Shown here in pieces: positions 1-64,000 of a stretch of 64,000 bases of DNA (the stretch's first letter is position 1; each line of letters starts with the position of its first letter). The notes beneath the pieces are model-generated. The model did no database searches. It was not told the DNA's origin and saw nothing but the letters and a program-made list of their open reading frames with translations. The translations under genes and the position numbers were made by a program. Source of the DNA: an uncultured Myxococcales bacterium (GTDB taxonomy: Bacteria; Myxococcota_A; Polyangia; Polyangiales; Polyangiaceae); NCBI GenBank assembly GCA_937872925.1, contig CALMUT010000160.1, positions 1 through 64,000 of the forward strand, read 5' to 3'.

Positions 1-280
1 AGAACAGCGTCTCGTTGCGGTCCTGCAAAGCCGCCATGCCAATGTAGCGCTCGAGAGGGTCCGTTTTGACCGCGATGGTGTGGTACGTCTGTTCGACCTG
101 TTCCTCGATGCTATTCACCGCGTGGGGGATGAGCCCTTCCATGCCGAAACGCATGCGCTCTTCCACGCTGAACGCGGTGCCCTTGTTGACCAAACACTGC
201 GCCATGAGTTCGCGACCGCGCACGCGGACTTCTGCCCGCATCTTGCCGTCGCCCCGTCGTTGCCATTCGATTTCTCTCAT
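1..280 (-). CDS. NAD-dependent malic enzyme, N-terminal part (truncated by window edge)
   Basis: Reading the minus strand from an ATG at 280 to the window edge gives an open frame of 93 codons. It contains NKGTAF (about residue 35) and, near the edge, ALQDRNETLF. These are hallmark N-terminal motifs of NAD(P)-dependent malic enzymes, which decarboxylate malate to pyruvate and CO2 in the cytoplasm. The segment between them (a GLIPHAV-like stretch and an EEQVEQTY-like stretch) also fits the family. The frame stays open upstream of 280, so an earlier start is possible, but the ATG precedes the conserved region by the usual distance. The catalytic Tyr/Lys and the Rossmann domain lie outside the window. 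The gene is in tandem with the TetR gene at 371-1018 with a 90-base gap; I see no functional link. Confidence 0.85.
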   Translation of the reverse strand, partial: MREIEWQRRGDGKMRAEVRVRGRELMAQCLVNKGTAFSVEERMRFGMEGLIPHAVNSIEEQVEQTYHTIAVKTDPLERYIGMAALQDRNETLF

Positions 281-370
281 CGTGCGGCCAGAGTCGCAGA
301 GGTGCTCGTCGCATACAAGCGGCCGGCGGCGGCAAGGGCTGCGCCAACGACGGCAACGGGCGCCCGAAGA

Positions 371-1018
371 TCAACCTGGGTCGGGCCGGATGGCAGCGCC
401 TAGCATTTCCGTGACCCGACGCGCTAGGCTGGTGAGTGCTTCCGGGCTACCGCCGCCGGGCATGAGCCGACCATCGAGCCAAAGCATGCTCATGCCGTGC
501 ACCAAAGACCACGCGCTGGCGATGAGCACTTCGAGTTCCGCTGGCTCCGCTTGGCCCCGAGTGCAGGGCACTTCGCGAGCCGCCGACTCCAACACCGCGT
601 AGGCGCGCCCTGAAGACTCCACCAAGCACGCCGCCGTGCACGCCGCCATTTCGCGACCGAACATCAAGCGAAACAGCTTGGGGTGCCGCGCCGCGAAAGC
701 AACGTACGCGACGCCTGCGGCGTTCAGTCGTGTGATGGCGTCGGTCTCGCAGCCAGCGGCATGCAGTGCCGCGGACATCGCGGCCGTCAGTTCGTCGAAC
801 CCCTGGGCGGCGATGGTTGCGAGCAGCTCGGACTTGTCTGCAAAATGGTGCGCGGGCGCAGCGTGGCTCACGCCCACGCGCTTCGCCACGGCGCGGAAGG
901 TCAACGCCCCGACGCCCTCGGACTCCACCACCGCGCGACTGGCTCGCAGCAGCGCCGGACGCAAATCGCCGTGATGGTAGCGCTTTTGTCGTATTTTCCC
1001 CGGATTCGCGGCGGGCAT
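371..1018 (-). CDS. TetR/AcrR-family transcriptional regulator
   Basis: This is a 215-residue protein when started at the ATG at 1018; the longer open frame upstream has no family similarity and overlaps the neighbouring promoter. The N-terminal helix-turn-helix (about residues 18-65) contains LTFRAVAKRVGVSHAAPAHHF followed by KSELL, the typical TetR recognition-helix layout. The C-terminal ligand domain has an AARHPKLFRLMFG segment, as in TetR proteins with a WHG-type C-terminal domain. It is divergently transcribed from the flavoenzyme at 1082, and a palindrome lies in the 63-base gap, so local control of the flavoenzyme and of itself is likely. The effector is unknown. Confidence 0.9.
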   Translation of the reverse strand: MPAANPGKIRQKRYHHGDLRPALLRASRAVVESEGVGALTFRAVAKRVGVSHAAPAHHFADKSELLATIAAQGFDELTAAMSAALHAAGCETDAITRLNAAGVAYVAFAARHPKLFRLMFGREMAACTAACLVESSGRAYAVLESAAREVPCTRGQAEPAELEVLIASAWSLVHGMSMLWLDGRLMPGGGSPEALTSLARRVTEMLGAAIRPDPG

Positions 1019-1023
1019 GGCCA

Positions 1024-1042
1024 ATCTTGACAGAGTAAAGAT
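1024..1042. promoter_or_regulatory. Candidate TetR operator palindrome
   Basis: The 19-base sequence ATCTTGACAGAGTAAAGAT pairs at seven of nine symmetric positions around a central G. It overlaps a TTGACA -35-like hexamer (1027-1032) facing the flavoenzyme and ends six bases upstream of the TetR start codon. Size, symmetry and position match a typical TetR operator, but binding is inferred. Confidence 0.45.
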
Positions 1043-1081
1043 AAGCCGGCAAGCTCCAGGCGTCCCTACCGGAGATCCAGC

Positions 1082-2806
1082 ATGGCCACCCCCCCGCGCT
1101 ACGACCGCTTCCGCCGCCTCGATCAAGACCGCTTCGACGTTGTGATCGTCGGCGCCGGGATGGGCGGGCTCACCGCCGGCGCGTTGCTTTCTCAGCGAGG
1201 TCGCAGCGTGCTGGTACTCGATCAGCACTACGTGCCAGGAGGCAACGCGACGATCTTCAAACGCCCTGGCTACGAATTCGACGTCGGCGTGCACTACTTG
1301 GGTCAATGCGGCCCGGACGGGATCTTGCCGCGCATTCTTCACGCAGCTGGAGCTAGAGGAGTGCGTTTCGGGCGTATGGACCCCGACGGCTTCGACACAC
1401 TGCTATTCGACGGGCTGGAGTTCCGGGTACCAGTGGGCGTTGACGCCTACCGCGATCGCCTTGTGCAACACTTCCCGCAAGAGCGCGCCGGCATCGACCG
1501 CTATGTGGGGCTGCTCACCGCCGCGGCCAACCTGCAACGCGTCGCGCAGAAACCAAAACGCGCGCTGAGTTGGTCACGGGGACAAGCCTGGGGCGCACTG
1601 AAAGCGTTGCGCTGGGTCGACTCCACGCTGGGGAGCTTCTTGGATAGCTGTAGCGCAGACCCACTACTGCGAGCCGTCTTAGCCGCTGAGAACGGAACCT
1701 ACGCGGAGCCGCCCAGTCGCGTGTCCCTCGTGCTCCACCTCGGTCTGATGTTGCACTATCTCGAGGACGGCGGGTACTACCCCCAAGGCGGCGGCCAGGT
1801 GCCCGCCGATGCACTCGCAGACGCCATCGAGGGTGCGGGGGGCAAGCTGCTGCTCTCGACTCAGGTCAACAAGATCCGCGTGCAGGGCGGCCGGGCCGCT
1901 GGCGTCGAGATCTCCAACAAACACCTCGGACGCCGCTTTGTGGCGGCGGGCACCGTGATCTCAAACGCCGACATCAAAAAGACGCTGCTACAGTTGGTCG
2001 ACCGCGGCGCTGTCTCCCGCGCCACCACGACCCGCGCTCAGCGCTGGGAGATGGCGCCAGCCCTCGGCGTCACCTACCTGGGAGTCAAGGCTTCGGTTTT
2101 GGGGAAGCGCGGCATGCGCAACACCAACTATTGGGTGTACCCCAGCACGGACATGGAGACGCTTTACGCCGACGCTCGCGAAGGGCGCCTGAGCGAAGAG
2201 CCGATGGTGTACGCGACCCTGGCGTCCCTTAAGGACCCGGACAACACGCGCCTCGCGCCCGAGGGCGTACTGAATCTGCAACTGATGACCGCCGTTCCAA
2301 GTCAGCCTTCGGCGTGGGGCGTGACGGCCGCTCAGGCCAAGGACGGCAGCTATGGCGACGTCCCCGAGTACCGCGCACGCAAAGCCGAGTTTGCCGAGCG
2401 TATGCGACGCGGCGCCGCCCGTGCGTTCCCGACCCTGGAGGAATGCGTGGTGTTCGAAGAGGTCGCCACTCCCCTCACCCACAGCCGCTACACCGGCGCA
2501 ACGGGCGGAACGTCCTACGGGCTTGCGCTGATCCGGGAGCAGTTCCTGCATCGACGTCCCGGTGCGGAAACCGAGATCCCTGACTTGCTCTTATGCGGCG
2601 CGAGCATGCGCACGGCCCATGGGATCTTGGGCGCCATGACTAGCGGCGTCGTGGCGGCGGCCCACGTCGCGGGGCGCAGCGTCTATCGCGACGCGTTCGG
2701 CACGGCCGCACCTGGCGAGCCGGCATTGCTGTCGCAACCCGTTCCAGCTGAGTTAAAGCCCACCGCGGCGTTGCGAGGGGCTGCAAGAGTCGAAGCGCCG
2801 CGCTGA
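1082..2806 (+). CDS. FAD-dependent oxidoreductase, phytoene desaturase / retinol saturase-like
   Basis: This 574-residue flavoprotein has an N-terminal dinucleotide-binding fold VVIVGAGMGGLTAG (about residues 20-33). Next comes DQHYVPGGNATIF and a DVGVHYLG segment, typical of the carotenoid isomerase (CrtISO) and all-trans-retinol 13,14-reductase branch of the phytoene desaturase superfamily. A second FAD-contact region near the C terminus reads LLCGASMRTAHGILGAM. The family saturates, desaturates or isomerises polyene or other hydrophobic substrates; the actual substrate cannot be told from the sequence. The start follows the divergent TetR gene and the candidate operator, which suggests ligand-controlled expression. 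The last 41 codons overlap the convergent gene ending at 2683, so one of the two tails may be dispensable. Confidence 0.85.
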   Translation: MATPPRYDRFRRLDQDRFDVVIVGAGMGGLTAGALLSQRGRSVLVLDQHYVPGGNATIFKRPGYEFDVGVHYLGQCGPDGILPRILHAAGARGVRFGRMDPDGFDTLLFDGLEFRVPVGVDAYRDRLVQHFPQERAGIDRYVGLLTAAANLQRVAQKPKRALSWSRGQAWGALKALRWVDSTLGSFLDSCSADPLLRAVLAAENGTYAEPPSRVSLVLHLGLMLHYLEDGGYYPQGGGQVPADALADAIEGAGGKLLLSTQVNKIRVQGGRAAGVEISNKHLGRRFVAAGTVISNADIKKTLLQLVDRGAVSRATTTRAQRWEMAPALGVTYLGVKASVLGKRGMRNTNYWVYPSTDMETLYADAREGRLSEEPMVYATLASLKDPDNTRLAPEGVLNLQLMTAVPSQPSAWGVTAAQAKDGSYGDVPEYRARKAEFAERMRRGAARAFPTLEECVVFEEVATPLTHSRYTGATGGTSYGLALIREQFLHRRPGAETEIPDLLLCGASMRTAHGILGAMTSGVVAAAHVAGRSVYRDAFGTAAPGEPALLSQPVPAELKPTAALRGAARVEAPR

Positions 2807-3744
2807 CTCACCGCAGGCGCTTCCCCGTCAAGGATACCGACGAGAGAAACGGCGCTGGCGACGAGCGCGGGACTGCGTTCGAAGGCGCCCAGGGGGTCGC
2901 TGCTCAAGATCGATCGTAGATCCCGATGGTGCCCGTAGGTCGTCAAGAAGAGGCGCGCCGTTTCCTTACGGAATTCCGGGCTCATCAGCATCAAACGATT
3001 CTGAGCGTTGAGCAGTCGGCGCGCCGTTTTCTTGGTCATGCCGCGGCGCCACCGGGGCGGCATGAGGCCGGCAATGCGCTCCATGTGCACGGGCAGCAGC
3101 GGCTCGACTAGGTAGTTGTGGAGTAAGAAGCCCAGCAAGAGCGAGAAGATCACCGGGCTGACTCCCTGGGCGTCGATGCTGCGGGCAACGCTCGCTTTCG
3201 CCGGAGCACGGTGGCGATAGGACGCAATGGAGAAGAACCAGCGCTGGAGCTTGCCGTGCACACTGCAAGCCGCGAGGTACTCCGCGCTCATGGCGAAGGA
3301 CTCGCCCAAGAGAACGCCCGGCAAACACGCCGCATCCGAGAAGACCGTGGCCGCCCGCGCGTCTCCGAAGACCTGACGGAACGCCACGGCGTGGGCAGCT
3401 TCGTGCAGCAAATAGTTGGGTGCGGGTCGGTTGTCCTTCAGATCACGCAGGCGAAAAAAACCCGGACGTTTCCCTTCGAGCCATCGCAAGGGCGGCATGC
3501 TGCGGCGATAGGGCAGGACGCCCGCATCGATCACGCGCTCCAGACCCAGCAGAGGAAAGCCGTAGTACGCGCTGTCGTCGGGCACAAAACCAATGCCCTG
3601 CCGCAGCGCTGCGTCGCGCACCCGACGGTAGAACGCGTTGTGCACGTAGAGGAAACCGTCACCCGCAACGTCCGGTAGCGCTGCAGCGTGGCTTTCGCCG
3701 TCGTGAGCGTCGATGACGTCGCGGAGTTTCACGGGCGTGAGCAT
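2683..3744 (-). CDS. Hypothetical protein with HEAAH zinc-protease-like motif
   Basis: This protein of about 353 residues (ATG at 3744; a GTG at 3771 is also possible) is unrecognised at family level. Near the middle it has NYLLHEAAHAVAFRQ, an HExxH motif like that of zincin metallopeptidases. It is followed by GESFAMSAEYLA, where the Glu could be a third ligand. A hydrophobic stretch (about 205-225) might be one membrane segment. The C-terminal ~45 residues are Ala/Gly/Ser-rich and antisense to the end of the flavoenzyme (124-base convergent overlap). The gene lies just downstream of the Pro/Ala-rich membrane protein on the same strand. Proteolytic activity is only suggested by the motif. 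Confidence 0.6.
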   Translation of the reverse strand: MLTPVKLRDVIDAHDGESHAAALPDVAGDGFLYVHNAFYRRVRDAALRQGIGFVPDDSAYYGFPLLGLERVIDAGVLPYRRSMPPLRWLEGKRPGFFRLRDLKDNRPAPNYLLHEAAHAVAFRQVFGDARAATVFSDAACLPGVLLGESFAMSAEYLAACSVHGKLQRWFFSIASYRHRAPAKASVARSIDAQGVSPVIFSLLLGFLLHNYLVEPLLPVHMERIAGLMPPRWRRGMTKKTARRLLNAQNRLMLMSPEFRKETARLFLTTYGHHRDLRSILSSDPLGAFERSPALVASAVSLVGILDGEAPAVSQRGASTLAAPRNAAVGFNSAGTGCDSNAGSPGAAVPNASR

Positions 3745-3839
3745 AACCGCTTCGGGTCGGCGGGAGTTCACGACGGGCGATGCCTGGGCCGCCGCAGCGG
3801 CTCCAGTGGATTCGCGATGCGCCCCCCGCGGCGCCGGGC

Positions 3840-4625
3840 TCAGTTCACAGGAAATGCGGCCGTGGGAACGGGCCCCTCGGCAGCCGCGGGCGCTCGGACG
3901 GGAGCCGCGGGCTCGGGAGTGGCGGGCGCTCGCCAGGTTGCAGGCGCCTCAGGAGTCGACCACGCGCTCGAAGCGCGCTTTGCCGCCGGCCGGCTCGGGG
4001 CCGGGGATGCCGCGGGCGTGGTTCCCGCGCCGACCGCGGCTTCGTTTTGAACGGTGGGAGCAGCGAGCGCAGTCGGGTCGGAGTCCTGGTCCATGGACTC
4101 GTCGGGCGCGTCCCCTGCGGCCTCAAGCGCAGGCGCGGGGGTGATCTCCGGCGCAGCGACCTTGGCCTGGGCGGCTTGAGCGGCCTGCGCCGCGGCCTGT
4201 GCCGCGGCAACCGCAACGGGGGGAACGTTTGCGATGGGCGCACCGGTCGCTCCGTCGGATGCGGTCGCGATGCCGACGCGCAGCAGAGCGACAACGCTCA
4301 TGGCGGCGAACGCGCCCATGGCCAAGGCGACACCACGCGACGCGCGACGCCGACGCTTCAGCTGCTCAGGAGACGGCGGCGGCGGCGGCAGTGTGGCGGG
4401 GTCCTCGATCTCGGGCTCGAGCTCGACCACGGCTGGGCCACCTTCGTAGGCGCCGGCGTCTCCCACCGCAAAAAACTCCTCGTCGGCTGGGTTGAGAGCG
4501 TGAGGGCCATCGGGTAGCGTGATCCGCTCAGTGGGCGCGCTGGCCACATCTGTGCCACAACGTGCCGAGTCCACGTCAATGCTGTCGCGAATATTCAGGC
4601 TTAATTCGAGGCTCGGTCGCATCAT
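3840..4625 (-). CDS. Single-pass membrane protein with long Ala/Pro-rich C-terminal region
   Basis: The reading frame encodes 261 residues. An acidic N-terminal part of about 90 residues ends in KRRRRASRG. A single hydrophobic helix follows (about 97-115), then roughly 145 residues dominated by Ala and Pro (VAAAQAAAQAAQAAQA-type runs). Arg-rich residues before the helix suggest the N terminus is cytoplasmic. Proteins of this make-up are common in Myxococcota and often have no assigned function. The start is uncertain: the ATG at 4625 makes the gene overlap the divergent hydrolase start, whereas GTG codons at 4574 or 4547 would not. Low complexity makes homology searching difficult. Confidence 0.6.
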   Translation of the reverse strand: MMRPSLELSLNIRDSIDVDSARCGTDVASAPTERITLPDGPHALNPADEEFFAVGDAGAYEGGPAVVELEPEIEDPATLPPPPPSPEQLKRRRRASRGVALAMGAFAAMSVVALLRVGIATASDGATGAPIANVPPVAVAAAQAAAQAAQAAQAKVAAPEITPAPALEAAGDAPDESMDQDSDPTALAAPTVQNEAAVGAGTTPAASPAPSRPAAKRASSAWSTPEAPATWRAPATPEPAAPVRAPAAAEGPVPTAAFPVN

Positions 4626-5469
4626 TCGGTCCCTTTCGTACTCGAAGCTTTCTCAGAGCAATCGCCGTGCCGACGTTCGGGACTGGCGTTTTTTCGCTGC
4701 CGCGTGCCTGGCCCTGGCGCTCTCCCTCGGATCCGTCAGCGCCGCCTGTGCACAAAGTGACGCAGGCGGGGATGCGACGGCGGATGCGACGCCCCCGCAA
4801 TGGTGCGCCGCGGAACTCGAGGCGCTCTCCGACGGCGTCTGTGCGTTCGAGCCCGCCGAGGCCAAAACCGACACGCTGGTCGTCTTTCTGCATGGTGTGG
4901 TGAAACCGGGCACGACCTGGCAGTGGGCCCAACAGCGCGCCATCGTGCGCGCCGCCAAGCGCAAAGGCTTCAGTGTGCTGATGCCCCGTGGGCGCCGCGG
5001 CATCGGTCCCGCTCAGATGAAAGACTGGTGGACTTGGCCCACATCCGTGGCCGCTCAGCGCGCGGTGGAGTCCGAACTGACCGCGGAGTGGGCACAAGCA
5101 CAGAAGAGCCTCGAATCGCGGCGGGCGCATGACTTTCGCCGCGTCTTCGTGATCGGGTTCTCCAACGGCGCCTACTACGCCACAGCCCTTGCGCTCCTGG
5201 GCAAGCTAAAAGTCCAAGGCTACGGGATCTTCGCGGGGGGTGCGGGAGCGAAATACCTGGTGGGCCCGGCAAAAGGCACGACCCGCCGACCGCGTATCTA
5301 CGTGGGCTACGGTCTAAAGGACCGCGCCCACAAAGACCCCAAGGGCCTGGCCCGCGCGCTGGCGCAACTTGGCTGGCCACACAAGGCGAACGCCCGCAAA
5401 CGCGGCGGACACAGCATGGGCGACGGGCAGCTCGACGCAGCGATCGACTTCCTGCGTGGCAGCAAGTAG
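4579..5469 (+). CDS. Secreted alpha/beta hydrolase
   Basis: This protein of about 296 residues starts at the ATG at 4579 (a GTG at 4519 is also in frame). A hydrophobic export signal (RFFAAACLALALSLGSVSA) ends near ACAQ-SD, so the N-region is unusually long for a signal peptide and the true start is unsure. The hydrolase core begins with VVFLHG (oxyanion-loop strand). The nucleophile elbow is GFSNG, and a GGHSMGDG segment near the C terminus supplies the likely catalytic His. It resembles dienelactone-hydrolase or PHB-depolymerase-like serine hydrolases. The substrate is unknown and the location is probably periplasmic. It overlaps or abuts the divergent membrane-protein gene. Confidence 0.75.
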   Translation: MLSRIFRLNSRLGRIIRSLSYSKLSQSNRRADVRDWRFFAAACLALALSLGSVSAACAQSDAGGDATADATPPQWCAAELEALSDGVCAFEPAEAKTDTLVVFLHGVVKPGTTWQWAQQRAIVRAAKRKGFSVLMPRGRRGIGPAQMKDWWTWPTSVAAQRAVESELTAEWAQAQKSLESRRAHDFRRVFVIGFSNGAYYATALALLGKLKVQGYGIFAGGAGAKYLVGPAKGTTRRPRIYVGYGLKDRAHKDPKGLARALAQLGWPHKANARKRGGHSMGDGQLDAAIDFLRGSK

Positions 5470-5533
5470 TGGCGCCCAGAGCGGGGCTCGAACCGAGATC
5501 CGAGTTCGGCTAGGTTGGTCGCTGCTTCTGGGC
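5470..5533 (-). other. tRNA-like remnant or acceptor-stem-like hairpin
   Basis: On the minus strand, GCCCAGA (5533-5527) can pair perfectly with TCTGGGC (5480-5474), followed directly by GCCA, as at a tRNA 3' end. A GGTTCGAGCCC T-loop-like segment sits just before the 3' strand. The element spans only 64 bases, the T stem is broken (CTCGG facing CCCGC) and no anticodon arm can be drawn, so it is not a functional tRNA. It straddles the gap between convergent genes and includes the 3' end of the MFS gene. It could be a decayed tRNA end, an old attachment site, or a fortuitous hairpin. Confidence 0.3.
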
Positions 5534-6700
5534 GAAGGAACGCGTTGCGAGCCCCAAACACAGCAGCAGCACGGTCAGCAGAGCGGCGGAAAACCAGTAC
5601 GGATACTCCGGACGTAGTTGGTACAGGCTGGTTCCCAGCACGGGTCCGAGCATGCGCCCGAGCGCGTGCGAAGAACTGTTGAGCCCAGCCGCGGCCCCTT
5701 GCTCGTTATCCGCGACCCCGAGGGACACGGCGGCGCTGACGCCCGGCATGGCAAGGCCCTGCCCCAGACCCTGCACCGCGAGGGAAAGGGTCAGTTCCCA
5801 AAAGTGGTGCGAAAAGGACAGCCCAACGAATCCGGCCAGGGCGATGGGCACGCCGACACGCATCAGCGTCGTGGGAGACAGCCCGGTACGCCGCACGATG
5901 TAGCCCTGAGCGAAAACCGCAACGATGCCGTAGAACACCAGCGCCAAACCCACCGTGCGGGCCGTGCCTTGGGCCGTCAATCCAAGCCGATCTTGGTAGT
6001 AGAACGCCACGGTTTGCTCCATGGCGACCGAGGAAAGCGAGAGCGAAAGCCCGACCAACAGCAGTGGCCAGAGCCGTTTGGTCAGAACGCCGGAGCGCGC
6101 TTCGCCGGAACTCCGCACGTGGCGCTCGGGTTCGGGCAGCTTGAACCAGACGAAGGCCGCATTCACGAGGGCGAAGGCCGCGGAGAAGTAGACAGGCGCG
6201 AGCAGCGAAATGGTGGCCAGCCCGGCGCCGATGGCAGGACCGAAGACAATGCCAAGCCCAAAGGCCGCACCAACGAGTGCCATGCCCGCCGTGCGATCGT
6301 CCCGCTCCGTGGTGTCGGCGATATAAGCTTGGGCGGTGGGAATGGTCGCAGAGGAAAACGCGCCGCCGAACAATCTGGCACCCAACAAGCCTGCAAAGAT
6401 CGCCATGTGGCTGAGTCCACCGCGCAGGCCGAAATGCGCCACCAGTGCAAATGCGGCAAAGCTTGCCGAAAAGCCCAGGATCCCCACGAGCAGCACCGGC
6501 TTTCGCCCAACGCGCTCGCTGCGGCGCCCCCACATCGGACTCAGCAGGAACTGCATCAACGCGTAGCTGGTCGACAGGGACCCCACCTCAAGTTCGCTGA
6601 GCCCGAGCGCCCGCCCCAGGGGCGGCAGCACCGGGAACAGCACGCTCAGCCCCAGAATACTGTTGAAAACGGTGATGAAGAGCAGGGCGCGGGGGCGCAT
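5510..6700 (-). CDS. MFS drug/metabolite exporter (TetA-like)
   Basis: This 396-residue protein is very hydrophobic, consistent with 12 transmembrane helices. After helix 2 it carries the MFS motif A variant WGRRSERVGRKPVLL. The N-terminal half contains a GPAIGAGLA motif C-like helix, characteristic of drug:H+ antiporters of the tetracycline/multidrug resistance type. The protein would sit in the inner membrane and export a small molecule; the substrate is not evident. It is convergent with the hydrolase gene and divergent from the small basic-protein gene (20-base gap), so its promoter must lie inside or very near that neighbour. Confidence 0.88.
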   Translation of the reverse strand: MRPRALLFITVFNSILGLSVLFPVLPPLGRALGLSELEVGSLSTSYALMQFLLSPMWGRRSERVGRKPVLLVGILGFSASFAAFALVAHFGLRGGLSHMAIFAGLLGARLFGGAFSSATIPTAQAYIADTTERDDRTAGMALVGAAFGLGIVFGPAIGAGLATISLLAPVYFSAAFALVNAAFVWFKLPEPERHVRSSGEARSGVLTKRLWPLLLVGLSLSLSSVAMEQTVAFYYQDRLGLTAQGTARTVGLALVFYGIVAVFAQGYIVRRTGLSPTTLMRVGVPIALAGFVGLSFSHHFWELTLSLAVQGLGQGLAMPGVSAAVSLGVADNEQGAAAGLNSSSHALGRMLGPVLGTSLYQLRPEYPYWFSAALLTVLLLCLGLATRSFAQKQRPT

Positions 6701-6720
6701 GGCCGGGCAGCATACTCGAC

Positions 6721-7143
6721 GTGGCGAAGGCGGCTCCCGAAACTGATAGGTGCGCCCCGCGGAAATGGGATGATACCGTGCTCGAACAAGTCGAGGAGAC
6801 CGACGCCGACATGCTCAGAAAAGCACTCAAGTTCAAACGTGACCAAACCCGCCCCACGCCCAAGGCGCCTTCCAAAAAGAAGAAAAAGAAGGCAAGTGTG
6901 GACACCGCAAAACCCGGGGTCAGCGCCTCAGACAAGAAGGTCGGCGCGGGCGCATCTGGGAAGCGAAACTTCTCCAAAGCGGCCAAGAAGAAAGCCGCCT
7001 TTGCGTTAGAGGACTCAGCGACGAGCGCAAGTCGCAAATCCACCAGAAAAAGTAGCAATCGGCAGAAACCGGACAGCCAGCTGAAACGGCGCGCGACGCG
7101 TCGAACGACGGCGCCCACTGCCCGCGCGCGCCGGGGCAAGTAG
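6721..7143 (+). CDS. Small Lys/Ala-rich basic protein
   Basis: The frame encodes 140 residues from a GTG start. The first ~45 residues look globular and partly acidic (DDTVLEQVEETDADMLRKAL). The rest is strongly basic and low in complexity, with KKKKKK runs and many Ser/Ala/Lys/Arg, reminiscent of the Lys-rich tails of bacterial histone H1-like and other nucleic-acid-binding proteins. No family is recognised. The ribosome-binding site is weak and a downstream ATG at 6811 is possible. An open frame exists on the opposite strand (6588-7154), but its composition looks like an antisense shadow. DNA or RNA binding is inference from charge only. Confidence 0.5.
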   Translation: MAKAAPETDRCAPRKWDDTVLEQVEETDADMLRKALKFKRDQTRPTPKAPSKKKKKKASVDTAKPGVSASDKKVGAGASGKRNFSKAAKKKAAFALEDSATSASRKSTRKSSNRQKPDSQLKRRATRRTTAPTARARRGK

Positions 7144-7197
7144 AGAATCGCCACATCCGGTAGACTTGGGACGGCGTCCTAAGACATTCTCCCGGCC

Positions 7198-9912
7198 GTG
7201 AACGCCCTGGGCCAAATCCGCGCCTTCCCGCGAGCAATCCGACAACGCATGGCGCGGTCGCGGGTCGCCGTGCTCTGCAGCATCTGCGTGTTGTGGATCG
7301 CTGCGTGTCTGGTCGCCTGGCCAACCCAAGCGCCGGCCCAGACCGCCGGCGTGAACGTGCTCTCGGGTCGTCTCCCAGTCAACGCCAGTGGTGTCGCGCG
7401 CGCGGAACGCATGACCGACGGCGTCGCCGCGGTGCGTGGGGATCATTGGAAGACCGACCGCACCGCCATCTTCCGATCGAATACTGCTTTCGTCGAGTTC
7501 GACTTGGGCGAAGAGCTGCCCATCACTTGCGGATACTTGCTGGGTGACAACAACGACACCTACACGCTCACGATTTCCTCGGATGGTGCGAGCTTCGCGC
7601 CACTTTGGGAAGCCGTTCCCACCGGCGGCAGCGGACTCCAACCTCGGTTGACGGATACGCTCAACGCCCGCGGTCGCTACATTCGGATCACGGCAAAGGG
7701 AGGCGACACTTCCTACTCCATCAGCGAAGTGCAGCTCTTTGGCGAGAAGCCGGATCCGTGGCCGCCCGCAATCGCAGAGCGCCCGGGCATTCCGCCGGAC
7801 GAACGGATGCGCAACCTGACGCTGAGCTTCGGCTTCTCCCTCGCCGCGTTTGCGCTCTTGGCCTACTCCGGGGCGCCCATCTGGTGGACGTTGCTCGCAC
7901 TTTTGATTCCGATCTTCGGTGGCTGGGAGCTCGTGGGCGCCATGCAGGACGACTGGCCCGTCGCGCAGCGAGAAATCGCGCTGCTACGCGGCACCATGGC
8001 CATGACAGCGCTCGTCGCGGTGTTGCGGGAGGCCTTTGCGCCCAAGCGCTTTCTCGCCAACGGCGCGGCAATCTTGGCGGTGCTAGGCGTATGCGCCACG
8101 ATTTCCGTGGCCGCGTTCTTCAATTTGGGTCGGCCCCAGTACATCGACCACAAACTGAACGAACCCAGCTTTGTGCACAATTTCGACATGCGGGTGTACT
8201 ACCCGGTCGGGAAATACTTCAAAGAGCTGCGTTTCGACGGCCTGTATATGGCCAGCGTGGCGGCCTATGCGGATGACGACCCGACGGTCACGCTGGAGTC
8301 CCTGTCGCACGTTCAGCTGCGCGATCTCAAGACGCATCGCATGACCAGCGTCGCTCAAGTGTCCAGCGAGATCCAGGCAGTCAAGGCACGCTTTTCAGAA
8401 GAGCGTTGGCAGCAGTTCATCGTGGACATGCGTTACTTCCGCGAGAACATGGGGGTACGCGACTACCTCGGCAGCATGCATGACCACGGGGGCAACGCCA
8501 CACCCGTATGGTTCACGCTGGCGCACTACATCTTCAAGAGCACGACGGCCAGCAACGAAACACTGTTCGTAGCGGCGATGCTCGACCCGCTCTTGCTACT
8601 GCTGGCGTTCCTCGCCATCGGTCGGACCTTTGGCGCCCGCACCATGCTCGTGTCGATGGTGCTGTGGGGCGCGAACGACTTTTATATGTTCGGCACCAAC
8701 TGGGCTGGCGCGACGCTGCGCCACGACTGGATGGCGTACCTGGCATTCGGGCTGTGTGCCCTGCGCAAAGAGCGCTGGGCGCTAGGGGGCGTGTTCTTGG
8801 CCGCGTCGGCCATGATTCGGGCGTTCCCCGCAATGGCCCTGGTCGCCCTGTCGATCCCGGTATTTTACTGGCTAAGCGCCTACGTGCAGGAACATAAGCG
8901 GCCGCCGCGCTTGGGGGACTTCGCCCGGGCACAAGCCCCGTTCTTGCGCGTTGCATTGGGCGCGACGATCACCGTTGCCGTGCTCTTTTTGATCTCTTCG
9001 CTGGTGCTTTCCTTCGACGCCTGGACGGAGTGGTTACACAAAGTCAGTCTTCTGAACAAAGACCCGCATGTGAATCACGTCAGCTGGCGTGGGCTGATCG
9101 GCGGCCCGGACGGCGTGCACAATCGACTGCTACGGGGGCGACTTCCCGTCTACATCGGCGGCATCGCCTTCTATCTCGGGTTGGTCATCCTTGCAGCAAA
9201 ACGACGGTCCTTTGCCGCGGTCGCGACCTTGGGCTTGATTGGCATTCCCCTCGCGTTCCATCCAGCCAACTACTACATCCACTTCATCTTCTTGATGCCG
9301 CTGATAGCGGTGGAGCGCAAAGTGCGCGGCGCCCGCCCGGTTGCATTTGGCGATGCGCTGATGTGGGGCGCGTTCCTATTCGTCTGCGGGGCACAGTACT
9401 GGACGACGCGCGAGTCCGATCTGGGGCTACACTTTCACTTTGCCAGTGCGCTGCTCTTTGTCGGCATCACCGTGGGTCTGCTTGCATTGCTGCTCCAAGA
9501 CACTATGCAAGAGCGCGGGGTGCTCGCGTTGCTCGAACCCGAGCTTGCCGTGGCTGCGGCAGGATCCGGCGCGGCCCTGGGCAGCGCCGGAATTGACGGC
9601 GGATTGGCTCCGGCCCCTGCGCCCAGCACGGACGCAAGCGCGGCCGACACAGACGCCAGTCCCGACTCCGAAGCCGATGGCTCCACCGTGCCCAGCGCCG
9701 CGCAGGCAGACGCCGAAGCAGAGGTGGACGCTGCTACGGAAGACTCGGCTCGGGTCAGCACTGCGCCGACAGACGCCGAAGCAGACGTGCACACCGTTGC
9801 CGACGCGCCGGCAGAGACCGTCGCAGAGGCCGTCGCGGACGCCGATCCGCAAGCCGATCCGGACGCCGATCCGGACGGCCGATCGAGCTCGCCGCCGAAA
9901 TCCGACGCCTAA
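7198..9912 (+). CDS. Large membrane protein with discoidin-like N-terminal domain and GT87-like membrane core
   Basis: This protein starts at a GTG and has 904 residues. A first membrane helix (about 20-42) precedes a beta-rich domain (about 60-180) with FVEFDLGEELPITCGYLLGD, DNNDTYTLTIS and YIRITAKGG, resembling F5/8 type C (discoidin) carbohydrate-binding modules. At least ten hydrophobic segments follow (about 200-760). The layout resembles polyprenyl-phosphate-dependent GT87/DUF2029-type mannosyltransferases. The last ~95 residues form an acidic Ala/Asp/Thr-rich tail with short repeats such as ADPDADPD. A role in surface glycan or lipoglycan synthesis is inferred from architecture. The gene is convergent with the urate hydroxylase gene. 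Confidence 0.7.
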   Translation: MNALGQIRAFPRAIRQRMARSRVAVLCSICVLWIAACLVAWPTQAPAQTAGVNVLSGRLPVNASGVARAERMTDGVAAVRGDHWKTDRTAIFRSNTAFVEFDLGEELPITCGYLLGDNNDTYTLTISSDGASFAPLWEAVPTGGSGLQPRLTDTLNARGRYIRITAKGGDTSYSISEVQLFGEKPDPWPPAIAERPGIPPDERMRNLTLSFGFSLAAFALLAYSGAPIWWTLLALLIPIFGGWELVGAMQDDWPVAQREIALLRGTMAMTALVAVLREAFAPKRFLANGAAILAVLGVCATISVAAFFNLGRPQYIDHKLNEPSFVHNFDMRVYYPVGKYFKELRFDGLYMASVAAYADDDPTVTLESLSHVQLRDLKTHRMTSVAQVSSEIQAVKARFSEERWQQFIVDMRYFRENMGVRDYLGSMHDHGGNATPVWFTLAHYIFKSTTASNETLFVAAMLDPLLLLLAFLAIGRTFGARTMLVSMVLWGANDFYMFGTNWAGATLRHDWMAYLAFGLCALRKERWALGGVFLAASAMIRAFPAMALVALSIPVFYWLSAYVQEHKRPPRLGDFARAQAPFLRVALGATITVAVLFLISSLVLSFDAWTEWLHKVSLLNKDPHVNHVSWRGLIGGPDGVHNRLLRGRLPVYIGGIAFYLGLVILAAKRRSFAAVATLGLIGIPLAFHPANYYIHFIFLMPLIAVERKVRGARPVAFGDALMWGAFLFVCGAQYWTTRESDLGLHFHFASALLFVGITVGLLALLLQDTMQERGVLALLEPELAVAAAGSGAALGSAGIDGGLAPAPAPSTDASAADTDASPDSEADGSTVPSAAQADAEAEVDAATEDSARVSTAPTDAEADVHTVADAPAETVAEAVADADPQADPDADPDGRSSSPPKSDA

Positions 9913-9925
9913 GCCCGAGCGTCGC

Positions 9926-11122
9926 TCACTGCGCGTCGTCGATGGGGGCGCCCTGGTCGATCCACCGGCCGAGCAACTCTCGCTCCTGGGGCGTCATCTT
10001 CGTCTTGTTGCCCAAGGGCATGCTGGGCGTCAGGACAGCGCGTTGCCGGATCTGAGGCGCGTACGCTTGCACCTGCTCCGGTGTATCAAACGCAACGCCG
10101 TTCGGCGCTGCCTTGAAAATGTCGTCGCTGGGGTGCGCAGAGTGGCAAGTCGTGCAGCGCGCTGAAACGACGTTCCAAACCTCGGAGAACACGACGGTCT
10201 GGCCGCCGGCCGCCGGCGCTGGCGGCTTGGTGGCAATCACAAGGGCCAGCATGGCGAGGGCCGCCGCGGGAAGGATCCACTTGTTTCGGTGCCCTCGATT
10301 CTTGAGGTTGAACCAATGGCGAGTCGTGGCACCGATTAGCGAGATGGCGCACAAGAGGATCCAGTTCCACTTGTGGTCAAAGGTGTGCGGGTAGTGATTG
10401 CTGATCATGATGAACAGCACCGGAAGCGTCATGTAGTTGTTGTGAAGCGAGCGCTGCTTGGCACGCGCCCCCTGGGATGCGTCGGGCTCTTTGCCAGCGA
10501 TCATCGCGTCCACCAGCTTGCGCTGCCCAGGAATGATCACGAAAAAGACATTGGCCGCCATGATCGTCCCGATGATGGCGCCGATGTGGATGAAAGCCGC
10601 GCGGTTGGTGAATACCTGCGTCAGCCCATAAGAGGACGCCGCAAAGAGCAGAAAGCCGACGCCGGCGAAGGCGGCGGGAACGCGCACGAGCGGCGAGTCA
10701 GCGAGCAAGTGGTAGACCAGCCACCCCGCAGCCAATGAGCCGAGTCCGATACCCACCGCGGCGCCGAATCCGACCGGCGACGTCTGCACGTCTATGAGAT
10801 ACGCGCGCCCGCCCATGTAGTAGACGAGTCCCAGCAGCAAGAATCCACTGATCCAAGTCGTATAGGCCTCCCACTTGATCCAGTGCAGGGTTTTGGGCAA
10901 CTGCGCGGGAGCCACCTGGTATTTCTGCACCACATAGAAGCCCCCCCCGTGCACGGACCAAAGCTCACCAGCCAGGCCTGCCTCGTCGATGTCACGCTCG
11001 GGTTTGCGCAGATTGCCGTCCAACCAATTGAAGTAGAACGAGCCGCCAATCCAGGCGATCCCAGCGATGATGTGCAGCCAACGCACGAGCAGGGAAATCC
11101 ATTGGTGCAGGTGGGGATCCAT
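9926..11122 (-). CDS. puuD: Membrane urate hydroxylase with C-terminal cytochrome c (PuuD type)
   Basis: The 398-residue protein starts at the ATG at 11122; the extra upstream frame lacks family features. It begins HQWISLLVRWLHIIAGIAWIGG. About eight membrane helices follow, with HNNYMTLPVLFIMISNHYP, typical of the urate oxidase N-terminal (DUF989) membrane family. After the last helix (about residue 300) is a periplasmic cytochrome c domain with the heme motif CTTCH. In Pseudomonas PuuD this architecture oxidises urate to 5-hydroxyisourate and passes electrons to the respiratory chain rather than making H2O2. No other purine-catabolism gene is visible nearby. It is divergent from the Ser/Thr kinase gene across about 206 bases. 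Confidence 0.85.
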   Translation of the reverse strand: MDPHLHQWISLLVRWLHIIAGIAWIGGSFYFNWLDGNLRKPERDIDEAGLAGELWSVHGGGFYVVQKYQVAPAQLPKTLHWIKWEAYTTWISGFLLLGLVYYMGGRAYLIDVQTSPVGFGAAVGIGLGSLAAGWLVYHLLADSPLVRVPAAFAGVGFLLFAASSYGLTQVFTNRAAFIHIGAIIGTIMAANVFFVIIPGQRKLVDAMIAGKEPDASQGARAKQRSLHNNYMTLPVLFIMISNHYPHTFDHKWNWILLCAISLIGATTRHWFNLKNRGHRNKWILPAAALAMLALVIATKPPAPAAGGQTVVFSEVWNVVSARCTTCHSAHPSDDIFKAAPNGVAFDTPEQVQAYAPQIRQRAVLTPSMPLGNKTKMTPQERELLGRWIDQGAPIDDAQ

Positions 11123-11328
11123 ACGATTGACCCGCGAGTCTAGAGAAAGAAGGTGGCTGCGGCAGAAATTTTGGTGGCGTGGCGGGGCTCTCGGCCAAGC
11201 TCCGGGAGGATCGCGCCCTTTGCCGGAAAGCTTTTCGCCGTCCGCCGCGGTTTCCGGCTCTCGGCTGGCACCCCTGGAGCCGCGCGTGATAGCCTTTTGC
11301 GGCGAATCATTCACCTTTTTCTTTCCTC

Positions 11329-12789
11329 ATGACCGCACAGAGTGACGAAATCCCTTCCGGCTCCATGGTCGCCGGGCGCTATCGCATCGAGCGTCGACTC
11401 GGGCAGGGCGGCATGGGCTCTGTGTACGAAGTGGAGCACTCCGTCACCGGGCAGCACTTGGCTCTGAAGCTGCTCGATCCCAAGCTGACCACCGACGCGG
11501 TCGCTTTGGAGCGGTTCCGACGCGAGTCACGCGCACCCGCACGCATCGACAGCGACCACGTGGTGAAGGTCACGGACGCAGATGTGGCGCCAGAGCTCGA
11601 TGGCGCGCCGTTCCTGGTGATGGAGCTGCTGCGCGGGGAGAGTTTCGACGAGTTGCTGAAGCGACGCGGACGTCTCGAGCCCGAAGAAGCCTTGGTCTAC
11701 CTACGACAGATCGCGCGGGCTCTAGACCGCGCCCATGCCCTCGGCATCATTCATCGCGACATCAAACCCGAGAACCTGATCCTGACCACGCGCGACGACG
11801 GCTCACCCTGCGTGAAGCTGCTGGACTTCGGGATCGCCAAGCTGACCGAAACCTCCGGTGCTGGCATGGAATCGAAGACCGCAACGGGCGAAGTTTTCGG
11901 CACACCCCTGTATATGTCGCCGGAACAAACCTTGGGCAGAGTGGACCGAATATCCCCGCAAACGGACGTCTGGGCCCTCGGCATTATCGCGCACAAACTA
12001 CTGGTCGGCGACGAACCCTGGACCGCCGAGACGCTGCCGCATTTGATTGCACAGATCGCCTACGAGCCACTGCCGGTGCCGAGCGAGCGCGGTTCGACCC
12101 TCGGTCCCAGCTTCGACAGTTGGTTCAAGACTTGCTGCGCGCGGGAAACCGACGGCCGATTCTCGTCCGCCGGCAAGGCCGTGCGTGAACTCGGGCACGC
12201 CCTCGGTCTGCGGGATCTGGCCAGCTCATCGCAGCATTCCATCGTTACGGATACCGGTTCGCAGGCGCGGCGCGCAAGCGCATTGGCCGAAACGGCCGTC
12301 GCGAGTTCTCAAGGCTCCATCGGTTCCGACACGCTCACTGCGCAAGTCGCGCCGGGCAAACCGAACTCCAAAGTCTTCGTGGCGGCGGTCGTCGGTGTTG
12401 CCGCGCTGATCGGTGTGATCGCATTCGTGGCGAGTCGCTCCCCAACGGCAGCGCCGACTGCCGACCCAATCGACAACGCAGGGGCGCGCGGAGCGGCTCC
12501 AACTCAGGTAGCGGCACCGGATCCAACCCAACCGGTGATCTTGCCCGCCGCAAGTGCTGCCAACCAGGGCGCCGGCTCGGCTTCGGCTTCGGCTTCGTCA
12601 GCGCCCACCCCCATCCCCCAACCCCCGACCGCAGCTCCTAAGCCGACGGCCAAACCCGCTTCAGCGCCGGCCCCCAAACCCGTCGCGGCCCCGCAGCCGA
12701 CGCCGGCTCCTGCCCCGAAACCATCGGCGACAACCCCTCTGCCCCCGACGCCTCCTCCCAAACCGGATCCCCTCAGCGGACGACACTGA
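11329..12789 (+). CDS. Transmembrane Ser/Thr protein kinase (PknB-like)
   Basis: This 486-residue kinase has an N-terminal catalytic domain (about 18-285). It contains the glycine-rich loop LGQGGMGSVYE, the VAIK-type lysine in LALKLLD, the catalytic loop HRDIKPENL, the DFGIAK metal site, and an activation segment ending GTPLYMSPEQ. A Ser/Gln-rich linker leads to one membrane helix (about 345-366, VFVAAVVGVAALIGVIAFVA) and then a Pro/Ala/Lys-rich outer tail of about 115 residues. It is therefore a membrane receptor-like kinase. Its TGA overlaps the ATG of the next gene by one base, and the four genes from here to 15780 are joined by overlaps, which suggests it senses or regulates those surface proteins. 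Confidence 0.93.
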   Translation: MTAQSDEIPSGSMVAGRYRIERRLGQGGMGSVYEVEHSVTGQHLALKLLDPKLTTDAVALERFRRESRAPARIDSDHVVKVTDADVAPELDGAPFLVMELLRGESFDELLKRRGRLEPEEALVYLRQIARALDRAHALGIIHRDIKPENLILTTRDDGSPCVKLLDFGIAKLTETSGAGMESKTATGEVFGTPLYMSPEQTLGRVDRISPQTDVWALGIIAHKLLVGDEPWTAETLPHLIAQIAYEPLPVPSERGSTLGPSFDSWFKTCCARETDGRFSSAGKAVRELGHALGLRDLASSSQHSIVTDTGSQARRASALAETAVASSQGSIGSDTLTAQVAPGKPNSKVFVAAVVGVAALIGVIAFVASRSPTAAPTADPIDNAGARGAAPTQVAAPDPTQPVILPAASAANQGAGSASASASSAPTPIPQPPTAAPKPTAKPASAPAPKPVAAPQPTPAPAPKPSATTPLPPTPPPKPDPLSGRH

Positions 12790-13769
12790 TGTTGCGCACA
12801 CAAACTCTCGCAGGGGCTTTGCTCTGCCTCACGATTTTCGCTACGGCGCCCGCGGCCACAGCGACCGAAAACGCGGCCGCGGCCGAAGCATTGTTTGTCC
12901 AAGCCAAAGAGCTGACGGCAGCGGGCAACTTCGCCGCCGCTTGCCCGAAGTTCCAGGCCAGCTACAAGCTCGACCGCACCCTGGGCACGCTGCTGAACCT
13001 TGCGGACTGCCACGAGAACCTCGGCAAGGTCGCGTCAGCCTGGGCCGAGTGGGGCGAAGCCGTCGAGATGGCAAAGAAGATGGGCGACGATCGAACCGCG
13101 TTTGCGGCTGAGCGCCGGGATGCGCTCACCCCGCGCCTGCCCAAGCTCACCTTGACCATTCCAACGTCAGTTCCCGCCCTCGACGTGTATCGGGACGGCG
13201 TGCGCATCGATCCCGGAGCGTACAACCTGGCACTGCCCGTCGATCCTGGCCCGGTGCGCCTGGTCGTCCGTCGCGGTGACAGGGTCTTGGATGAGCAGCA
13301 GCACAACTTGGCTGAAGCGCAACAGCTCAGTGTGTCCATCGATCTCGCTGCCATCGACAAGAAGTTCCCAGCTCCCAAACCGAAAGCGGGCACTGGACCG
13401 GACGGAAGACCCGTGTCCAGCTCGCAGAAGACCGTCGGCTATGTGGTCGGGGGCGTTGGGATCGCCGCGATCTTGACCGGCGTTGGATTCGGCGTTGTGG
13501 CACTCAGCAAGAAGAGTGACGCGGACGAGCCAGACGCCTGCGCCGAGCGCTTTTGTAGCAACAAAGGCCTGGATGCCGCGGACTCCGCCAAGTCCTTTGC
13601 CGAGATCGGCCAATGGGTCGGGATCGGTGGCGTGGTTGCCACTGCGGTGGGCGCGACGCTGGTTTTCACCGCGCCCAGCAGCGAACGCACGACCCAGCGG
13701 CGCCGCTTGCTGGCCTCGCCGTGGCTTTCGCCCTCTGCTGGCGGTTTCAGCGTGCGCGGAGAACTCTAG
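12789..13769 (+). CDS. Exported TPR/PEGA-domain protein with C-terminal membrane helices
   Basis: The protein has 326 residues and starts at the ATG overlapping the kinase stop codon. A signal peptide (about 1-24, LLCLTIFATAPAATA) is followed by helical repeats resembling a TPR (AEALFVQAKELTAAGNFAAACPKF, about 30-95). A beta domain of PEGA type follows (about 118-190, PALDVYRDGVRIDPG and GPVRLVVRRGDRVL). Two hydrophobic helices near the C terminus (VGYVVGGVGIAAILTGVGFG and GIGGVVATAVGATLVF) flank a short Cys-containing loop. This layout recurs next to Ser/Thr kinases in Myxococcota. A role in envelope sensing or scaffolding is inferred from context only. Confidence 0.8.
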   Translation: MLRTQTLAGALLCLTIFATAPAATATENAAAAEALFVQAKELTAAGNFAAACPKFQASYKLDRTLGTLLNLADCHENLGKVASAWAEWGEAVEMAKKMGDDRTAFAAERRDALTPRLPKLTLTIPTSVPALDVYRDGVRIDPGAYNLALPVDPGPVRLVVRRGDRVLDEQQHNLAEAQQLSVSIDLAAIDKKFPAPKPKAGTGPDGRPVSSSQKTVGYVVGGVGIAAILTGVGFGVVALSKKSDADEPDACAERFCSNKGLDAADSAKSFAEIGQWVGIGGVVATAVGATLVFTAPSSERTTQRRRLLASPWLSPSAGGFSVRGEL

Positions 13770-14158
13770 TGCGGCGCCTGCTTGCATCCGCTGTCATGCT
13801 CTTAGGCATGTCGGGATGTGTCAGCGCGTTGGGCGTGGACGAAGAGCGGGAGTCCGCCGTTGCGGCGCTGTGCCAATGCATCTCTGGGGGCGCAGGTAGC
13901 GCCTTCAACGACATCGACGATTGTCAACGCACGCTGAACGGTCGCTTGGACTCGTCAAGTGCAGGCACCCGCGCGGAGTGGCTAAAGAACTTCTCCGCTC
14001 GCGGCTGCGACCGCTGCAAGGACTTCCCTGGTCCGAAAGCCATTGAAGCCGTCTGTTTGCGCCTGGCACCGACATGCGCGCTGCAATTCGAGTCTTGTCA
14101 AAACCTGCCGTGCTGCAGCGGCGCCGCCTGCTCCGACGCCGGAAAGGTGTGTCAATGA
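13769..14158 (+). CDS. Small cysteine-rich lipoprotein
   Basis: This 129-residue protein starts at a GTG overlapping the preceding TAG by one base. The N terminus is a lipoprotein signal with lipobox LGMSGC. The mature part contains 13 further cysteines, including a terminal CSGAACSD motif. It is a shorter paralogue of the next gene: both start with a S-LGVD/LDVD element, a Cys-spaced helical segment and a RAEWLKNF / RAQWLAGF motif at equivalent positions. The protein is probably surface-attached or periplasmic and disulfide-stabilised. Its stop codon overlaps the next ATG (ATGA), so it is part of the kinase operon. Function is unknown. Confidence 0.75.
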   Translation: MRRLLASAVMLLGMSGCVSALGVDEERESAVAALCQCISGGAGSAFNDIDDCQRTLNGRLDSSSAGTRAEWLKNFSARGCDRCKDFPGPKAIEAVCLRLAPTCALQFESCQNLPCCSGAACSDAGKVCQ

Positions 14159-15780
14159 CGTCGAGACGCCGCCGACGCTACCTCTGGCTCCCGCTGCTCG
14201 CGCTCTTGACACTAGTCGGTTGCGCCAGCCTGCTGGACGTCGACGGCTACGAAAGCTCGCCCGAAACCCTGTGTGATTTGCTGGATCGCTGTTTCGAAGG
14301 GCAAGACCTGAGCGCCTGCCGGAGCGAGGTCGATGCCGCGCTCGACACCGCTTCACCGGAGGTACGCGCCCAATGGCTGGCGGGCTTCTTAGATCTGTCT
14401 TGCGCAAAGCAGTGTACCGGGGCGCGCCGCTGCCTGGACCTGGCTCCGCTTTGCGTTGGTGCGAGTGCCACCTGCGACCGCACCGAAGACTGCTGCGGCT
14501 TTTTGACTGGCCAGGCGGAGTGCAAGAGCTTGTCTGTCACCCCGCCTGGCCAAGAGCCCGTGCAGCAGTGCTGTCGCCCCCTTGGCGTTGCCTGCGCCGC
14601 GGACGCGCCGTGTTGTGCAGGATTGGAGTGCGACGCGCTCACTGGCACCTGCGGCGGCGTCAAGTGCAAGCTCGCGGACGAACGCTGCTCGGACGCCGCG
14701 GAGTGCTGTACGAAGATCTGCGACCGCACGCCAAATGGCGAAGGCTTCTGTGCAAAACAGGTCTGCTTGGAGGCTGGCTTCGACTGCGTCGCCGGCGACA
14801 CCTGTTGCGAGGGACTGCTCTGCGACGGCGGCAAGTGTCGAGTTCCGGGTTGCGGGATCCCCAACGGCGCGCCCTGCAACCCCCAGGGGGATCCAGAGAA
14901 CCCCAAAGAACGGTGCTGCGAAGGCAGCTGTGAGCCGCTAGCGCTGTCCAAGCCGACGACCAGCAACGACGAAATCCTAGGCGTATGCATCAAAGACGGC
15001 TGCTTTCCGCAGGACTCGGCCTGTGACCCCGACGGCAGCGTGCCCTGCTGCGCGGGCACCAGTTGCGTGAAAGGCGTCAATCGCTGTGGCACCAACTGCG
15101 TGGGCAAAGATGGCTACTGCGTTCGTGAATCGGACTGCTGCGGCGGGCAGGTACCGGTTGGCCCGACGGGCACACTCAAGAGCCTGCGCTGCGACCAAAC
15201 CACCAACACCTGCACGACCTGCACCAACGGTTATTGCGACAAGAACGAAGACTGCTGCGATGGCCTGACCTGCCACCCGACCGGAAAGGTCTGCGTGCCG
15301 GCTTGCAAGACCGCACCGGAAGCCGAGTGCTCCCACTCGATGACCCAGACCGGCGGCCTGCTGGCCGTCGAGACGTCTCCAGGAGTGTACCAACACTGCA
15401 ACAACAACTTGCAGCATTACGTCGACCAAACGTGCGTAGAAACAGTCTGCAACGCCGACAGGTCGTGCTGCTGCAACCAATGGGACGAACTGTGCGCGCT
15501 GGCGGCGTTCGCCGCGTGTCCGCCGACCCAGAATTGCGCAACCTTCGAGACGAAGTGTAGCCACTCGATGGACCAGATTGGCTCGATCCTGGGCACACCC
15601 GCCGGAGCGACTGGAAGCTACAAGTCTTGCGACCCGACCGGCACGCCCTACCTGGTAAAAGCCACCTGCGTCGACACCGTTTGTAAGCTCATGCCGCAGT
15701 GTTGCTGTGGCTATTGGAGCGCTGCCTGCGTGGGGCAGTACACCGCGCTCAAGCTGGGCGCCGACCCCAACTGTAAGTAG
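14155..15780 (+). CDS. Large cysteine-rich repeat lipoprotein
   Basis: When started at the ATG at 14155 (ATGA overlap with the upstream stop), this protein has 541 residues. The signal ends in the lipobox-like LLTLVGC. A domain like the whole preceding protein (about 25-105) comes first. Many small knottin-like CC-containing repeats follow (CCRPLGVAC, CCAGLEC, CCTKIC, CCEGLLC and others, about 110-400). At the C terminus are two copies of a CSHSM domain (ECSHSMTQTGGLL ... CCCNQWDELC and KCSHSMDQIGSIL ... CCCGYWSAAC). It is probably an exported, heavily disulfide-bonded surface protein. I know no function for it. A structured inverted repeat follows the gene. Confidence 0.78.
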   Translation: MTSRRRRRYLWLPLLALLTLVGCASLLDVDGYESSPETLCDLLDRCFEGQDLSACRSEVDAALDTASPEVRAQWLAGFLDLSCAKQCTGARRCLDLAPLCVGASATCDRTEDCCGFLTGQAECKSLSVTPPGQEPVQQCCRPLGVACAADAPCCAGLECDALTGTCGGVKCKLADERCSDAAECCTKICDRTPNGEGFCAKQVCLEAGFDCVAGDTCCEGLLCDGGKCRVPGCGIPNGAPCNPQGDPENPKERCCEGSCEPLALSKPTTSNDEILGVCIKDGCFPQDSACDPDGSVPCCAGTSCVKGVNRCGTNCVGKDGYCVRESDCCGGQVPVGPTGTLKSLRCDQTTNTCTTCTNGYCDKNEDCCDGLTCHPTGKVCVPACKTAPEAECSHSMTQTGGLLAVETSPGVYQHCNNNLQHYVDQTCVETVCNADRSCCCNQWDELCALAAFAACPPTQNCATFETKCSHSMDQIGSILGTPAGATGSYKSCDPTGTPYLVKATCVDTVCKLMPQCCCGYWSAACVGQYTALKLGADPNCK

Positions 15781-15814
15781 CCCCATCGGCACCGGAATGC
15801 GCTTCTGCTCGACT

Positions 15815-15859
15815 GCGCAACTGCTTCCGCCGGTTTGCAGCGGAACGAAATAGTTGCGC
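15815..15859 (+). terminator. Nested hairpin after the cysteine-rich operon and before nirS
   Basis: GCGCAACT (15815-15822) pairs perfectly with AGTTGCGC (15852-15859). Inside it TTCCGC (15825-15830) pairs with GCGGAA (15840-15845), giving an extended structure of about 45 bases. No U tract follows. It may act as an intrinsic terminator or RNA-stability element for the Cys-rich operon, or as a regulatory structure ahead of nirS. Confidence 0.45.
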
Positions 15860-15901
15860 GTATTCCACTGGGTGCCACATGCGGCAGATCAACTCACCGG
15901 A

Positions 15902-15907
15902 TATAAT
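15902..15907 (+). promoter_or_regulatory. Candidate -10 element of the nir operon
   Basis: A perfect TATAAT lies in the only AT-rich patch upstream of nirS, 113 bases before its start codon. No good -35 hexamer is present at 16-18 bases spacing, which would suit an activator-dependent promoter. A TTGAT half-site of FNR/DNR type lies downstream at 15914, but its partner (CCCAA) is poor. Confidence 0.35.
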
Positions 15908-16019
15908 ACTCCGTTGATATGGCCCAAATCATCGCTAATGCGAGATGTCATACCCATCCTGATAGGAGGCACATAGGTTGCCCCTCGGCGGTCAACCGCG
16001 CCCTCGATGGAGGATCCTC

Positions 16020-17969
16020 ATGCGTTCAAATACCCAATCGATTGTTTCAACGGCCATCTTCGTGGGCCTCGGTCTCCTGCTCGCTTCCTGCGACAAGAAG
16101 AAGGACGAACCCACCGGAAAAGCAACTCAGGCGTCGGCGGCAGACGTGGCCGCCGGCAAGCAGATCTTCGAGACCCAGTGCCAAGCCTGTCACAGCATCG
16201 GCGGCGGCGACCGCACCGGCCCGGACCTCAAGGGCGTCAACGAACGCCGTGACCACGCTTGGCTGGTCAAGTGGATGAAGGATCCCATCGAGATGGGCAA
16301 GAGCGATCCCGTCGGTAAGGAGCTGCTCGCAAAGTACAAGAACGTTCCCATGCCCAACCCGGGCTTGGACGACGCCAAGATCGGCCAAGTGCTGGGCTAC
16401 ATCGGCGAGGCGAGCAAGGGCGCCGCAGCCACTCCGGCCGAAGAGAAGTTCGTTGCCCTGGAGGGAGAGACCTTCGAGAAAGCCAAGAAGATCTTCTTCG
16501 ACCGCTGCGCGGGCTGCCACGGCACGCTGCGCGCGGGAGCCACGGGTCCCAACATCCAGCCTGAGCGCACCAAGAAGATCGGTACCGCCGCGCTCAAGGC
16601 GACGCTCACCAACGGCTTGCCCGGTGGCATGCCGCCCTGGGGCAAGCTGGGGATCTTGAGCCCGGAAGAGGTCACCATGATGGCCAACTACGTGCAGATG
16701 GAACCACCAGAACCGCCGCAGCTGCCTCTGGAGAAGATCAAGGAATCCCACAAGGTCATCGTGGCGCCGGATGCCCGGCCCAAGAAACCAGAGACCAAGC
16801 GCAACTGGGAGAACTTCTTCGGGGTCGTGCTACGCGACGCCGGCCAAGTCGCCATCATCGACGGCGACACCAAGGAAAAGGTCGCCATCATCGAGACGGG
16901 CTTCGCGGTGCACATCCTGCGCTCTAGCAAGACCGGTCGCTACTTCTACGCAGTCGGTCGCGACGGCAAGGTCAGCCTGATCGATCTCTGGACGGAGACG
17001 CCCACGCTCGTGGCGCAGGTCAAGGGCTGCTTCGACGCCCGCAGCGTGGATGGGTCCAAGTACAAGGGCTACGAAGACAAGGTCTTGATCCAGGGCTGCT
17101 ACTGGCCCCCGCAATACGTTGTCTACGACGGCCTGACCCTCGAGCCCAAGACCGTGCAGAGCGTGCTCACCCCCGCATATGACAACAAAGAAGAACTGAA
17201 AGAGGTGCGCGTAGCTGCGATTTACGCCAGCCATTTCGAACCCATCTGGGTCGTCAACCTGAAGGAATCCGGCCACGTCGCCATCGTCGACTACAGCAAG
17301 CCGGACTTCCCTATCACCGAAAAAATCCCCGCGGAACGCTTCCTCCACGACGGCGGATTCGACCACACCGGGAACTTCCTGTTGCTCGCGGCCAACATGC
17401 GCAACCAGATCGCCGTCATCGATCTGAAGAGCAAGAAGATGGTCACCAAATTCGAGACCGGCAACAAGCCGCATCCCGGACGCGGCGCAAACTGGAAGGA
17501 TCCGGAGTTTGGTTGGGTCAACGCCACCCCGCACATCGGCGAAGGTCTGATGACCATCTACGGCACGGATCCCAAGGGCAAGCCCGAGCATGCCTGGAAG
17601 GTCGTGCGCAAGGTCAAGCTCGACGGCATGCCCGGCGGCCTGTTCGTGAAGACTCACGAAAAGAGCCCATGGGTGTGGGTCGACGCGCCGCTCGCGAACA
17701 AAGAAGAGAACACCCGGAAGATCTGCGTCTACTCCAAGAAGGAGGGCAAGATCCACAAGTGCTGGAATCCGACGGACCACGGCCGCACCGTGCACTTCGA
17801 GTACAACAAGCAGGGCACGGAAGTCTGGGTCTCCGGCTGGGACAAGAAGGGCGAGATCATCGTCTACAACGACCAGACCCTCGAAGAGGTCAAGCGCATC
17901 AAAGAGGATTGGGTCGTGACGCCCACTGGCAAGTTCAACGTCTACAACACCGCGCACGACGTGTACTGA
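16020..17969 (+). CDS. nirS: Cytochrome cd1 nitrite reductase, lipoprotein form with two heme c modules
   Basis: The enzyme reduces nitrite to nitric oxide in the periplasm using heme d1. The 649-residue protein starts at the ATG at 16020, with GGAGG six bases upstream, and begins with a lipoprotein signal (lipobox LASC, Cys24). Heme c module 1 has CQACH at 54-58. Module 2 has CAGCH at 163-167 and an MPPWG loop and corresponds to the N-terminal domain of classical NirS. The eight-bladed d1 propeller follows (about 250-649). It carries the heme d1 ligand His298 (GFAVHI) and the catalytic His pair His443 (FLHDGG) and His485 (KPHPGRG), spaced 42 apart as in Pseudomonas NirS. It ends TPTGKFNVYNTAHDVY, a family signature. 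The extra cytochrome module may serve as a built-in electron donor. It heads the d1 biosynthesis operon. Confidence 0.95.
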   Translation: MRSNTQSIVSTAIFVGLGLLLASCDKKKDEPTGKATQASAADVAAGKQIFETQCQACHSIGGGDRTGPDLKGVNERRDHAWLVKWMKDPIEMGKSDPVGKELLAKYKNVPMPNPGLDDAKIGQVLGYIGEASKGAAATPAEEKFVALEGETFEKAKKIFFDRCAGCHGTLRAGATGPNIQPERTKKIGTAALKATLTNGLPGGMPPWGKLGILSPEEVTMMANYVQMEPPEPPQLPLEKIKESHKVIVAPDARPKKPETKRNWENFFGVVLRDAGQVAIIDGDTKEKVAIIETGFAVHILRSSKTGRYFYAVGRDGKVSLIDLWTETPTLVAQVKGCFDARSVDGSKYKGYEDKVLIQGCYWPPQYVVYDGLTLEPKTVQSVLTPAYDNKEELKEVRVAAIYASHFEPIWVVNLKESGHVAIVDYSKPDFPITEKIPAERFLHDGGFDHTGNFLLLAANMRNQIAVIDLKSKKMVTKFETGNKPHPGRGANWKDPEFGWVNATPHIGEGLMTIYGTDPKGKPEHAWKVVRKVKLDGMPGGLFVKTHEKSPWVWVDAPLANKEENTRKICVYSKKEGKIHKCWNPTDHGRTVHFEYNKQGTEVWVSGWDKKGEIIVYNDQTLEEVKRIKEDWVVTPTGKFNVYNTAHDVY

Positions 17970-18006
17970 AGACACGGCACATGCCTTGCAATCTTGTCGA
18001 GCTGTT

Positions 18007-19200
18007 ATGCTTCCGGTGACAGAGCTGCTCGAGATTGCCCGGGACGATACATTCCAGAAAGACAGCCGGAACTCGACGCCGCGTTACAGCGCGGCGTCGA
18101 GGCGTTTTGTGCCCGTGGTGATCTGGAACGTCACCGGGCACTGCAACATGACCTGTCCCCATTGTTATGCCTCCGCAGCGCTAAAGCCGCGGCCCGGAGA
18201 GCTCGGCGAGGAGCGCGCGCTCAGTCTGCTTGCCGAGCTGGCGGCCGCTGGGGTGAGCGTGGTGATCTTCAGTGGCGGCGAGCCCTTACTCCGACCCGAC
18301 CTCTTCACCCTGATCGGCCGCGCCACGGAGCTCGGCCTGCACGCTCAGCTGTCCACCAACGGCGTCTTGATCGATGACAAGATCGCGCAAAACTTGCGCG
18401 ATGCCGGCGTCCACTACGTAGGGATCAGTATCGACGGCTTGGCCGCGTACAACGACCCCTACCGCGGCCTCGACGGAGGCTACACCCGGGCGTCCCATGG
18501 CCTCCAGAGCGCCAAATCCGCAGGGCTTCGCACGGGGCTTCGCGTCACCCTGACCCGGAAAAACCTCGACCAGCTGTGGGCGCTGATGGATCACGCCGAG
18601 AGCTTGGCGGTCGACCGCTTCTACGTTTCCCACCTCCTTTATTCGGGTCGCGCCATCCGACTGAATCGAGACGATCTCACCACCGAGGAGTGCCGCGACA
18701 CCCTGCACGCACTATTCGAACGGGCAGATCAAAGCCTCTCGAAGGGCGCCAGCATGCAGCTCGTCACCGGCGGCAACGACTCTGATGGTCCCGCGCTGCT
18801 CGAGTGGGTGCGGACGCGCTACGATGCCGCCGCTGGCGACCGCGTGGAGGCCATGCTGGCGCTGCGTGGGGGCAACTCTGCGGGTGAGAAAATTGTCAAT
18901 ATCGACCACCGCGGCGAGGTGCATCCGGACCAGTTCTGGCGCGCCGCGAGCTTCGGCAACGTGGCCGAGGCGGAGTTTTCTTCCGTGCTCGATCACCCAC
19001 TTCGTTTGCAGTTGCTGGAGCGTGAGCAGCATCTGCAAGGTCGTTGTCAGAGCTGCCGTTTTCGACCGCTCTGCCGGGGCTCCCACCGCGAGCGTGCGCT
19101 TTCCGTACACCGCGATGCCTGGAGCCCAGATCCGGCATGTGTGATGACGGACGCGGAGATCGCGGGCCCCGACGCGCCCGCAAACATGAGAAGCGCATGA
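18007..19200 (+). CDS. nirJ: Heme d1 biosynthesis radical SAM protein NirJ
   Basis: NirJ removes propionate side chains of a siroheme-derived intermediate during heme d1 synthesis. The 397-residue protein (ATG at 18007; a TTG at 17986 is possible) has the radical SAM cluster motif CNMTCPHC (Cys46, Cys50, Cys53), then the SAM-binding strand FSGGEPLLRPD. A C-terminal SPASM-like cluster region carries CQSCRFRPLCRG and a later DPAC, matching a second Fe-S site. It lies 37 bases downstream of nirS and overlaps the next gene, nirF, by ATGA. The context with nirS, nirF and a siroheme decarboxylase makes NirJ much more likely than the related AhbC or AhbD of heme b synthesis. Confidence 0.93.
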   Translation: MLPVTELLEIARDDTFQKDSRNSTPRYSAASRRFVPVVIWNVTGHCNMTCPHCYASAALKPRPGELGEERALSLLAELAAAGVSVVIFSGGEPLLRPDLFTLIGRATELGLHAQLSTNGVLIDDKIAQNLRDAGVHYVGISIDGLAAYNDPYRGLDGGYTRASHGLQSAKSAGLRTGLRVTLTRKNLDQLWALMDHAESLAVDRFYVSHLLYSGRAIRLNRDDLTTEECRDTLHALFERADQSLSKGASMQLVTGGNDSDGPALLEWVRTRYDAAAGDRVEAMLALRGGNSAGEKIVNIDHRGEVHPDQFWRAASFGNVAEAEFSSVLDHPLRLQLLEREQHLQGRCQSCRFRPLCRGSHRERALSVHRDAWSPDPACVMTDAEIAGPDAPANMRSA

Positions 19201-20462
19201 AATACCTGCTACCTAGTCTGTTGCTCTGCCCGCTGCTGCTCGGCGGCTGCGACAAGAAATCTGAGGCACCGGCGCCGGCAGCGGAAGTGTCCGCGATCAC
19301 ATCACCCTCCGGGGAAACCGACGCAATACAGCGCATTGCCGGCGGTGTCGGATCCCGAGTCTTTGTCGTCGAACGCGAGCGCGAGGCACTGGCGGTTTAC
19401 GATTTGGACTCCCGCACGCTGCTCCCCCAGCGCATCGAAGGGCTCGGGAATATGCGACACGCCGTGATGGCGTTTTCGCCAGACCTGCGCTTTGGCTACG
19501 TCGCAACTCGCAAGGGCAAGCTCTCGCGCATTGATCTGGAGACCTTGAAGAAGGCCGGCGAAGTACAGGTGTCGGAGAACTCCATCGACATTGCCATCAC
19601 CCAGGACGGACGTTTCATCGCGACAGCGGAATACATCCCGGGTGGCGTCACCTTGCTCGACGCCAAAACGCTCAAAGTAGCCGCCAAATTGCCAGCCAAC
19701 ATCGAACGCGGCGGCAAGAAGACCGATAGCCGCGTGACGGGCATCGTCGACGCACCGGGAAACCGTCTGGTTTGTGTGTTGATTGAAGGTGCGGAGATCT
19801 GGGTCATCGACGCCTCGAAGGCCACCCCCAGCATCGAGCATCGCATCAAGACCAGCACGGACATGCCCTACGACGCCATGATCACGCCGAACGGCCGCCA
19901 CTACGTGGTCGGGCACATGGGCTCGAAGCACGTCAGTGTCCTGGACGTTGCCCACCCGGAGCGAGGCGTGCGCGAAGTGTCGTTGGAAGACCCCAGCGCC
20001 AACACCAAGCGCTCCACACCAGTGAAACTGCCGCACATGGCGTCTTGGGCAGTGGCACGTTCCCGCGTTTTCGTGCCGCTAGTAGGAGAAGCCCGACTCG
20101 TCGTGCTGCGCGAAAACGACTTCACCTTCGAACGCTCTGTCAAACTCCGAGGGCATCCGGTCTACACGGTCGCTTCGCCGACGGGCGCCGAACTGTGGGT
20201 CAGTTTCTCCGGGGAGGCGGATGACGCTTTCATTCAAGTTATCGACACAGAGACGCTAGAACCGAAGCAGGAAATCCGCGTCGGAAAGCGCATCTATCAC
20301 ATGGACTTCTTGCCGCGCGGTTCCCACGTGCTCGTCAGCGCCAACCGCGACAACAAACTCGCTCTCGTGGACGCCCGCCACTACGAAGTGGTGGACGAAG
20401 AAACCTTGCCTTCCCCCTCCGGCGTGTTTGGGGCCTGGCGTGCATTCAGGATCGGACTATGA
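19197..20462 (+). CDS. nirF: Heme d1 biosynthesis protein NirF, lipoprotein
   Basis: This 421-residue protein starts at the ATG overlapping the nirJ stop. The lipoprotein signal has lipobox LLGGC. The remainder is a beta-propeller related to the d1 domain of NirS. Matches to NirF include VAYDLDS-like blade ends, PYDAMITPNGRHYVVGHMG, LPHMASWAVA, GHPVYTVASPTGAELWVSF and IYHMDFLPRG. There is no heme c motif, which separates it from NirS and NirN. NirF acts in the periplasm late in heme d1 synthesis, converting or handing over the dihydro-d1 precursor; the Pseudomonas NirF is also membrane-anchored. It is coupled by ATGA to the next gene. Confidence 0.92.
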   Translation: MKYLLPSLLLCPLLLGGCDKKSEAPAPAAEVSAITSPSGETDAIQRIAGGVGSRVFVVEREREALAVYDLDSRTLLPQRIEGLGNMRHAVMAFSPDLRFGYVATRKGKLSRIDLETLKKAGEVQVSENSIDIAITQDGRFIATAEYIPGGVTLLDAKTLKVAAKLPANIERGGKKTDSRVTGIVDAPGNRLVCVLIEGAEIWVIDASKATPSIEHRIKTSTDMPYDAMITPNGRHYVVGHMGSKHVSVLDVAHPERGVREVSLEDPSANTKRSTPVKLPHMASWAVARSRVFVPLVGEARLVVLRENDFTFERSVKLRGHPVYTVASPTGAELWVSFSGEADDAFIQVIDTETLEPKQEIRVGKRIYHMDFLPRGSHVLVSANRDNKLALVDARHYEVVDEETLPSPSGVFGAWRAFRIGL

Positions 20463-21508
20463 ATCTAGAAGTCGTCGCTACGGCCGCCGAAACCCACGGC
20501 GTCTTGCCCGCGGGGCAGGCCAATGCCCTCGCCCACGCGGTACAACATGCCTTTCCTATCACTGCGGAGCCTTTTGGAGCGCTCGCAGACAGCTTGGGGC
20601 TGCCGCGAGATGCCGTGCTGGCGCAGCTGAAGCACTGGAGTGACAGCGGCCTGTTGCGGGAAATCTCAGCGGTGCTCGAGGGTGCATGCCTCGGCTACGA
20701 CAGCGCGCTGGTTGCCGGCATGATCCGGCCAGCCGATGTCGAGAGCGTTGCCGCGGTGATCAATGCGCATCCCACCGTGACGCATAACTACATCCGCAGG
20801 CACGACTACAACCTGTGGTTCACCATCGCAGTGCCCACGGATCAAGGGCTGGAGCATCATCTGCAGCTTCTGGCTCGGGAAGCAGACGTCGACGCTTTCT
20901 ATCCTCTGCGCCGCACCTCCACGTTCAAGGTGGGAGTGAACTTTGACTTGCTCACGCGTAAGAGCCGAACCGAACAGGTCGAACTCTCCACGCCAGTTCC
21001 CATCACGGTATCCGATCGCGACAAGGTTCTGTTTCGAGCCCTGCAGTCTCCCCTGCACATCACCGAGCGACCCTTCGCAGAGAGTGCGAAGAAGTTCGGC
21101 GTGACTGAGGACGAACTCATCGCGCACGGGCAGCGGCATGCCGGGGGAGCGGTGCGACGCTTCGTCGGAACGCTCCGCCATCGAAAACTCGGCGTGCGCG
21201 GCAACGGAATGGGCGTATGGAACGTGCCGGAAAGCGAGCACGCTCACCTCGGCGCCATCCTGGCCCACGCGCCGGAGGTTAGCCACTGTTACGCCCGCAA
21301 TTCGATCCCGGGATTCGAGTATACCCTGTACAGCATGCTGCACGGACCAAGCGAGGACGCCTGCCTACGGATCGCCGAGCGCCTGGCGGGAGAAATTGCG
21401 GTCAGCGACTACCTAGTGTTGTTCAGCACCGAAGAGCTGAAGAAGTGCCGGCTGCGCTATTTCCTGCCAGAGCTCGACGCTTGGTATTCCGCGCGGAACT
21501 CGGCCTGA
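20459..21508 (+). CDS. nirDL: Siroheme decarboxylase, fused two-domain NirDL type
   Basis: The gene encodes 349 residues in two tandem AsnC/Lrp-like units. Unit 1 (about 20-165) has a winged-helix stretch (FGALADSLGLPRDAVLAQLKHW), LLREISAVL and the catalytic-region signature HNYIRRHDYNLWFT. Unit 2 (about 180-345) repeats this with FAESAKKFGVTEDELI, VRRFVGTLRHRKLG and VSHCYARNSIPGFEYTLYSML. These proteins (NirD, NirL, NirG, NirH or AhbA/AhbB) are enzymes, not regulators: they decarboxylate siroheme to didecarboxysiroheme. A fused NirDL is known in Paracoccus, whereas Pseudomonas has four separate genes. Here one gene appears to provide the whole activity. ATGA overlap with nirF. Confidence 0.93.
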   Translation: MNLEVVATAAETHGVLPAGQANALAHAVQHAFPITAEPFGALADSLGLPRDAVLAQLKHWSDSGLLREISAVLEGACLGYDSALVAGMIRPADVESVAAVINAHPTVTHNYIRRHDYNLWFTIAVPTDQGLEHHLQLLAREADVDAFYPLRRTSTFKVGVNFDLLTRKSRTEQVELSTPVPITVSDRDKVLFRALQSPLHITERPFAESAKKFGVTEDELIAHGQRHAGGAVRRFVGTLRHRKLGVRGNGMGVWNVPESEHAHLGAILAHAPEVSHCYARNSIPGFEYTLYSMLHGPSEDACLRIAERLAGEIAVSDYLVLFSTEELKKCRLRYFLPELDAWYSARNSA

Positions 21509-21568
21509 AAAGCCAGGAATTGCTTCGGATCGATTTTGGCGCAGCGCGCCACGGAGGCGCCGGCTAGC

Positions 21569-22489
21569 ATGGCAGCCGCTGTGAGACGCATCTTGGACAG
21601 ACGCGCCCTTTTGACCGGGGCCCTCGCCGTATCCGGCCAGGCAGCGCTGGGCTGCAAACGGCGCACGCCAGCCGATGCACAACCCTTTGTGCTCGTGCTT
21701 TCACCGGGGCATGGCAAAAACGCAGAAGCCGTTCGAAATCTCCAAGCCGAGCTGACACGACGCGCCGGCATTTCCTTCGAACTCCGAACGGGCGCCACCG
21801 GGGACGAGGCCGTGCGCATGGCGACGGCAGCCGGCACGGACGCGGCGCTGCTGACCATCTTCGAGTACTTGTTCGCAAGGCAGCTCTGGAAAGTGGAAGC
21901 CGTGCTGCGCATTCTTCGCAACGGCGGAAAGCGCTCGTACCATGGCGAAGTTGTTGCGCTGCGCGACGGTGCGACCAAGTCCGTGTCGGATCTGAATGGA
22001 CAAAGCATCGCTTATGCGGATCGCTACTCCACGACCGGATTTCTCTTGGCAGCGAAACTGCTCAAGGATCAGGGAGTCGACGCGAAACCCATGTTCACCG
22101 GCAGCCACGAAGCCGCGCTGGCAGCCGTCCAGCAGGGCAAGGCAGCAGCAGCAGCGACGTTCGCAGGCGCAGCAGCCGGCATCCCGGAACTCCACGCGAT
22201 CGCAAAGACGAACTCGGTTTCCAACGAGCCAGTCTTCGTCCGTGCGGATCTAGAACCGGCGCGGCGTGCGCTACTGACCCGGACACTGGCTGCCACCGCT
22301 GCCAGCGACGTCGGCAAGCGGGCTCTGGCAGAGATTGCCGGGATCGACGGCTTCGAAGCCGCGACGGATCAAGACTACACCCAGGCGTTCGACCTGGTCA
22401 CCCAGGCGGGGCACGCCGTCCAAGAACTGGTCCCTCGGGGCTGGGTCCTGGCGAACGAAAAGGCGCGCCCCCCCGAACTCACTCCCTGA
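21569..22489 (+). CDS. PhnD-like periplasmic substrate-binding protein
   Basis: The protein has 306 residues from the ATG at 21569. The signal has a twin-arginine-like DRRALLTGALAVSG followed by a lipobox-like ALGC. The mature part matches the PhnD/SsuA-type fold of phosphonate, phosphite or nitrate/sulfonate binding proteins, with LLTIFEYLFA, VVALRDGATKSVSDLNGQS and YSTTGFLLAAKLLKDQGVD. No ABC permease or ATPase genes adjoin it, so it may be an orphan receptor rather than an importer component. It follows nirDL by 60 bases on the same strand and shares the downstream hairpin, so co-expression with the nir genes is likely. Ligand unknown. Confidence 0.78.
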   Translation: MAAAVRRILDRRALLTGALAVSGQAALGCKRRTPADAQPFVLVLSPGHGKNAEAVRNLQAELTRRAGISFELRTGATGDEAVRMATAAGTDAALLTIFEYLFARQLWKVEAVLRILRNGGKRSYHGEVVALRDGATKSVSDLNGQSIAYADRYSTTGFLLAAKLLKDQGVDAKPMFTGSHEAALAAVQQGKAAAAATFAGAAAGIPELHAIAKTNSVSNEPVFVRADLEPARRALLTRTLAATAASDVGKRALAEIAGIDGFEAATDQDYTQAFDLVTQAGHAVQELVPRGWVLANEKARPPELTP

Positions 22490-22496
22490 TAGCCGA

Positions 22497-22515
22497 CCGC
22501 GCGCCCCACGCGCGG
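22497..22515. terminator. GC hairpin between convergent genes
   Basis: CCGCGCG and CGCGCGG form a perfect 7-bp stem with a CCCCA loop, followed by CCTCTTCT. It sits eight bases after the stop codon of the PhnD-like gene and 22 bases past the end of the convergent CBS gene, so it may stop transcription from either side. Confidence 0.5.
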
Positions 22516-22536
22516 CCTCTTCTGCGAAAGAATACA

Positions 22537-23265
22537 TCAGCCGAACGCGGCGAAGCGCAGGCCGGCCATGACGGCGGCGGCGAGACTGCGCCGGCGCGCT
22601 TCGGATTCGATGGCGGTGGCGCGGAAGCGTAGCCCGACGTGATGACGCTGGAGCAGATTCGCGAGTTCCGGGTGATCGTCCTGGGGTCGCGACAGGAGGT
22701 CGTACAGCCGAGTGCGAACGTTGTAGGCGGATTCCGCCCAGATCACGCGCTCCGTCTTGTCTTTGCCGCCGGCAACCAATAGGAGCACGCCCGCGCGATC
22801 CGGCGCCGCTTCCACGTGCTCCAAGTCGAGCAACTCGTCGTTGCCCCAAGTAACCGCGTGCAGCTTGTCGTAGTGAGGAAAGGTGTCGGGGTGTTTCGCC
22901 GGAAGTCCGAGAATGCCGGCAATCAGGTCGAGCGCGGAGACGACCCCACACACTTTCCCGGCGTCATCGACGACGACGGCGCGATGCACACCACGCTGCA
23001 CGATCATCTGTGCGGCGTCTTCGAGACTCGCCCCGGACTCGATGGTAACCGCAGGGGTTGTCATTCGGTCTGCTAGGGTCTGCTCCGGCGCCGCGGCCAA
23101 GAGATCCCGAAACGACGCCACGCCCAGCGGCCGCATCTCAGCGTCCACGACCGGCACCGCGGTGATACCGAGCGCTCGGATATAGCCCAACCCCTCCGCA
23201 GCTTTGTCGCCAGCACGCATGCTGAAAAGTTCCGGGTTCATTACTTCGCGAACTGTCTTTGCCAT
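22537..23265 (-). CDS. CBS-pair protein with C-terminal extension
   Basis: The protein has 242 residues. Two CBS motifs (about 8-60 and 65-120) contain ITAVPVVDAEMRPLGVASFRDL and HRAVVVDDAGKVCGVVSALDL, forming one adenosine-nucleotide-binding Bateman module. The remaining ~120 residues are less conserved, with KDKTERVIWAESAYNVRTRLYDLL and an Arg/Ala-rich end. They resemble the extension of a CBS/Usp-associated stress protein, but I cannot assign it. It opens the stress island next to the nir operon and is divergent from a universal stress protein gene (240-base gap). It probably senses AMP/ATP or SAM-like ligands in the cytoplasm. Confidence 0.85.
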   Translation of the reverse strand: MAKTVREVMNPELFSMRAGDKAAEGLGYIRALGITAVPVVDAEMRPLGVASFRDLLAAAPEQTLADRMTTPAVTIESGASLEDAAQMIVQRGVHRAVVVDDAGKVCGVVSALDLIAGILGLPAKHPDTFPHYDKLHAVTWGNDELLDLEHVEAAPDRAGVLLLVAGGKDKTERVIWAESAYNVRTRLYDLLSRPQDDHPELANLLQRHHVGLRFRATAIESEARRRSLAAAVMAGLRFAAFG

Positions 23266-23506
23266 GAGGGGCTGCGTCGCAAATCCCGTTCCAGGGGGGA
23301 TCTGCCCGCGAGCACTCCGCCGACGTGCAAGCCCTGCGGTCCGGCCGTGCTGCCGCGCAGCACTTGCGCCAGGCTGTGGAGGCGCGGGTGCTCATCGGCC
23401 GAGACCGTCCCAGTTCCGGGGCAGATCCCGGGACACTAGAATGACGGCAAGGGATCTGCTGAGGTGGACCATTCGGGGTCCGCAATCCAGAGCGAGGGAG
23501 CCAATC

Positions 23507-24364
23507 ATGACCGAGAAATCAATCCTCTTTGCTACCGACTTCGAGTCCGCGGCCGCGCAAGCCCAGGATGAGCTCGTCCGCGTTGCAAAGGCCTTCCACG
23601 CCTCTGTGTACGTGATGACGGCCTTGCCGTCGGCGCTGCGCACTTGGGTTTCGTCGGGACTGCTGGAGCGCCAAGCACTGGAACGCGTCGAGGCGTGGGT
23701 ACAAGAACTCGAGGCCGCCGGCGTGCGCGCCTCCGCGCTTCCCGTCGTGCGCGGCAACGCCGCCGAGGCCATTGCCGAAACCGCGGAGCGGACGCACATC
23801 GACCTGATCTTCGTGGGGGCGAGCAACAAGGGCACCCTCGAGCGCCTCATGATCGGTTCGACTGCAGAGGCGGTTGCTCGCTGTGCGTTTCAGCCCGTGT
23901 GGATGAGCCGACCGCGACAAGACACCATCGAGCGGGTGGTCGTGGGCGTCGACGGCTCGGACGCGTCGCGAGTGGCGATTGAAGACGGCTACGCGATCGC
24001 CGACCGCACCGGCGCGATGGTCTCCCTGGTCGCGGCGATTGAAAACCCGGACCTCAATCCTCTGGGCATGACGGTCGCTGAAGAGGAAGCAGAAAACTCG
24101 AAGTTTCGCGCAGCTCACGAGGACGAAATCCGCAAGTTTGTGCAGCGGGTCGCGCCGGCACATCCGGACGATGTGCATTTCTTCTGGGGAGCCCCTTCGG
24201 AGGTCCTCGCAACCTTTGCCCGGGATCAGCAGGCGGACGTGCTCGTGATCGGACGCTGGGGCGAGGGTGGGATCCGGCGCGTATTGCTTGGGGGCACCGC
24301 CGAGCGCACGCTGCGCGTCTGCCCGTGTTCCTTGGTGATTACCGGAGCGCCACGGTCGGGCTAA
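23507..24364 (+). CDS. Tandem universal stress protein (two UspA domains)
   Basis: This 285-residue cytoplasmic protein starts at the ATG at 23507 behind GAGGGAG; the longer upstream frame is not Usp-like. Domain 1 (about 1-140) begins SILFATDFESAA and has VGASNKGTLERLMIGSTAE. Domain 2 (about 143-285) begins RVVVGVDGSDASRVA and has IGRWGEGGIRRVLLGGTAERT. Both keep the G-2x-G-9x-G ATP-binding pattern, in domain 2 ending GG rather than GS. Such tandem Usps are induced by hypoxia, starvation or redox stress. Its stop codon abuts the end of the convergent CBS gene with no gap. Confidence 0.92.
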   Translation: MTEKSILFATDFESAAAQAQDELVRVAKAFHASVYVMTALPSALRTWVSSGLLERQALERVEAWVQELEAAGVRASALPVVRGNAAEAIAETAERTHIDLIFVGASNKGTLERLMIGSTAEAVARCAFQPVWMSRPRQDTIERVVVGVDGSDASRVAIEDGYAIADRTGAMVSLVAAIENPDLNPLGMTVAEEEAENSKFRAAHEDEIRKFVQRVAPAHPDDVHFFWGAPSEVLATFARDQQADVLVIGRWGEGGIRRVLLGGTAERTLRVCPCSLVITGAPRSG

Positions 24365-24775
24365 TCAAAGCTTGTCTTGAGCCGCGCGCAGCACGTCCAC
24401 GTAGCTGACGATGCCCACGAGCTCGTCGCTCTCCGGGTCAACGACCGGGACAGCACCGACCTTGTGATCCAGCATCAGGTCCACGAGGTCGGAAAGCTCC
24501 ATTTCGGCATCCACGGAGAGCACGTCCGAACTCATCACGGATCCAATCGGTTGGAGGAGTCGCTGAGCGATTTCCTCGGGATTCTCCAGCTCGACGATGG
24601 TGGGCGCGAGAAACGCGCGGACATCCCGGTCGCTGATGATTCCGACCAGTGTCTTGCCGTCGACAACCGGCAGGTGCCGAACATCAAGTTCGAACAGCAC
24701 GGAGATCACATCCCGGATCGCGGCCGCTGCATCGACCGTCGTTGGGTCCTTCGTCATGATTTCTTCGACAACCAT
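24365..24775 (-). CDS. Small CBS-pair protein
   Basis: With the ATG at 24775 the protein is 136 residues and consists almost entirely of two CBS motifs (MVVEEIMTKDPTTVDAAAA, RHLPVVDGKTLVGIISDRDVRA; then VMSSDVLSVDAEMELSDLV, GAVPVVDPESDELVGIVSYVDVL). The longer open frame upstream to 25240 is antisense to the next gene and not CBS-like. A stand-alone Bateman module of this size usually binds adenylates and signals energy state. It is divergent from the zinc-ribbon CBS gene with 212 bases between them that contain regulatory-looking sequence. Confidence 0.92.
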   Translation of the reverse strand: MVVEEIMTKDPTTVDAAAAIRDVISVLFELDVRHLPVVDGKTLVGIISDRDVRAFLAPTIVELENPEEIAQRLLQPIGSVMSSDVLSVDAEMELSDLVDLMLDHKVGAVPVVDPESDELVGIVSYVDVLRAAQDKL

Positions 24776-24824
24776 TCCTCGTCTCCTAGCGTGATGCGAC
24801 TGGCATTTGCAACGCCCATGCCGC

Positions 24825-24841
24825 TGGTGCAGAGCTTGCAA
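24825..24841 (+). promoter_or_regulatory. Possible sigma-54 type promoter
   Basis: TGGTGCAGAGCTTGCAA has GG and GC separated by exactly ten bases with TTGCA at the -12 element, but the -24 element is imperfect (TGGTGC instead of TGGCAC). It faces the zinc-ribbon CBS operon. Such matches occur often by chance in GC-rich DNA. Confidence 0.22.
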
Positions 24842-24950
24842 ACGACTGGGGTCGTGGATGCGAGACTGCATAGCTTTGACGCGCCCCCGACGGAAATGGG
24901 CATCGTCGGCGAGGGCACGAAAGCAGGTTTTGCACCGCTTAGACCTGCTG

Positions 24951-24965
24951 GCGCAAAACTTGCGC
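24951..24965. promoter_or_regulatory. Short perfect inverted repeat upstream of the CBS-Usp operon
   Basis: GCGCAAAACTTGCGC is a 6-bp perfect inverted repeat with a 3-base centre, 22 bases upstream of the GTG start of the zinc-ribbon CBS gene. It could be an operator in the divergent gap; no regulator is assigned. Confidence 0.3.
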
Positions 24966-24987
24966 AACTGCGCAGACGGGGGCGGCT

Positions 24988-25779
24988 GTGAGCAAAAAGG
25001 AGGGCAACCTGCTACCGATCCAGGTCCGACGCACGGTGCTGCCGGACGGCGAACCGGGCACGGAACTGAGCGTATTCTGCGCGCCGCGCAACGGATCCGT
25101 ATCCCTGGACGCTTGCCTGACTTGCACCGAATGCGGCGGCCTCCACCTCGACCCGAGCGAGCGCAATACGTTTTTGATGTGCCGGGGCACGGCCAGGTCG
25201 TCTTTGCCTCCGGAGCAACCGAGCGCTGCCGAGGCAACACCCACCGTGGACCCGAGGGTGGCCACGGTCATGACGGCAAACGTAGTCTGCGTCAGTCCGG
25301 ATCTATCCCTGGATGCGCTCACGCGTTTGATGTTGGAACGGGGCATCAGCGGCGTCCCGGTCGTGGATGCGGACGGTGTCCCGGTTGGGGTGGTTTCGAA
25401 GACTGACCTGCTCCGACGAGACCGACGCGACCAACTAGAGCGGGATCTGGACCACGGCCCCTTGGCCGCGGGGGGATACGAATTCGACCTGGGTCCTCGC
25501 TTCCAGATGACCCGCCTGGCAGAGGAAGTCGTCGAGGACGTGATGATGCCCATGGCGTTGACCATTCCGGAGAATGCACCAATCTCCCGCGCCGCGGCGC
25601 TTATGGCGCACGAAGGGGTGCACCGCTTGGTCGTGGTCGCCGCCCGCTCGGGTGCGGTCGTTGGCATCCTATCTGCGATCGACTTGCTGCGGTGGATGGC
25701 CAGACAGCACGGCTATGCGGTACCGCTGGCGTCGGAACGAGAACCAAGCGAACAAGACCCCAATCAGGACACCACATGA
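24988..25779 (+). CDS. CBS-pair protein with N-terminal zinc-ribbon-like domain
   Basis: From a GTG start this is a 263-residue protein. The first ~75 residues carry five cysteines arranged as SVFC, ACLTCTEC and LMCRG, which looks like a metal-binding ribbon. The CBS pair occupies about 95-245 (VMTANVVCVSPDLSLDAL, ISGVPVVDADGVPVGVVSKTDLL, VHRLVVVAARSGAVVGILSAIDLLRW). The Cys cluster could make nucleotide sensing redox- or zinc-dependent, which is inference. Its stop overlaps the next ATG (ATGA), so it is translationally coupled to a universal stress protein. Confidence 0.85.
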   Translation: MSKKEGNLLPIQVRRTVLPDGEPGTELSVFCAPRNGSVSLDACLTCTECGGLHLDPSERNTFLMCRGTARSSLPPEQPSAAEATPTVDPRVATVMTANVVCVSPDLSLDALTRLMLERGISGVPVVDADGVPVGVVSKTDLLRRDRRDQLERDLDHGPLAAGGYEFDLGPRFQMTRLAEEVVEDVMMPMALTIPENAPISRAAALMAHEGVHRLVVVAARSGAVVGILSAIDLLRWMARQHGYAVPLASEREPSEQDPNQDTT

Positions 25780-26270
25780 ATACAAAACCAAAAGTGCTGT
25801 GTCCTATCGACTGTTCGCCGTGTTCGGCGAACGCGCTGCGCACGGCAACCACCTGGACAGCTCGTCTCGGGGCCGAGCTCCATGTCTTGCTTGCGTACCA
25901 AGTGCCACACTACATCCAGCCGAGCCTGTTGATCTGGATGGGCGCGGGCCCCCGGCCGCTGTGGGAGCTGGCCGAAGAGCAGGCCACCCACCAGCTTCGT
26001 CAGTTCTTGGAAGAAAATGCCCTGGATCTATCGCTGGCGGACGTGCGTTTGCTCCACGGTGAGCCGGCCATCGCCATCATTACCGTCGCAGAACGGGACT
26101 CCATCGACTGGATCATCATGGGCACGCACGGGCGGTCGGGTGCCAAGCGCCTAGCCTTGGGCAGTGTTGCTGAGCGGGTCGTTCGGCGCGCCCCGTGCCC
26201 CGTCATTGTCGTACCGACTCGCAATTCGGAATCCAAATCCAAACCCCTTATCGAGCCACGGCTCTTGTGA
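25776..26270 (+). CDS. Universal stress protein (single domain)
   Basis: This 164-residue protein starts at the ATG overlapping the CBS gene stop. It opens KVLCPIDCSPCSANAL and ends with the ATP-binding signature MGTHGRSGAKRLALGSVAERVVRRAPCPVIVV (G-2x-G-9x-G-S), typical of the ATP-binding UspFG/MJ0577-type branch. A CPIDCSPC cluster at the N terminus, in place of the usual P-x-D-x-S segment, adds two nearby cysteines. A short polar tail follows. The gene is 19 bases upstream of the next Usp gene, forming a CBS-Usp-Usp operon. Confidence 0.92.
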   Translation: MNTKPKVLCPIDCSPCSANALRTATTWTARLGAELHVLLAYQVPHYIQPSLLIWMGAGPRPLWELAEEQATHQLRQFLEENALDLSLADVRLLHGEPAIAIITVAERDSIDWIIMGTHGRSGAKRLALGSVAERVVRRAPCPVIVVPTRNSESKSKPLIEPRLL

Positions 26271-26289
26271 ACGAAGTTGGAGCAGTGAG

Positions 26290-26748
26290 ATGCAAGAAGT
26301 GAAACGAATCTTGGTCCCCGTCGATTTCTCGGGATGTTCCCGCTTGGCTCTCTCGCGCGCGGCGGAGCTGGCGAAGGCGTTCGGGGCGACGATCGACATC
26401 CTCCACGTGTGGGAAGCCCCAGCGTTCGTCGCACCTGAAGCAATGGTGGGAGTCTCTGGCGGCACCCAAACCCTTGCGGATCTCGCCCGGGAGCATGCCG
26501 CAACCGCAATGGAGGAGTTTGTTTCCGCAGCTCAAGACGAGGGCGTCCCCGTGGGGGAGACCATCGTCAAGCAGGGCGACCCGGCGAAGGTCATCGTCGA
26601 AACCGCCGACAGCGGGAACTACGACTTGGTTGCCCTCGGCACCCACGGCCGCACCGGGCTCTCGCACCTATTGCTCGGCAGCGTGGCCGAGAAGGTCGTA
26701 CGGCGCTCACGCCGCCCAGTGCTCAGTGTTCGAGAAAAAGCCAAGTAG
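26290..26748 (+). CDS. Universal stress protein (single domain)
   Basis: The product is a textbook 152-residue UspA-fold protein: RILVPVDFSGCSRLALSRAAELA at the start, IDILHVWE on strand 2, and LGTHGRTGLSHLLLGSVAEKVVRRSRRPVLSV at the end, with the full G-2x-G-9x-GS nucleotide motif. It most resembles the single-domain Usps induced by anaerobiosis or stasis. It is third in the CBS-Usp-Usp operon and lies 68 bases upstream of the globin-coupled kinase on the same strand, so co-transcription is possible. Confidence 0.93.
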   Translation: MQEVKRILVPVDFSGCSRLALSRAAELAKAFGATIDILHVWEAPAFVAPEAMVGVSGGTQTLADLAREHAATAMEEFVSAAQDEGVPVGETIVKQGDPAKVIVETADSGNYDLVALGTHGRTGLSHLLLGSVAEKVVRRSRRPVLSVREKAK

Positions 26749-26816
26749 TTTCGGGTCTCTAGAAACCGAATGGCAAGCATGGTAGCGCTGTCTCCCGTCC
26801 GAGACCCGCGTCCCCC

Positions 26817-27977
26817 ATGCAGCTCGACCGCACAGCCTTTGAAAGCCTCGAAAGCTACGTCGGGTTTTCTGCGCAAGACCTCGAGAGCTTGCGCAAATTC
26901 GCGCCCGTAGTGGAGCCCCGTCTTGGCACGGTGGTTGATGACTTCTACGACGCGATCAGCGCGCACCCGGACGCGCGCCGCGCCATTTCCGGTGGCGTCG
27001 CGCAAGTTGAGCGGCTCAAGGTCAGCCTGCGCGACTGGCTTCGCTCCATGCTGACCGAAGAACGTACGGCGGCCTATCTGACGAAGAACTCGCGCATCGG
27101 CCGGGTCCACGTGCGCATCGAGCTGCCGCAGCACTATATGTTCACGGCGATGAATCGCATCAGGAGTCGCCTGCTGGAGACAGCATTCGCCGAGTTGCCC
27201 CATAGCGACGTCGCCGACGTAGCGCTGGCGCTGGACCGAGCAATCGACCTTGAGCTGGCGATCATGCTGGACACCTACCGCGAGGACATGGACCAGCGCG
27301 TGCGCGCGTCAGCCCGTCTGGCCACCATCGGTCAGCTGGCCGCCAGCATCGGGCATGAGCTACGAAACCCCCTGGGTGTGATCGAGTCCTCGCTCTATCT
27401 CCTTCAGCAGGCGACACGGAGCGAGGAACGCGACGTCGCCGTGTTCGACAAGCACACGGCGCGCATCGCGGAGCAGTCTCGGACTTGCCTCCAAATCGTG
27501 AATAACCTCCTTGACCTGGCCCGGGACCGTCCGCCACAGCTGACGCGCCACGCGCTGCTGGACACGGTGCGTCGGGGCATAGAACTCAGCGGATTCGCCA
27601 ACCTTGCGCCCACCCTCGACGTGCCCGCAGACCTGCTGATCGATGCCGACCCAACCGACCTTGCTCAGGTGGTGGCCAACTTGGTGCGAAACGCTGCTCA
27701 AGCACAAGGCGTCGAGCCAAAGATATGGATCCGTGCGGGCGAAACTTCCGGCGGAGTATTCTTCGAGGTGCGTGATGCGGGTCCCGGCATTCCGCACCAA
27801 GACCACGCACGGGTCTTCGACGCGTTGTTCACGACCAAACCTCGAGGCACGGGCCTTGGGCTTGCCCTGTGTCGACGCGTCCTCGAAGCCCACCGCGGGG
27901 ATATCTCGCTCCTGGAAAGCGACGCCGGCGCCCATTTTCGTGTCTTCCTACCCTCGCGAGAAGCGCAAAGTGACTAG
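26817..27977 (+). CDS. Globin-coupled histidine kinase
   Basis: The kinase has 386 residues and no transmembrane helix, so it is cytoplasmic. The N-terminal ~150 residues form a sensor globin (protoglobin-like) domain. It has a B10-type tyrosine in DDFYDAI (Tyr44) and the proximal histidine in RIGRVHVRIELPQHYM (His98), matching the GCS pattern. A HisKA domain follows, with GQLAASIGHELRNPLG (phospho-acceptor His180). The HATPase domain has NLVRNAAQA, DAGPGIP and GTGLGLALCRRVL. Heme-globin sensors bind O2, NO or CO. Its stop overlaps the GTG of a receiver gene, giving a kinase-receiver pair. It lies 4.3 kb from the end of the nir operon, so O2 or NO is a reasonable ligand guess. Confidence 0.92.
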   Translation: MQLDRTAFESLESYVGFSAQDLESLRKFAPVVEPRLGTVVDDFYDAISAHPDARRAISGGVAQVERLKVSLRDWLRSMLTEERTAAYLTKNSRIGRVHVRIELPQHYMFTAMNRIRSRLLETAFAELPHSDVADVALALDRAIDLELAIMLDTYREDMDQRVRASARLATIGQLAASIGHELRNPLGVIESSLYLLQQATRSEERDVAVFDKHTARIAEQSRTCLQIVNNLLDLARDRPPQLTRHALLDTVRRGIELSGFANLAPTLDVPADLLIDADPTDLAQVVANLVRNAAQAQGVEPKIWIRAGETSGGVFFEVRDAGPGIPHQDHARVFDALFTTKPRGTGLGLALCRRVLEAHRGDISLLESDAGAHFRVFLPSREAQSD

Positions 27978-28362
27978 ACTTCGAACACCCGGCGCGTCCG
28001 GCAAGACGCTGAGCGTGCTCATTGTCGAGGACGATCCCGCCTTGTCCGAGAACCTCAGCGAGATCCTCCGCGGCTTCGGCTTCCAGGTGAGCGCCGTTTC
28101 AAGCGCGGACCGGGCGCTGGAGTTTTTGGAACAAGAGCACGCGGATTGCTTGTTGACGGACGTCAAACTGCCAGGCCAGGGGGGCATCGCCATGCTCGAG
28201 GAGTTGCGCCGCCGCCACGTGACCGTTCCTGCGATTGTCATGAGCGGTTTCCTGGAACCGGACCATCTTCGTCGCGCCACAGAGCTTGGCGTCATCGATG
28301 TGCAGTCTAAGCCAGTGAATCTGGAGCGCCTGCACGACGTACTGGACCGCCTTACATCATGA
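27970..28362 (+). CDS. Stand-alone response regulator receiver (CheY-like)
   Basis: The protein has 130 residues from a GTG inside the end of the kinase gene. The receiver fold is complete: VLIVEDDPALSENL (acidic pocket), the phospho-acceptor Asp64 in LLTDVKLPGQGG, the conserved Thr/Ser position in IVMSGF, and QSKPVN with the conserved Lys. There is no output domain, so it probably relays the phosphate to another protein rather than binding DNA. Its stop overlaps the start of the hybrid kinase gene (ATGA). The three signalling genes are thus translationally coupled and probably form one phosphorelay. Confidence 0.9.
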   Translation: MTRLRTPGASGKTLSVLIVEDDPALSENLSEILRGFGFQVSAVSSADRALEFLEQEHADCLLTDVKLPGQGGIAMLEELRRRHVTVPAIVMSGFLEPDHLRRATELGVIDVQSKPVNLERLHDVLDRLTS

Positions 28363-29765
28363 AACGCGCGACGGTCCTAGTCGTCGACGACAACGTCGAG
28401 CTCGCCGACAATCTACGCGACGTGCTGGCAGGATTGGACGGCTACGAAATTGAGTGCGTGGTGGCCACGAGCGGCAAAGAGGCCGAAGAACAATGCGCCA
28501 ATCTGACTCATGCTCTCGATTTGGCTTTTGTGGATCTGCATCTACCTGACGTCGACGGGTTGGACCTAGTCCGTCGCTTGCGATCGCGCTGTCGGCATTG
28601 TGAAGTCGTGTTGATCACCGGAGATGCCACGATCGAGAGCGCCGTGGCTGCGGTCCGCGAAGGCGCATTCGCATTCGTGCTCAAGCCGTTTTCGCCCCAG
28701 GACTTGCTGCAGACCGCCAACAACGCTTTGACTCGCGCGCTGCTGGTGCGTGAGCGCGAGGCGCTGCGCTTCGAACTCGAGGAATCTGAGCGGCGGCATC
28801 GCGACGTCGTGGAAGCCATCCCAGCGTTCGTCCTGGCCCTGGATCATTCCGATCGCATTGTGCTCTGGAACCGCCAGCTCGAAGCGATCACGGGGAAGTC
28901 CCGGCGTGAAATGCTGGGTCAGCCCGGAAGGGATTTGGTGGGCGGCGGAGGGGATCGCAACCTTCCCGGAGCCAGTGGCACGTCGCGGCTTGTGCACTGG
29001 CAACTGGCCGAGCTGGACAGCACGGCGGCACCTATCACCTACGCGATTGGTACGGACGTCACAGACGAGCGCAGCATGCAGCGCCGAACACTGCGGGCGG
29101 AGCGTCTCGCTGCCGTCGGCACCCTGGCAGCTGGCTTGGCCCACGAAGTCCGCAACCCGTTGAACTCCGCAACTCTGCAACTGCAAGTCCTGCGGCGCCG
29201 GATTGAGAAGGGCAACACCGCGCCGGCGGGACTGATCCCGGTGGTCGAAATCGTACACGACGAAATCCGGCGCCTGGAGCGCTTGGTCAATGACTTCCTC
29301 GCGTTTGCCCGTCCCAGTCCCCTGACCGTCGCGCAAGCGGACCTCGACGGGCTGGTCCAATCCGTGCTGGAGCAAGTGCGCCCCGAGCTCCGGCAGGCCC
29401 AAATCCGACTGCGACCCGAACTTCGGGGTGAGGTCCAGGTGGAGGTGGATCCCGAACGACTCCGCCAAGTGCTCCTAAACCTAATGCGCAATGCGCTGGA
29501 AGCCATGAGCGAAGGCGGGGCCTTGACGGTACGTACGCTACCGACAGACCCCGAAGGGTTCGCCGGCGTCGAGATCGAGGACAACGGCCCCGGCGTTTCC
29601 GAGGACGCCCCGATCTTCGATGCATTCTACACGACGAAGGAAGCAGGCACGGGACTGGGGCTCGCCATTGTTCATCGCATCATCGAAGAACATGGCGGCC
29701 AAATCAGCGTGGAGTCCAAGCCGGGCAGAACGGTATTCCGACTGCGCCTGCCCTGCGCCCGCTGA
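28359..29765 (+). CDS. REC-PAS-histidine kinase
   Basis: This 468-residue cytoplasmic protein starts with a receiver (about 1-125, VLVVDDNVELADNL, Asp59 in LAFVDLHLPDVDG, VLKPFSP). A PAS domain follows (about 145-240, AIPAFVLALDHSDRIVLWN). The kinase core has GTLAAGLAHEVRNPLNS (phospho-acceptor His262), NLMRNALEAM, IEDNGPGV and GTGLGLAIVHRIIEEHGG. The order REC-PAS-HisKA-HATPase is that of a response-regulator kinase downstream of another kinase. It follows the single receiver by ATGA overlap. A PAS heme is possible but not shown. No DNA-binding output is encoded in the cluster. Confidence 0.93.
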   Translation: MKRATVLVVDDNVELADNLRDVLAGLDGYEIECVVATSGKEAEEQCANLTHALDLAFVDLHLPDVDGLDLVRRLRSRCRHCEVVLITGDATIESAVAAVREGAFAFVLKPFSPQDLLQTANNALTRALLVREREALRFELEESERRHRDVVEAIPAFVLALDHSDRIVLWNRQLEAITGKSRREMLGQPGRDLVGGGGDRNLPGASGTSRLVHWQLAELDSTAAPITYAIGTDVTDERSMQRRTLRAERLAAVGTLAAGLAHEVRNPLNSATLQLQVLRRRIEKGNTAPAGLIPVVEIVHDEIRRLERLVNDFLAFARPSPLTVAQADLDGLVQSVLEQVRPELRQAQIRLRPELRGEVQVEVDPERLRQVLLNLMRNALEAMSEGGALTVRTLPTDPEGFAGVEIEDNGPGVSEDAPIFDAFYTTKEAGTGLGLAIVHRIIEEHGGQISVESKPGRTVFRLRLPCAR

Positions 29766-29845
29766 AACGGCGCAATTTATTCCGGAGCAAACGAAGCCAA
29801 TGTTGATTCTTGCCGGCCCGCACACAAAGACACCGCGAGAGGGGC

Positions 29846-29862
29846 GGGGCATGACTCCTGCA
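29846..29862 (+). promoter_or_regulatory. Possible sigma-54 type promoter of the last Usp gene
   Basis: The segment GGGGCATGACTCCTGCA has GG and GC ten bases apart, a GGCAT -24 element and a CTGCA -12 element, and sits 24 bases upstream of the ATG at 29886. The fit is moderate, so this is only a candidate. Confidence 0.25.
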
Positions 29863-29885
29863 GGAAACCTTCGTTCGGGAGTTTC

Positions 29886-30383
29886 ATGACCCTTGCCACT
29901 CACATCTTGGTCGCGACGGACTTCTCCGACAGCGCCCACGAAGCGCTGATCGCGGCACTCCGCATCGCCGAACGAATCGATGCGTCCATCGAACTGCTGC
30001 ATATCTGGGAGCCATCCGGCGTCATTCCCATAGAAACACTGCTTTCCGAAGTGGGCGCGACGGCCGCGCCGAGAAGCCTTGGAGAGATCGCCCGCCGAGA
30101 AGCGCAGCTTCGCCTGCAGCAGCTTGCTGCCAGCGTCGAACGTCCACCGAACGTAAAGATCACGTCCCGGGTGGAAGTCGGGCGGCCCGACGAACTCATC
30201 GTCGCACTCGTCGAGCAAGGGGTCTGCGACATGGTCGTCATGGGGACCCATGGGCGCCGCGGCGTCGGGCGGCTGATGATGGGGAGCGTGGCGGAACGCG
30301 TGGTGCGGAACGCCCCCTGCCCCGTGCTCACGGTGCGCTACGAGTCCCCCGAGCACCAAAGCATGCCGCCGGTAGCGCCCTGA
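29886..30383 (+). CDS. Universal stress protein (single domain)
   Basis: This 165-residue Usp begins HILVATDFSDSAHEALIAAL, has IELLHIWE, and ends with MGTHGRRGVGRLMMGSVAERVVRNAPCPVLTV, which carries the ATP-binding G-2x-G-9x-GS motif. A 10-residue polar tail follows. It is separated from the REC-PAS kinase by 120 bases and ends the stress island. It is the fourth Usp gene and the fifth Usp domain in the region. A hairpin follows it. Confidence 0.93.
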   Translation: MTLATHILVATDFSDSAHEALIAALRIAERIDASIELLHIWEPSGVIPIETLLSEVGATAAPRSLGEIARREAQLRLQQLAASVERPPNVKITSRVEVGRPDELIVALVEQGVCDMVVMGTHGRRGVGRLMMGSVAERVVRNAPCPVLTVRYESPEHQSMPPVAP

Positions 30384-30394
30384 AGGCCGTCACG

Positions 30395-30414
30395 GTGGCG
30401 GTCCGGCGCCACCC
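30395..30414. terminator. GC hairpin between convergent genes
   Basis: GGTGGCG (30395-30401) pairs with CGCCACC (30408-30414) around a 6-base loop, 12 bases after the Usp stop codon and before the end of the convergent phosphoesterase gene. There is no U tract. Confidence 0.35.
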
Positions 30415-30490
30415 GGCGTTGGGGTTGCCTGCCGCCGCCGGGCACGCGCGTTCACGCTTCCGGGGGCGCAGGCCTCGGAAACTGACGGCG

Positions 30491-31447
30491 CTAGCCGCCG
30501 TTCTTCCGGCGCAGGAGCGCACGATGCCGCTCCTTCTTGATGACTTTCGCGGCGCGTAGGTACTGCAAGCGGGGTGAGGGTTTGCGGCCGCGACCGGGCG
30601 CTTGCTCGCCGAAGGGTTCCACGAAGGATCCGGGAGCGTGTCCCAGCTCAAACAAAGTGAGCTCCCGCCGGCCGCGCTCCCCAAGACGCACCGGCATGAC
30701 GCTAGCACCGACGCCCGCTCCGACATAAACGGCGCCGTCGGTAGCTCGGTTGCCGTACAGCCCGTGAACGTATTTGTGCCCCGCCAAGCGACCGATGGCG
30801 AGTTCGTGCAGGCGCGCCAGGGTGACCTGCCCAGCATGGGTGTGCCCGCTCAATACAAGCGGCACGCCACGGCTCCAGAGTGCCTCGGCCTCCTCAGCGA
30901 TGTGAGAAAGCCCGAGGGTCGGCAAGTCGCTCCGCAATCCGCGGGTGGCGCTTTCCAGAGAGGCGTGCCCGGTGTACGCGTCGTCGAGTCCGACGACCTG
31001 CAGCTCCTGCCCCCGCAGCTTGAGCACCGTGTGCTCGTTCGAAAGCACTTCGGCGCCCCCACGCAGTAGCGCCCGGCGCACCTCGGCGGCGCCCGCCCAG
31101 TAGTCGTGGTTGCCCAGCACGCACACCACCGGCGCGTCGAAGGACGCGACCACTTCTGTGAGCTGGTCCAGATACAGTTGGCTGTGGCACACGAAGTCCC
31201 CCGTGATCACCACGACATCCGCCCGCGCCTCGTTGGTGAGCCGCACGGCCATCTTCTGAACGTTGAAGGGCGTGACGCGACCCACGTGCAAATCCGTCAG
31301 GTGGGCGACCCGCAGGTGATCGAGGCGCTCGGAGTGATCGAGTGAGCCCGCGAAACGCCGCACGCGAAATCCGAGCGCCCGGGCGTGAGGGGGTTCGGGA
31401 TGAGTGGCGGCGTCAATGCTAGCCGGCGGTCGGGAGGAAGCGCGCAA
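30491..31447 (-). CDS. Calcineurin-like metallophosphoesterase
   Basis: The frame encodes 318 residues from a TTG start, which is uncertain because no ATG lies upstream of the catalytic domain. Dinuclear metal motifs are complete and in order: HLTDLHVG, ITGDFV, LGNHDYW, LSH and SGHTHAG. The closest familiar relatives are YkuE/YaeI-type phosphodiesterases, although these often have an N-terminal membrane or Tat segment that is not clear here. The last ~50 residues are basic (RGRKPSPRLQYLRAAKVIKK). Substrate unknown; it may act on lipid phosphodiesters or nucleotides. It is convergent with the Usp gene. Confidence 0.88.
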   Translation of the reverse strand: MRASSRPPASIDAATHPEPPHARALGFRVRRFAGSLDHSERLDHLRVAHLTDLHVGRVTPFNVQKMAVRLTNEARADVVVITGDFVCHSQLYLDQLTEVVASFDAPVVCVLGNHDYWAGAAEVRRALLRGGAEVLSNEHTVLKLRGQELQVVGLDDAYTGHASLESATRGLRSDLPTLGLSHIAEEAEALWSRGVPLVLSGHTHAGQVTLARLHELAIGRLAGHKYVHGLYGNRATDGAVYVGAGVGASVMPVRLGERGRRELTLFELGHAPGSFVEPFGEQAPGRGRKPSPRLQYLRAAKVIKKERHRALLRRKNGG

Positions 31448-31512
31448 GACCCGCCACTATAGAGCAATCCGGCGCCTTCAGCGCGTGTCGGGTGAGCACC
31501 TCAGCCGGATTT

Positions 31513-31848
31513 TCAGAAACTACCGCGGAGCAGCACTTCAGCTCCGCCTGGGCGCCGATAGGCTCGCACCTGCGACCACATGCGCTGTACGACCTCCGTG
31601 AGGGTCTCGTCGCTTTCGCTGGTCGCGCTCGGCGGCCGCGCCGCGCTGTCGCCTATCGCGCTCGGCGGCCGCGCCGCCGACGCGCTGCTGGCGTGCAGAG
31701 TCGGAGTCGATGCCCGGTAGCCGTCAAGCAGCAGCAATTGCGTGACCGAGCCGGCCGCCGAGGGTGCGGCCGGAGCGTGCGTCTCCGCGGCGGCCGTGCC
31801 GGCAAGACTAAAGCTGACCAGGGCTGCGAGAAGCTGCAAGCGTCGCAT
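31513..31848 (-). CDS. Small secreted protein with a duplicated 11-residue segment
   Basis: With the ATG at 31848 (a start at 31869 is also in frame), the product is 111 residues. It has a clear signal peptide RRLQLLAALVSFSLAGTAAA followed by cleavage before ETHAP. The mature protein is short, Ala/Ser-rich and contains the repeated segment SAARPPSA-IG/TS, encoded by a 21-base DNA repeat. The C-terminal part (ETLTEVVQRMWSQVRAYRR) looks helical. I recognise no family. The opposite strand has a longer Arg-rich open frame without signal or motif, which I consider a shadow. Confidence 0.5.
   Translation of the reverse strand: MRRLQLLAALVSFSLAGTAAAETHAPAAPSAAGSVTQLLLLDGYRASTPTLHASSASAARPPSAIGDSAARPPSATSESDETLTEVVQRMWSQVRAYRRPGGAEVLLRGSF
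31623..31676. repeat. Two 21-base perfect direct repeats, 33-base period
   Basis: The 21-base segment at 31623-31643 (TCGCGCTCGG onward) recurs exactly at 31656-31676. The 33-base period equals 11 codons and keeps the frame of the small secreted protein, so it is a small coding duplication. Confidence 0.85.
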
Positions 31849-31995
31849 GGTAAGAGAACGCTTGAGCACAGCCCGTGCCTACACCCGTTCCCCGACAAAT
31901 ACGCGAAAACGCCGGGCAGGGATGAACGCGCACTGAGGCCGGCAGACTACAATCGCTGCCTCGAGCCCTCACCCCGCAGGGCTTGTCGCGACCAG

Positions 31996-32484
31996 CTACT
32001 TGGCCAGCTGACCCGCGATGTCGCCTGCGATGCTATCAAGATCGGCGGCCGCCTTCTTCGCGGCTTTCGGATTGCCGGCCGGCTTGGGTGCGCCCCCGCC
32101 CCCCGGGGAAGCCGCAGCTGTCTTCTTTGCGGCTTCTTCCTCTTCCTTGCGCTTCGCCTCGTCAGCGGCGGCTTTCTTCTGAGCTTCCCGCGTCGCCTCG
32201 TCTTTGGACCAGTTGTCCAAGCTCTTACGCGTGATCTCCAAGTGGCGCTTGCGTTCCTCAGGCGTCATGCCGTCGTTCGCTTGTTCCGCTGCCGCCACGG
32301 CCGCCGCCGCGGCCTTGTTGGTCTTCTTGTCTTTGCTGCTGCCGAGCGCCTTGAAGCCCACGACCGCAAGCAGGAGCACGACGGCGCCCACAATCCCGAT
32401 GATGACCATCGGATTGCTCTTGGACATCGGAATGCCCTCGTCTACGTCCTGCGCTTTTTTGGGTTCGTTTCCTGCCATGTTCAT
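31996..32484 (-). CDS. Single-pass membrane protein with charged coiled-coil-like domain
   Basis: The protein has 162 residues. A short acidic N terminus precedes one membrane helix (about 25-46, PMVIIGIVGAVVLLLAVVGF). The rest is Ala/Lys/Glu-rich, with EAQKKAAADEAKRKEEEEAAKK likely forming a helix or coiled coil, then a Gly/Pro hinge and a final Ala-rich helix (AKKAAADLDSIAGDIAGQLAK). Topology suggests an N-in, C-out anchor. No enzymatic motif is present and no family is recognised. It lies downstream of the acyl-CoA dehydrogenase on the same strand (186-base gap). Confidence 0.65.
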   Translation of the reverse strand: MNMAGNEPKKAQDVDEGIPMSKSNPMVIIGIVGAVVLLLAVVGFKALGSSKDKKTNKAAAAAVAAAEQANDGMTPEERKRHLEITRKSLDNWSKDEATREAQKKAAADEAKRKEEEEAAKKTAAASPGGGGAPKPAGNPKAAKKAAADLDSIAGDIAGQLAK

Positions 32485-32670
32485 ACCCTTGAAATCCGAG
32501 CGTCCTAGCCTACGCCATCTTTTCCTACAGTGCCGCCCAAAACCCGACGCTGTCCCACACTATCGGCAAAAAACCCGTACGCTTGAGGGACATCCCCCGC
32601 GCTTCCCCGCCCTCTTGCCGCCGAGGGACGATAGGCGGGCCGGCGGCAGGTGCGAGCGGCTGAGCGGAGG

Positions 32671-34413
32671 TCAGATGTTGTCCCACACGAATTTTTCGTT
32701 CTCGAAAGCATGCACAGCGATGCCTTTGATCATTTCGTCGTCGTTGATGTCGATCAGACTGAAGTTGTGGCGCACGCGCCGCTGGGCCTGATTGGCGAAA
32801 ATCTTCAGGATGTCGACCTCTTTCGCGGCGCCCTCGCTGCCGTGCTCGGACAGCGAGGAGTTCACCCGGCTAAGGACGCACGCAAGAACGAAAAGATCTA
32901 TCATGATGTTTGCCAAGCGCCGCGAAGCCAGCTGCTTGCCGATGATGTTCTTGCCGTGCTTCCGCAAAATCCGGTCCACCGCGGCCGCCAGGTGCCGTGT
33001 GGAGTCCTCAAACACGGCGGCGGGCTCCCTCAGTGCCGGATCGATTAGCGAGAACCGGCTCTTGGCTCGCGGGTAGCCCGTGGCCAGTGTCGCGTGTTTC
33101 ATCGCGTATTGGCTCAGCACGCCGAACCCCTTGATGGGAGCGTCAAAAATGCCCTTCACGGTGGTCGACAGTTCCTTGAGTTGCCCGCCCACGTCGTTCA
33201 TCGCCGTCAGCGCGATGAAGAGACGCAAGATCTCGTTGGTGCCCTCGAAGATCCGATTGATACGGGCGTCCCGCACGATGCGCTCGTAGGGAAACTCGCA
33301 CATATAACCGTTGCCACCGGCGATCTGCAGCGCCTCATCCGCGGTCGTCCAGAGTGCTTCACTGGCGAAGACCTTGCTGATCGCGGCTTCCACTGCGTAC
33401 TCGTTGTAGCCCTGGTCGATCAGCATCGCGACAGTATCGACCACTGCCTCGGTTGCGTAGCAGTCGACGACCATCTGACCGACTTTGAGCTTGATGGATC
33501 CGTATTCGCGAATCGGCTGTCCGAAGGTCTCGCGTTCGTTGGCGTAGCGGGTGCTCATTTCGATCAGCTTCTTCATCCCGCCGATGCTGCCGCCGCCTAG
33601 TCCGGTGCGCCCACTGTTCAAGATCTGCATCGCCACCTTGAAGCCCTTGTTTTCTGGGCCGAGCAAGTTCTCCAGGGGCACGCGGACGTTGTCGAAGTTG
33701 ACCGTGGTGGTCGAACTCGCGCGCAGCCCCATCTTGTCTTCGTGAGGGCCAATCGACACGCCTTCCATGTCCTTGGTCACGATGAAGGCCGACATATGCG
33801 ACTTGCCAGCCTCGTCTCCGGTCTTGGCGAACACCGTGAAGAAACTGCCAATACCGCCGTTCGTGATCCACAGCTTGCTGCCGTTGATGACCCAATGGTC
33901 CCCGTCGCGCTGCGCGCGTGTTTTGATCGCCGCTGCATCCGAACCCGCTCCCGGTTCCGTCAAGCAAAAGGCCGCGATCATTTCTCCGGTGGCGAGCTTC
34001 GGCAGATACTTCTGTTTCTGCTCGTCCGTTCCAAATAAGATCAGCCCGCGCATCCCAATGGAGCTGTGAGCACCCACCGTCACCGCAACGGATGAGTCGT
34101 ATTTGGCGATCTCCTGCAGCGTCCGCGAGTAGGCCGTGCTCTTGAAACCGAGGCCGCCATACTCTTCGGGAATGATCAGCCCAAAGAGCCCGAACTCTTT
34201 GAGTTGCTCTACGAACTCCGGAGGCATCTCGCCAGCGCGATCCCACTTTCGGAAGTCCTCAGTGCGGGGGCCCAATAGTTGTTTCAATGAGTCGATGACG
34301 CCATGCAACGTTTCGCGCTGATCCTCCTGAACCCGGGGGAACGGCACAATGATCTGTTCCTCGATTACGCCCATGCACAAAGACCGCATGAAGCTCTTGT
34401 CTACGTCGACCAT
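32671..34413 (-). CDS. Acyl-CoA dehydrogenase (very-long-chain / ACAD9-like)
   Basis: The 580-residue flavoenzyme starts at the ATG at 34413 with GGAGG seven bases upstream; the GTG at 34425 is less likely. It catalyses the first, FAD-dependent step of fatty acid beta-oxidation. The N-terminal helical domain has LFGLIIPEEYGGLGF. The FAD/acyl site reads CLTEPGAGSDAAAIKT and WVINGSKLWITNGG. The catalytic glutamate lies in RIFEGTNEILRLF. A C-terminal extension of about 180 residues (beyond about 400) is as in VLCAD/ACAD9-type enzymes rather than 380-residue short-chain forms. It is divergent from the VOC gene. Confidence 0.93.
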   Translation of the reverse strand: MVDVDKSFMRSLCMGVIEEQIIVPFPRVQEDQRETLHGVIDSLKQLLGPRTEDFRKWDRAGEMPPEFVEQLKEFGLFGLIIPEEYGGLGFKSTAYSRTLQEIAKYDSSVAVTVGAHSSIGMRGLILFGTDEQKQKYLPKLATGEMIAAFCLTEPGAGSDAAAIKTRAQRDGDHWVINGSKLWITNGGIGSFFTVFAKTGDEAGKSHMSAFIVTKDMEGVSIGPHEDKMGLRASSTTTVNFDNVRVPLENLLGPENKGFKVAMQILNSGRTGLGGGSIGGMKKLIEMSTRYANERETFGQPIREYGSIKLKVGQMVVDCYATEAVVDTVAMLIDQGYNEYAVEAAISKVFASEALWTTADEALQIAGGNGYMCEFPYERIVRDARINRIFEGTNEILRLFIALTAMNDVGGQLKELSTTVKGIFDAPIKGFGVLSQYAMKHATLATGYPRAKSRFSLIDPALREPAAVFEDSTRHLAAAVDRILRKHGKNIIGKQLASRRLANIMIDLFVLACVLSRVNSSLSEHGSEGAAKEVDILKIFANQAQRRVRHNFSLIDINDDEMIKGIAVHAFENEKFVWDNI

Positions 34414-34634
34414 GGCCACCTCCACTCACGCTGTTAGGACCCGGCTCAAGCGTAGGCACGAAGCCTCACGGATCGAAGTGGGAAATCGTCCTCCGGGGAG
34501 GCGCCAGAAACTCGATCCACGCCGTCGCCCCGTCCCTCACCCTCGGAAACCGGCGCTTTTGGTCGGATCTTGCTCCGACTTGACGGCCTCTAACCGCCTT
34601 GACACGAGATCGATCTTCAAGAGGAGGAAGGCAT

Positions 34635-35393
34635 ATGAGCACATACACCCCGGGTCGATTCATCTGGCACGAGATCTTCACGAGCGACGTCGAGAAGACC
34701 AAGGCGTTCTATTCGAAGGTTGCCGGCTGGACGACCCAGACAATGAACATGACGGGCATGGACTACACCATGTTCCTGGCAGGCGAGGAGCAGATCGGCG
34801 GGATCATGAGCCTCGCGATGATCCCCACGGAGGGCGTCCCGCCCCATTGGCTCGGCTACGTTTCCGTCCCCAACGTGGACGAGGCTGCGGCGGCCACCAA
34901 GAGCGGTGGCGGCACGGTGCTCAAAGCGCCCGAAGACATTCCGAACATGGGCCGCTTCGCGGTGCTGCAGGATCCGCAGGGCGCTGTTTTCGCCGCGTTC
35001 AAGGGTAACGACGGGGATCAGCCCGAAGTTGACAAGCCGAAGATGGGCACAATTGTCTGGGACCACTTGAACACCAGCGACGTTCCGGCGGCGCTCAAGT
35101 TCTACGAGAAAGTCTTCGCCTGGAAGGCCGGCGAGTTTGGACCAGGCATGCCAGTGTTCAAGCGCAGCGGCGACAAATTCGGTGGGGGCCTCGGGGAAGC
35201 ACCTCCCGGTTCACCGCCGCACTGGCTTGCGCACATCCTGGTGAAGGACCTGGCAGCGGCCCGCAAGCTAGTGACTGAGGAGTCGGGCAAAGTGCTGATG
35301 GAGGAAATCGCGGTTCCCAACATCGGCAAGTTTGCGGTGATCCAAGACAACGTGGGCGCCGTCGTCGCGCTATTCCAAGACACCAACGGCTGA
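34635..35393 (+). CDS. VOC-family protein (two glyoxalase-like domains)
   Basis: The product has 252 residues, and GAGGAGGAAG precedes the ATG. Two vicinal-oxygen-chelate modules are in tandem: FIWHEIFTSDVEKTKAFYSKV (about 9-29) to FAVLQDPQGAVFAAF, then IVWDHLNTSDVPAALKFYEKV (about 138-158) to FAVIQDNVGAVVALF. This paired-module design is typical of small VOC proteins related to glyoxalase, dioxygenase and bleomycin-resistance proteins. The reaction cannot be inferred. A terminator hairpin follows. Confidence 0.9.
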   Translation: MSTYTPGRFIWHEIFTSDVEKTKAFYSKVAGWTTQTMNMTGMDYTMFLAGEEQIGGIMSLAMIPTEGVPPHWLGYVSVPNVDEAAAATKSGGGTVLKAPEDIPNMGRFAVLQDPQGAVFAAFKGNDGDQPEVDKPKMGTIVWDHLNTSDVPAALKFYEKVFAWKAGEFGPGMPVFKRSGDKFGGGLGEAPPGSPPHWLAHILVKDLAAARKLVTEESGKVLMEEIAVPNIGKFAVIQDNVGAVVALFQDTNG

Positions 35394-35411
35394 CAAAAGC
35401 GGTAGGCTTTC

Positions 35412-35455
35412 CCGAGGGTAGCGTCAGATGGCACTGCCCTCGGCTTTCGTTTGTT
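35412..35455 (+). terminator. Intrinsic terminator-like hairpin after the VOC gene
   Basis: CCGAGGGTAG (35412-35421) pairs with CTGCCCTCGG (35434-35443) with one G-U wobble, leaving a 12-base loop, followed by the T-rich CTTTCGTTTGTT. It is 18 bases after the VOC stop codon. Confidence 0.65.
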
Positions 35456-35470
35456 GCAAGACGCTAGTCG

Positions 35471-36496
35471 ATGCTATCTGCGTCAAAGATGCTTCGAAAG
35501 CTGCTTCCCTTCGGGCTGCGTGCCGCATGCGCCAGCGTGCTTTGCCTCGGTCTTCTGCCCCAGTGTGACAAGAAGTCCGCCGGCAATGACGCTGCGCCGG
35601 CAGCTTCGCCCCCTGCGCCCAGCGCTCGCTTGCCTGTTGCCTCCGCGTCCGCGGCGACAGCCACGCTCCCCGATGCAACACCCGACGCGCAGAGCGACCT
35701 GCCCAAGGCGCGCACCGACGGTTGTGAAGACGGCATGGTGCGCGTGGAGGGCGAGTACTGTCCGGGCGTCATTCAGACCTGCGAGGAACACCACCCGGAG
35801 TACGTCGCCCGCAAGTCCGATCCTAATGTGAGCGAGCGCTGCAACAAGTACAAGCCAAGCAAGTGCATCTCCAAAGAGAAGGTCAAGCTTTCGTTCTGCA
35901 TGGATCGCTACGAGTACCCAAACAAACCCGGCGAGCTTCCCTGGGTGCTGACGTCCTGGATCCAAGCCCGGGAGAAATGCCAAAAGCTCGGCAAGCGCTT
36001 GTGCACTGAAGACGAGTTCAATCTCGCCTGCGAAGGGCCGGAGATGCTCCCGTATGTATACGGTCATGTGCGCGACCCGTCGAAGTGCAACATCGACAAG
36101 GAATACCGGCAGCCCGACCAGTCCCGACAGATGAAGACCTATTTGGCATGCCCGGACGACGAGTTTTGCAGTTCGGAGATGAAACGCTTGGACCAACGCC
36201 ATAAGATCGGATCCACGCATAGCTGCGTGTCCTGGGCCGGCGTCGTCGACATGAACGGGAACGTCAACGAGTGGGTGGAGTTACCTGGCAAGGAGCACCC
36301 GCACCGCAGCGGACTCAAAGGTGGCTGGTGGGGCCCGGTTCGCAACCGCTGCCGCCCCACGGTGAAGTTCCACAAGGAATTCGACTACGGCTACGAGGCG
36401 GGCTTTCGCTGCTGTGCGGACGCCAAGGACCCAGGTGCAGCAGCGGACGCCAAGAGCCCAGGCGCAGCGCCCGTAGCGCCAAGCGCGAATCCGTAG
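35471..36496 (+). CDS. FGE/SUMF1-fold lipoprotein-like protein A
   Basis: The frame encodes 341 residues with an N-terminal export signal (LRAACASVLCLGLLPQC; an imperfect lipobox) and an Ala/Pro/Ser linker. From about residue 85 the protein follows the formylglycine-generating-enzyme (FGE-sulfatase) fold: GMVRVEGEYC, FCMDRYEYPNKPGE, RLCTEDEFNLACEG, VVDMNGNVNEWVE, KGGWWGPVRNRC and AGFRCC. Of the two active-site cysteines of true FGE, only the second position (RNRC) appears kept, the other being Pro. Formylglycine synthesis is therefore doubtful and a structural or binding role is possible. It is a paralogue of the gene at 38964. Confidence 0.82.
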   Translation: MLSASKMLRKLLPFGLRAACASVLCLGLLPQCDKKSAGNDAAPAASPPAPSARLPVASASAATATLPDATPDAQSDLPKARTDGCEDGMVRVEGEYCPGVIQTCEEHHPEYVARKSDPNVSERCNKYKPSKCISKEKVKLSFCMDRYEYPNKPGELPWVLTSWIQAREKCQKLGKRLCTEDEFNLACEGPEMLPYVYGHVRDPSKCNIDKEYRQPDQSRQMKTYLACPDDEFCSSEMKRLDQRHKIGSTHSCVSWAGVVDMNGNVNEWVELPGKEHPHRSGLKGGWWGPVRNRCRPTVKFHKEFDYGYEAGFRCCADAKDPGAAADAKSPGAAPVAPSANP

Positions 36497-36560
36497 TGGA
36501 AGCTGAGATGAGGGTTGGGGGCGCAGCGCTGCTCGCGATGCGCCAGGCGTCCCGCGGAGT

Positions 36561-37832
36561 TCAGCGCGGTCGGCCTTGGGCAATCCAGCTCTCCAGGACC
36601 TGGATGTCTTCGGCAGGAAGCGCCGGCATGCCCAGCGGCATCCCCCTCAAGTCCGGTCGCGGTTTGCCGGCCTGTTCGTCATGCCGCGCCCATAGCGCAG
36701 CGACGATGCGCGGCGCGCCGTCTTTTGGAGAAAACACGCTGTGGCGCTCGCCGTCATCGGCAACGTAGCCGCTGGCGATCCCCGAATACTTGCTCAGATC
36801 CAGGTGGCGCGGCTTGTAGCCGAAGCCTCCGGTATTGCCCGGCCCGCCGTCGCCTTTGGCGATATCCGGATTGCCATGACAGTGAGCGCAGGTTCGGTTC
36901 AGGACTTTCTCCTGCACTTCGGCGAAGGACACTTTGCGGTCCAGCTTTGCAAGGCGCTTGGGCACCGGGTGCACCGCCGCGGGTTTGAGCGGCGCGTGCA
37001 GGATGTATTCGGCGACGTCCCGGGCCTGCGCCTTGGTCAGGCCGAGATTGGGCATCAGCGTGCCCGGCTTCATCTTCTCGGGCTCCTCCAACCAGGCAAC
37101 CAGAGTGTCCGGAGACAGCCGCTCGCGCGTGAAGCGAAGGTCCGGCGCCAGCTCGATGGCGGCATTGGACTCTCCCTGCTTCAGCGCGGGCTTAGCGGGA
37201 AGATCCGCCCCGGTAAACAGATGGCAAGTGCCGCAAGCCCGGGTCTCAAGCAGGGTGCGGCCCGCCTCCGCGTTGGCCTTCCAACTCTGCTCCTTCGATG
37301 CCGGCTCGCCGGCGGTCAAATAGGCAGCGACGTCAGCTGCCTGCTGGGACGAAAGTGCGAGCCGCGGCATGCTGGGGACCAGATTCGGTCGCAAGTCCTG
37401 GGGTTGCTCCAGGAATGCCGTAAGCCACTGCTTGCGGAGACGCTTCCCGGCACCTTCCAGCGACGGCACGTGCTGCACCATCATGACGTTCTTCTTCCAC
37501 TTGGCTACCTTCGCAGTATCGGCGACTTTGAATTTGCCGCTGATGATGTCGCGATGACATTGGAAGCAGTCTTTGTGAAAATCTGCGGCCTCGAGACCGG
37601 TGCCGGCGTGGCAGCGATTACACTCGAAGGTCTTGACCAATTCTTTTCCCCGCTCAGCGTTTCCAAGCAGCTCCGGTTTCGGTGGAGGCTGCTTTTCGGA
37701 AGAAGCGGGAGCAGGCTCCGGGGCGGCGCTCGCGCTCGTCCCGGAACCGGCTGGAGTCTCTTTCTTGCAAGCTCCCGGGAGCAGCAGCCCGATGATGACG
37801 AGGGCTGCCGGCCCAGTAGCGTGTCGAATCAT
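36561..37832 (-). CDS. Tetraheme lipoprotein cytochrome c
   Basis: Starting at the ATG at 37832 the product is 423 residues. The signal ends in LLLPGAC, followed by a Pro/Ser/Ala linker. Four CxxCH heme motifs are present in order: CNRCH, CFQCH, CGTCH and CAHCH. The domains around them look like cytochrome c class I folds with Met-containing loops (LVPSMPRLAL, GTLMPNLGL). The C terminus has MPLGMPALPAEDIQVLESWI, as in cytochrome c domains. It is probably outer-leaflet or periplasm-exposed and transfers electrons; the partner is unknown. It sits between two FGE-fold lipoprotein genes and directly upstream of nothing else on its strand. A link to NirS is conceivable but not shown. Confidence 0.85.
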   Translation of the reverse strand: MIRHATGPAALVIIGLLLPGACKKETPAGSGTSASAAPEPAPASSEKQPPPKPELLGNAERGKELVKTFECNRCHAGTGLEAADFHKDCFQCHRDIISGKFKVADTAKVAKWKKNVMMVQHVPSLEGAGKRLRKQWLTAFLEQPQDLRPNLVPSMPRLALSSQQAADVAAYLTAGEPASKEQSWKANAEAGRTLLETRACGTCHLFTGADLPAKPALKQGESNAAIELAPDLRFTRERLSPDTLVAWLEEPEKMKPGTLMPNLGLTKAQARDVAEYILHAPLKPAAVHPVPKRLAKLDRKVSFAEVQEKVLNRTCAHCHGNPDIAKGDGGPGNTGGFGYKPRHLDLSKYSGIASGYVADDGERHSVFSPKDGAPRIVAALWARHDEQAGKPRPDLRGMPLGMPALPAEDIQVLESWIAQGRPR

Positions 37833-37843
37833 GCAGTCGGATC

Positions 37844-38509
37844 TCAAGCGGTGGTGCGGCATACGCTAGCACTGGAAGCCATGGCTTCGCAGCGCTTTAG
37901 CGCCAGCTTCTTCCCCTTGGAGTCGCCCGCCTTCGCGCGCAGCTCCGCAAGTACCGCATAGCCCTCGGGCGTAGCGATCAAGTCCTTCTTGGCGAGCTTT
38001 TCCAGGATGTCGCGCGCTTCACTGCGGCTCGAGTCCACGCGGGAGAGCGCTTCGGCGAGCTCGGTCTGCACGGCGGGGTCGTCCTTCTTAATGGTGTTGA
38101 CGGTGCGCAGAGTATTGACAGCGAAGGTCAAGTTCGCCGCGCGTTCCTTGGCGTCTTTGCCGACCCAGTGGCTCTGAGCGTAGCTGGGGACTTCGCTAGC
38201 AATGTCGAGCTTGCCGTTGTTGCGTGCGATGGCAACGGCCAGGACGCGCTGGGCGCGCTCGGTCAGCTTGCTCTTCTTTGCGTTCAAGCTGGCAACGTGC
38301 GGCATGATCCGGACGATGGTTGCAGCAGCTTGTGCGGTCTTGCCTTGCTCGAGTTGTTTTTCGGCCATGGCAATGCCCATGGGGCGGAAGTCGACTTCGA
38401 TCTCCGGGAAGTAAGACCCGCCACACGCTGCGGCCTCACCCACGCCACTGGTAGCAACCATCAACGCACCCAAACCCGCGAAAACCGACTTCATCATCTT
38501 GCTCTTCAT
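37844..38509 (-). CDS. Secreted helical protein (TPR-like)
   Basis: With the ATG at 38509 and the strong ribosome-binding site GGAGGAG, the product is 221 residues. The signal peptide (SVFAGLGALMVATSGVGEA) is cleaved near AACGGS. The mature part has alpha-helical repeat character (AEKQLEQGKTAQAAATIVRIM, AQRVLAVAIARNN, AVQTELAEALSRVD, EARDILEKLAKK), suggesting TPR-like helices. It precedes the tetraheme cytochrome by 11 bases on the same strand, so the two are probably co-transcribed. The ~450-base upstream gap holds the heptamer array. Function unknown. Confidence 0.75.
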   Translation of the reverse strand: MKSKMMKSVFAGLGALMVATSGVGEAAACGGSYFPEIEVDFRPMGIAMAEKQLEQGKTAQAAATIVRIMPHVASLNAKKSKLTERAQRVLAVAIARNNGKLDIASEVPSYAQSHWVGKDAKERAANLTFAVNTLRTVNTIKKDDPAVQTELAEALSRVDSSRSEARDILEKLAKKDLIATPEGYAVLAELRAKAGDSKGKKLALKRCEAMASSASVCRTTA

Positions 38510-38963
38510 GACCTTTTCTCCTCCTGAGTAACTCCGACTGACACTCTCAACGCGCGAGCGTTCCCGTTTGTGACAGTGCATCCGACGAATTCTTTGTAGA
38601 GCAAGTCGCGGGCCAACCCGATTTGACGGCACTTCCTCCCAGGCGCCGCAGAAAAACGTGGACGCGCTGCCACTGCCCCTGTGTCCACGCGACCAATTTC
38701 CCTACAAACCCCGGGAAAATCCCCAAAGGAAGCAATACACCGGGGCTGACGTAAGATGATGTGGGTGGACGCGTCACGCGTCACAGTGTGACGCCCCCAA
38801 CGTGACGCCGTGGTTTGTGGGGGTTCAGCCGGGAGCCCCGGATTCGTCCTAGGCGCGGAGCTGGGAGGCTCGCGCCGGGCCCGGTCCAGGGCGCGGCATT
38901 TGTGCGGCTTGGGGAGGAGTTCAGGAGCTTGGATCGCATGCCCGGGCCAGGTACAAGGCCGCC
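38510..38963. other. 454-base intergenic region between divergent genes
   Basis: The largest gene-free gap of the window. I see no credible coding frame. Its notable content is the four-copy GCGTCAC heptamer array described separately. A CGTGGAC/GTCCACG inverted repeat lies further towards the secreted-protein gene, with a GGAGGAG ribosome-binding site at that gene's start. The part next to the FGE-fold gene B is GC-rich without a clear promoter hexamer. Confidence 0.7.
38771..38808. promoter_or_regulatory. Four-copy GCGTCAC/GTGACGC heptamer array (operator candidate)
   Basis: GCGTCAC occurs at 38771-38777 and 38778-38784, and its reverse complement GTGACGC at 38788-38794 and 38802-38808. 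The two central copies make a perfect 17-base palindrome, GCGTCACAGTGTGACGC, with a one-base centre. Four 7-mers in 38 bases in a divergent intergenic gap looks like a multi-site operator. The regulator is unknown. Confidence 0.55.
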
Positions 38964-40106
38964 ATGCGCCTGCTACTGACTGCTCCTCTAGCCCTCACGA
39001 TTGCCTGCGGAGCTGCGCCTCCGCCGGAGCCCTCCGCGGGTGAGCCTACGGCCGCTACGCCCCCCGCAGCGAGCAACCCGCCGCCGCCCACCGCGCCGGT
39101 CGCAAGTGTGGCGCCCGCCCCGACGGAGACTGCCACGGCACCTGTGCAGGAGGTGCCGGATACCACGGGCGCCTGCACTGCGGGAATGGTGCTCGTGGAA
39201 GGCGAGTACTGCACGAAGGTGGAACAGAAGTGTAGCAAGAGCTGGTACGCCGAATGGAACAAGAAGAAGGTCTGCGAAGACTTCGAACCCAAGAGCGTGT
39301 GCATTGGCAAGCGCATCAAGAAGCGCTTCTGTATCGACAAGTACTCTTGGCCCAACAAAGCCGGTGAGCGCCCAGAAGTAATGAACAACTTCTACCAAGC
39401 GCAGGTCAAGTGCGCAGCCGTTGGGAAGCGCATGTGCACGGAAAGTGAGTGGACCTTCTCCTGCGAGGGCCCTGACATGAAGCCGTTCCCTTACGGCTAC
39501 AAGCGCGACAGCACCAAGTGCAACGGCGACCACCAGTGGGACGGACCGGATATGAAGAAAGTCGCGAGGCGCGACCCGAAGGAACTGGCGCGCCTTTGGA
39601 AAGGTGTTCGCAGTGGCAACCAGCCTGAGTGCGTCAGCGACTTCGGCGTGCACGACCTTCCAGCAAACAACGACGAAGTCGTCGCCAATGAGCAGCCCGT
39701 GGGCAACTGGAAAGCCAAGTACGACAGTGTGCACACTGGGGGCCCCTGGTACGAAGGCGTGCGCAACCAATGCCGCCCCAAGATCTACACCCACGACGAG
39801 GGCTTCTATTACTACTTCCTCGGCTTCCGCTGCTGCTCAGAGCCAGACGGCAAAGTGACAGACCCCCGCACACCGCACCAACGCACTAAGAAGTGGGACT
39901 TCGAGCGCATCGAGAGACTCGCAAACACCACCCGGGCCGAAGTCAAAGAAGCCCTCGAAAAAAAGGCAAAAGGCACCTGCAGCTGCAGCGCCCGAGACGT
40001 GAAGTGCAAGACCCTATGCGGCAGCTTGCTTGGCCCCGAGGCCAAGGACGTTGATCTGAAGAAACTGCGTGAAGAACGGGCTAAGGCGCCGCCCGCCAAG
40101 AAGTAG
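38964..40106 (+). CDS. FGE/SUMF1-fold lipoprotein-like protein B
   Basis: This 380-residue protein has a signal ending in LTIAC (lipobox-like) and a ~55-residue Pro/Ala/Thr linker. The FGE-like domain (about 75-290) shows GMVLVEGEYC, RFCIDKYSWPNKAGE, RMCTESEWTFSCEG, GVRNQCRP and LGFRCC, closely parallel to protein A at 35471. A charged C-terminal extension (about 300-380) is unique, with EVKEALEKKAKGTCSCS, a second Cys cluster and a basic end. As in A, one of the two FGE active-site cysteines appears to be missing. The gene starts 155 bases after the heptamer array. Confidence 0.82.
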   Translation: MRLLLTAPLALTIACGAAPPPEPSAGEPTAATPPAASNPPPPTAPVASVAPAPTETATAPVQEVPDTTGACTAGMVLVEGEYCTKVEQKCSKSWYAEWNKKKVCEDFEPKSVCIGKRIKKRFCIDKYSWPNKAGERPEVMNNFYQAQVKCAAVGKRMCTESEWTFSCEGPDMKPFPYGYKRDSTKCNGDHQWDGPDMKKVARRDPKELARLWKGVRSGNQPECVSDFGVHDLPANNDEVVANEQPVGNWKAKYDSVHTGGPWYEGVRNQCRPKIYTHDEGFYYYFLGFRCCSEPDGKVTDPRTPHQRTKKWDFERIERLANTTRAEVKEALEKKAKGTCSCSARDVKCKTLCGSLLGPEAKDVDLKKLREERAKAPPAKK

Positions 40107-40110
40107 CTTC

Positions 40111-40125
40111 GGAGGCTTTGCCTCC
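40111..40125 (+). terminator. Short hairpin after FGE-fold gene B
   Basis: GGAGGC and GCCTCC form a 6-bp stem around TTT, five bases after the stop codon. No U tract follows, so it may instead modulate expression of the next gene. Confidence 0.3.
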
Positions 40126-40170
40126 CGCCGCGGTCTGTGCGAAACCGCGTTCCGAACTTGGGAGGACACC

Positions 40171-40683
40171 ATGAAACACTTCGCTTTCGGATTCGCGCTT
40201 TTGGGATGTACTGCCCTCGCCTGTGGCAGCGACGACAGTGGCGGCAGCTCGACGCCCGGTGGCTGCCAAGCAAATCCATATTCGTGCGCCGCGGACCAAA
40301 CCTGCTGGCCCAACGCGGCGGGCAATGCTCTTGAGTGCCTGCCGGCAAATGCTACCAAGCCAGCCGGCTCAAGCTGCGTGAACCTCGCAGGCACGGCGGA
40401 TTGTGGCGCCGGTATGTTCTGCTTCCCGAATGCGGCCACGCCGCAAACCGGGACCTGCTCCCCGTTCTGTCAGGGAACGTCCTGTGCCGGCGGTGCAGCC
40501 TGTGCCACGGTGAAGATCATCAATACTGCGATCCAGGTCAACGTCTGTATGCCAGGCGGCGGTACCGGCGGCGCAGGCGGCACGGGTGGAGCGGGCGGCA
40601 GCGACGCCGGCAGCGGTGCAGCCGCAGGTACGGGAGCCACGGCCGGAGCCGGTGGCAGCAGCGACGCCGGCGCGGGCGACTGA
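40171..40683 (+). CDS. Cys-containing lipoprotein with Gly/Ala-rich tail
   Basis: From the ATG at 40171 (GGAGG upstream) the product is 170 residues. The signal ends in LGCTALAC with a lipobox-like LAC. The middle (about 30-125) carries about ten cysteines in short loops (GGCQANPYSCAADQTCWP, CGAGMFCFP, CSPFCQGTSC). The last 45 residues are a Gly/Ala/Ser repeat (GGTGGAGGTGGAGG-type), a feature of Polyangia surface lipoproteins. No function is known. It lies 64 bases downstream of FGE-fold gene B on the same strand. Confidence 0.75.
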   Translation: MKHFAFGFALLGCTALACGSDDSGGSSTPGGCQANPYSCAADQTCWPNAAGNALECLPANATKPAGSSCVNLAGTADCGAGMFCFPNAATPQTGTCSPFCQGTSCAGGAACATVKIINTAIQVNVCMPGGGTGGAGGTGGAGGSDAGSGAAAGTGATAGAGGSSDAGAGD

Positions 40684-40765
40684 AGTACGAAGCCTCGCGG
40701 GCGCCGTTCGAGGCGCGGCACGCGCAGATTGATTTTTGCCCGCGTTGGCAGGCAATGTGGCGGCA

Positions 40766-42643
40766 ATGCTGGCTGCCCATTGCCCCCGCTGCGGCGCACC
40801 AAACCCGGTTTCGCTAGCCACTCCCGAGCGGCAGCGCTGCGACCATTGCAAATACGACGGCGCCCCGGCCCCGGACACCCTCGCGCATTTGCGCCACGCC
40901 CGGGATCTCTTGCTGCAGCAGGACACAAGGGAGCGCACCCTCAACTCCTTGCAGCGCCGCACGCTAATGTCGGCGTGGTGGCAGAAGCTGAAGTTCGCGA
41001 TCGTGCTCTTGTTCGTGACGATCCCGTTCGTGTTCTTTGCGGGCACCTGTTCCCTCATGTCCGGACAAGTGGCGTGGTGGGTCATCGTCGTCATGGGATT
41101 TTTGCCCTTGGCCGTGATGCTGGCGAGTGGCGCATTCGGCGCATGGATCATCGCGCGGGCACGACGCAACCTCGAAGAAGCCTGCGCGGCGAGTCCGCCC
41201 CGTGCCCCCGGCGAGCCCGCGTGTTGCCATGTATGCGGAGCGCCCCTGAGCAACGCGCCCGGCGAGGTCGTCTGCAGCTGCGGGTTTTGCCGCGCTGACA
41301 ACGTGGTCGCCCCCGCCGTGCTCGCGCGTATGCGTCACCGCACACACCATGTATTCGAGCGCTACGAGGCGGAAACGCGGCGGGAGTCACGCGCCTTGGG
41401 CGCGCGTTCTACCTGGGCCATCCGCGTCACGCTGGCGGCCGCGGTCGCGGCTCCGCTCCTCTCAGTAGGCGTCTTGGTCGTGATCGCCATCGCTCTGACC
41501 TTGCGCGAAGACCCCGTAAACACCGACGTGGAGTACGTCGCCTGGCGCACACCCGAGGCGCTTTGTGTGGGACGACTGTGGCGCAAGCCAGCCGGCGAGT
41601 TCGTGATCGAGTTCAGCAACCCACCGCCGGGCCTAGCAAGTCGCAGCATCGGCGCCAAGAGCCTGGAAAATGCCGAAGTGTTCCGCGCTTCGCAACTGAT
41701 CAACAAGCTGGTCCACACCGGCGGCGGAGTGGGCAGGATCACGCGTGTCTACGGAGACGCCCTGATGGAGGGCGAAAACCGCGCGGTCGTGCTGCTACCG
41801 GACGGCGGCGAAGACGCACGCATGTTGCAGAGCGCGTGCCTTGCGGACGCGGCCACAACCCGTCGGTTGTATTATGCCAAGGGCCCTGGAAAGACCCTGG
41901 CGCAGACCAGCACGGGGCTCTTCTTCGCCGAGGGCCGACAGCTCGTCCAAGTCCCGCCCACAGGCCAGCCAACGAAGACTGCCCTTGCGGCTCAGGCCGT
42001 GACGGTGGCGGCGGGAGGCGACGTACTGTGGGTGGCAACGGACCGCCATGTGTATCGGGGGCAAAGCGTAGCGAAGCTGAGCACGATTGCACCGCACACC
42101 GGTCGTCCCACGGTCATGGCCGCCACTGCCGAGTCGGTCTGGGTCGCGTCTGCGGCAACTCTTCGACGATTCGACCAATCCGGGCAGCAGAGTGAACTGC
42201 GCGGCATGAGCGTGCACGCGTTGGTGGCCGACGCAGCGGGCACGTATGCGGTGACGGCTTTGGGCGTCTCCGCCGTGGGAGATTCGGCACTGCAGCCCCT
42301 GGCCAAACAGATCGGACTTTCGAAGGCCATGGCCCTCGACAGCACCCACATCTACGTGAGTTCTGGAAAGCATGTCCGGCGGGTCGACCGCAAGTCGGGC
42401 CAAATCGAAGACGTGTACGAAGACATTTCCGAGATCGACAAGCTCGCGGTGGCAAGCGGCGCCGTGTTCTGGGCACGGGTCCGCGCTGGCAAGTACGCGC
42501 CCGGGCTGGTGCGCTACGACGCGAGCCAGCGAAAGCTCACGAACCTAGATCCGGAAGCCGACGGCCCGCTCGCGCTAGTCGCCTACGCTTCCAAGGTGCA
42601 TTGGCTGGCGCGAGACGGCAGCGTTCTGGAGCGGGCTTTCTAG
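40766..42643 (+). CDS. Zinc-ribbon membrane protein with propeller-like C-terminal domain
   Basis: The ATG at 40766 gives 625 residues (a TTG at 40736 adds ten). A first zinc ribbon is at the N terminus (HCPRCGAPN ... RCDHCKYD). Two membrane helices follow (about 75-130), then a second zinc ribbon (CCHVCGAPL ... CSCGFC), and another membrane helix (about 215-240). The remaining ~380 residues are beta-rich, with repeats such as LYYAKGPGKTLAQTSTGLFF, VLWVATDRHVYRG and IYVSSGKHVRRVDRKSGQI, suggesting a periplasmic propeller. No family is recognised. A sensory or envelope role is inference. Confidence 0.75.
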   Translation: MLAAHCPRCGAPNPVSLATPERQRCDHCKYDGAPAPDTLAHLRHARDLLLQQDTRERTLNSLQRRTLMSAWWQKLKFAIVLLFVTIPFVFFAGTCSLMSGQVAWWVIVVMGFLPLAVMLASGAFGAWIIARARRNLEEACAASPPRAPGEPACCHVCGAPLSNAPGEVVCSCGFCRADNVVAPAVLARMRHRTHHVFERYEAETRRESRALGARSTWAIRVTLAAAVAAPLLSVGVLVVIAIALTLREDPVNTDVEYVAWRTPEALCVGRLWRKPAGEFVIEFSNPPPGLASRSIGAKSLENAEVFRASQLINKLVHTGGGVGRITRVYGDALMEGENRAVVLLPDGGEDARMLQSACLADAATTRRLYYAKGPGKTLAQTSTGLFFAEGRQLVQVPPTGQPTKTALAAQAVTVAAGGDVLWVATDRHVYRGQSVAKLSTIAPHTGRPTVMAATAESVWVASAATLRRFDQSGQQSELRGMSVHALVADAAGTYAVTALGVSAVGDSALQPLAKQIGLSKAMALDSTHIYVSSGKHVRRVDRKSGQIEDVYEDISEIDKLAVASGAVFWARVRAGKYAPGLVRYDASQRKLTNLDPEADGPLALVAYASKVHWLARDGSVLERAF

Positions 42644-42765
42644 CAAGGCCGCCCAAGCCGTTACCCCCACAGGATCCGGGGATTTTCTCTTCGCGGTGGG
42701 GCTGGCCTACGGTTTCTGCCGGTCCACGCCAAGGTCGGCGCCGCAAACGCGTATACTTGACCGTG

Positions 42766-43398
42766 ATGCGTAGTCTGAGACCCGTCGTCGTGTGCGTAGC
42801 GGGGCTTTGGTATTCGGCATGCAGCGCCAGTGAAACACCGAGCAGCAAGCAGACGGGGGACGCAAGCGCGGGTCAGGGAGGGATCGCCGTTGTGGATTCG
42901 AGTTTCGGAGGCTTCGCGGGCACCGGCGGCGCCGCTGGTTCGGCGACCGGCGGCAACAGCAGCGGCGGGGCGACCTCAGACGCCGCGGTCACCGACAGCC
43001 CCATTGAAGCGCCGTTCGTTTGCGACTCCAGCGGCAGCTTGGACTGCAGCGCAGCTTCCACCACTAACTACAGCTGCGGCGACCCAGCGCCCAATCTGGG
43101 CAACAAGGTCAAGACCGCTATCCAGACGGTCCTGGCTCAGCAACCCAGCTGGTTCGACTTCAGCGTCGGTGCCGCGTGCTGTCCCCTCGCCTTGCAACCG
43201 CAGGCATTTCGGGATGCCGTGGTCGCGGCAATCAATGCCTCCGGCGCCTGCGCGAGCGTCGATCCGAACAACCCAAACATCGAGCTCGTCGTGAAGACGA
43301 ACAACAAATGCAGCGAGCAATGGGTCATCCTCACTTCGAGCAACATCGTGCGCAACCCGCCCAAGCATCAGGGCTCTTGCGTGCCAGCCTGGCTCTAG
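42766..43398 (+). CDS. Lipoprotein with Gly/Ser linker and Cys-containing domain
   Basis: This 210-residue protein starts at the ATG at 42766. The signal peptide ends in WYSAC (weak lipobox). Residues about 25-85 are Gly/Ser/Ala-rich (GGFAGTGGAAGSATGGNSSGG). The C-terminal ~120 residues form a globular domain with paired cysteines (DSSGSLDCS, YSCGD, GAACCPL, NNKCSEQWV), probably disulfide-bonded. It resembles nothing I can name. It precedes the convergent KAS III gene. Confidence 0.72.
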   Translation: MRSLRPVVVCVAGLWYSACSASETPSSKQTGDASAGQGGIAVVDSSFGGFAGTGGAAGSATGGNSSGGATSDAAVTDSPIEAPFVCDSSGSLDCSAASTTNYSCGDPAPNLGNKVKTAIQTVLAQQPSWFDFSVGAACCPLALQPQAFRDAVVAAINASGACASVDPNNPNIELVVKTNNKCSEQWVILTSSNIVRNPPKHQGSCVPAWL

Positions 43399-43417
43399 TT
43401 AGGCGAGCGGCCGGACG

Positions 43418-44476
43418 TCACAGCCGCCACAGAATGCTGCCCCAGTGCAGCCCGGCGCCAAGCGCCAAGAAGCATACAAGCTGTCCCGACTTGAGGCGCC
43501 CATCCCGTCGCATTTCGTCCACCAAGATGGGGATGGTCGCGGCGGAGGTATTGCCCGTCCGGGCAATATTGCTGGGCACTTTTTCCGCCGGGACGCCGAG
43601 GCGCTCCCGTACAGCGTCGTTGATTCGCTGGTTCGCCTGATGCGCGATGAACCAGTCCACGTCGGAAAGCTGCACCCCAGCCCGCTGGCAGACGCGTTTG
43701 ACGGACTTGGGCAGCAGGGTCACTGCCTGACGGAACACGTCGCGACCATCCATGCGTGGGATCCACAGGTCTTCTTCAACCGTCGTCTGAGAGACGAACG
43801 GGCGCGAGCGGAATCCGGCAGGGATGAACAGCTTTTCTGCGAACTGGCCATCGCTATGCAGGTCGACTCCCAAAAGCTTTGCGCCCACGGCGTCGGTCTT
43901 TTCGAGCAGCAGCGCTCCGGCGCCATCGCCAAAAATGATCGCGAGGGCGCGATGCCGCGAGGCTCGCTCGAAATCCGCTGGCGCCACCGGCCCCGGCGCG
44001 GTGCCTTCCAAGACATCCCAGTCTCGCCAGGGCATGAAGCCGGCGTGCGCCTCCGCGCCCACAACGAGGATCCTTCGCGCCGCGCCACAGCAGAGCAAGG
44101 AATCTGCGAGCTGAAAGCTATAGATCATGGCCGCACATTGGGTGCGCAGATCGAGCGCCGGAACGCCACGGCAGCCCAGGGCCCGCGCTAGCAATGGCGC
44201 AGATCCGGGAAACACGTGGTCCGGCGTCATGGTGTTGAACAAGATGTAGTCCACGTCCTCGGCGGCGCAGCCCGCGGACTCGAGAGCGCGCTCAGCTGCC
44301 ACCAGCGCCAAATCCGACACGCCCTGGCCCTCTGGGCAGAAGTGGCGCTGCTCGATGCCCGTCCGCTGCAGGATCCATTCGTGATCCGTTTCCATTACAC
44401 GGGAAAGCGCCGCATTCGGGATGGGCGCCCCGGGCAAAAAGTGCCCGGAGCCGGTGATCGTCACGCCAGTCATCAT
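43418..44476 (-). CDS. 3-oxoacyl-ACP synthase III family protein (KAS III / FabH-like)
   Basis: With the start at 44476 the protein has 352 residues. It is a thiolase-fold condensing enzyme. The catalytic triad is Cys114 (LRTQCAAM), a His in FIAHQANQRIND and an Asn in ARTGNTSAATIP, all in FabH order. The signature GDGAGALLLE is also present. KAS III enzymes condense acyl-CoA with malonyl-ACP to start fatty acid or secondary-metabolite chains. With no other fab or polyketide genes around, it could also be a stand-alone starter enzyme. It is divergent from the asparaginase gene (114 bases between). Confidence 0.9.
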   Translation of the reverse strand: MMTGVTITGSGHFLPGAPIPNAALSRVMETDHEWILQRTGIEQRHFCPEGQGVSDLALVAAERALESAGCAAEDVDYILFNTMTPDHVFPGSAPLLARALGCRGVPALDLRTQCAAMIYSFQLADSLLCCGAARRILVVGAEAHAGFMPWRDWDVLEGTAPGPVAPADFERASRHRALAIIFGDGAGALLLEKTDAVGAKLLGVDLHSDGQFAEKLFIPAGFRSRPFVSQTTVEEDLWIPRMDGRDVFRQAVTLLPKSVKRVCQRAGVQLSDVDWFIAHQANQRINDAVRERLGVPAEKVPSNIARTGNTSAATIPILVDEMRRDGRLKSGQLVCFLALGAGLHWGSILWRL

Positions 44477-44590
44477 CTTCTCCCCGTGGAAGGCATCCTT
44501 TGGCCTTCGTGCGGGCACGGCTGTACTCGCAATTCCGCCGGATGTCAGCAGTCCGAGTGGTTCAACCATTGTCCGTGTTATGCAGCGCCC

Positions 44591-45118
44591 ATGTTGCAGG
44601 CAGAAGGCGCATTCCGACTAGCGATCCTCACCACGGGCGGCACGATCGACAAGACCTACGACGAGACGGACGGCTCGCTCCGAAACGTGCGTTCGGTTCT
44701 GGACGAGATCCTGTCCAATCTGCGCTTGGTGGACCTGGCCATCCATCACGTACCGGTGATGAGCAAGGACTCCCTGGACATGACGGATGTGGACCGCAAA
44801 CGCGTCATGGACTCCGTGCGCGCACAGCTAGGGTCCCACGACGCAGTGGTCGTCATTCACGGTACGGACACGCTCTCGGCGACCGGAGAAAAGCTCGCGC
44901 AGGAACTGCAAGATCTGAAGATCCCGGTGGTGCTCACCGGAGCTTTCCGTCCGTTTGAGTTTCGAGACACTGACGCGCTGCAGAACGTAACCGAGTCGCT
45001 GATCGCCGCGCGGCTACTTCCCGCCGGCGTATTTGCGGTGATGCACGGCCGCGCGCTTCCCTTTCCCGGGGTCGTCAAGCACCGCGGACGCGGCACATTT
45101 GTTCACAGCACGAGCTAG
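44591..45118 (+). CDS. One-domain asparaginase-like protein
   Basis: Only 175 residues long, against about 330 for usual bacterial L-asparaginases. It keeps the N-terminal domain motifs LTTGGTIDK (catalytic Thr) and VIHGTDTLSATG (second Thr, Asp), and the strand VVLTGAFRPFEF. It then ends after VVKHRGRGTFVHSTS, so the C-terminal domain that completes the active site across the dimer is absent. Short versions of this kind are known, and the gene shows no frameshift or leftover downstream piece, so it is likely a real small protein. Asparagine hydrolysis is plausible but not certain. Confidence 0.75.
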   Translation: MLQAEGAFRLAILTTGGTIDKTYDETDGSLRNVRSVLDEILSNLRLVDLAIHHVPVMSKDSLDMTDVDRKRVMDSVRAQLGSHDAVVVIHGTDTLSATGEKLAQELQDLKIPVVLTGAFRPFEFRDTDALQNVTESLIAARLLPAGVFAVMHGRALPFPGVVKHRGRGTFVHSTS

Positions 45119-45135
45119 TCGCGACGCAGTACCGC

Positions 45136-47232
45136 TCATTCGGGTGCCGGCGTGGGTGCCGGCGCCGGCGCGGGGGTTGGCGGGGGAGCGGGTGCAGGCG
45201 AAGACGGAGGCTCCGCGGGAGCCCCGATGCGCCACCCGGTGGGTTTGGGAGCCGGGGCCGGGGTGGTCTCCGGTTCGTCAGCTCCCTCATCCTTGTCGAA
45301 ACCAAGCTGTTCTGCGCTGCGTTCCTTGGTCGGCGCAGCCGCGCGGGATCCCGGGATCGGCGCCAGACGGATCAGCTTCTTGGGTCGCTTCCCGTCAAGT
45401 TCCACCTTGCGGGTGAAGTATCCGTCCCGTTTGATCTCGACGGTAACCGTCTCACCATCGGGGACGTCGACGCTTACGGGCATGCTGCCCAGGTCCTTGC
45501 CGTTGCGGTAGACCTTGGCGTCCAAGGGCGACATCACCAGCGCGACCGCGGTGACCTTTGGCGCCGGAGTCTCGATGGCATGGGCGCCCATGAAGTCCTT
45601 GAATACCAGTGGTCGAGCCGCCTGAACGGTCTGGGGAAGCGGCCCAACACTGGTCAGCATGTTGTAGTAATAGCCGCCGCCGACGGCAGCAACCAGCAGC
45701 AGCAGGCCGAGTACTAGCGGCCAGCGACTGCCTCGGTTGGCCCGCTCCCATTCGCGCTCGACCGCTGCGTCGGACACCTGCCGAGGCCGAGGCGTCGACG
45801 GAGCGTGCTGGGAAGCAGGCTGCGCAATGGCGGGATTATTGCGCGAAGGTGGCGGGGCTTCCACGACTGCAACCCCGGGAATGCTCACACGGCTCAGGTC
45901 CAGGACTGGCTCCGTCGCGCTTTCAGGATCTGGGTAGAGGTTAGGATCGAGCTCGGAAAGTGAGTGCGGTTCATCCGAAGGCGGAAACACGCTGATCGGC
46001 ACCACGATCTCGTCGACGGACTCGCCGCGCTCAATGGCAGCAAGCGCTTCGGCGACCTCCGACATGGTTTGGAATCTGTCTTCTGCGTCCTTGGTCAGGC
46101 ACTTGAGAATCACGCGCTCAAGCCCGTCTGGGAGCGCTGGGGCGTTGTCGACCGCGCTTGGGGGCAGCGGCGGATCGTGCAAGTGCATGCTCAAGATGCT
46201 GAGAGGATTCTCTGCATCGAAGGGGACTTCACCGACAATCAGTTCGTAGAGCATGATGCCGAGAGAGTAGATGTCCGTACGGTGGTCCACGCTCTTGCCA
46301 CGACACTGCTCGGGCGACATGTAGTGCGGGGTGCCAAAGATCGCGCCGGCTCGCGTCAGCTTGTTCGCAGCTCCCGCAACCTTGGCGATCCCAAAGTCCA
46401 CAATCTTGACGAAGTCCTCACCGGCCTGGTCGATCACAAAGATGTTGTCGGGCTTCAGGTCGCGGTGCACGATCTTTGCGTCATGGGCCGCGGCCAGGCC
46501 CTCGGCCAACTGCCGGCCAATGCCAACGACGCGGCGGCTGCCGATCAAAACGCCGTCGTCGATCATGTCTGCGAGAGTCGGGCCTTCCAGGTACTCCATC
46601 GCAAAATAGGTCGAACCGTCGGGCAGCTCGCCGAAGTCCAAGACATCAACAATATGGATGTTTCCAATCGCCGAGGCGGCTCTGGCTTCCGTTACGAAAC
46701 GCTCCGTGGCCTCGCTACTCTTCGCCAGGTCCGCCCGCAAGATCTTCACGGCGATGGTCTTGTCAAAGATGCGATGCCGGCACTTGTAGACCACCCCCAT
46801 GCCGCCCTCGCCCAGGACGGACAGCACAACGTAGCGGCCATCGATTGTGCAGCCGATGTACTTGTCCGCTTCTTTGCCAGGTGGCGGCACGGAGACCAAG
46901 GGAATGATGTCGCTTGTCGGCTCCGTGGCGCCATCCGGAGAGCGCATCCGGGAGTGCGTCGCTGCTCGATTCAGCTTGTCCTCGAGCATCGTTTCCTGCT
47001 CCGTCGCAGCGGCGGAGCTGCCCAGGGCAGCTCGGGGTTTTGGCGGGGGTCCTGCCTGCGCCGGCTTGGGCGGAGGTCGCACGCCAGCGGCGGGCCGCGG
47101 GGCGGGCGGATGACGGTCGGGTTTGGGGGGCGCCCGTCTCGCAGCCGCCGGCTTCGGCGGTGGCCCGGCCGGTTTCCGGGTGCTGTCACGCTCGTTGCTC
47201 AAGCGGCCTCTGGGCGCGTCTGATCGCCGCAA
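45136..47232 (-). CDS. Transmembrane Ser/Thr protein kinase with C-terminal PEGA domain
   Basis: The frame gives 698 residues from a TTG at 47232; the true start is uncertain, because the first ~80 residues are a Pro/Lys/Ala-rich segment. The kinase domain (about 130-395) has [36 protein letters not shown] and [10 protein letters not shown]. One membrane helix ([21 protein letters not shown]) follows. The outer region has a PEGA domain ([15 protein letters not shown] ... [15 protein letters not shown]-like stretch), then an Ala/Pro tail. This is an envelope-facing signalling kinase. It is convergent with the asparaginase gene. Confidence 0.92.
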
Positions 47233-47384
47233 ATCTGCGTTGACGAGATCGCGACAATTTCCCGGATTTTGGCTGTCACAGCGACGCAGGAGTCTAACAC
47301 CGGCGCGGCCGGGGTTTCCAATTCAAGCGAAAAAACCGGAATTTTCCGGGGAAGCCTGGCCCCGGCTCGCAACTGGCTCCGCGC

Positions 47385-47861
47385 TCACTCCACCAGTTCG
47401 CGAAGATCCCGCATGTCGCGCAGGGTCTCGAGCCGATTCAGCGCCTGGAGCTCGAGCTGTCGAATGCGTTCCCGTGTGAGGTTCATGATGGCGCCCACGT
47501 CCTCGAGAGTCACGCCGCCGCGGTCGGCAATGTCTAGAGCGCAGGTATCCGGCAATTCCCACACTTCCATATCCGGGAAGTTCAACTTGATGGCGCCAGT
47601 CTTCGGCGAAACGTCCAAGTACAGATGGTGACGACAAGATACATGCGGGCACGGACGCGGTCCTTCTGCGCACTCGGACCGAGCTTCCGGAAGCTGCCGC
47701 GCGATGCCAGCGTTCCGCCGCTTGAGCTCCGACAACTCGTGACGGGCCGTTCGCGCCACGCTGATGGTGCGCGCCCGCACCACGCGCTTGCGCCGCGAAC
47801 GCTTCTGCTCGCGTGTGAGTCGTTCGGGAGTTGGTCGTTCTTCGCTCGCTGGTTGCGTCAC
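47385..47861 (-). CDS. Sigma-70 region 4-like DNA-binding protein
   Basis: The product has 158 residues from the GTG at 47861 with a strong ribosome-binding site (GGAGGGG); the upstream extension to 47960 lacks support. The N-terminal half is basic and helical ([20 protein letters not shown]). The middle has [19 protein letters not shown], and the end [26 protein letters not shown], a helix-turn-helix like sigma factor region 4. This family occurs widely in Myxococcota and related deltaproteobacteria and probably binds promoter DNA or modifies RNA polymerase, without a sigma region 2. It precedes nothing in the same direction within 150 bases. Confidence 0.85.
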
Positions 47862-48031
47862 AGTTGCCCCTCCGTGCCGCCATTGAAATGCCCGATACGG
47901 GACCAGATGGAAATACGAAAGTCCCTCTGCAGCCGAGAATGGAAGGACAACGTGGGACATGGAGCATATGGACCTACACTCCCCAATTGCACGAGCTATT
48001 GGGCGCTAAACCTCCAACAATGGAAGACTTT

Positions 48032-48769
48032 TCAGCGCGACCGTGTCGCCGAGGAGTCACGTTTCGCCTCGCCGGAGGCGAGCTCCGTCAGAGCCGCGCG
48101 CTTCTGGCACGTGACCAAGAGCAGACTCGCATCTCGCTTCCCAGCGTTTATGACCGTATGGCCAGCGCGCGCGTCGAGACGCGCGCTGCGGTGCGCTCGC
48201 TGAAGATCACCGTCCAGCGCGAGGCCGTCGCTCAAGCAAAAGATGCCAGCGCTTCCTTCGGGCAACGCTGGCAACCGCACCTGACGGCTCGGGCGGAGGT
48301 GCAGACGATACAGGCTGGCCTCGCGCGTCTCGTGCAAGATGTCCACGCCACCAAAGGGAGCTTGCTCGCTCTTCATCTTCAGCCAGTTCTTGTCGCGTTC
48401 AATCGTCAATGCTGCGGTCGCACGTCCCGCCAGCGCCTCGGGTTTTTCGAGCCGCAGTTTGACGCTCGAAAGCGCACCGCGCTTTTCCCCCGGGGCCGGC
48501 GGTGCGAGCAGCAGCGTAGCCAAAGCGTGGGCCGCGGTCTCAAGGAGCCGGAAGCGACACGCCACGAGTACGGCCTCGATTTGCCGCGCCACGGCGTCGT
48601 AATCGATGGATCGCGACAGTCGCGCCGAACGCGCGGCAATCTCCGTATCGAGAACGAGTTCTGCGTCCACGGAAAGTGGCTGCGGAGTACCTCGCTCTTT
48701 GGGGTACACGCCAACAACGCACAACACGTCGAGGCCGTTGATACTCAATATGTCGCGATGCGCAGCCAT
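48032..48769 (-). CDS. Dihydroneopterin aldolase domain fused to a cupin-like tail
   Basis: With the ATG at 48769 the product is 245 residues. The first ~115 residues match FolB (dihydroneopterin aldolase, folate synthesis): NGLDVLCVVGVYPKERGTPQP with the active-site Glu, SIDYDAVARQIEAVL, RLLETAAHALATLL and a late Lys in LRLEKPEALAG. After about residue 130 a beta-rich segment follows (GGVDILHETREASLYRLHLRPS, HTVINAGKRDASLLLVTC) that resembles a cupin barrel half. This fusion is uncommon. The enzyme probably acts in the cytoplasm on dihydroneopterin, and the tail function is unknown. It is divergent from the DUF4349 gene. Confidence 0.8.
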   Translation of the reverse strand: MAAHRDILSINGLDVLCVVGVYPKERGTPQPLSVDAELVLDTEIAARSARLSRSIDYDAVARQIEAVLVACRFRLLETAAHALATLLLAPPAPGEKRGALSSVKLRLEKPEALAGRATAALTIERDKNWLKMKSEQAPFGGVDILHETREASLYRLHLRPSRQVRLPALPEGSAGIFCLSDGLALDGDLQRAHRSARLDARAGHTVINAGKRDASLLLVTCQKRAALTELASGEAKRDSSATRSR

Positions 48770-48850
48770 GCAGACAGCGCATCCTTCCATGTGGGTGCGC
48801 GGGCGTCGACGTTTGGTGTAAGGGCTGCCGCTTGACGCCGTTTCTCAGGC

Positions 48851-49729
48851 ATGAAGTATCGCGGACTATTTCTTAGCGCTTCCGGAGGGTTTCTCGGAGC
48901 GCTGCTTTTGGTGGGCTGCGCCGGAGGCGCGCCGATGGCACCTCCCGTAATGCCCCAAAGCCACGGAGCGGAGGGAGCAAACATGCCCGCGGCCGATGTG
49001 GGGGCTGGCGCAGTCGCCCCCGCTGCGGAGGCCGAAGCGCCAAGCCCCTTGCCCGCCCCCGCCGTCGCCGCAAATGCGACGTCAGACGCTTCCGTCGACC
49101 CGAGCCAGGGATCCCAGCAAGCAAAGTCAGCGCCGGGCGCCCCAAAGCTGGACCCGACGCTGGCCCCGCTCCTGATTTACGAAGGCGCATTGCAATTGGA
49201 TGTGCCTGCCGCAAGCATGACGGAGTCCGTCGAAGCGGTGATCGACGCCGCCGAAGGGCTGGGCGGCTTTCTGCTCAAGCGCACCGACAGTCACGTGGAA
49301 GTGCGGGTCCCCTCCCAACACTTCCGGACAGCGATGAAAGCGATCTCGAAGTTGGGCGATGCTACAGGCCGCAGCGTGACGGCACAGGACGTGTCGGAGG
49401 AGTTTCACGACCTAGCCGTACGTCTAAAGAACTTGGAAGCAGTCCGCGACCGGCTTGAACAATTCCTCGCGCGCACGAAGAACGTGCAGGAGGCGCTGCA
49501 GGTCGGAAAAGAACTCAACTCCGTTGCTCAGCAGATCGATCAGATCAAAGGACGCATGCAGTTCCTGAAGACCCGGGCAGCGTACTCGGTCATTCGCGTG
49601 ACTCTTCGGGCCAAGCAGTCGGAAAAGAAGATCGTGCGGGGACCGGACCCGGTGCCACCCGCTTCCCCTCGCAAACTGCAGGTGGACTGGATCGGGCGCG
49701 TCGGGATTGGCGACTTGCTTTCACCTTGA
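48851..49729 (+). CDS. DUF4349-domain lipoprotein
   Basis: The protein has 292 residues, with a lipoprotein signal ending LLLVGC and an Ala/Pro linker to about residue 95. The conserved domain (about 100-260) has LIYEGALQLDVPAASMTESVEAV, RVPSQHFRTAMKAIS and DVSEEFHDLAVRLKNLEAVRDRLEQFL. A long helix with VGKELNSVAQQIDQIKGRMQFL and the strand AYSVIRVTL complete the DUF4349 pattern. Related proteins usually have a C-terminal membrane helix, which is absent here because the anchor is N-terminal. Function unknown; envelope-associated. Confidence 0.85.
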   Translation: MKYRGLFLSASGGFLGALLLVGCAGGAPMAPPVMPQSHGAEGANMPAADVGAGAVAPAAEAEAPSPLPAPAVAANATSDASVDPSQGSQQAKSAPGAPKLDPTLAPLLIYEGALQLDVPAASMTESVEAVIDAAEGLGGFLLKRTDSHVEVRVPSQHFRTAMKAISKLGDATGRSVTAQDVSEEFHDLAVRLKNLEAVRDRLEQFLARTKNVQEALQVGKELNSVAQQIDQIKGRMQFLKTRAAYSVIRVTLRAKQSEKKIVRGPDPVPPASPRKLQVDWIGRVGIGDLLSP

Positions 49730-49747
49730 AAACGCGGCGGAACCAAC

Positions 49748-50209
49748 ATGAAAAAGACACTCACATCAATCATTTTCGGAGCCCTGCTCCTGGCGCAAGC
49801 TGGCTGCGCCCGGGGCTTCGACATCAACACGCCGACCAGCTTTGCGGAACTAGACGGAAGCGGCGACTACGAGTACCGAGCCACCAGCGCAGAGGGCGTC
49901 GTCATCGGCGTGCGAACCGCGGAGAACGACCCCAAGGGCAACCTTGAGTTCTGGAAGGCGGCAATGGGCTACGAACTGGCTCGCCGAGGCTATTCCAAGC
50001 AGGGCGAATCAGAGGTTAAGAGTGCGTCTGGCACATCGGGGGTACAGCTCCGATACAGCACCAAGCACCAGGGCCGGCCCCATGTGTTTTGGGCAACGCT
50101 CTTCGTGACGGAATCCAAGATCGTGGTGGTGGAAGCAGGCGGCGACGTCGAGCACTTCGAGAAGGTGCAGGCGCAAGTCAGCTCCGCGATCAACGGCATC
50201 GACGTCTGA
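49748..50209 (+). CDS. Small lipoprotein
   Basis: This 153-residue protein follows the DUF4349 gene after 18 bases and is probably co-transcribed. The signal LLLAQAGC is a lipobox. The mature part has an alternating beta/alpha pattern (YEYRATSAEGVVIGVRT, LEFWKAAMGYELARRGY, HVFWATLFVTESKIVVVEAGG) without recognised family. There are no catalytic motifs. It may act with the DUF4349 lipoprotein in the envelope, as inferred from gene order. Confidence 0.75.
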   Translation: MKKTLTSIIFGALLLAQAGCARGFDINTPTSFAELDGSGDYEYRATSAEGVVIGVRTAENDPKGNLEFWKAAMGYELARRGYSKQGESEVKSASGTSGVQLRYSTKHQGRPHVFWATLFVTESKIVVVEAGGDVEHFEKVQAQVSSAINGIDV

Positions 50210-50283
50210 CGCGGCACGCGACAACCGATCAACATCGGGACGCCCTCGGTCCACAGTCGCTCGAACGGACGGCGGCCGGCGCA

Positions 50284-52098
50284 TCAAAGAGCCAGCCGAG
50301 CCACCAATCCCGACGCACGCGCCACGCGGCGCTCGATCCCCGTGCGCACGGCCGTCGCGCTCCCAAACAACACGACTTGGTCGCGAACGCGAGTCACCGC
50401 TGTGTACAGGAGTTCTCGAGTGCAAAGCGGGGAATCAGCGTCGGGGAGCACCACCAACGCGGAGTCTACTTCCGAACCCTGGCTCTTGTGGATGCTCATC
50501 GCGAACACCGACTCGTGTGCTGGCAAGCGCGCGGGCGGGATCATGCGCAAGCCGGTTTCGGATGCGAACGCAACGCTTACTCCGGCCACGCCCTGCACGA
50601 CCACGCCGATATCGCCGTTGAATAGGCGCGTGGCGGCGTCATTCTTCGTGATCAGCAGGGGGCGACCTACATAGTACTGCTGTGTGCGGCCCGCAGCGGA
50701 AGGCAACAGCCCGCGCTTCTGGAGCACAGTCTCGATGTGCCGGTTCACGGCATCAACTCCCAGCGGACCACGACGATGCGCGCACAGGACTCGGAATCGA
50801 CTCAGGGCCGAGAGGCGGGCCTCGGGGGGATCTGCCCGACAGAACGTCTCGAAACCCGACACAATCATGTTCTCGAAACTCGCAGTCTGCACACCACCAC
50901 TCTGCAAACTTGCTTCGGGGTGATCGGGGTCAGAAAGCACGGCGAGCGCCGAATCGGCGTCACCTTCCAGCGTGGCACGCGCAAGACGCCCGACCCCGCG
51001 GTCGGGGTTGAAGCGAAAACTGCGAACGAGGTGCACCACGCAGTCGCTGAGCTGGCTTCGTGCGGGCTGGGCGGTACCCGGGAGCACACATTCAAAGCGT
51101 TGCTCCACTCGCGCCCGGTGTTCAGCAGACCACCCTTGGTAGCTTGCCCCAGCGCAAGCGTCCGCCAACACAGCTCCCGCCTCTACCGAGGATAGCTGGT
51201 GCTCATCACCGACAAGCAGCAGTCGGGCATCCGGGGAAAGTGCGTCCAAAAGCCGGCGCATGAGCGCAATATCGACCATGGAGGCTTCGTCGACCACGAC
51301 AAGATCCGCGAGCAGCGGCCTGTCCACGCCATGTACGAACCGCGCAGGCGACGCGGTCGGACCGAGGGCGCGGTGGATAGTCAACGCTTCCGTCGGCAGA
51401 GTGCCGAGGACGGGATCGATCTGCCGCAACTCCTCCGACAAGGCGGCCACTGCTTCGCCCATGCGCGCTGCGGCCTTGCCGGTGGGCGCTAGGAGCAGCG
51501 TGCGAGGCGCCGGGCGCTGTCCGCGCTGGCAGAGGTCGGCAAAGAAGGCGAGCACCCGAGCGATCGTAGTGGTCTTGCCGGTGCCGGGTCCTCCCGTGAG
51601 AATGACCAAGCGCCGCTCCGCGAGGGTCGCCGCGGCGACCGCGGACTGTGAAGGGGGCTGCTCCGAACCGAACCAACGCCTCAGGCAAGCTGCGGCCTCA
51701 CGCGCTGCCGGGGCTGAAGTTGCAGGATCCGCTAGCTGGCTCAGCCGCTCCTGAACGCGACACTCATGCTGAAAGAACCGCGTTAGATAGAGTCGGTCCT
51801 GGGACAGCACCAGCGGCGCCGGCGGGGCGTCCGGGGCGTCGCTGCCAACCAGGGTCGACGAGGCCAACAGCGCTCGCAGTGTCTCGGAGTCTGTTGCCCC
51901 GGACGATGACGCACTTGCACGCTCAGCCAACGCGTCGAGGCCGACGCAGACGTGGCCCTCGCGAGTTCGCTCGCTGACGAACCCAATGGCCTGCAACACG
52001 GCGGACCGGGTTTCGCCACCCAGTCGCGAAAGGGCACGAGCCAGCTCCAGGTCCAGGGGATGGAGGCGCTCACCCACAGGAATGTCGGCCGGCATCAC
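50284..52098 (-). CDS. recD: Exodeoxyribonuclease V alpha subunit RecD
   Basis: The 604-residue helicase has the Walker A motif LTGGPGTGKTTTIARVL (about residues 166-183), a DEASM-type Walker B (VVDEASMVDIAL), and helicase motifs GDEHQLSSVEAG and TQQYYVGRPLLITKN. The C-terminal SIHKSQGSEVD and LYTAVTRVRDQVVLFG motifs are typical of the RecD/UvrD superfamily. RecD is the fast 5'-3' motor of RecBCD. Its ATG overlaps the recB stop by ATGA, and it is the last gene of the recC-recB-recD operon. Confidence 0.95.
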   Translation of the reverse strand: MMPADIPVGERLHPLDLELARALSRLGGETRSAVLQAIGFVSERTREGHVCVGLDALAERASASSSGATDSETLRALLASSTLVGSDAPDAPPAPLVLSQDRLYLTRFFQHECRVQERLSQLADPATSAPAAREAAACLRRWFGSEQPPSQSAVAAATLAERRLVILTGGPGTGKTTTIARVLAFFADLCQRGQRPAPRTLLLAPTGKAAARMGEAVAALSEELRQIDPVLGTLPTEALTIHRALGPTASPARFVHGVDRPLLADLVVVDEASMVDIALMRRLLDALSPDARLLLVGDEHQLSSVEAGAVLADACAGASYQGWSAEHRARVEQRFECVLPGTAQPARSQLSDCVVHLVRSFRFNPDRGVGRLARATLEGDADSALAVLSDPDHPEASLQSGGVQTASFENMIVSGFETFCRADPPEARLSALSRFRVLCAHRRGPLGVDAVNRHIETVLQKRGLLPSAAGRTQQYYVGRPLLITKNDAATRLFNGDIGVVVQGVAGVSVAFASETGLRMIPPARLPAHESVFAMSIHKSQGSEVDSALVVLPDADSPLCTRELLYTAVTRVRDQVVLFGSATAVRTGIERRVARASGLVARLAL

Positions 52099-55000
52099 GG
52101 CGTCGACTCCCGTTGCTCGAGCACGGCGGAGAGCGCCTCGATCATGCTTCGGGTTGGCAGATCAAAGAAAACTCCGGACCCAGGACGTTCGGGTTGCATG
52201 CCGCGCAAGAACAGGTAGGCAACGCCGCCAAAGTGCCTGTCATAGGCATAGTCAGGCACGCGCACGGCGAGGAAGCGATGCAACGCCACGGCATATAAGT
52301 GGTACTGCAACACGTAGTGATGTCGCAGCATTTCGGCCTGCAGGGCCGCAGCGGCGTAGGCGTCCGGAGTGGTTCCCAGGAAATTGGACTTGTAGTCCAC
52401 CAGGTAAAACTTGCCTTCGTGTTGGAACACCAAGTCAATGAACCCGCGCAGAGCGCCAGCCAGCGGCAAGAAGCCCAACGCACTCACGCTGGCGCCGTAC
52501 CCGACGATTTGCGACGACGCGGCATGCTGCGTCAGCACGCTTCCCAACGCGGCTGGAGTCATCGCGGTACCGTCGGCGCGCACCGGAAAAACGAACTCGA
52601 GTTCGCTGCGCCGAGCCGAGACGCTCACTTGCCCAAGGCGCACCGCGTGTTGCGGATGCAATGACGTGGACAGCACGTCGGCCACGCATCGTTTGACACT
52701 TTCAGCGTGCAGCTTCGGGTCGATGCCGAACTCCGCGACGACGCGCTCTACTATGCGCCCGCGCGCCTCGGTGTCCGGCGAGGCGAAATCGATCAGCTCG
52801 AACACGCGGTGCAGGCACTCGCCGGCCCGCGCGCCGCGAGGGAAGTCGGCCAGCACCACGGGCGTGGAACTCGGCGCCTCCACTGTCGTCTCCGTACCCA
52901 AAGACGCGTCGTGGTCGTGCTCTGGGGCCGTGGCATGCGACGCCTCTGCACCCCGCGTGAGCGCGGTGAAGCTGGAGGTGCGGTGCTGGAACCCCAGCCG
53001 GCGACTCAGCCGACGCGCCTGTAGCGAGATCCGATTCGATGGCTCGGGCAGCTTCGGGACCTGCTGGGCCGAAGCGAGGCCCCGCCAGCCAATCTTGCCG
53101 CCGGATTCGTGGCCGAGGGCATCCAGAACGCTGCGCAGCCCGCGATCGTCGAGACCCCGCAAGCGCTGAGTTGCCGAGGCACCGAGGTGCGCGCCGCGTG
53201 TGAGCAAGAGGCGCCCCAGGGAAGAGGCCCCAGCGGTCTTGATGGCGCCAAAGACGGTCACGGTGTGGTGCTTGGCTCGGGTCAACGCGACGTAGCCGAC
53301 GCGCATGGCCTCGGCAAGGTTCTCTTCTTCGGCGCGGGCGCGCTCCGGACACGGCTCGGCATCCTTTTCGCGCCGCCGTGCGATGTGCATCACCAGCGCC
53401 CCATCCCGCTTCGCGTCGTGGAAGCGTAGGCGCTGCGGGTCGTGCAAGGTGTCTCCGCTCCACAGATGGGGCAGATACACGATCGGGTATTCCAGTCCTT
53501 TGCTCTTGTGCACCGTAGTGACGGAAACCGCCGCTGCGTCGCTCTCCAGTCGCAACTGCTGCGCTTCGGGAGCCAACGCTTCCCGTGCGGTGCCGTCATC
53601 CATGGCTTCGTCAAAGTAGCGTAGCAACCCGGCAATCCCCAGGTGCTGATCGACGGCAACCTGGTGCAGCAACTCAGCAAGGTGGAGCAAGTTGGTCAAC
53701 TTTCGCTCGCCATCCCCGTAGGACAAGAGCCGCTGTGTCACTTCCCCTTCGCGCATCAGCTTGTGGAAGGCGTGAATGAAACCCCGGGTCTTCCAAACTT
53801 CGGAAAGGCGCGCGAACCGAGAAGCCCACTCCTCCCACAACGCGTCGGAACTTTCCAGCTCCCGCAGCTTTGCCGCATCGAATCCAAGACACGGCATGAA
53901 CAACGCGCTGCGCACGGAAACGCTGCGAGCCGGCTCCGCGAGCGCTCGCATGACGAGCGCCAGTTCGCTCGCCTCGGCGCTTTCGAATACGCTGCGATCG
54001 CCCACTAGCACCGCGGGAATGCCGATCTTCGACAGGGCAGCCTGCATTTCCGCCGCCTGCTTGTTGGTGCGCGTTAGGACCGCAATGTCCGCCGGGCGCA
54101 GCGCGACCTTTCCCAGCCGGGCCTTGGAGGCAAGTAGATCCGCGATGTCCACGGCCACTCGTGCCGAAAGCTCCGCATCCACGACCCCCTTATGGAGGGG
54201 TTTGTTGTTGTCTGACTCGGCACGCTCGATGAACGCAACGTCGAGGGCAGGTCTAGTCCGCGCCTCGAAGCCAAGCAGGTCGACTGCCTCCGGCCGCGGG
54301 GTGATCGGGGCGTAGGCGATCGCCGGATCAACGAAGGGCGCAGCGACGCCTTCGTACAACACATTCTGAGCGTGCACCAGACTCGGATCCGCCCGGTAGC
54401 TAGTCGTGAGCCCGTAGCGATTCTTCCCCACGTTCCGACTAGCTTTCAGATATGAGAATACGTCCGCGCCGCGGAACGCGTAGATGGCCTGTTTGGGGTC
54501 ACCGATCATGAAAAGCGTCGTGGCGTCTTCAGCGTAGACCCGCGATAGGATCTCATACTGCACCGGGTCCGTGTCTTGAAACTCGTCCACGAGGGCAACC
54601 GGGTACCGTTTCCGCAGCTGCGCGGAGAGCGTTTCTCCGGGTGCACGGAGCGCCTCACGCAGGCCAAGCAGTAGATCATCGAAGGAGCGTACAGAAAGCC
54701 TCTCCTTGGCGGCGTGGAGCCCGGCCGTCACCTTTGCCACCAACTCGACTTGCAAATGGCATAACTGCGCGTCCAGGTCGCTCTGTGCTGCCGCATGAGC
54801 CGAAACCAGGCGACCGATGCAGCTCAGCACAGGATGCCGGGGCGTGCTGTGGCCCTTGTTGGTGCCGCGCTCCAGGGCGTCGGGACTCAAGATGTGCAGC
54901 ACTTCTAGCTTGTCGACGGCCTTGCTACGGGCCCCGACCAGTCGCTCGGCTTCTGCGAGCGCCAGGTCAACGCGTGCCGCTTTGTAACTCTGTTGACTCA

Positions 55001-55706
55001 ACACGCCCGGCTGGAGCAGTAGCCCGCGCAACGTCGGCGCGTGCCCGGGGAATTCCAGGGCGAATGCCGCTCGCGCCGCCAGATACTCCTCAACGGCGCT
55101 AGGGTCCGGGCCGGCAGCGTCCGTTTGAACAAGCGTGTCGGGACTGGATGTGGCAGTGCGAACGAGAGCACTCAAGTCGGCCACGCGCAAATGGCGTCGC
55201 GCTTCTCGCGCTACACTGGGCGGAGCGGCCGATAGCGCACGCACATATTCGTCGCGGGTAGCATCTAGCAACAGCTGCGACGTGTCCGTGAGCAGGTCCA
55301 GTCCAAAGCGCGCCCCACTTTCAAAAGCGTGCTCCGACAACACGCGCTGACAGAAACCGTGAATCGTGAAGATTGCCGCGAGATCGAAGTCCGACAGCGC
55401 ACGGGCAACGCGCCGACGCGCCACCTGCGGTTCGACCCGGGCGAGCAACTCCCGCAGGGAGGGGTCGTCGACCACTCCGTCCAAATGGTCGAGGGCATCT
55501 CGCAGTCGTGTGCGCACGCGAGAACGCAGCTCCGCCGTGGCGGCCTTCGTGAAGGTCACCACAAGGACGCGTTCGATGCCCATATCCCGTTCCACGACGA
55601 GTCGCAGCACCAAGGTCGTGATCGTGAAGGTCTTGCCGGTTCCCGCGCTGGCCTCGATCAGATGCCGACCCGTGAGCGGGACCGAAAGCGGAGCAAGCGG
55701 CTTCAC
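52095..55706 (-). CDS. recB: Exodeoxyribonuclease V beta subunit RecB
   Basis: This is a 1203-residue helicase-nuclease. It starts with EASAGTGKTFTITTLVLRL (Walker A), then LVVTFTKAATAELRSRV, VDEFQDTDPVQYEIL (Walker B), FMIGDPKQAIYAFRGADVF and TVHKSKGLEYPIVYLP. The RecB-family nuclease at the C terminus shows LRGFIDLVFQHEG and VDYKSN, with catalytic Asp and Lys. As the slow 3'-5' motor and nuclease of RecBCD it processes double-strand ends for recombination. Length matches the family. ATGA overlaps join it to both recC (55706) and recD (52098). Confidence 0.96.
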   Translation of the reverse strand: MKPLAPLSVPLTGRHLIEASAGTGKTFTITTLVLRLVVERDMGIERVLVVTFTKAATAELRSRVRTRLRDALDHLDGVVDDPSLRELLARVEPQVARRRVARALSDFDLAAIFTIHGFCQRVLSEHAFESGARFGLDLLTDTSQLLLDATRDEYVRALSAAPPSVAREARRHLRVADLSALVRTATSSPDTLVQTDAAGPDPSAVEEYLAARAAFALEFPGHAPTLRGLLLQPGVLSQQSYKAARVDLALAEAERLVGARSKAVDKLEVLHILSPDALERGTNKGHSTPRHPVLSCIGRLVSAHAAAQSDLDAQLCHLQVELVAKVTAGLHAAKERLSVRSFDDLLLGLREALRAPGETLSAQLRKRYPVALVDEFQDTDPVQYEILSRVYAEDATTLFMIGDPKQAIYAFRGADVFSYLKASRNVGKNRYGLTTSYRADPSLVHAQNVLYEGVAAPFVDPAIAYAPITPRPEAVDLLGFEARTRPALDVAFIERAESDNNKPLHKGVVDAELSARVAVDIADLLASKARLGKVALRPADIAVLTRTNKQAAEMQAALSKIGIPAVLVGDRSVFESAEASELALVMRALAEPARSVSVRSALFMPCLGFDAAKLRELESSDALWEEWASRFARLSEVWKTRGFIHAFHKLMREGEVTQRLLSYGDGERKLTNLLHLAELLHQVAVDQHLGIAGLLRYFDEAMDDGTAREALAPEAQQLRLESDAAAVSVTTVHKSKGLEYPIVYLPHLWSGDTLHDPQRLRFHDAKRDGALVMHIARRREKDAEPCPERARAEEENLAEAMRVGYVALTRAKHHTVTVFGAIKTAGASSLGRLLLTRGAHLGASATQRLRGLDDRGLRSVLDALGHESGGKIGWRGLASAQQVPKLPEPSNRISLQARRLSRRLGFQHRTSSFTALTRGAEASHATAPEHDHDASLGTETTVEAPSSTPVVLADFPRGARAGECLHRVFELIDFASPDTEARGRIVERVVAEFGIDPKLHAESVKRCVADVLSTSLHPQHAVRLGQVSVSARRSELEFVFPVRADGTAMTPAALGSVLTQHAASSQIVGYGASVSALGFLPLAGALRGFIDLVFQHEGKFYLVDYKSNFLGTTPDAYAAAALQAEMLRHHYVLQYHLYAVALHRFLAVRVPDYAYDRHFGGVAYLFLRGMQPERPGSGVFFDLPTRSMIEALSAVLEQRESTP

Positions 55707-58700
55707 GCCCCGACCTCGGTGTGATCGAGCATGGGAGCAAACACCGCCCAGGCCAGCTCGGTGAATCCCGGCGTGCTCGGGCTACTTTCGGCGAATATGC
55801 CTTCGCCCGGAAAGGCCAACTGCACATACTCGTCTTGGGATTCACCGAAGTTGTAGCGATCCAGGTACGCGCTCTTTGCGGTTTCCAGCGCCTTCTCGTG
55901 GGCTTGTGCGGCGTTGCCGAGCCGCAAGCGTCGCTCTGCGTAGGCGAAGGAGGCTTCGGGCACAAAGGGCAGCGGCCGCTCCACCCCTGCCCGGAAAAGC
56001 GCGATGAGCGCGCCGAGCATCTGCGCCGCCTGCTCCGGCGCAAGCGCTGGATGACGCGCTATGAATACCTGCGGACTGCCCCGCGCGATCAGAAAGCTTG
56101 GACCCGCACTTCCCGCGGCACACAGGGAGAGGTGCCTCAACCAAAGGCGGAGCCGACGCCTGCCTTTGACCCTCCCGTAGCCGTAGTGCACCTGCCCGGA
56201 CTCGAACAAGCTGTCTACGACCCCAGTAAGCGCGCCCTCGGGCGTTTCCACCTGGACTTCCACGGGAGGGCGACGCTGCCGGGTGAGTTCTGCAGTGGCC
56301 TGACAGAGCGGCACGCACTCTGCGAGCAGTTCCAAGAAATGCTGACGGCCCAGCTCGCCCACCGGTAGGGCTCCCTGGGCACGCAATAGACCCTCGACCT
56401 GTTTTGGCTCGTCGCCGAAAACCAAGTGTTCCAGCAGGAAAGTCCCGGCGAAATAACCATCCAGGGCCGTCGGTTCGATGGGCTCTCGATCCTCCACGCG
56501 CACGGCGTCGCGGCGCAAACGAATGCCAAGATGCCGTTCCGCCAAATAGCGCGGCGGATTGTCGAAAAAGCGACACAACTCACCGAGGTCTACCGCGGCC
56601 TGGGCTGTGGCATCCCTCGCGCCCAGCATGGGGTTCGGCCGTTCCAGCTTCGGTTCGATCAGGGCTCGCGCGCCGGACGCGAAGACTTCCGAATACGAAT
56701 AGAACCGCGGATCCTCAGCGCTGAAATAGCGGGGCGCATGCGCCGACAGGCTATGCTCGATCACCACGTGCTCGCGGGCTCCGCAAGTTTTCGAGAACAA
56801 CTGTTGCTGCGGCTCCGTGGTATCGCCGACGACGAAGCGATCGTCGGCTTGCAGGACGTCAAGCAACTCCTCGACCACAACGGAGGGCGGCCGAACGGAG
56901 TTGTCCTGAATGTCACGCCCGACATAACTGAGATACAGGCAATCTCGGGCGGACAGCAGCGCTTCAAGAAACAGGTAGCGGTCTTCATCGCGGAGTGAGC
57001 GGTCACCGAGGCGTCGGGCGGCAGCAATCTTGTCGAAGGTGCGCACGAGGTCTGCGCGAGGAAAGGCGTCGTCGTTCATTCCCAGTAGGCAGATGACTCG
57101 AAACGGAATGCTGCGCATCGGAAGCATCGCCGCGAAGGTGACGCCTCCCGCCATGAATTCTCGCACGCGACGCTCTTCGACCAGGCGCGCTTCAAGCGCC
57201 ACCCGCAAGACTTCGCGGTGCACGGCGCCGTGGAATTCGACGCCGCTGGCGTCGCCGGAAAGCGCCGAGAGCGCCCGCCGCACGACTTGGCTGTCGGCGA
57301 AGTTGTTGTCGTCTTCCAGCAGCAGGTCGGCAGTGCAACGCAACACGCAGTCCCGCCATTCCGCGAGGGTCTTTTCTCCAGTCAATTCCCCGACGACGCG
57401 GAACAGGCTTTCAGCGAAGGCAGCCAACTTGCCGGCGAGCAGCGCGCGTTCCCCCTCGATATCATCCAAGGGCAGCACTCCGCCAAATGCAGCCCTTCCC
57501 CCCGTCGGCATGCAGTAGCCCAAAAGCAACCGGGCGATGCCGAAGCGCCAGGTGTTCTCCTCAGCGGGTGGCTGCCCGGAGCGTTCGCGATGCTCGGCGT
57601 CCCTTCCCCAGCGAATGCCGGCATCCGACACCAGCTCAGTGATCAAAGGCAGCTCCTCCGCGGTGATGTCGAACCGCGCGCGGACGGGCGCAAGCTGCAG
57701 CAGATCCAGGCAAGCGCTGGCGCTGAGGCGGCCTTCCGCAAGGGACAGCATGCCCAGCACGGCTTCGGCCACCGGGTTGGCACGTCGCTCAGCACGATCG
57801 GCAATGCGATAGGGGATCAGATCACGCTCGGAAAGCTCCCTGCCAAACACCGCTTCTATGTGTGGGCAATATGCATCCACGTCGGGAACCATCACGAGGA
57901 TGTCGTGGGGCTCCAAAGATGCGTCTGCGTGCAGCCAACCCCAAATGCGATCCGCAAGGACTTGCAACTCGCGCGTCGCGCTGTGGCACACGGCCACTTC
58001 AATGCTCGTGTCCGCAGCGGACAAGCTCCGGGTGCGACCGGAAGCGGGGCGGCGAACGTGCATCAGGTCACGCTGAAGATGAGCCAGCGCTGTTGTGCCC
58101 ACGGGCTCCTGGTAGCGCGCGTGTTCTTGATACTGCACTCGCGCCTCCAGCAATTCGGCTAATTCGGCGCCCTGGCGGCCGAGAGTCGCCAGCAGCCCGA
58201 GCTCCGCAAGGGTCTCCTGCTCGCCCTTTTCGCTGCGCAGCGCAGACCAATACATATCCGACGGACTGTGCTGGAACAGGTGCACGTCTACGTGACTCGA
58301 GATCGCGTGGAAGACGTCCAGGTACAGTGGGGGAAGCGCGCTCACTCCGAAAATACTCACGCGGGACGGGAGCCAGGCCTTGTCTACCCCCTCCGCTCTG
58401 AGTCTCTGGACTCGCTCGGCCACGTGGTGTCCGCCCAGTCTCCCTACGACGCGTCGCCACAGGGCGGGCTGAAAACCCGACCCGGTGCCAGCGTCCCACT
58501 CCAACACCATTTCAGGACGGAACACCGCGTACTGGTCGAAGACCTGCGCCAACTGCGCCGACAACTCGTAGCGCTTGAGACCCATGGGGTCGTCGGACAA
58601 ATAGCGCGACACCTCGGGATCACGGCGGTGCTCACCCTCTAGCTCCAGCTCGGCGGCGATGGCCCAGGTGAGGCGCTCCCGATTGAAGGCCCCGAGCTCC

Positions 58701-58939
58701 GGGGCCGACGGTTGGGAGAGCCCAAGCACACGTTCGACAAAAGCGCGCGGGAACGGAAACTCCAGCGCGGCGGCCACCCCCAAACGCTGAGCAATAGCCA
58801 GTGAGAGCCAGCGCTCCATTCCACGGCTCTGGACGACCACGATCTCCGAGTCCAGGGCGCCGCCGGCGGGCCCGCGGACCAACTCGGCCAGGGCGTCTGC
58901 CAAGGCTTCCGAGCGGTTACTGCGGTGAACGTGAAACAT
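55703..58939 (-). CDS. recC: Exodeoxyribonuclease V gamma subunit RecC
   Basis: The 1078-residue product starts FHVHRSNRSEALADALAEL, the standard RecC opening, followed by VQSRGMERWLSLAIAQRLG. Later typical stretches are GVSALPPLYLDVFHAIS and VFHFDLQ-like motifs, and RVICLLGMNDDAFPR. RecC has helicase-like domains that have lost catalytic function and recognises Chi in RecBCD. Its gene is first in the operon and overlaps recB by ATGA. An open 128-base gap separates it from the divergent FHA-protein gene. Confidence 0.94.
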   Translation of the reverse strand: MFHVHRSNRSEALADALAELVRGPAGGALDSEIVVVQSRGMERWLSLAIAQRLGVAAALEFPFPRAFVERVLGLSQPSAPELGAFNRERLTWAIAAELELEGEHRRDPEVSRYLSDDPMGLKRYELSAQLAQVFDQYAVFRPEMVLEWDAGTGSGFQPALWRRVVGRLGGHHVAERVQRLRAEGVDKAWLPSRVSIFGVSALPPLYLDVFHAISSHVDVHLFQHSPSDMYWSALRSEKGEQETLAELGLLATLGRQGAELAELLEARVQYQEHARYQEPVGTTALAHLQRDLMHVRRPASGRTRSLSAADTSIEVAVCHSATRELQVLADRIWGWLHADASLEPHDILVMVPDVDAYCPHIEAVFGRELSERDLIPYRIADRAERRANPVAEAVLGMLSLAEGRLSASACLDLLQLAPVRARFDITAEELPLITELVSDAGIRWGRDAEHRERSGQPPAEENTWRFGIARLLLGYCMPTGGRAAFGGVLPLDDIEGERALLAGKLAAFAESLFRVVGELTGEKTLAEWRDCVLRCTADLLLEDDNNFADSQVVRRALSALSGDASGVEFHGAVHREVLRVALEARLVEERRVREFMAGGVTFAAMLPMRSIPFRVICLLGMNDDAFPRADLVRTFDKIAAARRLGDRSLRDEDRYLFLEALLSARDCLYLSYVGRDIQDNSVRPPSVVVEELLDVLQADDRFVVGDTTEPQQQLFSKTCGAREHVVIEHSLSAHAPRYFSAEDPRFYSYSEVFASGARALIEPKLERPNPMLGARDATAQAAVDLGELCRFFDNPPRYLAERHLGIRLRRDAVRVEDREPIEPTALDGYFAGTFLLEHLVFGDEPKQVEGLLRAQGALPVGELGRQHFLELLAECVPLCQATAELTRQRRPPVEVQVETPEGALTGVVDSLFESGQVHYGYGRVKGRRRLRLWLRHLSLCAAGSAGPSFLIARGSPQVFIARHPALAPEQAAQMLGALIALFRAGVERPLPFVPEASFAYAERRLRLGNAAQAHEKALETAKSAYLDRYNFGESQDEYVQLAFPGEGIFAESSPSTPGFTELAWAVFAPMLDHTEVGA

Positions 58940-59067
58940 GGCCGGGAGCGCTCAGGTAGGCGTGCGGCGGAGGGCAGGCAAGGGCGAGCCGCCCCAGCCA
59001 TGACAAAAAACGACAGCACAAAGCCGTTCTAATTCCGGCATTTGCGCTCTCGGCGGAGCGAGATAAG

Positions 59068-59946
59068 GTGAATCCGACGAGCATGCCCCGCGATGGTGAG
59101 ACGACTGAATCCCCCGCGCTCACGCCGGTGCGTGTGCGCTGGAGACGGCAAGAACTGCTGCTCACTGATGGCACTTATTTGCTCGGCCGCGACAGCAGCT
59201 GTCACATCCTGTTGGAGGACGCGCGCATCTCCCGGCGCCATGCGCGGATCTCCGTCGATGGCAGCCTGGTGTTCGTCGAAGACCTCGGCAGCATGAACGG
59301 GATCTTGGTCAATGGCACCCGGGTCCGTGAGCGGCGGGCACTCTTCGATGGTGATTGGGTTACCATCGGCGGCGAAGAGCTTGAGCTCTGCATCGGCGAG
59401 GGCGGGCGCCAACGTCACAAGACCGATACCCTCGACGAACTCTCGCCGATACCGCCTTCCAGCCGAAAGGAAGCCGACCGCCGTATCAGCGAGCCGCCGG
59501 AAGCCGAAGAGACGACTCAGCGCACGCGCTCTCTTGAGATCCTGGCGAACATCGCGGACCAGGCGCTTGGGGCGGGCCGCACCAACGACGCCGCGGACCT
59601 GCTCAAGACGACGCTTCTCGACGTCTTGCAAGAAGCGACGGATGGCATCGGAGTCGAGGACGAAACGCGTCTCTTTTGCTTGAACTACGCCTTGAAACTG
59701 AGCAGCGTCACCACGAAGCCAAAATGGCTCGACTACGCTGTGGATCTTCTGCGCGTTACTGGCTCAAGCTGCGACGCGGATCTGGCACGCCAGCTCAGCG
59801 CCGCGTATCGTGCGCACCCCAAGGCCGACTTGGGTCGCCTCGATGCGTGGGCGAATTCCCTCCTGAATGCCGAGGACGAAGAAGCTCGGGCATCCGCCGG
59901 GCGCGCAGCACAAATCGGCGTCGATGTGCGCCGCAGCCGCCGCTAA
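59068..59946 (+). CDS. FHA-domain protein
   Basis: The protein has 292 residues from a GTG start (an ATG at 59083 is possible). The FHA domain (about 22-110) has YLLGRDSSCHILLEDARISRRHARI and NGILVNGTRV, with the phosphothreonine-binding Arg, Ser and Asn. A polar linker then leads to a C-terminal helical domain (about 150-280, LEILANIADQALGAGRTNDAADLL and later RLDAWANSLLNAEDEEARA). FHA proteins read Thr phosphorylation by kinases such as the two in this window. No link is proven. Confidence 0.88.
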   Translation: MNPTSMPRDGETTESPALTPVRVRWRRQELLLTDGTYLLGRDSSCHILLEDARISRRHARISVDGSLVFVEDLGSMNGILVNGTRVRERRALFDGDWVTIGGEELELCIGEGGRQRHKTDTLDELSPIPPSSRKEADRRISEPPEAEETTQRTRSLEILANIADQALGAGRTNDAADLLKTTLLDVLQEATDGIGVEDETRLFCLNYALKLSSVTTKPKWLDYAVDLLRVTGSSCDADLARQLSAAYRAHPKADLGRLDAWANSLLNAEDEEARASAGRAAQIGVDVRRSRR

Positions 59947-59964
59947 CTGGGAGCGGGCCTCAGA

Positions 59965-60930
59965 TCAGGGCTTCGCTGGCTCGCGCCCGAGGTCCACGTC
60001 GAAAGTCTTCGCCGAGTATTGCTTGCTCCAAGCGACGCTGGCGCTGGCCAAACTGCCTTTTGGGGCCGCCAAGTCGGGCTTTTCGTCACTCAGGCACGAC
60101 AGCACGACGAAGGGATCCAGGCGACGCGCTCGGGTAAGGCTGTGGTCCTTCGCCGAGAAGCCGTTGGGGGCCAGGCATTGCTCTTCCAAAGCCGCAGCGA
60201 TGCGTTTCGCAGCCCCTGTACTCGACTGGTCACGTCCGGAATGTCGCTCTTCCATGGCGCGCGCTTCGGTGTCATGTACGACGATCTCTACGTGCACATG
60301 GGGGGCAATGCTCGAACCGCTTGCGTTCCCAGACTTGCCCACTGTGCCGAGACGCTCCCCGCGGCGAACGTCTTTCTTCTCGTCAATCCGGGAGCTGTCC
60401 AAATGTGAAAAGAAGATTGACGCGTAGGCGCTGCGCGAAGCGGCGATTTCAGCGGGAATGGGGCACACAACTTTGACCCACTTGCCAAAGGACCGACTCA
60501 CGGAACTCTTGGCAGAACCGTTGCAAGGCGCGCGCAGTTCTGTGCCGATGGGTGCCAGCAAGTCGAGTCCGTTGTGTTTGCCATGGGTGCGGGGCGCCAG
60601 GAATCCGCCTCGCCCCCCCTTGTCTTCTCGGATCCCGTGGTCCGAAGCGAGCGGGTAGAGCCAGGGCTGCCGTAGCTCGGGCTTCAAGCTGGGCGGGGGT
60701 TTCGGCTCCGGCGGCAGGGGCGCCGCCGGCTTGGCAACCTGCGGGCGCGCGACCGCCGGATCCGCACTACGGGAAGACGCGCTGCCGACCGGCGCTGGCG
60801 CCTGTTGCGCGGAGCACCCAGGCTGCAGGCCAAGGCTCGCAAGAGCGGCGCTCCCAAGAAATCGGGCCCAGCGGCCGCGAGGCTCGGCGCGGGCGTCGGG
60901 GCGGGCGGGTCCAATGAAAGACGACTTCAC
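59965..60930 (-). CDS. M23-family peptidase, lipoprotein-like
   Basis: A 321-residue product from a GTG start. The N-terminal segment (FLGSAALASLGLQPGC) looks like a lipoprotein signal, followed by a Pro/Ala linker. The LytM-type domain (about 90-225) has HNGLDLLAPIGTELRAPCNG (first zinc His and Asp), HLDSS, RGERLGTVGKSGNASGSS and APHVHVEI (final HxH). The zinc ligands are therefore present, suggesting an active murein endopeptidase. It would act in the periplasm on peptidoglycan cross-bridges. The C-terminal ~100 residues are unassigned. It is convergent with the FHA gene. Confidence 0.88.
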   Translation of the reverse strand: MKSSFIGPARPDARAEPRGRWARFLGSAALASLGLQPGCSAQQAPAPVGSASSRSADPAVARPQVAKPAAPLPPEPKPPPSLKPELRQPWLYPLASDHGIREDKGGRGGFLAPRTHGKHNGLDLLAPIGTELRAPCNGSAKSSVSRSFGKWVKVVCPIPAEIAASRSAYASIFFSHLDSSRIDEKKDVRRGERLGTVGKSGNASGSSIAPHVHVEIVVHDTEARAMEERHSGRDQSSTGAAKRIAAALEEQCLAPNGFSAKDHSLTRARRLDPFVVLSCLSDEKPDLAAPKGSLASASVAWSKQYSAKTFDVDLGREPAKP

Positions 60931-61227
60931 CGGCGGAAACCTAACCGACGGCCGCGGTCCAGCACAAAAAACTGCACGAATGCGCCGAATTTAGCGGTTT
61001 TTGGCAGCCCCAATGCGCCAGGACACGGCCTCGCGGGACGCGGGCCACGCCGGCTCCGCGGCTCTGCAATCCCCACCCGCCCGCGGCGCCCGCCAACGCG
61101 CCAACCCAAGAAAAGCTCTGCGGCCTCAAAAGACGCGCGACCGATGTAGCTGTGACCGAATCGTGAAGCCCCGCAGGGTGCCGGTCGCCGAGGATGCGCC
61201 ATACTAAGTGTGCACTGATTTCATCCA

Positions 61228-62640
61228 ATGGCCTCCCATAACCTTCTTGTCTTTTCCGATGTGCATCTTGGCAGCGACTTGGTGCAGCACGCCCGGCCAG
61301 GCGCTCCGGCCCTCGGACCGGCCGGAAAGCGCCGGGACCGCGAGCTCGTGGCCCTGATGGATTGGTACCGACTGCGGCCCAGAGCGGGCAAACCCTGGCG
61401 CTTGGTCATCGCCGGAGACTTCATCGATTTCGTCGGCATGAGCGTGTCCGCCACCGAACCGGGTCTATGCACGCTGCCCAACGAAGAAGAACGCCAGCAC
61501 GGCCTGGGCAGCGCCGTCGATCACACCATCGCCAAGCTGGAGCGTGTGGCCGAGCAACACGGCCTGGTGTTCGAAGCCCTTGCCCGCTTCATTGCGGAAG
61601 GCAACGCGGTCGTTATCGTGCGCGGGAATCATGACGTCGACTTCCACTGGCCCGAGGTGCAATCAGCATTCAAGGACGTGATCGGGCGCTATGACGCAGC
61701 AGCGGCGCAGCAAATCGAATTCTCCGACTGGTTCTACTACGAAAAAGACGTCATCTTCGTCGAGCACGGCCATCAGTATGACGACTTCTGTTCCTACGAG
61801 AATGTGCTGCATCCGGTCCACCCAAGCGACCCAAAGCGCACCCTGCGCTCGCTTTCCGACGTGCTCCTGCGCTACGTGGTTCGACCCACGCATGGCATGA
61901 GTGAAACCGGGCACGACGACGCCAGCGCCATCGACTACCTGCGTTTCGGCGCGCGCCTAGGCGCCTTCGGCATGTTGCGTCTCGGCGGCCGCTTTGTTCG
62001 TGCCATCGGCGTGCTGGTGCGCATGTGGCGTGAGCACATGAGCGACGCAACGCAGTGGGTGCGTGCCGAGCACGAGCGCAAGATGGGCATGCTCGCCGAA
62101 GCCAAAGCACTCAGCTTGATCAACCTGCGCGCCCTCGCAAAGCTGCAGCGGCCGCCAATGACGCGCAGCCTGCTGCGCCTACTGGCCGGCGTGATGGTGG
62201 ATCGCGTCGCAGTCTCCGCTGCAGCATTGTGCCTTCTGGTTTGGGTGCTGTTCGCACGCTGGACCCCGACCCTCGGCATCGTGCTTTCCACGGTAGGACC
62301 CGGGCTCGTACTGGCAGCAGTGCTCTGGCGCCGCACGCGGGTCGCCATCGACGCCAGTCAGTCCCTACGGGAGCAATCGGCGCGTGTGGCCCGCTTGTTC
62401 CCTGCGGCGTTTGTGGTCATGGGGCATACCCACTTGCCGGAGCTCCGCCCGAGCGACGACGGTGCATCGACCTACGTCAATCTCGGCGCATGGTCCGAAG
62501 AAGACACGCCGGACGGGTCAGCACCTGCGCTGCCCGCCTCCCGCACCCACCTGGTCGTGGAGCATGTGGACGGGAAAGCCGTGGCGGCGCTGTTGAGCTG
62601 GGACGCGGAAAAGGGACCCCAGCGCTTCATTTCGTCCTGA
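61228..62640 (+). CDS. LpxH-like metallophosphoesterase with membrane segments
   Basis: This 470-residue product has calcineurin-like metal motifs: VFSDVHLGSD (about 8-17), IAGDFIDF, VRGNHDVDFHWPE, VEHGHQYDDF and MGHTHLPEL. The order resembles UDP-2,3-diacylglucosamine hydrolases (LpxH/LpxG). It is longer by about 200 residues, with an inserted helical segment and two membrane helices (about 320-375, LLVWVLFARW and STVGPGLVLAAVLW). The membrane segments interrupt the domain before the GHTH motif. A lipid or polyprenyl phosphate substrate is possible, but this is inference. Confidence 0.85.
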   Translation: MASHNLLVFSDVHLGSDLVQHARPGAPALGPAGKRRDRELVALMDWYRLRPRAGKPWRLVIAGDFIDFVGMSVSATEPGLCTLPNEEERQHGLGSAVDHTIAKLERVAEQHGLVFEALARFIAEGNAVVIVRGNHDVDFHWPEVQSAFKDVIGRYDAAAAQQIEFSDWFYYEKDVIFVEHGHQYDDFCSYENVLHPVHPSDPKRTLRSLSDVLLRYVVRPTHGMSETGHDDASAIDYLRFGARLGAFGMLRLGGRFVRAIGVLVRMWREHMSDATQWVRAEHERKMGMLAEAKALSLINLRALAKLQRPPMTRSLLRLLAGVMVDRVAVSAAALCLLVWVLFARWTPTLGIVLSTVGPGLVLAAVLWRRTRVAIDASQSLREQSARVARLFPAAFVVMGHTHLPELRPSDDGASTYVNLGAWSEEDTPDGSAPALPASRTHLVVEHVDGKAVAALLSWDAEKGPQRFISS

Positions 62641-62693
62641 CGCGACGCTCGTCTCGTCTCCCCGCGGCCACACCAGCCGGCTGCCAGCACCGA

Positions 62694-63230
62694 TCAGGGG
62701 CCGATGCGCACGGGACCAGCGCTACAGCTGCCGCCGCTACACGTGACGTCAACTTCGAACACTGAGTCTGCGCTGCCATCGCCGTCCAGATCTGCCTGCG
62801 CGCGCGCGACGCCTGCGTTGGCGGAAGTGCGCTCCCAACGGTATTGAAAGTACTGGGGCGACATCATCGAAAAGTGCCCGCACTGGAAGGCGGGTTGGTC
62901 CCAATCCGTCGGAGCGCTCTGGTACTTCTTAGCGCTGACCTGTGTGAGGGTCGCGGGCACCCAGGTTGTCGTCGACGGAAGACCAGACGATCCGTCCAGG
63001 CTCTCTCTTTCTCCACAGCTGACCATGGCGCGCCCAAGCGCTGCCACACTCACCTTGCCCTCGGAGGTCTTGGCTGTAGCGACGTATTTCCGTGCGCCGT
63101 GGATCCCGAGGGCGGCGATCACTCCGACCACGCCGACGATCACCACCAAAAGCCCCCCGACAACCAACAGCACAATCAACAAAGTGTTGGACTTCTTCGG
63201 CGCCAGCGGCGGCAGGGAGGGATCGTTCAC
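62694..63230 (-). CDS. Pilin-like membrane protein
   Basis: The protein has 178 residues from a GTG start. The N-terminal helix (about 16-44, TLLIVLLVVGGLLVVIVGVVGVIAALG) is followed by ARKYVATAKTSEGKVSVAAL, like the amphipathic helix of type IV pilins. The C-terminal part has FQYRWERTSANAGVARAQADLDGDG and a small Cys pair at the end (TCSGGSCSAGP). The classical prepilin cleavage site with Phe/Glu is not evident, so it may be a pseudopilin relative. It lies 87 bases downstream of the partial gene on the same strand. Confidence 0.7.
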   Translation of the reverse strand: MNDPSLPPLAPKKSNTLLIVLLVVGGLLVVIVGVVGVIAALGIHGARKYVATAKTSEGKVSVAALGRAMVSCGERESLDGSSGLPSTTTWVPATLTQVSAKKYQSAPTDWDQPAFQCGHFSMMSPQYFQYRWERTSANAGVARAQADLDGDGSADSVFEVDVTCSGGSCSAGPVRIGP

Positions 63231-63317
63231 GAAGCCAAAGCTATCCGCCGCACCCGGCAGTGTCGAGACCGAGGCTTCTTTCCAGCTCTTGTGGCCCCCG
63301 CCCTGGGCGGGCTGGAC

Positions 63318-64000
63318 TCAGATGATGTCCGCGGAATCCAGTGTGATCGTGGCCGTGGCGGGTTCCCAGCGTCCTTCGACGACGGCTCCGTCCACGGTGG
63401 TCGCCACCAGCCGCCCGACGTCGGCGAAGATGCTCAAAAAGGGCACCTTCCACGTCGTGTTCTCCCACACCATGGACCACGGACTGGCTTGCACGGCATC
63501 GTAGAGCCAAATCTGCCCAGGCGCAGCGGCGCAGATACGCCCCGTCGGATCGATGGCGACAGCGCTCAAATCGGGTTCGCCCGGAACGCAGTGCTGGGTG
63601 ACCTTGCCAGACTGAACTACCAATACATTGCCGGCGGACCCCACCACCGCGCCAAGGGAAAGGTCGGGCTGAGCCGCGCAACCCGAAAATAGATCGACTT
63701 CATCTGATGCGAGTCGTTCGACTTCAAGCATGAGCGGAGAGTAGATGGCAGCAAAGCCCAAGCCCGCGACAGAACGCCCACTGATGAGCCAACGTTCGTC
63801 TTCCAGTCGCGCTATGGCAGTCACCGTCTTCGCGCGACTCAGCTTTGCAGGTTTCATCCAACGGCGCGCGGTAATGGCAAAGAGCAACGGTGACTCGCCG
63901 GCACGCTCTCCGACTAGAACCGCCAGGTCGTCCACTTCTCCGCTCGCGTGGGTGAACGACACACTTCCATCTTCCGCACGCAGAATGCTGGAGAAGCCCT
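63318..64000 (-). CDS. Propeller-like hypothetical protein, C-terminal part (truncated at window edge)
   Basis: The frame runs from its TGA at 63318 to the edge without a stop. The GTG at 63962 is only an internal codon, since the upstream codons (GFSSILRAEDGSVSFTHAS) continue the same protein. The visible ~227 residues contain beta-strand repeats (SVSFTHASGEVDDLAVLVGE, NVLVVQSGKVTQHCVPG, ICAAAPGQIWLYDAV, RLVATTVDGAVVEGRW), typical of a propeller-like structure. There are no catalytic motifs. The start and any signal peptide lie outside the window, so the family cannot be named. Confidence 0.65.
   Translation of the reverse strand, partial: GFSSILRAEDGSVSFTHASGEVDDLAVLVGERAGESPLLFAITARRWMKPAKLSRAKTVTAIARLEDERWLISGRSVAGLGFAAIYSPLMLEVERLASDEVDLFSGCAAQPDLSLGAVVGSAGNVLVVQSGKVTQHCVPGEPDLSAVAIDPTGRICAAAPGQIWLYDAVQASPWSMVWENTTWKVPFLSIFADVGRLVATTVDGAVVEGRWEPATATITLDSADII

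Follow-up and report, generated by a model that had tools for sequence, protein, structure and literature searches.

The siroheme decarboxylase and NirJ of heme d1 biosynthesis are cytoplasmic, the keto groups are made in the periplasm by NirF with NirC, a cooperation that was shown in 2026, and NirN finishes the process (PMC13168839). Pold et al. (2024; PMC10999283) placed the NirS of Myxococcota in clade 1f with those of other phyla, and a 2025 survey found that complete denitrifiers make up 26% of the denitrifying Myxococcota (PMC12569097). The presence of nirS in Myxococcota, complete denitrification in this phylum, and the C1-C2-NirS with eNOR are already published (PMC10999283, PMC12569097, PMC8756737), and the four-gene nir operon described here is a new example of a gene set already known in Myxococcota. 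The suggestion of the initial annotation that nirS would be notable in this lineage is unsupported, since both the gene and the complete pathway had been reported.

The window, a stretch of 64,000 nucleotides, is contig C160 of a Polyangiaceae-family MAG of 9.39 Mb, 377 contigs and 95% completeness (G000), whose gene content was taken from family searches. At 16020-21508 on the plus strand, nirS, nirJ, nirF and nirDL form one tight operon, with a gap of 37 bases between nirS and nirJ and 4-base overlaps (ATGA) at nirJ/nirF and nirF/nirDL. The features of the locus are as follows.

16020..17969, plus strand: nirS (PF02239, 352 bits; two c-type cytochrome domains; Paracoccus NirS, 509 bits)
about 16140-16440, plus strand: C1 cytochrome c domain of NirS
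about 16450-16750, plus strand: C2 cytochrome c domain of NirS
16803-17951, plus strand: heme d1 propeller of NirS (PF02239)
18007..19200, plus strand: nirJ, radical SAM protein (TIGR04051, 369 bits; operon position conserved)
19197..20462, plus strand: nirF, lipoprotein propeller of the d1 pathway (PF02239, 205 bits; PDB NirF, 249 bits)
20459..21508, plus strand: nirDL, fused siroheme decarboxylase (NF040708, 187 bits, and NF040707, 204 bits; PDB 4ch7)
21569..22489, plus strand: PhnD-like lipoprotein, substrate-binding protein (PF12974, 132 bits)
26817..27977, plus strand: protoglobin-domain histidine kinase (PF11563, 117 bits; HisKA, HATPase_c)

The HMM and PDB matches confirmed the genes for NirS, NirJ, NirF and a fused NirDL where the initial annotation had located them, and its reading of a nearly minimal heme d1 pathway together with NirS in a myxobacterial genome is upheld. 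The range of 16020-22489 that it gave holds for the four nir genes to 21508, but its final part, 21569-22489, is the non-conserved PhnD-like gene, which has no counterpart in the nir loci of relatives, was rejected as an operon member and probably lies outside the nir system. An FNR-type box upstream of nirS was also rejected, as it is one site with two mismatches and none is present in relatives. Directly after the operon, positions 22537-30383 are densely occupied by universal stress/CBS-domain proteins, the protoglobin histidine kinase and a hybrid kinase, and the protoglobin kinase is a possible candidate for an O2/NO sensor.

For the radical SAM protein the best NCBIfam model was rSAM_NirJ, whose score lies below the 515-bit cut-off; the rank of this model and the gene context nevertheless support its assignment as NirJ. 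It carries the CX3CX2C motif as CNMTCPHC and a C-terminal Cys-rich SPASM-like part. NirF is a d1-type propeller without a c domain and matches the NirF structure 6tv2 far better than NirN (249 vs 78 bits). In NirDL an AhbA-like and an AhbB-like half are fused, both models score above their cut-offs, and 321 residues align with the NirD-like structure 4ch7 at 219 bits.

Very probably this is a functional denitrification operon, in which NirDL, NirJ and NirF make the heme d1 of a nitrite-reducing NirS; its activity and the electron route are what we infer from the genes. NirDL would decarboxylate siroheme in the cytoplasm, NirJ would remove two propionates by radical chemistry, and NirF, membrane-anchored in the periplasm, would make the keto groups, after which the finished heme d1 would be inserted into NirS. 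The latter is predicted to be a membrane-tethered periplasmic protein with two c hemes and heme d1, which would convert nitrite to NO, and electrons probably enter via the extra C1 heme domain as a built-in donor. The genes for NirC and NirN are absent here. C1 suggests itself as a candidate, either for the missing small cytochrome or for a built-in donor, and it may stand in for the free NirC.

The host is probably a full denitrifier, as judged from its gene content: nitrate would enter via NapA, an eNOR on contig C213 would reduce NO, and a NosZ on C221 would act on the N2O. Four heme-copper oxidases are encoded in the genome, and the one on C213, with an adjoining cupredoxin subunit, contains GHQSQQVN, in which Gln replaces the active-site Tyr of oxidases. 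Such a Gln is the mark of eNOR (PMC8756737), and by this feature, assigned from the motif on the Tyr-bearing helix and not on the alignment of PMC8756737, the protein is classed as an eNOR-type NO reductase. NapA is encoded near this eNOR and scores 910 bits. The NosZ on C221 is of the Tat type, matches solved NosZ at 751 bits with the copper-site residues visible, and is followed by nosR-, nosD- and nosF-like genes. The initial annotation had listed nirE, nirC, nirN and a NO reductase as missing from the window; when the 95% complete assembly was searched, NirN and a free NirC were indeed not found, but the NO reductase is present elsewhere in the form of the eNOR and a CobA-HemD fusion (SUMT) provides for the NirE step. 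Precorrin-2 dehydrogenase (TIGR01470) was also not found in this assembly and is present in relatives. A further heme-copper oxidase homologue on C275 (L049:5434-6903) lacks the active-site Tyr (GHVIVN), occurs with a CuA-type subunit and a Sco protein, and may be another type of NO reductase. A second large membrane protein was seen in both eNOR clusters (L050:5081-6490 and L038:4605-6125), and the copies scanned had no Pfam or NCBIfam match.

One alternative, which we regard as unlikely, is that the operon is real but serves NO/nitrite detoxification or low-oxygen signalling instead of respiratory denitrification. The lipoprotein form of NirS and the cluster of universal stress, CBS and protoglobin kinase genes downstream would fit such a role, but in sister genera the universal stress/CBS block is far from nir, the genome itself also has NapA, eNOR and a nosZ cluster, and in G074 the eNOR cluster (L038) lies about 180 bases from nirS in divergent orientation.

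The NirS gene starts at the ATG at 16020 and ends at 17969, and its protein carries the lipobox LLLASCDKK. It has two CXXCH c-heme domains in a C1-C2-d1 layout, of which the initial annotation had overlooked the extra N-terminal one, and its domain order, in which an additional cytochrome c domain precedes the heme c domain, identifies it as a C1-C2-NirS fusion. Alignment to 1dy7 showed that the axial His200 and the catalytic His345 and His388 (P. pantotrophus numbering) are all kept, in agreement with the earlier claim that the catalytic residues are visible, and the heme c motif CAGCH (H69) and the distal Met106 are also present. The AlphaFold model matches cd1 structures. A role of the first gene as NirN (dihydro-heme d1 dehydrogenase) or as a non-catalytic cytochrome, a placement outside NirS of the kind that the initial annotation had considered, is highly improbable: NirN has the same c-d1 layout and gives a 160-bit match, but Paracoccus NirS matches at 509 bits, the three histidines are in place, and 26 NirS chains rank above NirN in the structure search with the model. 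Assignment of C1 as NirC by sequence was tried and rejected, for its PDB matches were generic cytochromes c and included no chain named NirC.

Proteins with a d1 domain were found in 13 of 318 genomes of the class, and a looser whole-protein search gave 15 of 318, two of them by the c domain alone. The window-type NirS occurs in G000, G218, G219, G220, G221, G185 and G074; within the class, NirJ above 350 bits and NirF are confined to genomes with this NirS, and NirDL has the same distribution except for G074, where the contig runs out right after nirF. The full order nirS-nirJ-nirF-nirDL recurs in ten loci, five from Polyangiaceae and five from Acidobacteriota, and is interrupted by contig ends in two others; given this recurrence, the arrangement is not due to chance. 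A quick tree built from 85 sequences places the NirS of the window among other Polyangiaceae, with Acidobacteriota as the next group at weak support (83). G212, a genome of the same genus without the operon, has one contig with blocks that correspond to both flanks, and the contig of the window therefore looks correctly binned. A clean empty site was not found in G212, where the blocks are about 20 kb apart and inverted. A binning error that brought in the operon of another organism might be suspected from the 377 contigs and from the absence of the operon in G212, but against the homologous blocks for both flanks and the Polyangiaceae as nearest NirS relatives we give it very little credence.

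The genome encodes a second diheme cd1 protein on C342 (L044:1722-3662), with relatives in G212, G218 and G219 (loci L014, L020 and L026). In this paralog His200, His345 and His388 are replaced by Asp, Phe and Tyr, so that it does not have the residues that define NirS. The three relatives have lost these histidines as well, and across all four proteins A301, F444, T554 and G555 are also altered, as is R391 in three of the four. Both c hemes are kept in the group, the cd1 fold is retained in the structure predicted for the G212 copy, and the pairwise dN/dS of the d1 domain is about 0.15-0.25, near that of the active copies; the emptied paralog is under purifying selection. In the 85-sequence tree these four proteins form the sister group of the Polyangiaceae NirS (support 95), and among 79 further loci only two histidine-less cd1 proteins were found, both from these same paralog genomes. 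The surrounding genes differ in every genome. G212 (98% complete) has only the emptied copy, and NirF, NirDL and a strong NirJ were not found there. We lean towards the view that after duplication the emptied copy was uncoupled from heme d1 and became a diheme cytochrome with a new, d1-free function, for example in electron transfer or in binding another ligand. About 5 kb from this gene on C342, multiheme cytochromes with 12, 12 and 27 CXXCH motifs and a NapC/NirT-type protein are encoded (L044:8953-16264). A limited literature search, which is no proof of absence, found no paper on such an emptied paralog.

Intact cd1 proteins also occur apart from the d1 genes. A branch of 38 diheme cd1 sequences comes from Gemmatimonadota, Acidimicrobiia, other Myxococcota, gammaproteobacteria and others, and nirJ, nirF and nirDL were found near none of its loci. 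An intact cd1 without a NirF-like match or an above-cut-off siroheme decarboxylase was found in five genomes of the class (G067, G070, G135, G144 and G222) and in 17 of the 35 other genomes searched (intact diheme loci in such genomes include L115-L119, L122, L126-L128, L132, L134, L139, L140, L142, L145, L149 and L155, among others). Some gammaproteobacteria of the branch do have the d1 pathway, beside another, canonical NirS. Divergent genes or gaps in the MAGs are possible reasons for the absence, but its repetition is hard to attribute to gaps alone; in a wider but weaker form of the uncoupling view, one branch of intact-pocket diheme cd1 proteins would reside in genomes that lack the known d1 pathway.

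With this operon the Polyangiaceae gain a member that is probably a complete denitrifier. Its unusual parts, a diheme lipoprotein NirS and an eNOR, are missed by standard marker sets or called cytochrome oxidase, and the cd1 proteins in genomes without d1 genes, like the emptied paralog, indicate that a sequence-based nirS match does not always mean nitrite reduction. The four genes are a very small natural set for heme d1, which bears on whether C1 can replace NirC and whether NirN is dispensable. As compared to the nirSMCFDLGHJEN cluster of Pseudomonas aeruginosa, the operon shares NirS, NirF, NirJ and siroheme decarboxylase, and the same chemistry is expected, but it has no nirM, separate nirC, nirN, nirE or nirGH, its nirD and nirL are fused, and its NirS has a second c domain and a lipid anchor. 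The NirD-like siroheme decarboxylase of PDB 4ch7 and 4czc is also a fused two-half protein, though the similarity is moderate at the score given above. With NirS clade 1f of Pold et al. the likeness is in phylum and enzyme, and no operon order or diheme layout was found in the description of that clade. The C1-C2-NirS of Chloroflexi has the same layout, with an extra cytochrome c domain before the c and d1 domains, and is likewise accompanied by an eNOR with the active-site Gln; those copies are isolated, without denitrification genes in their neighbourhood (PMC8756737), whereas in the window the d1 genes are in the same operon, and the Chloroflexota sequences fall on a different branch of the tree from that of the window.
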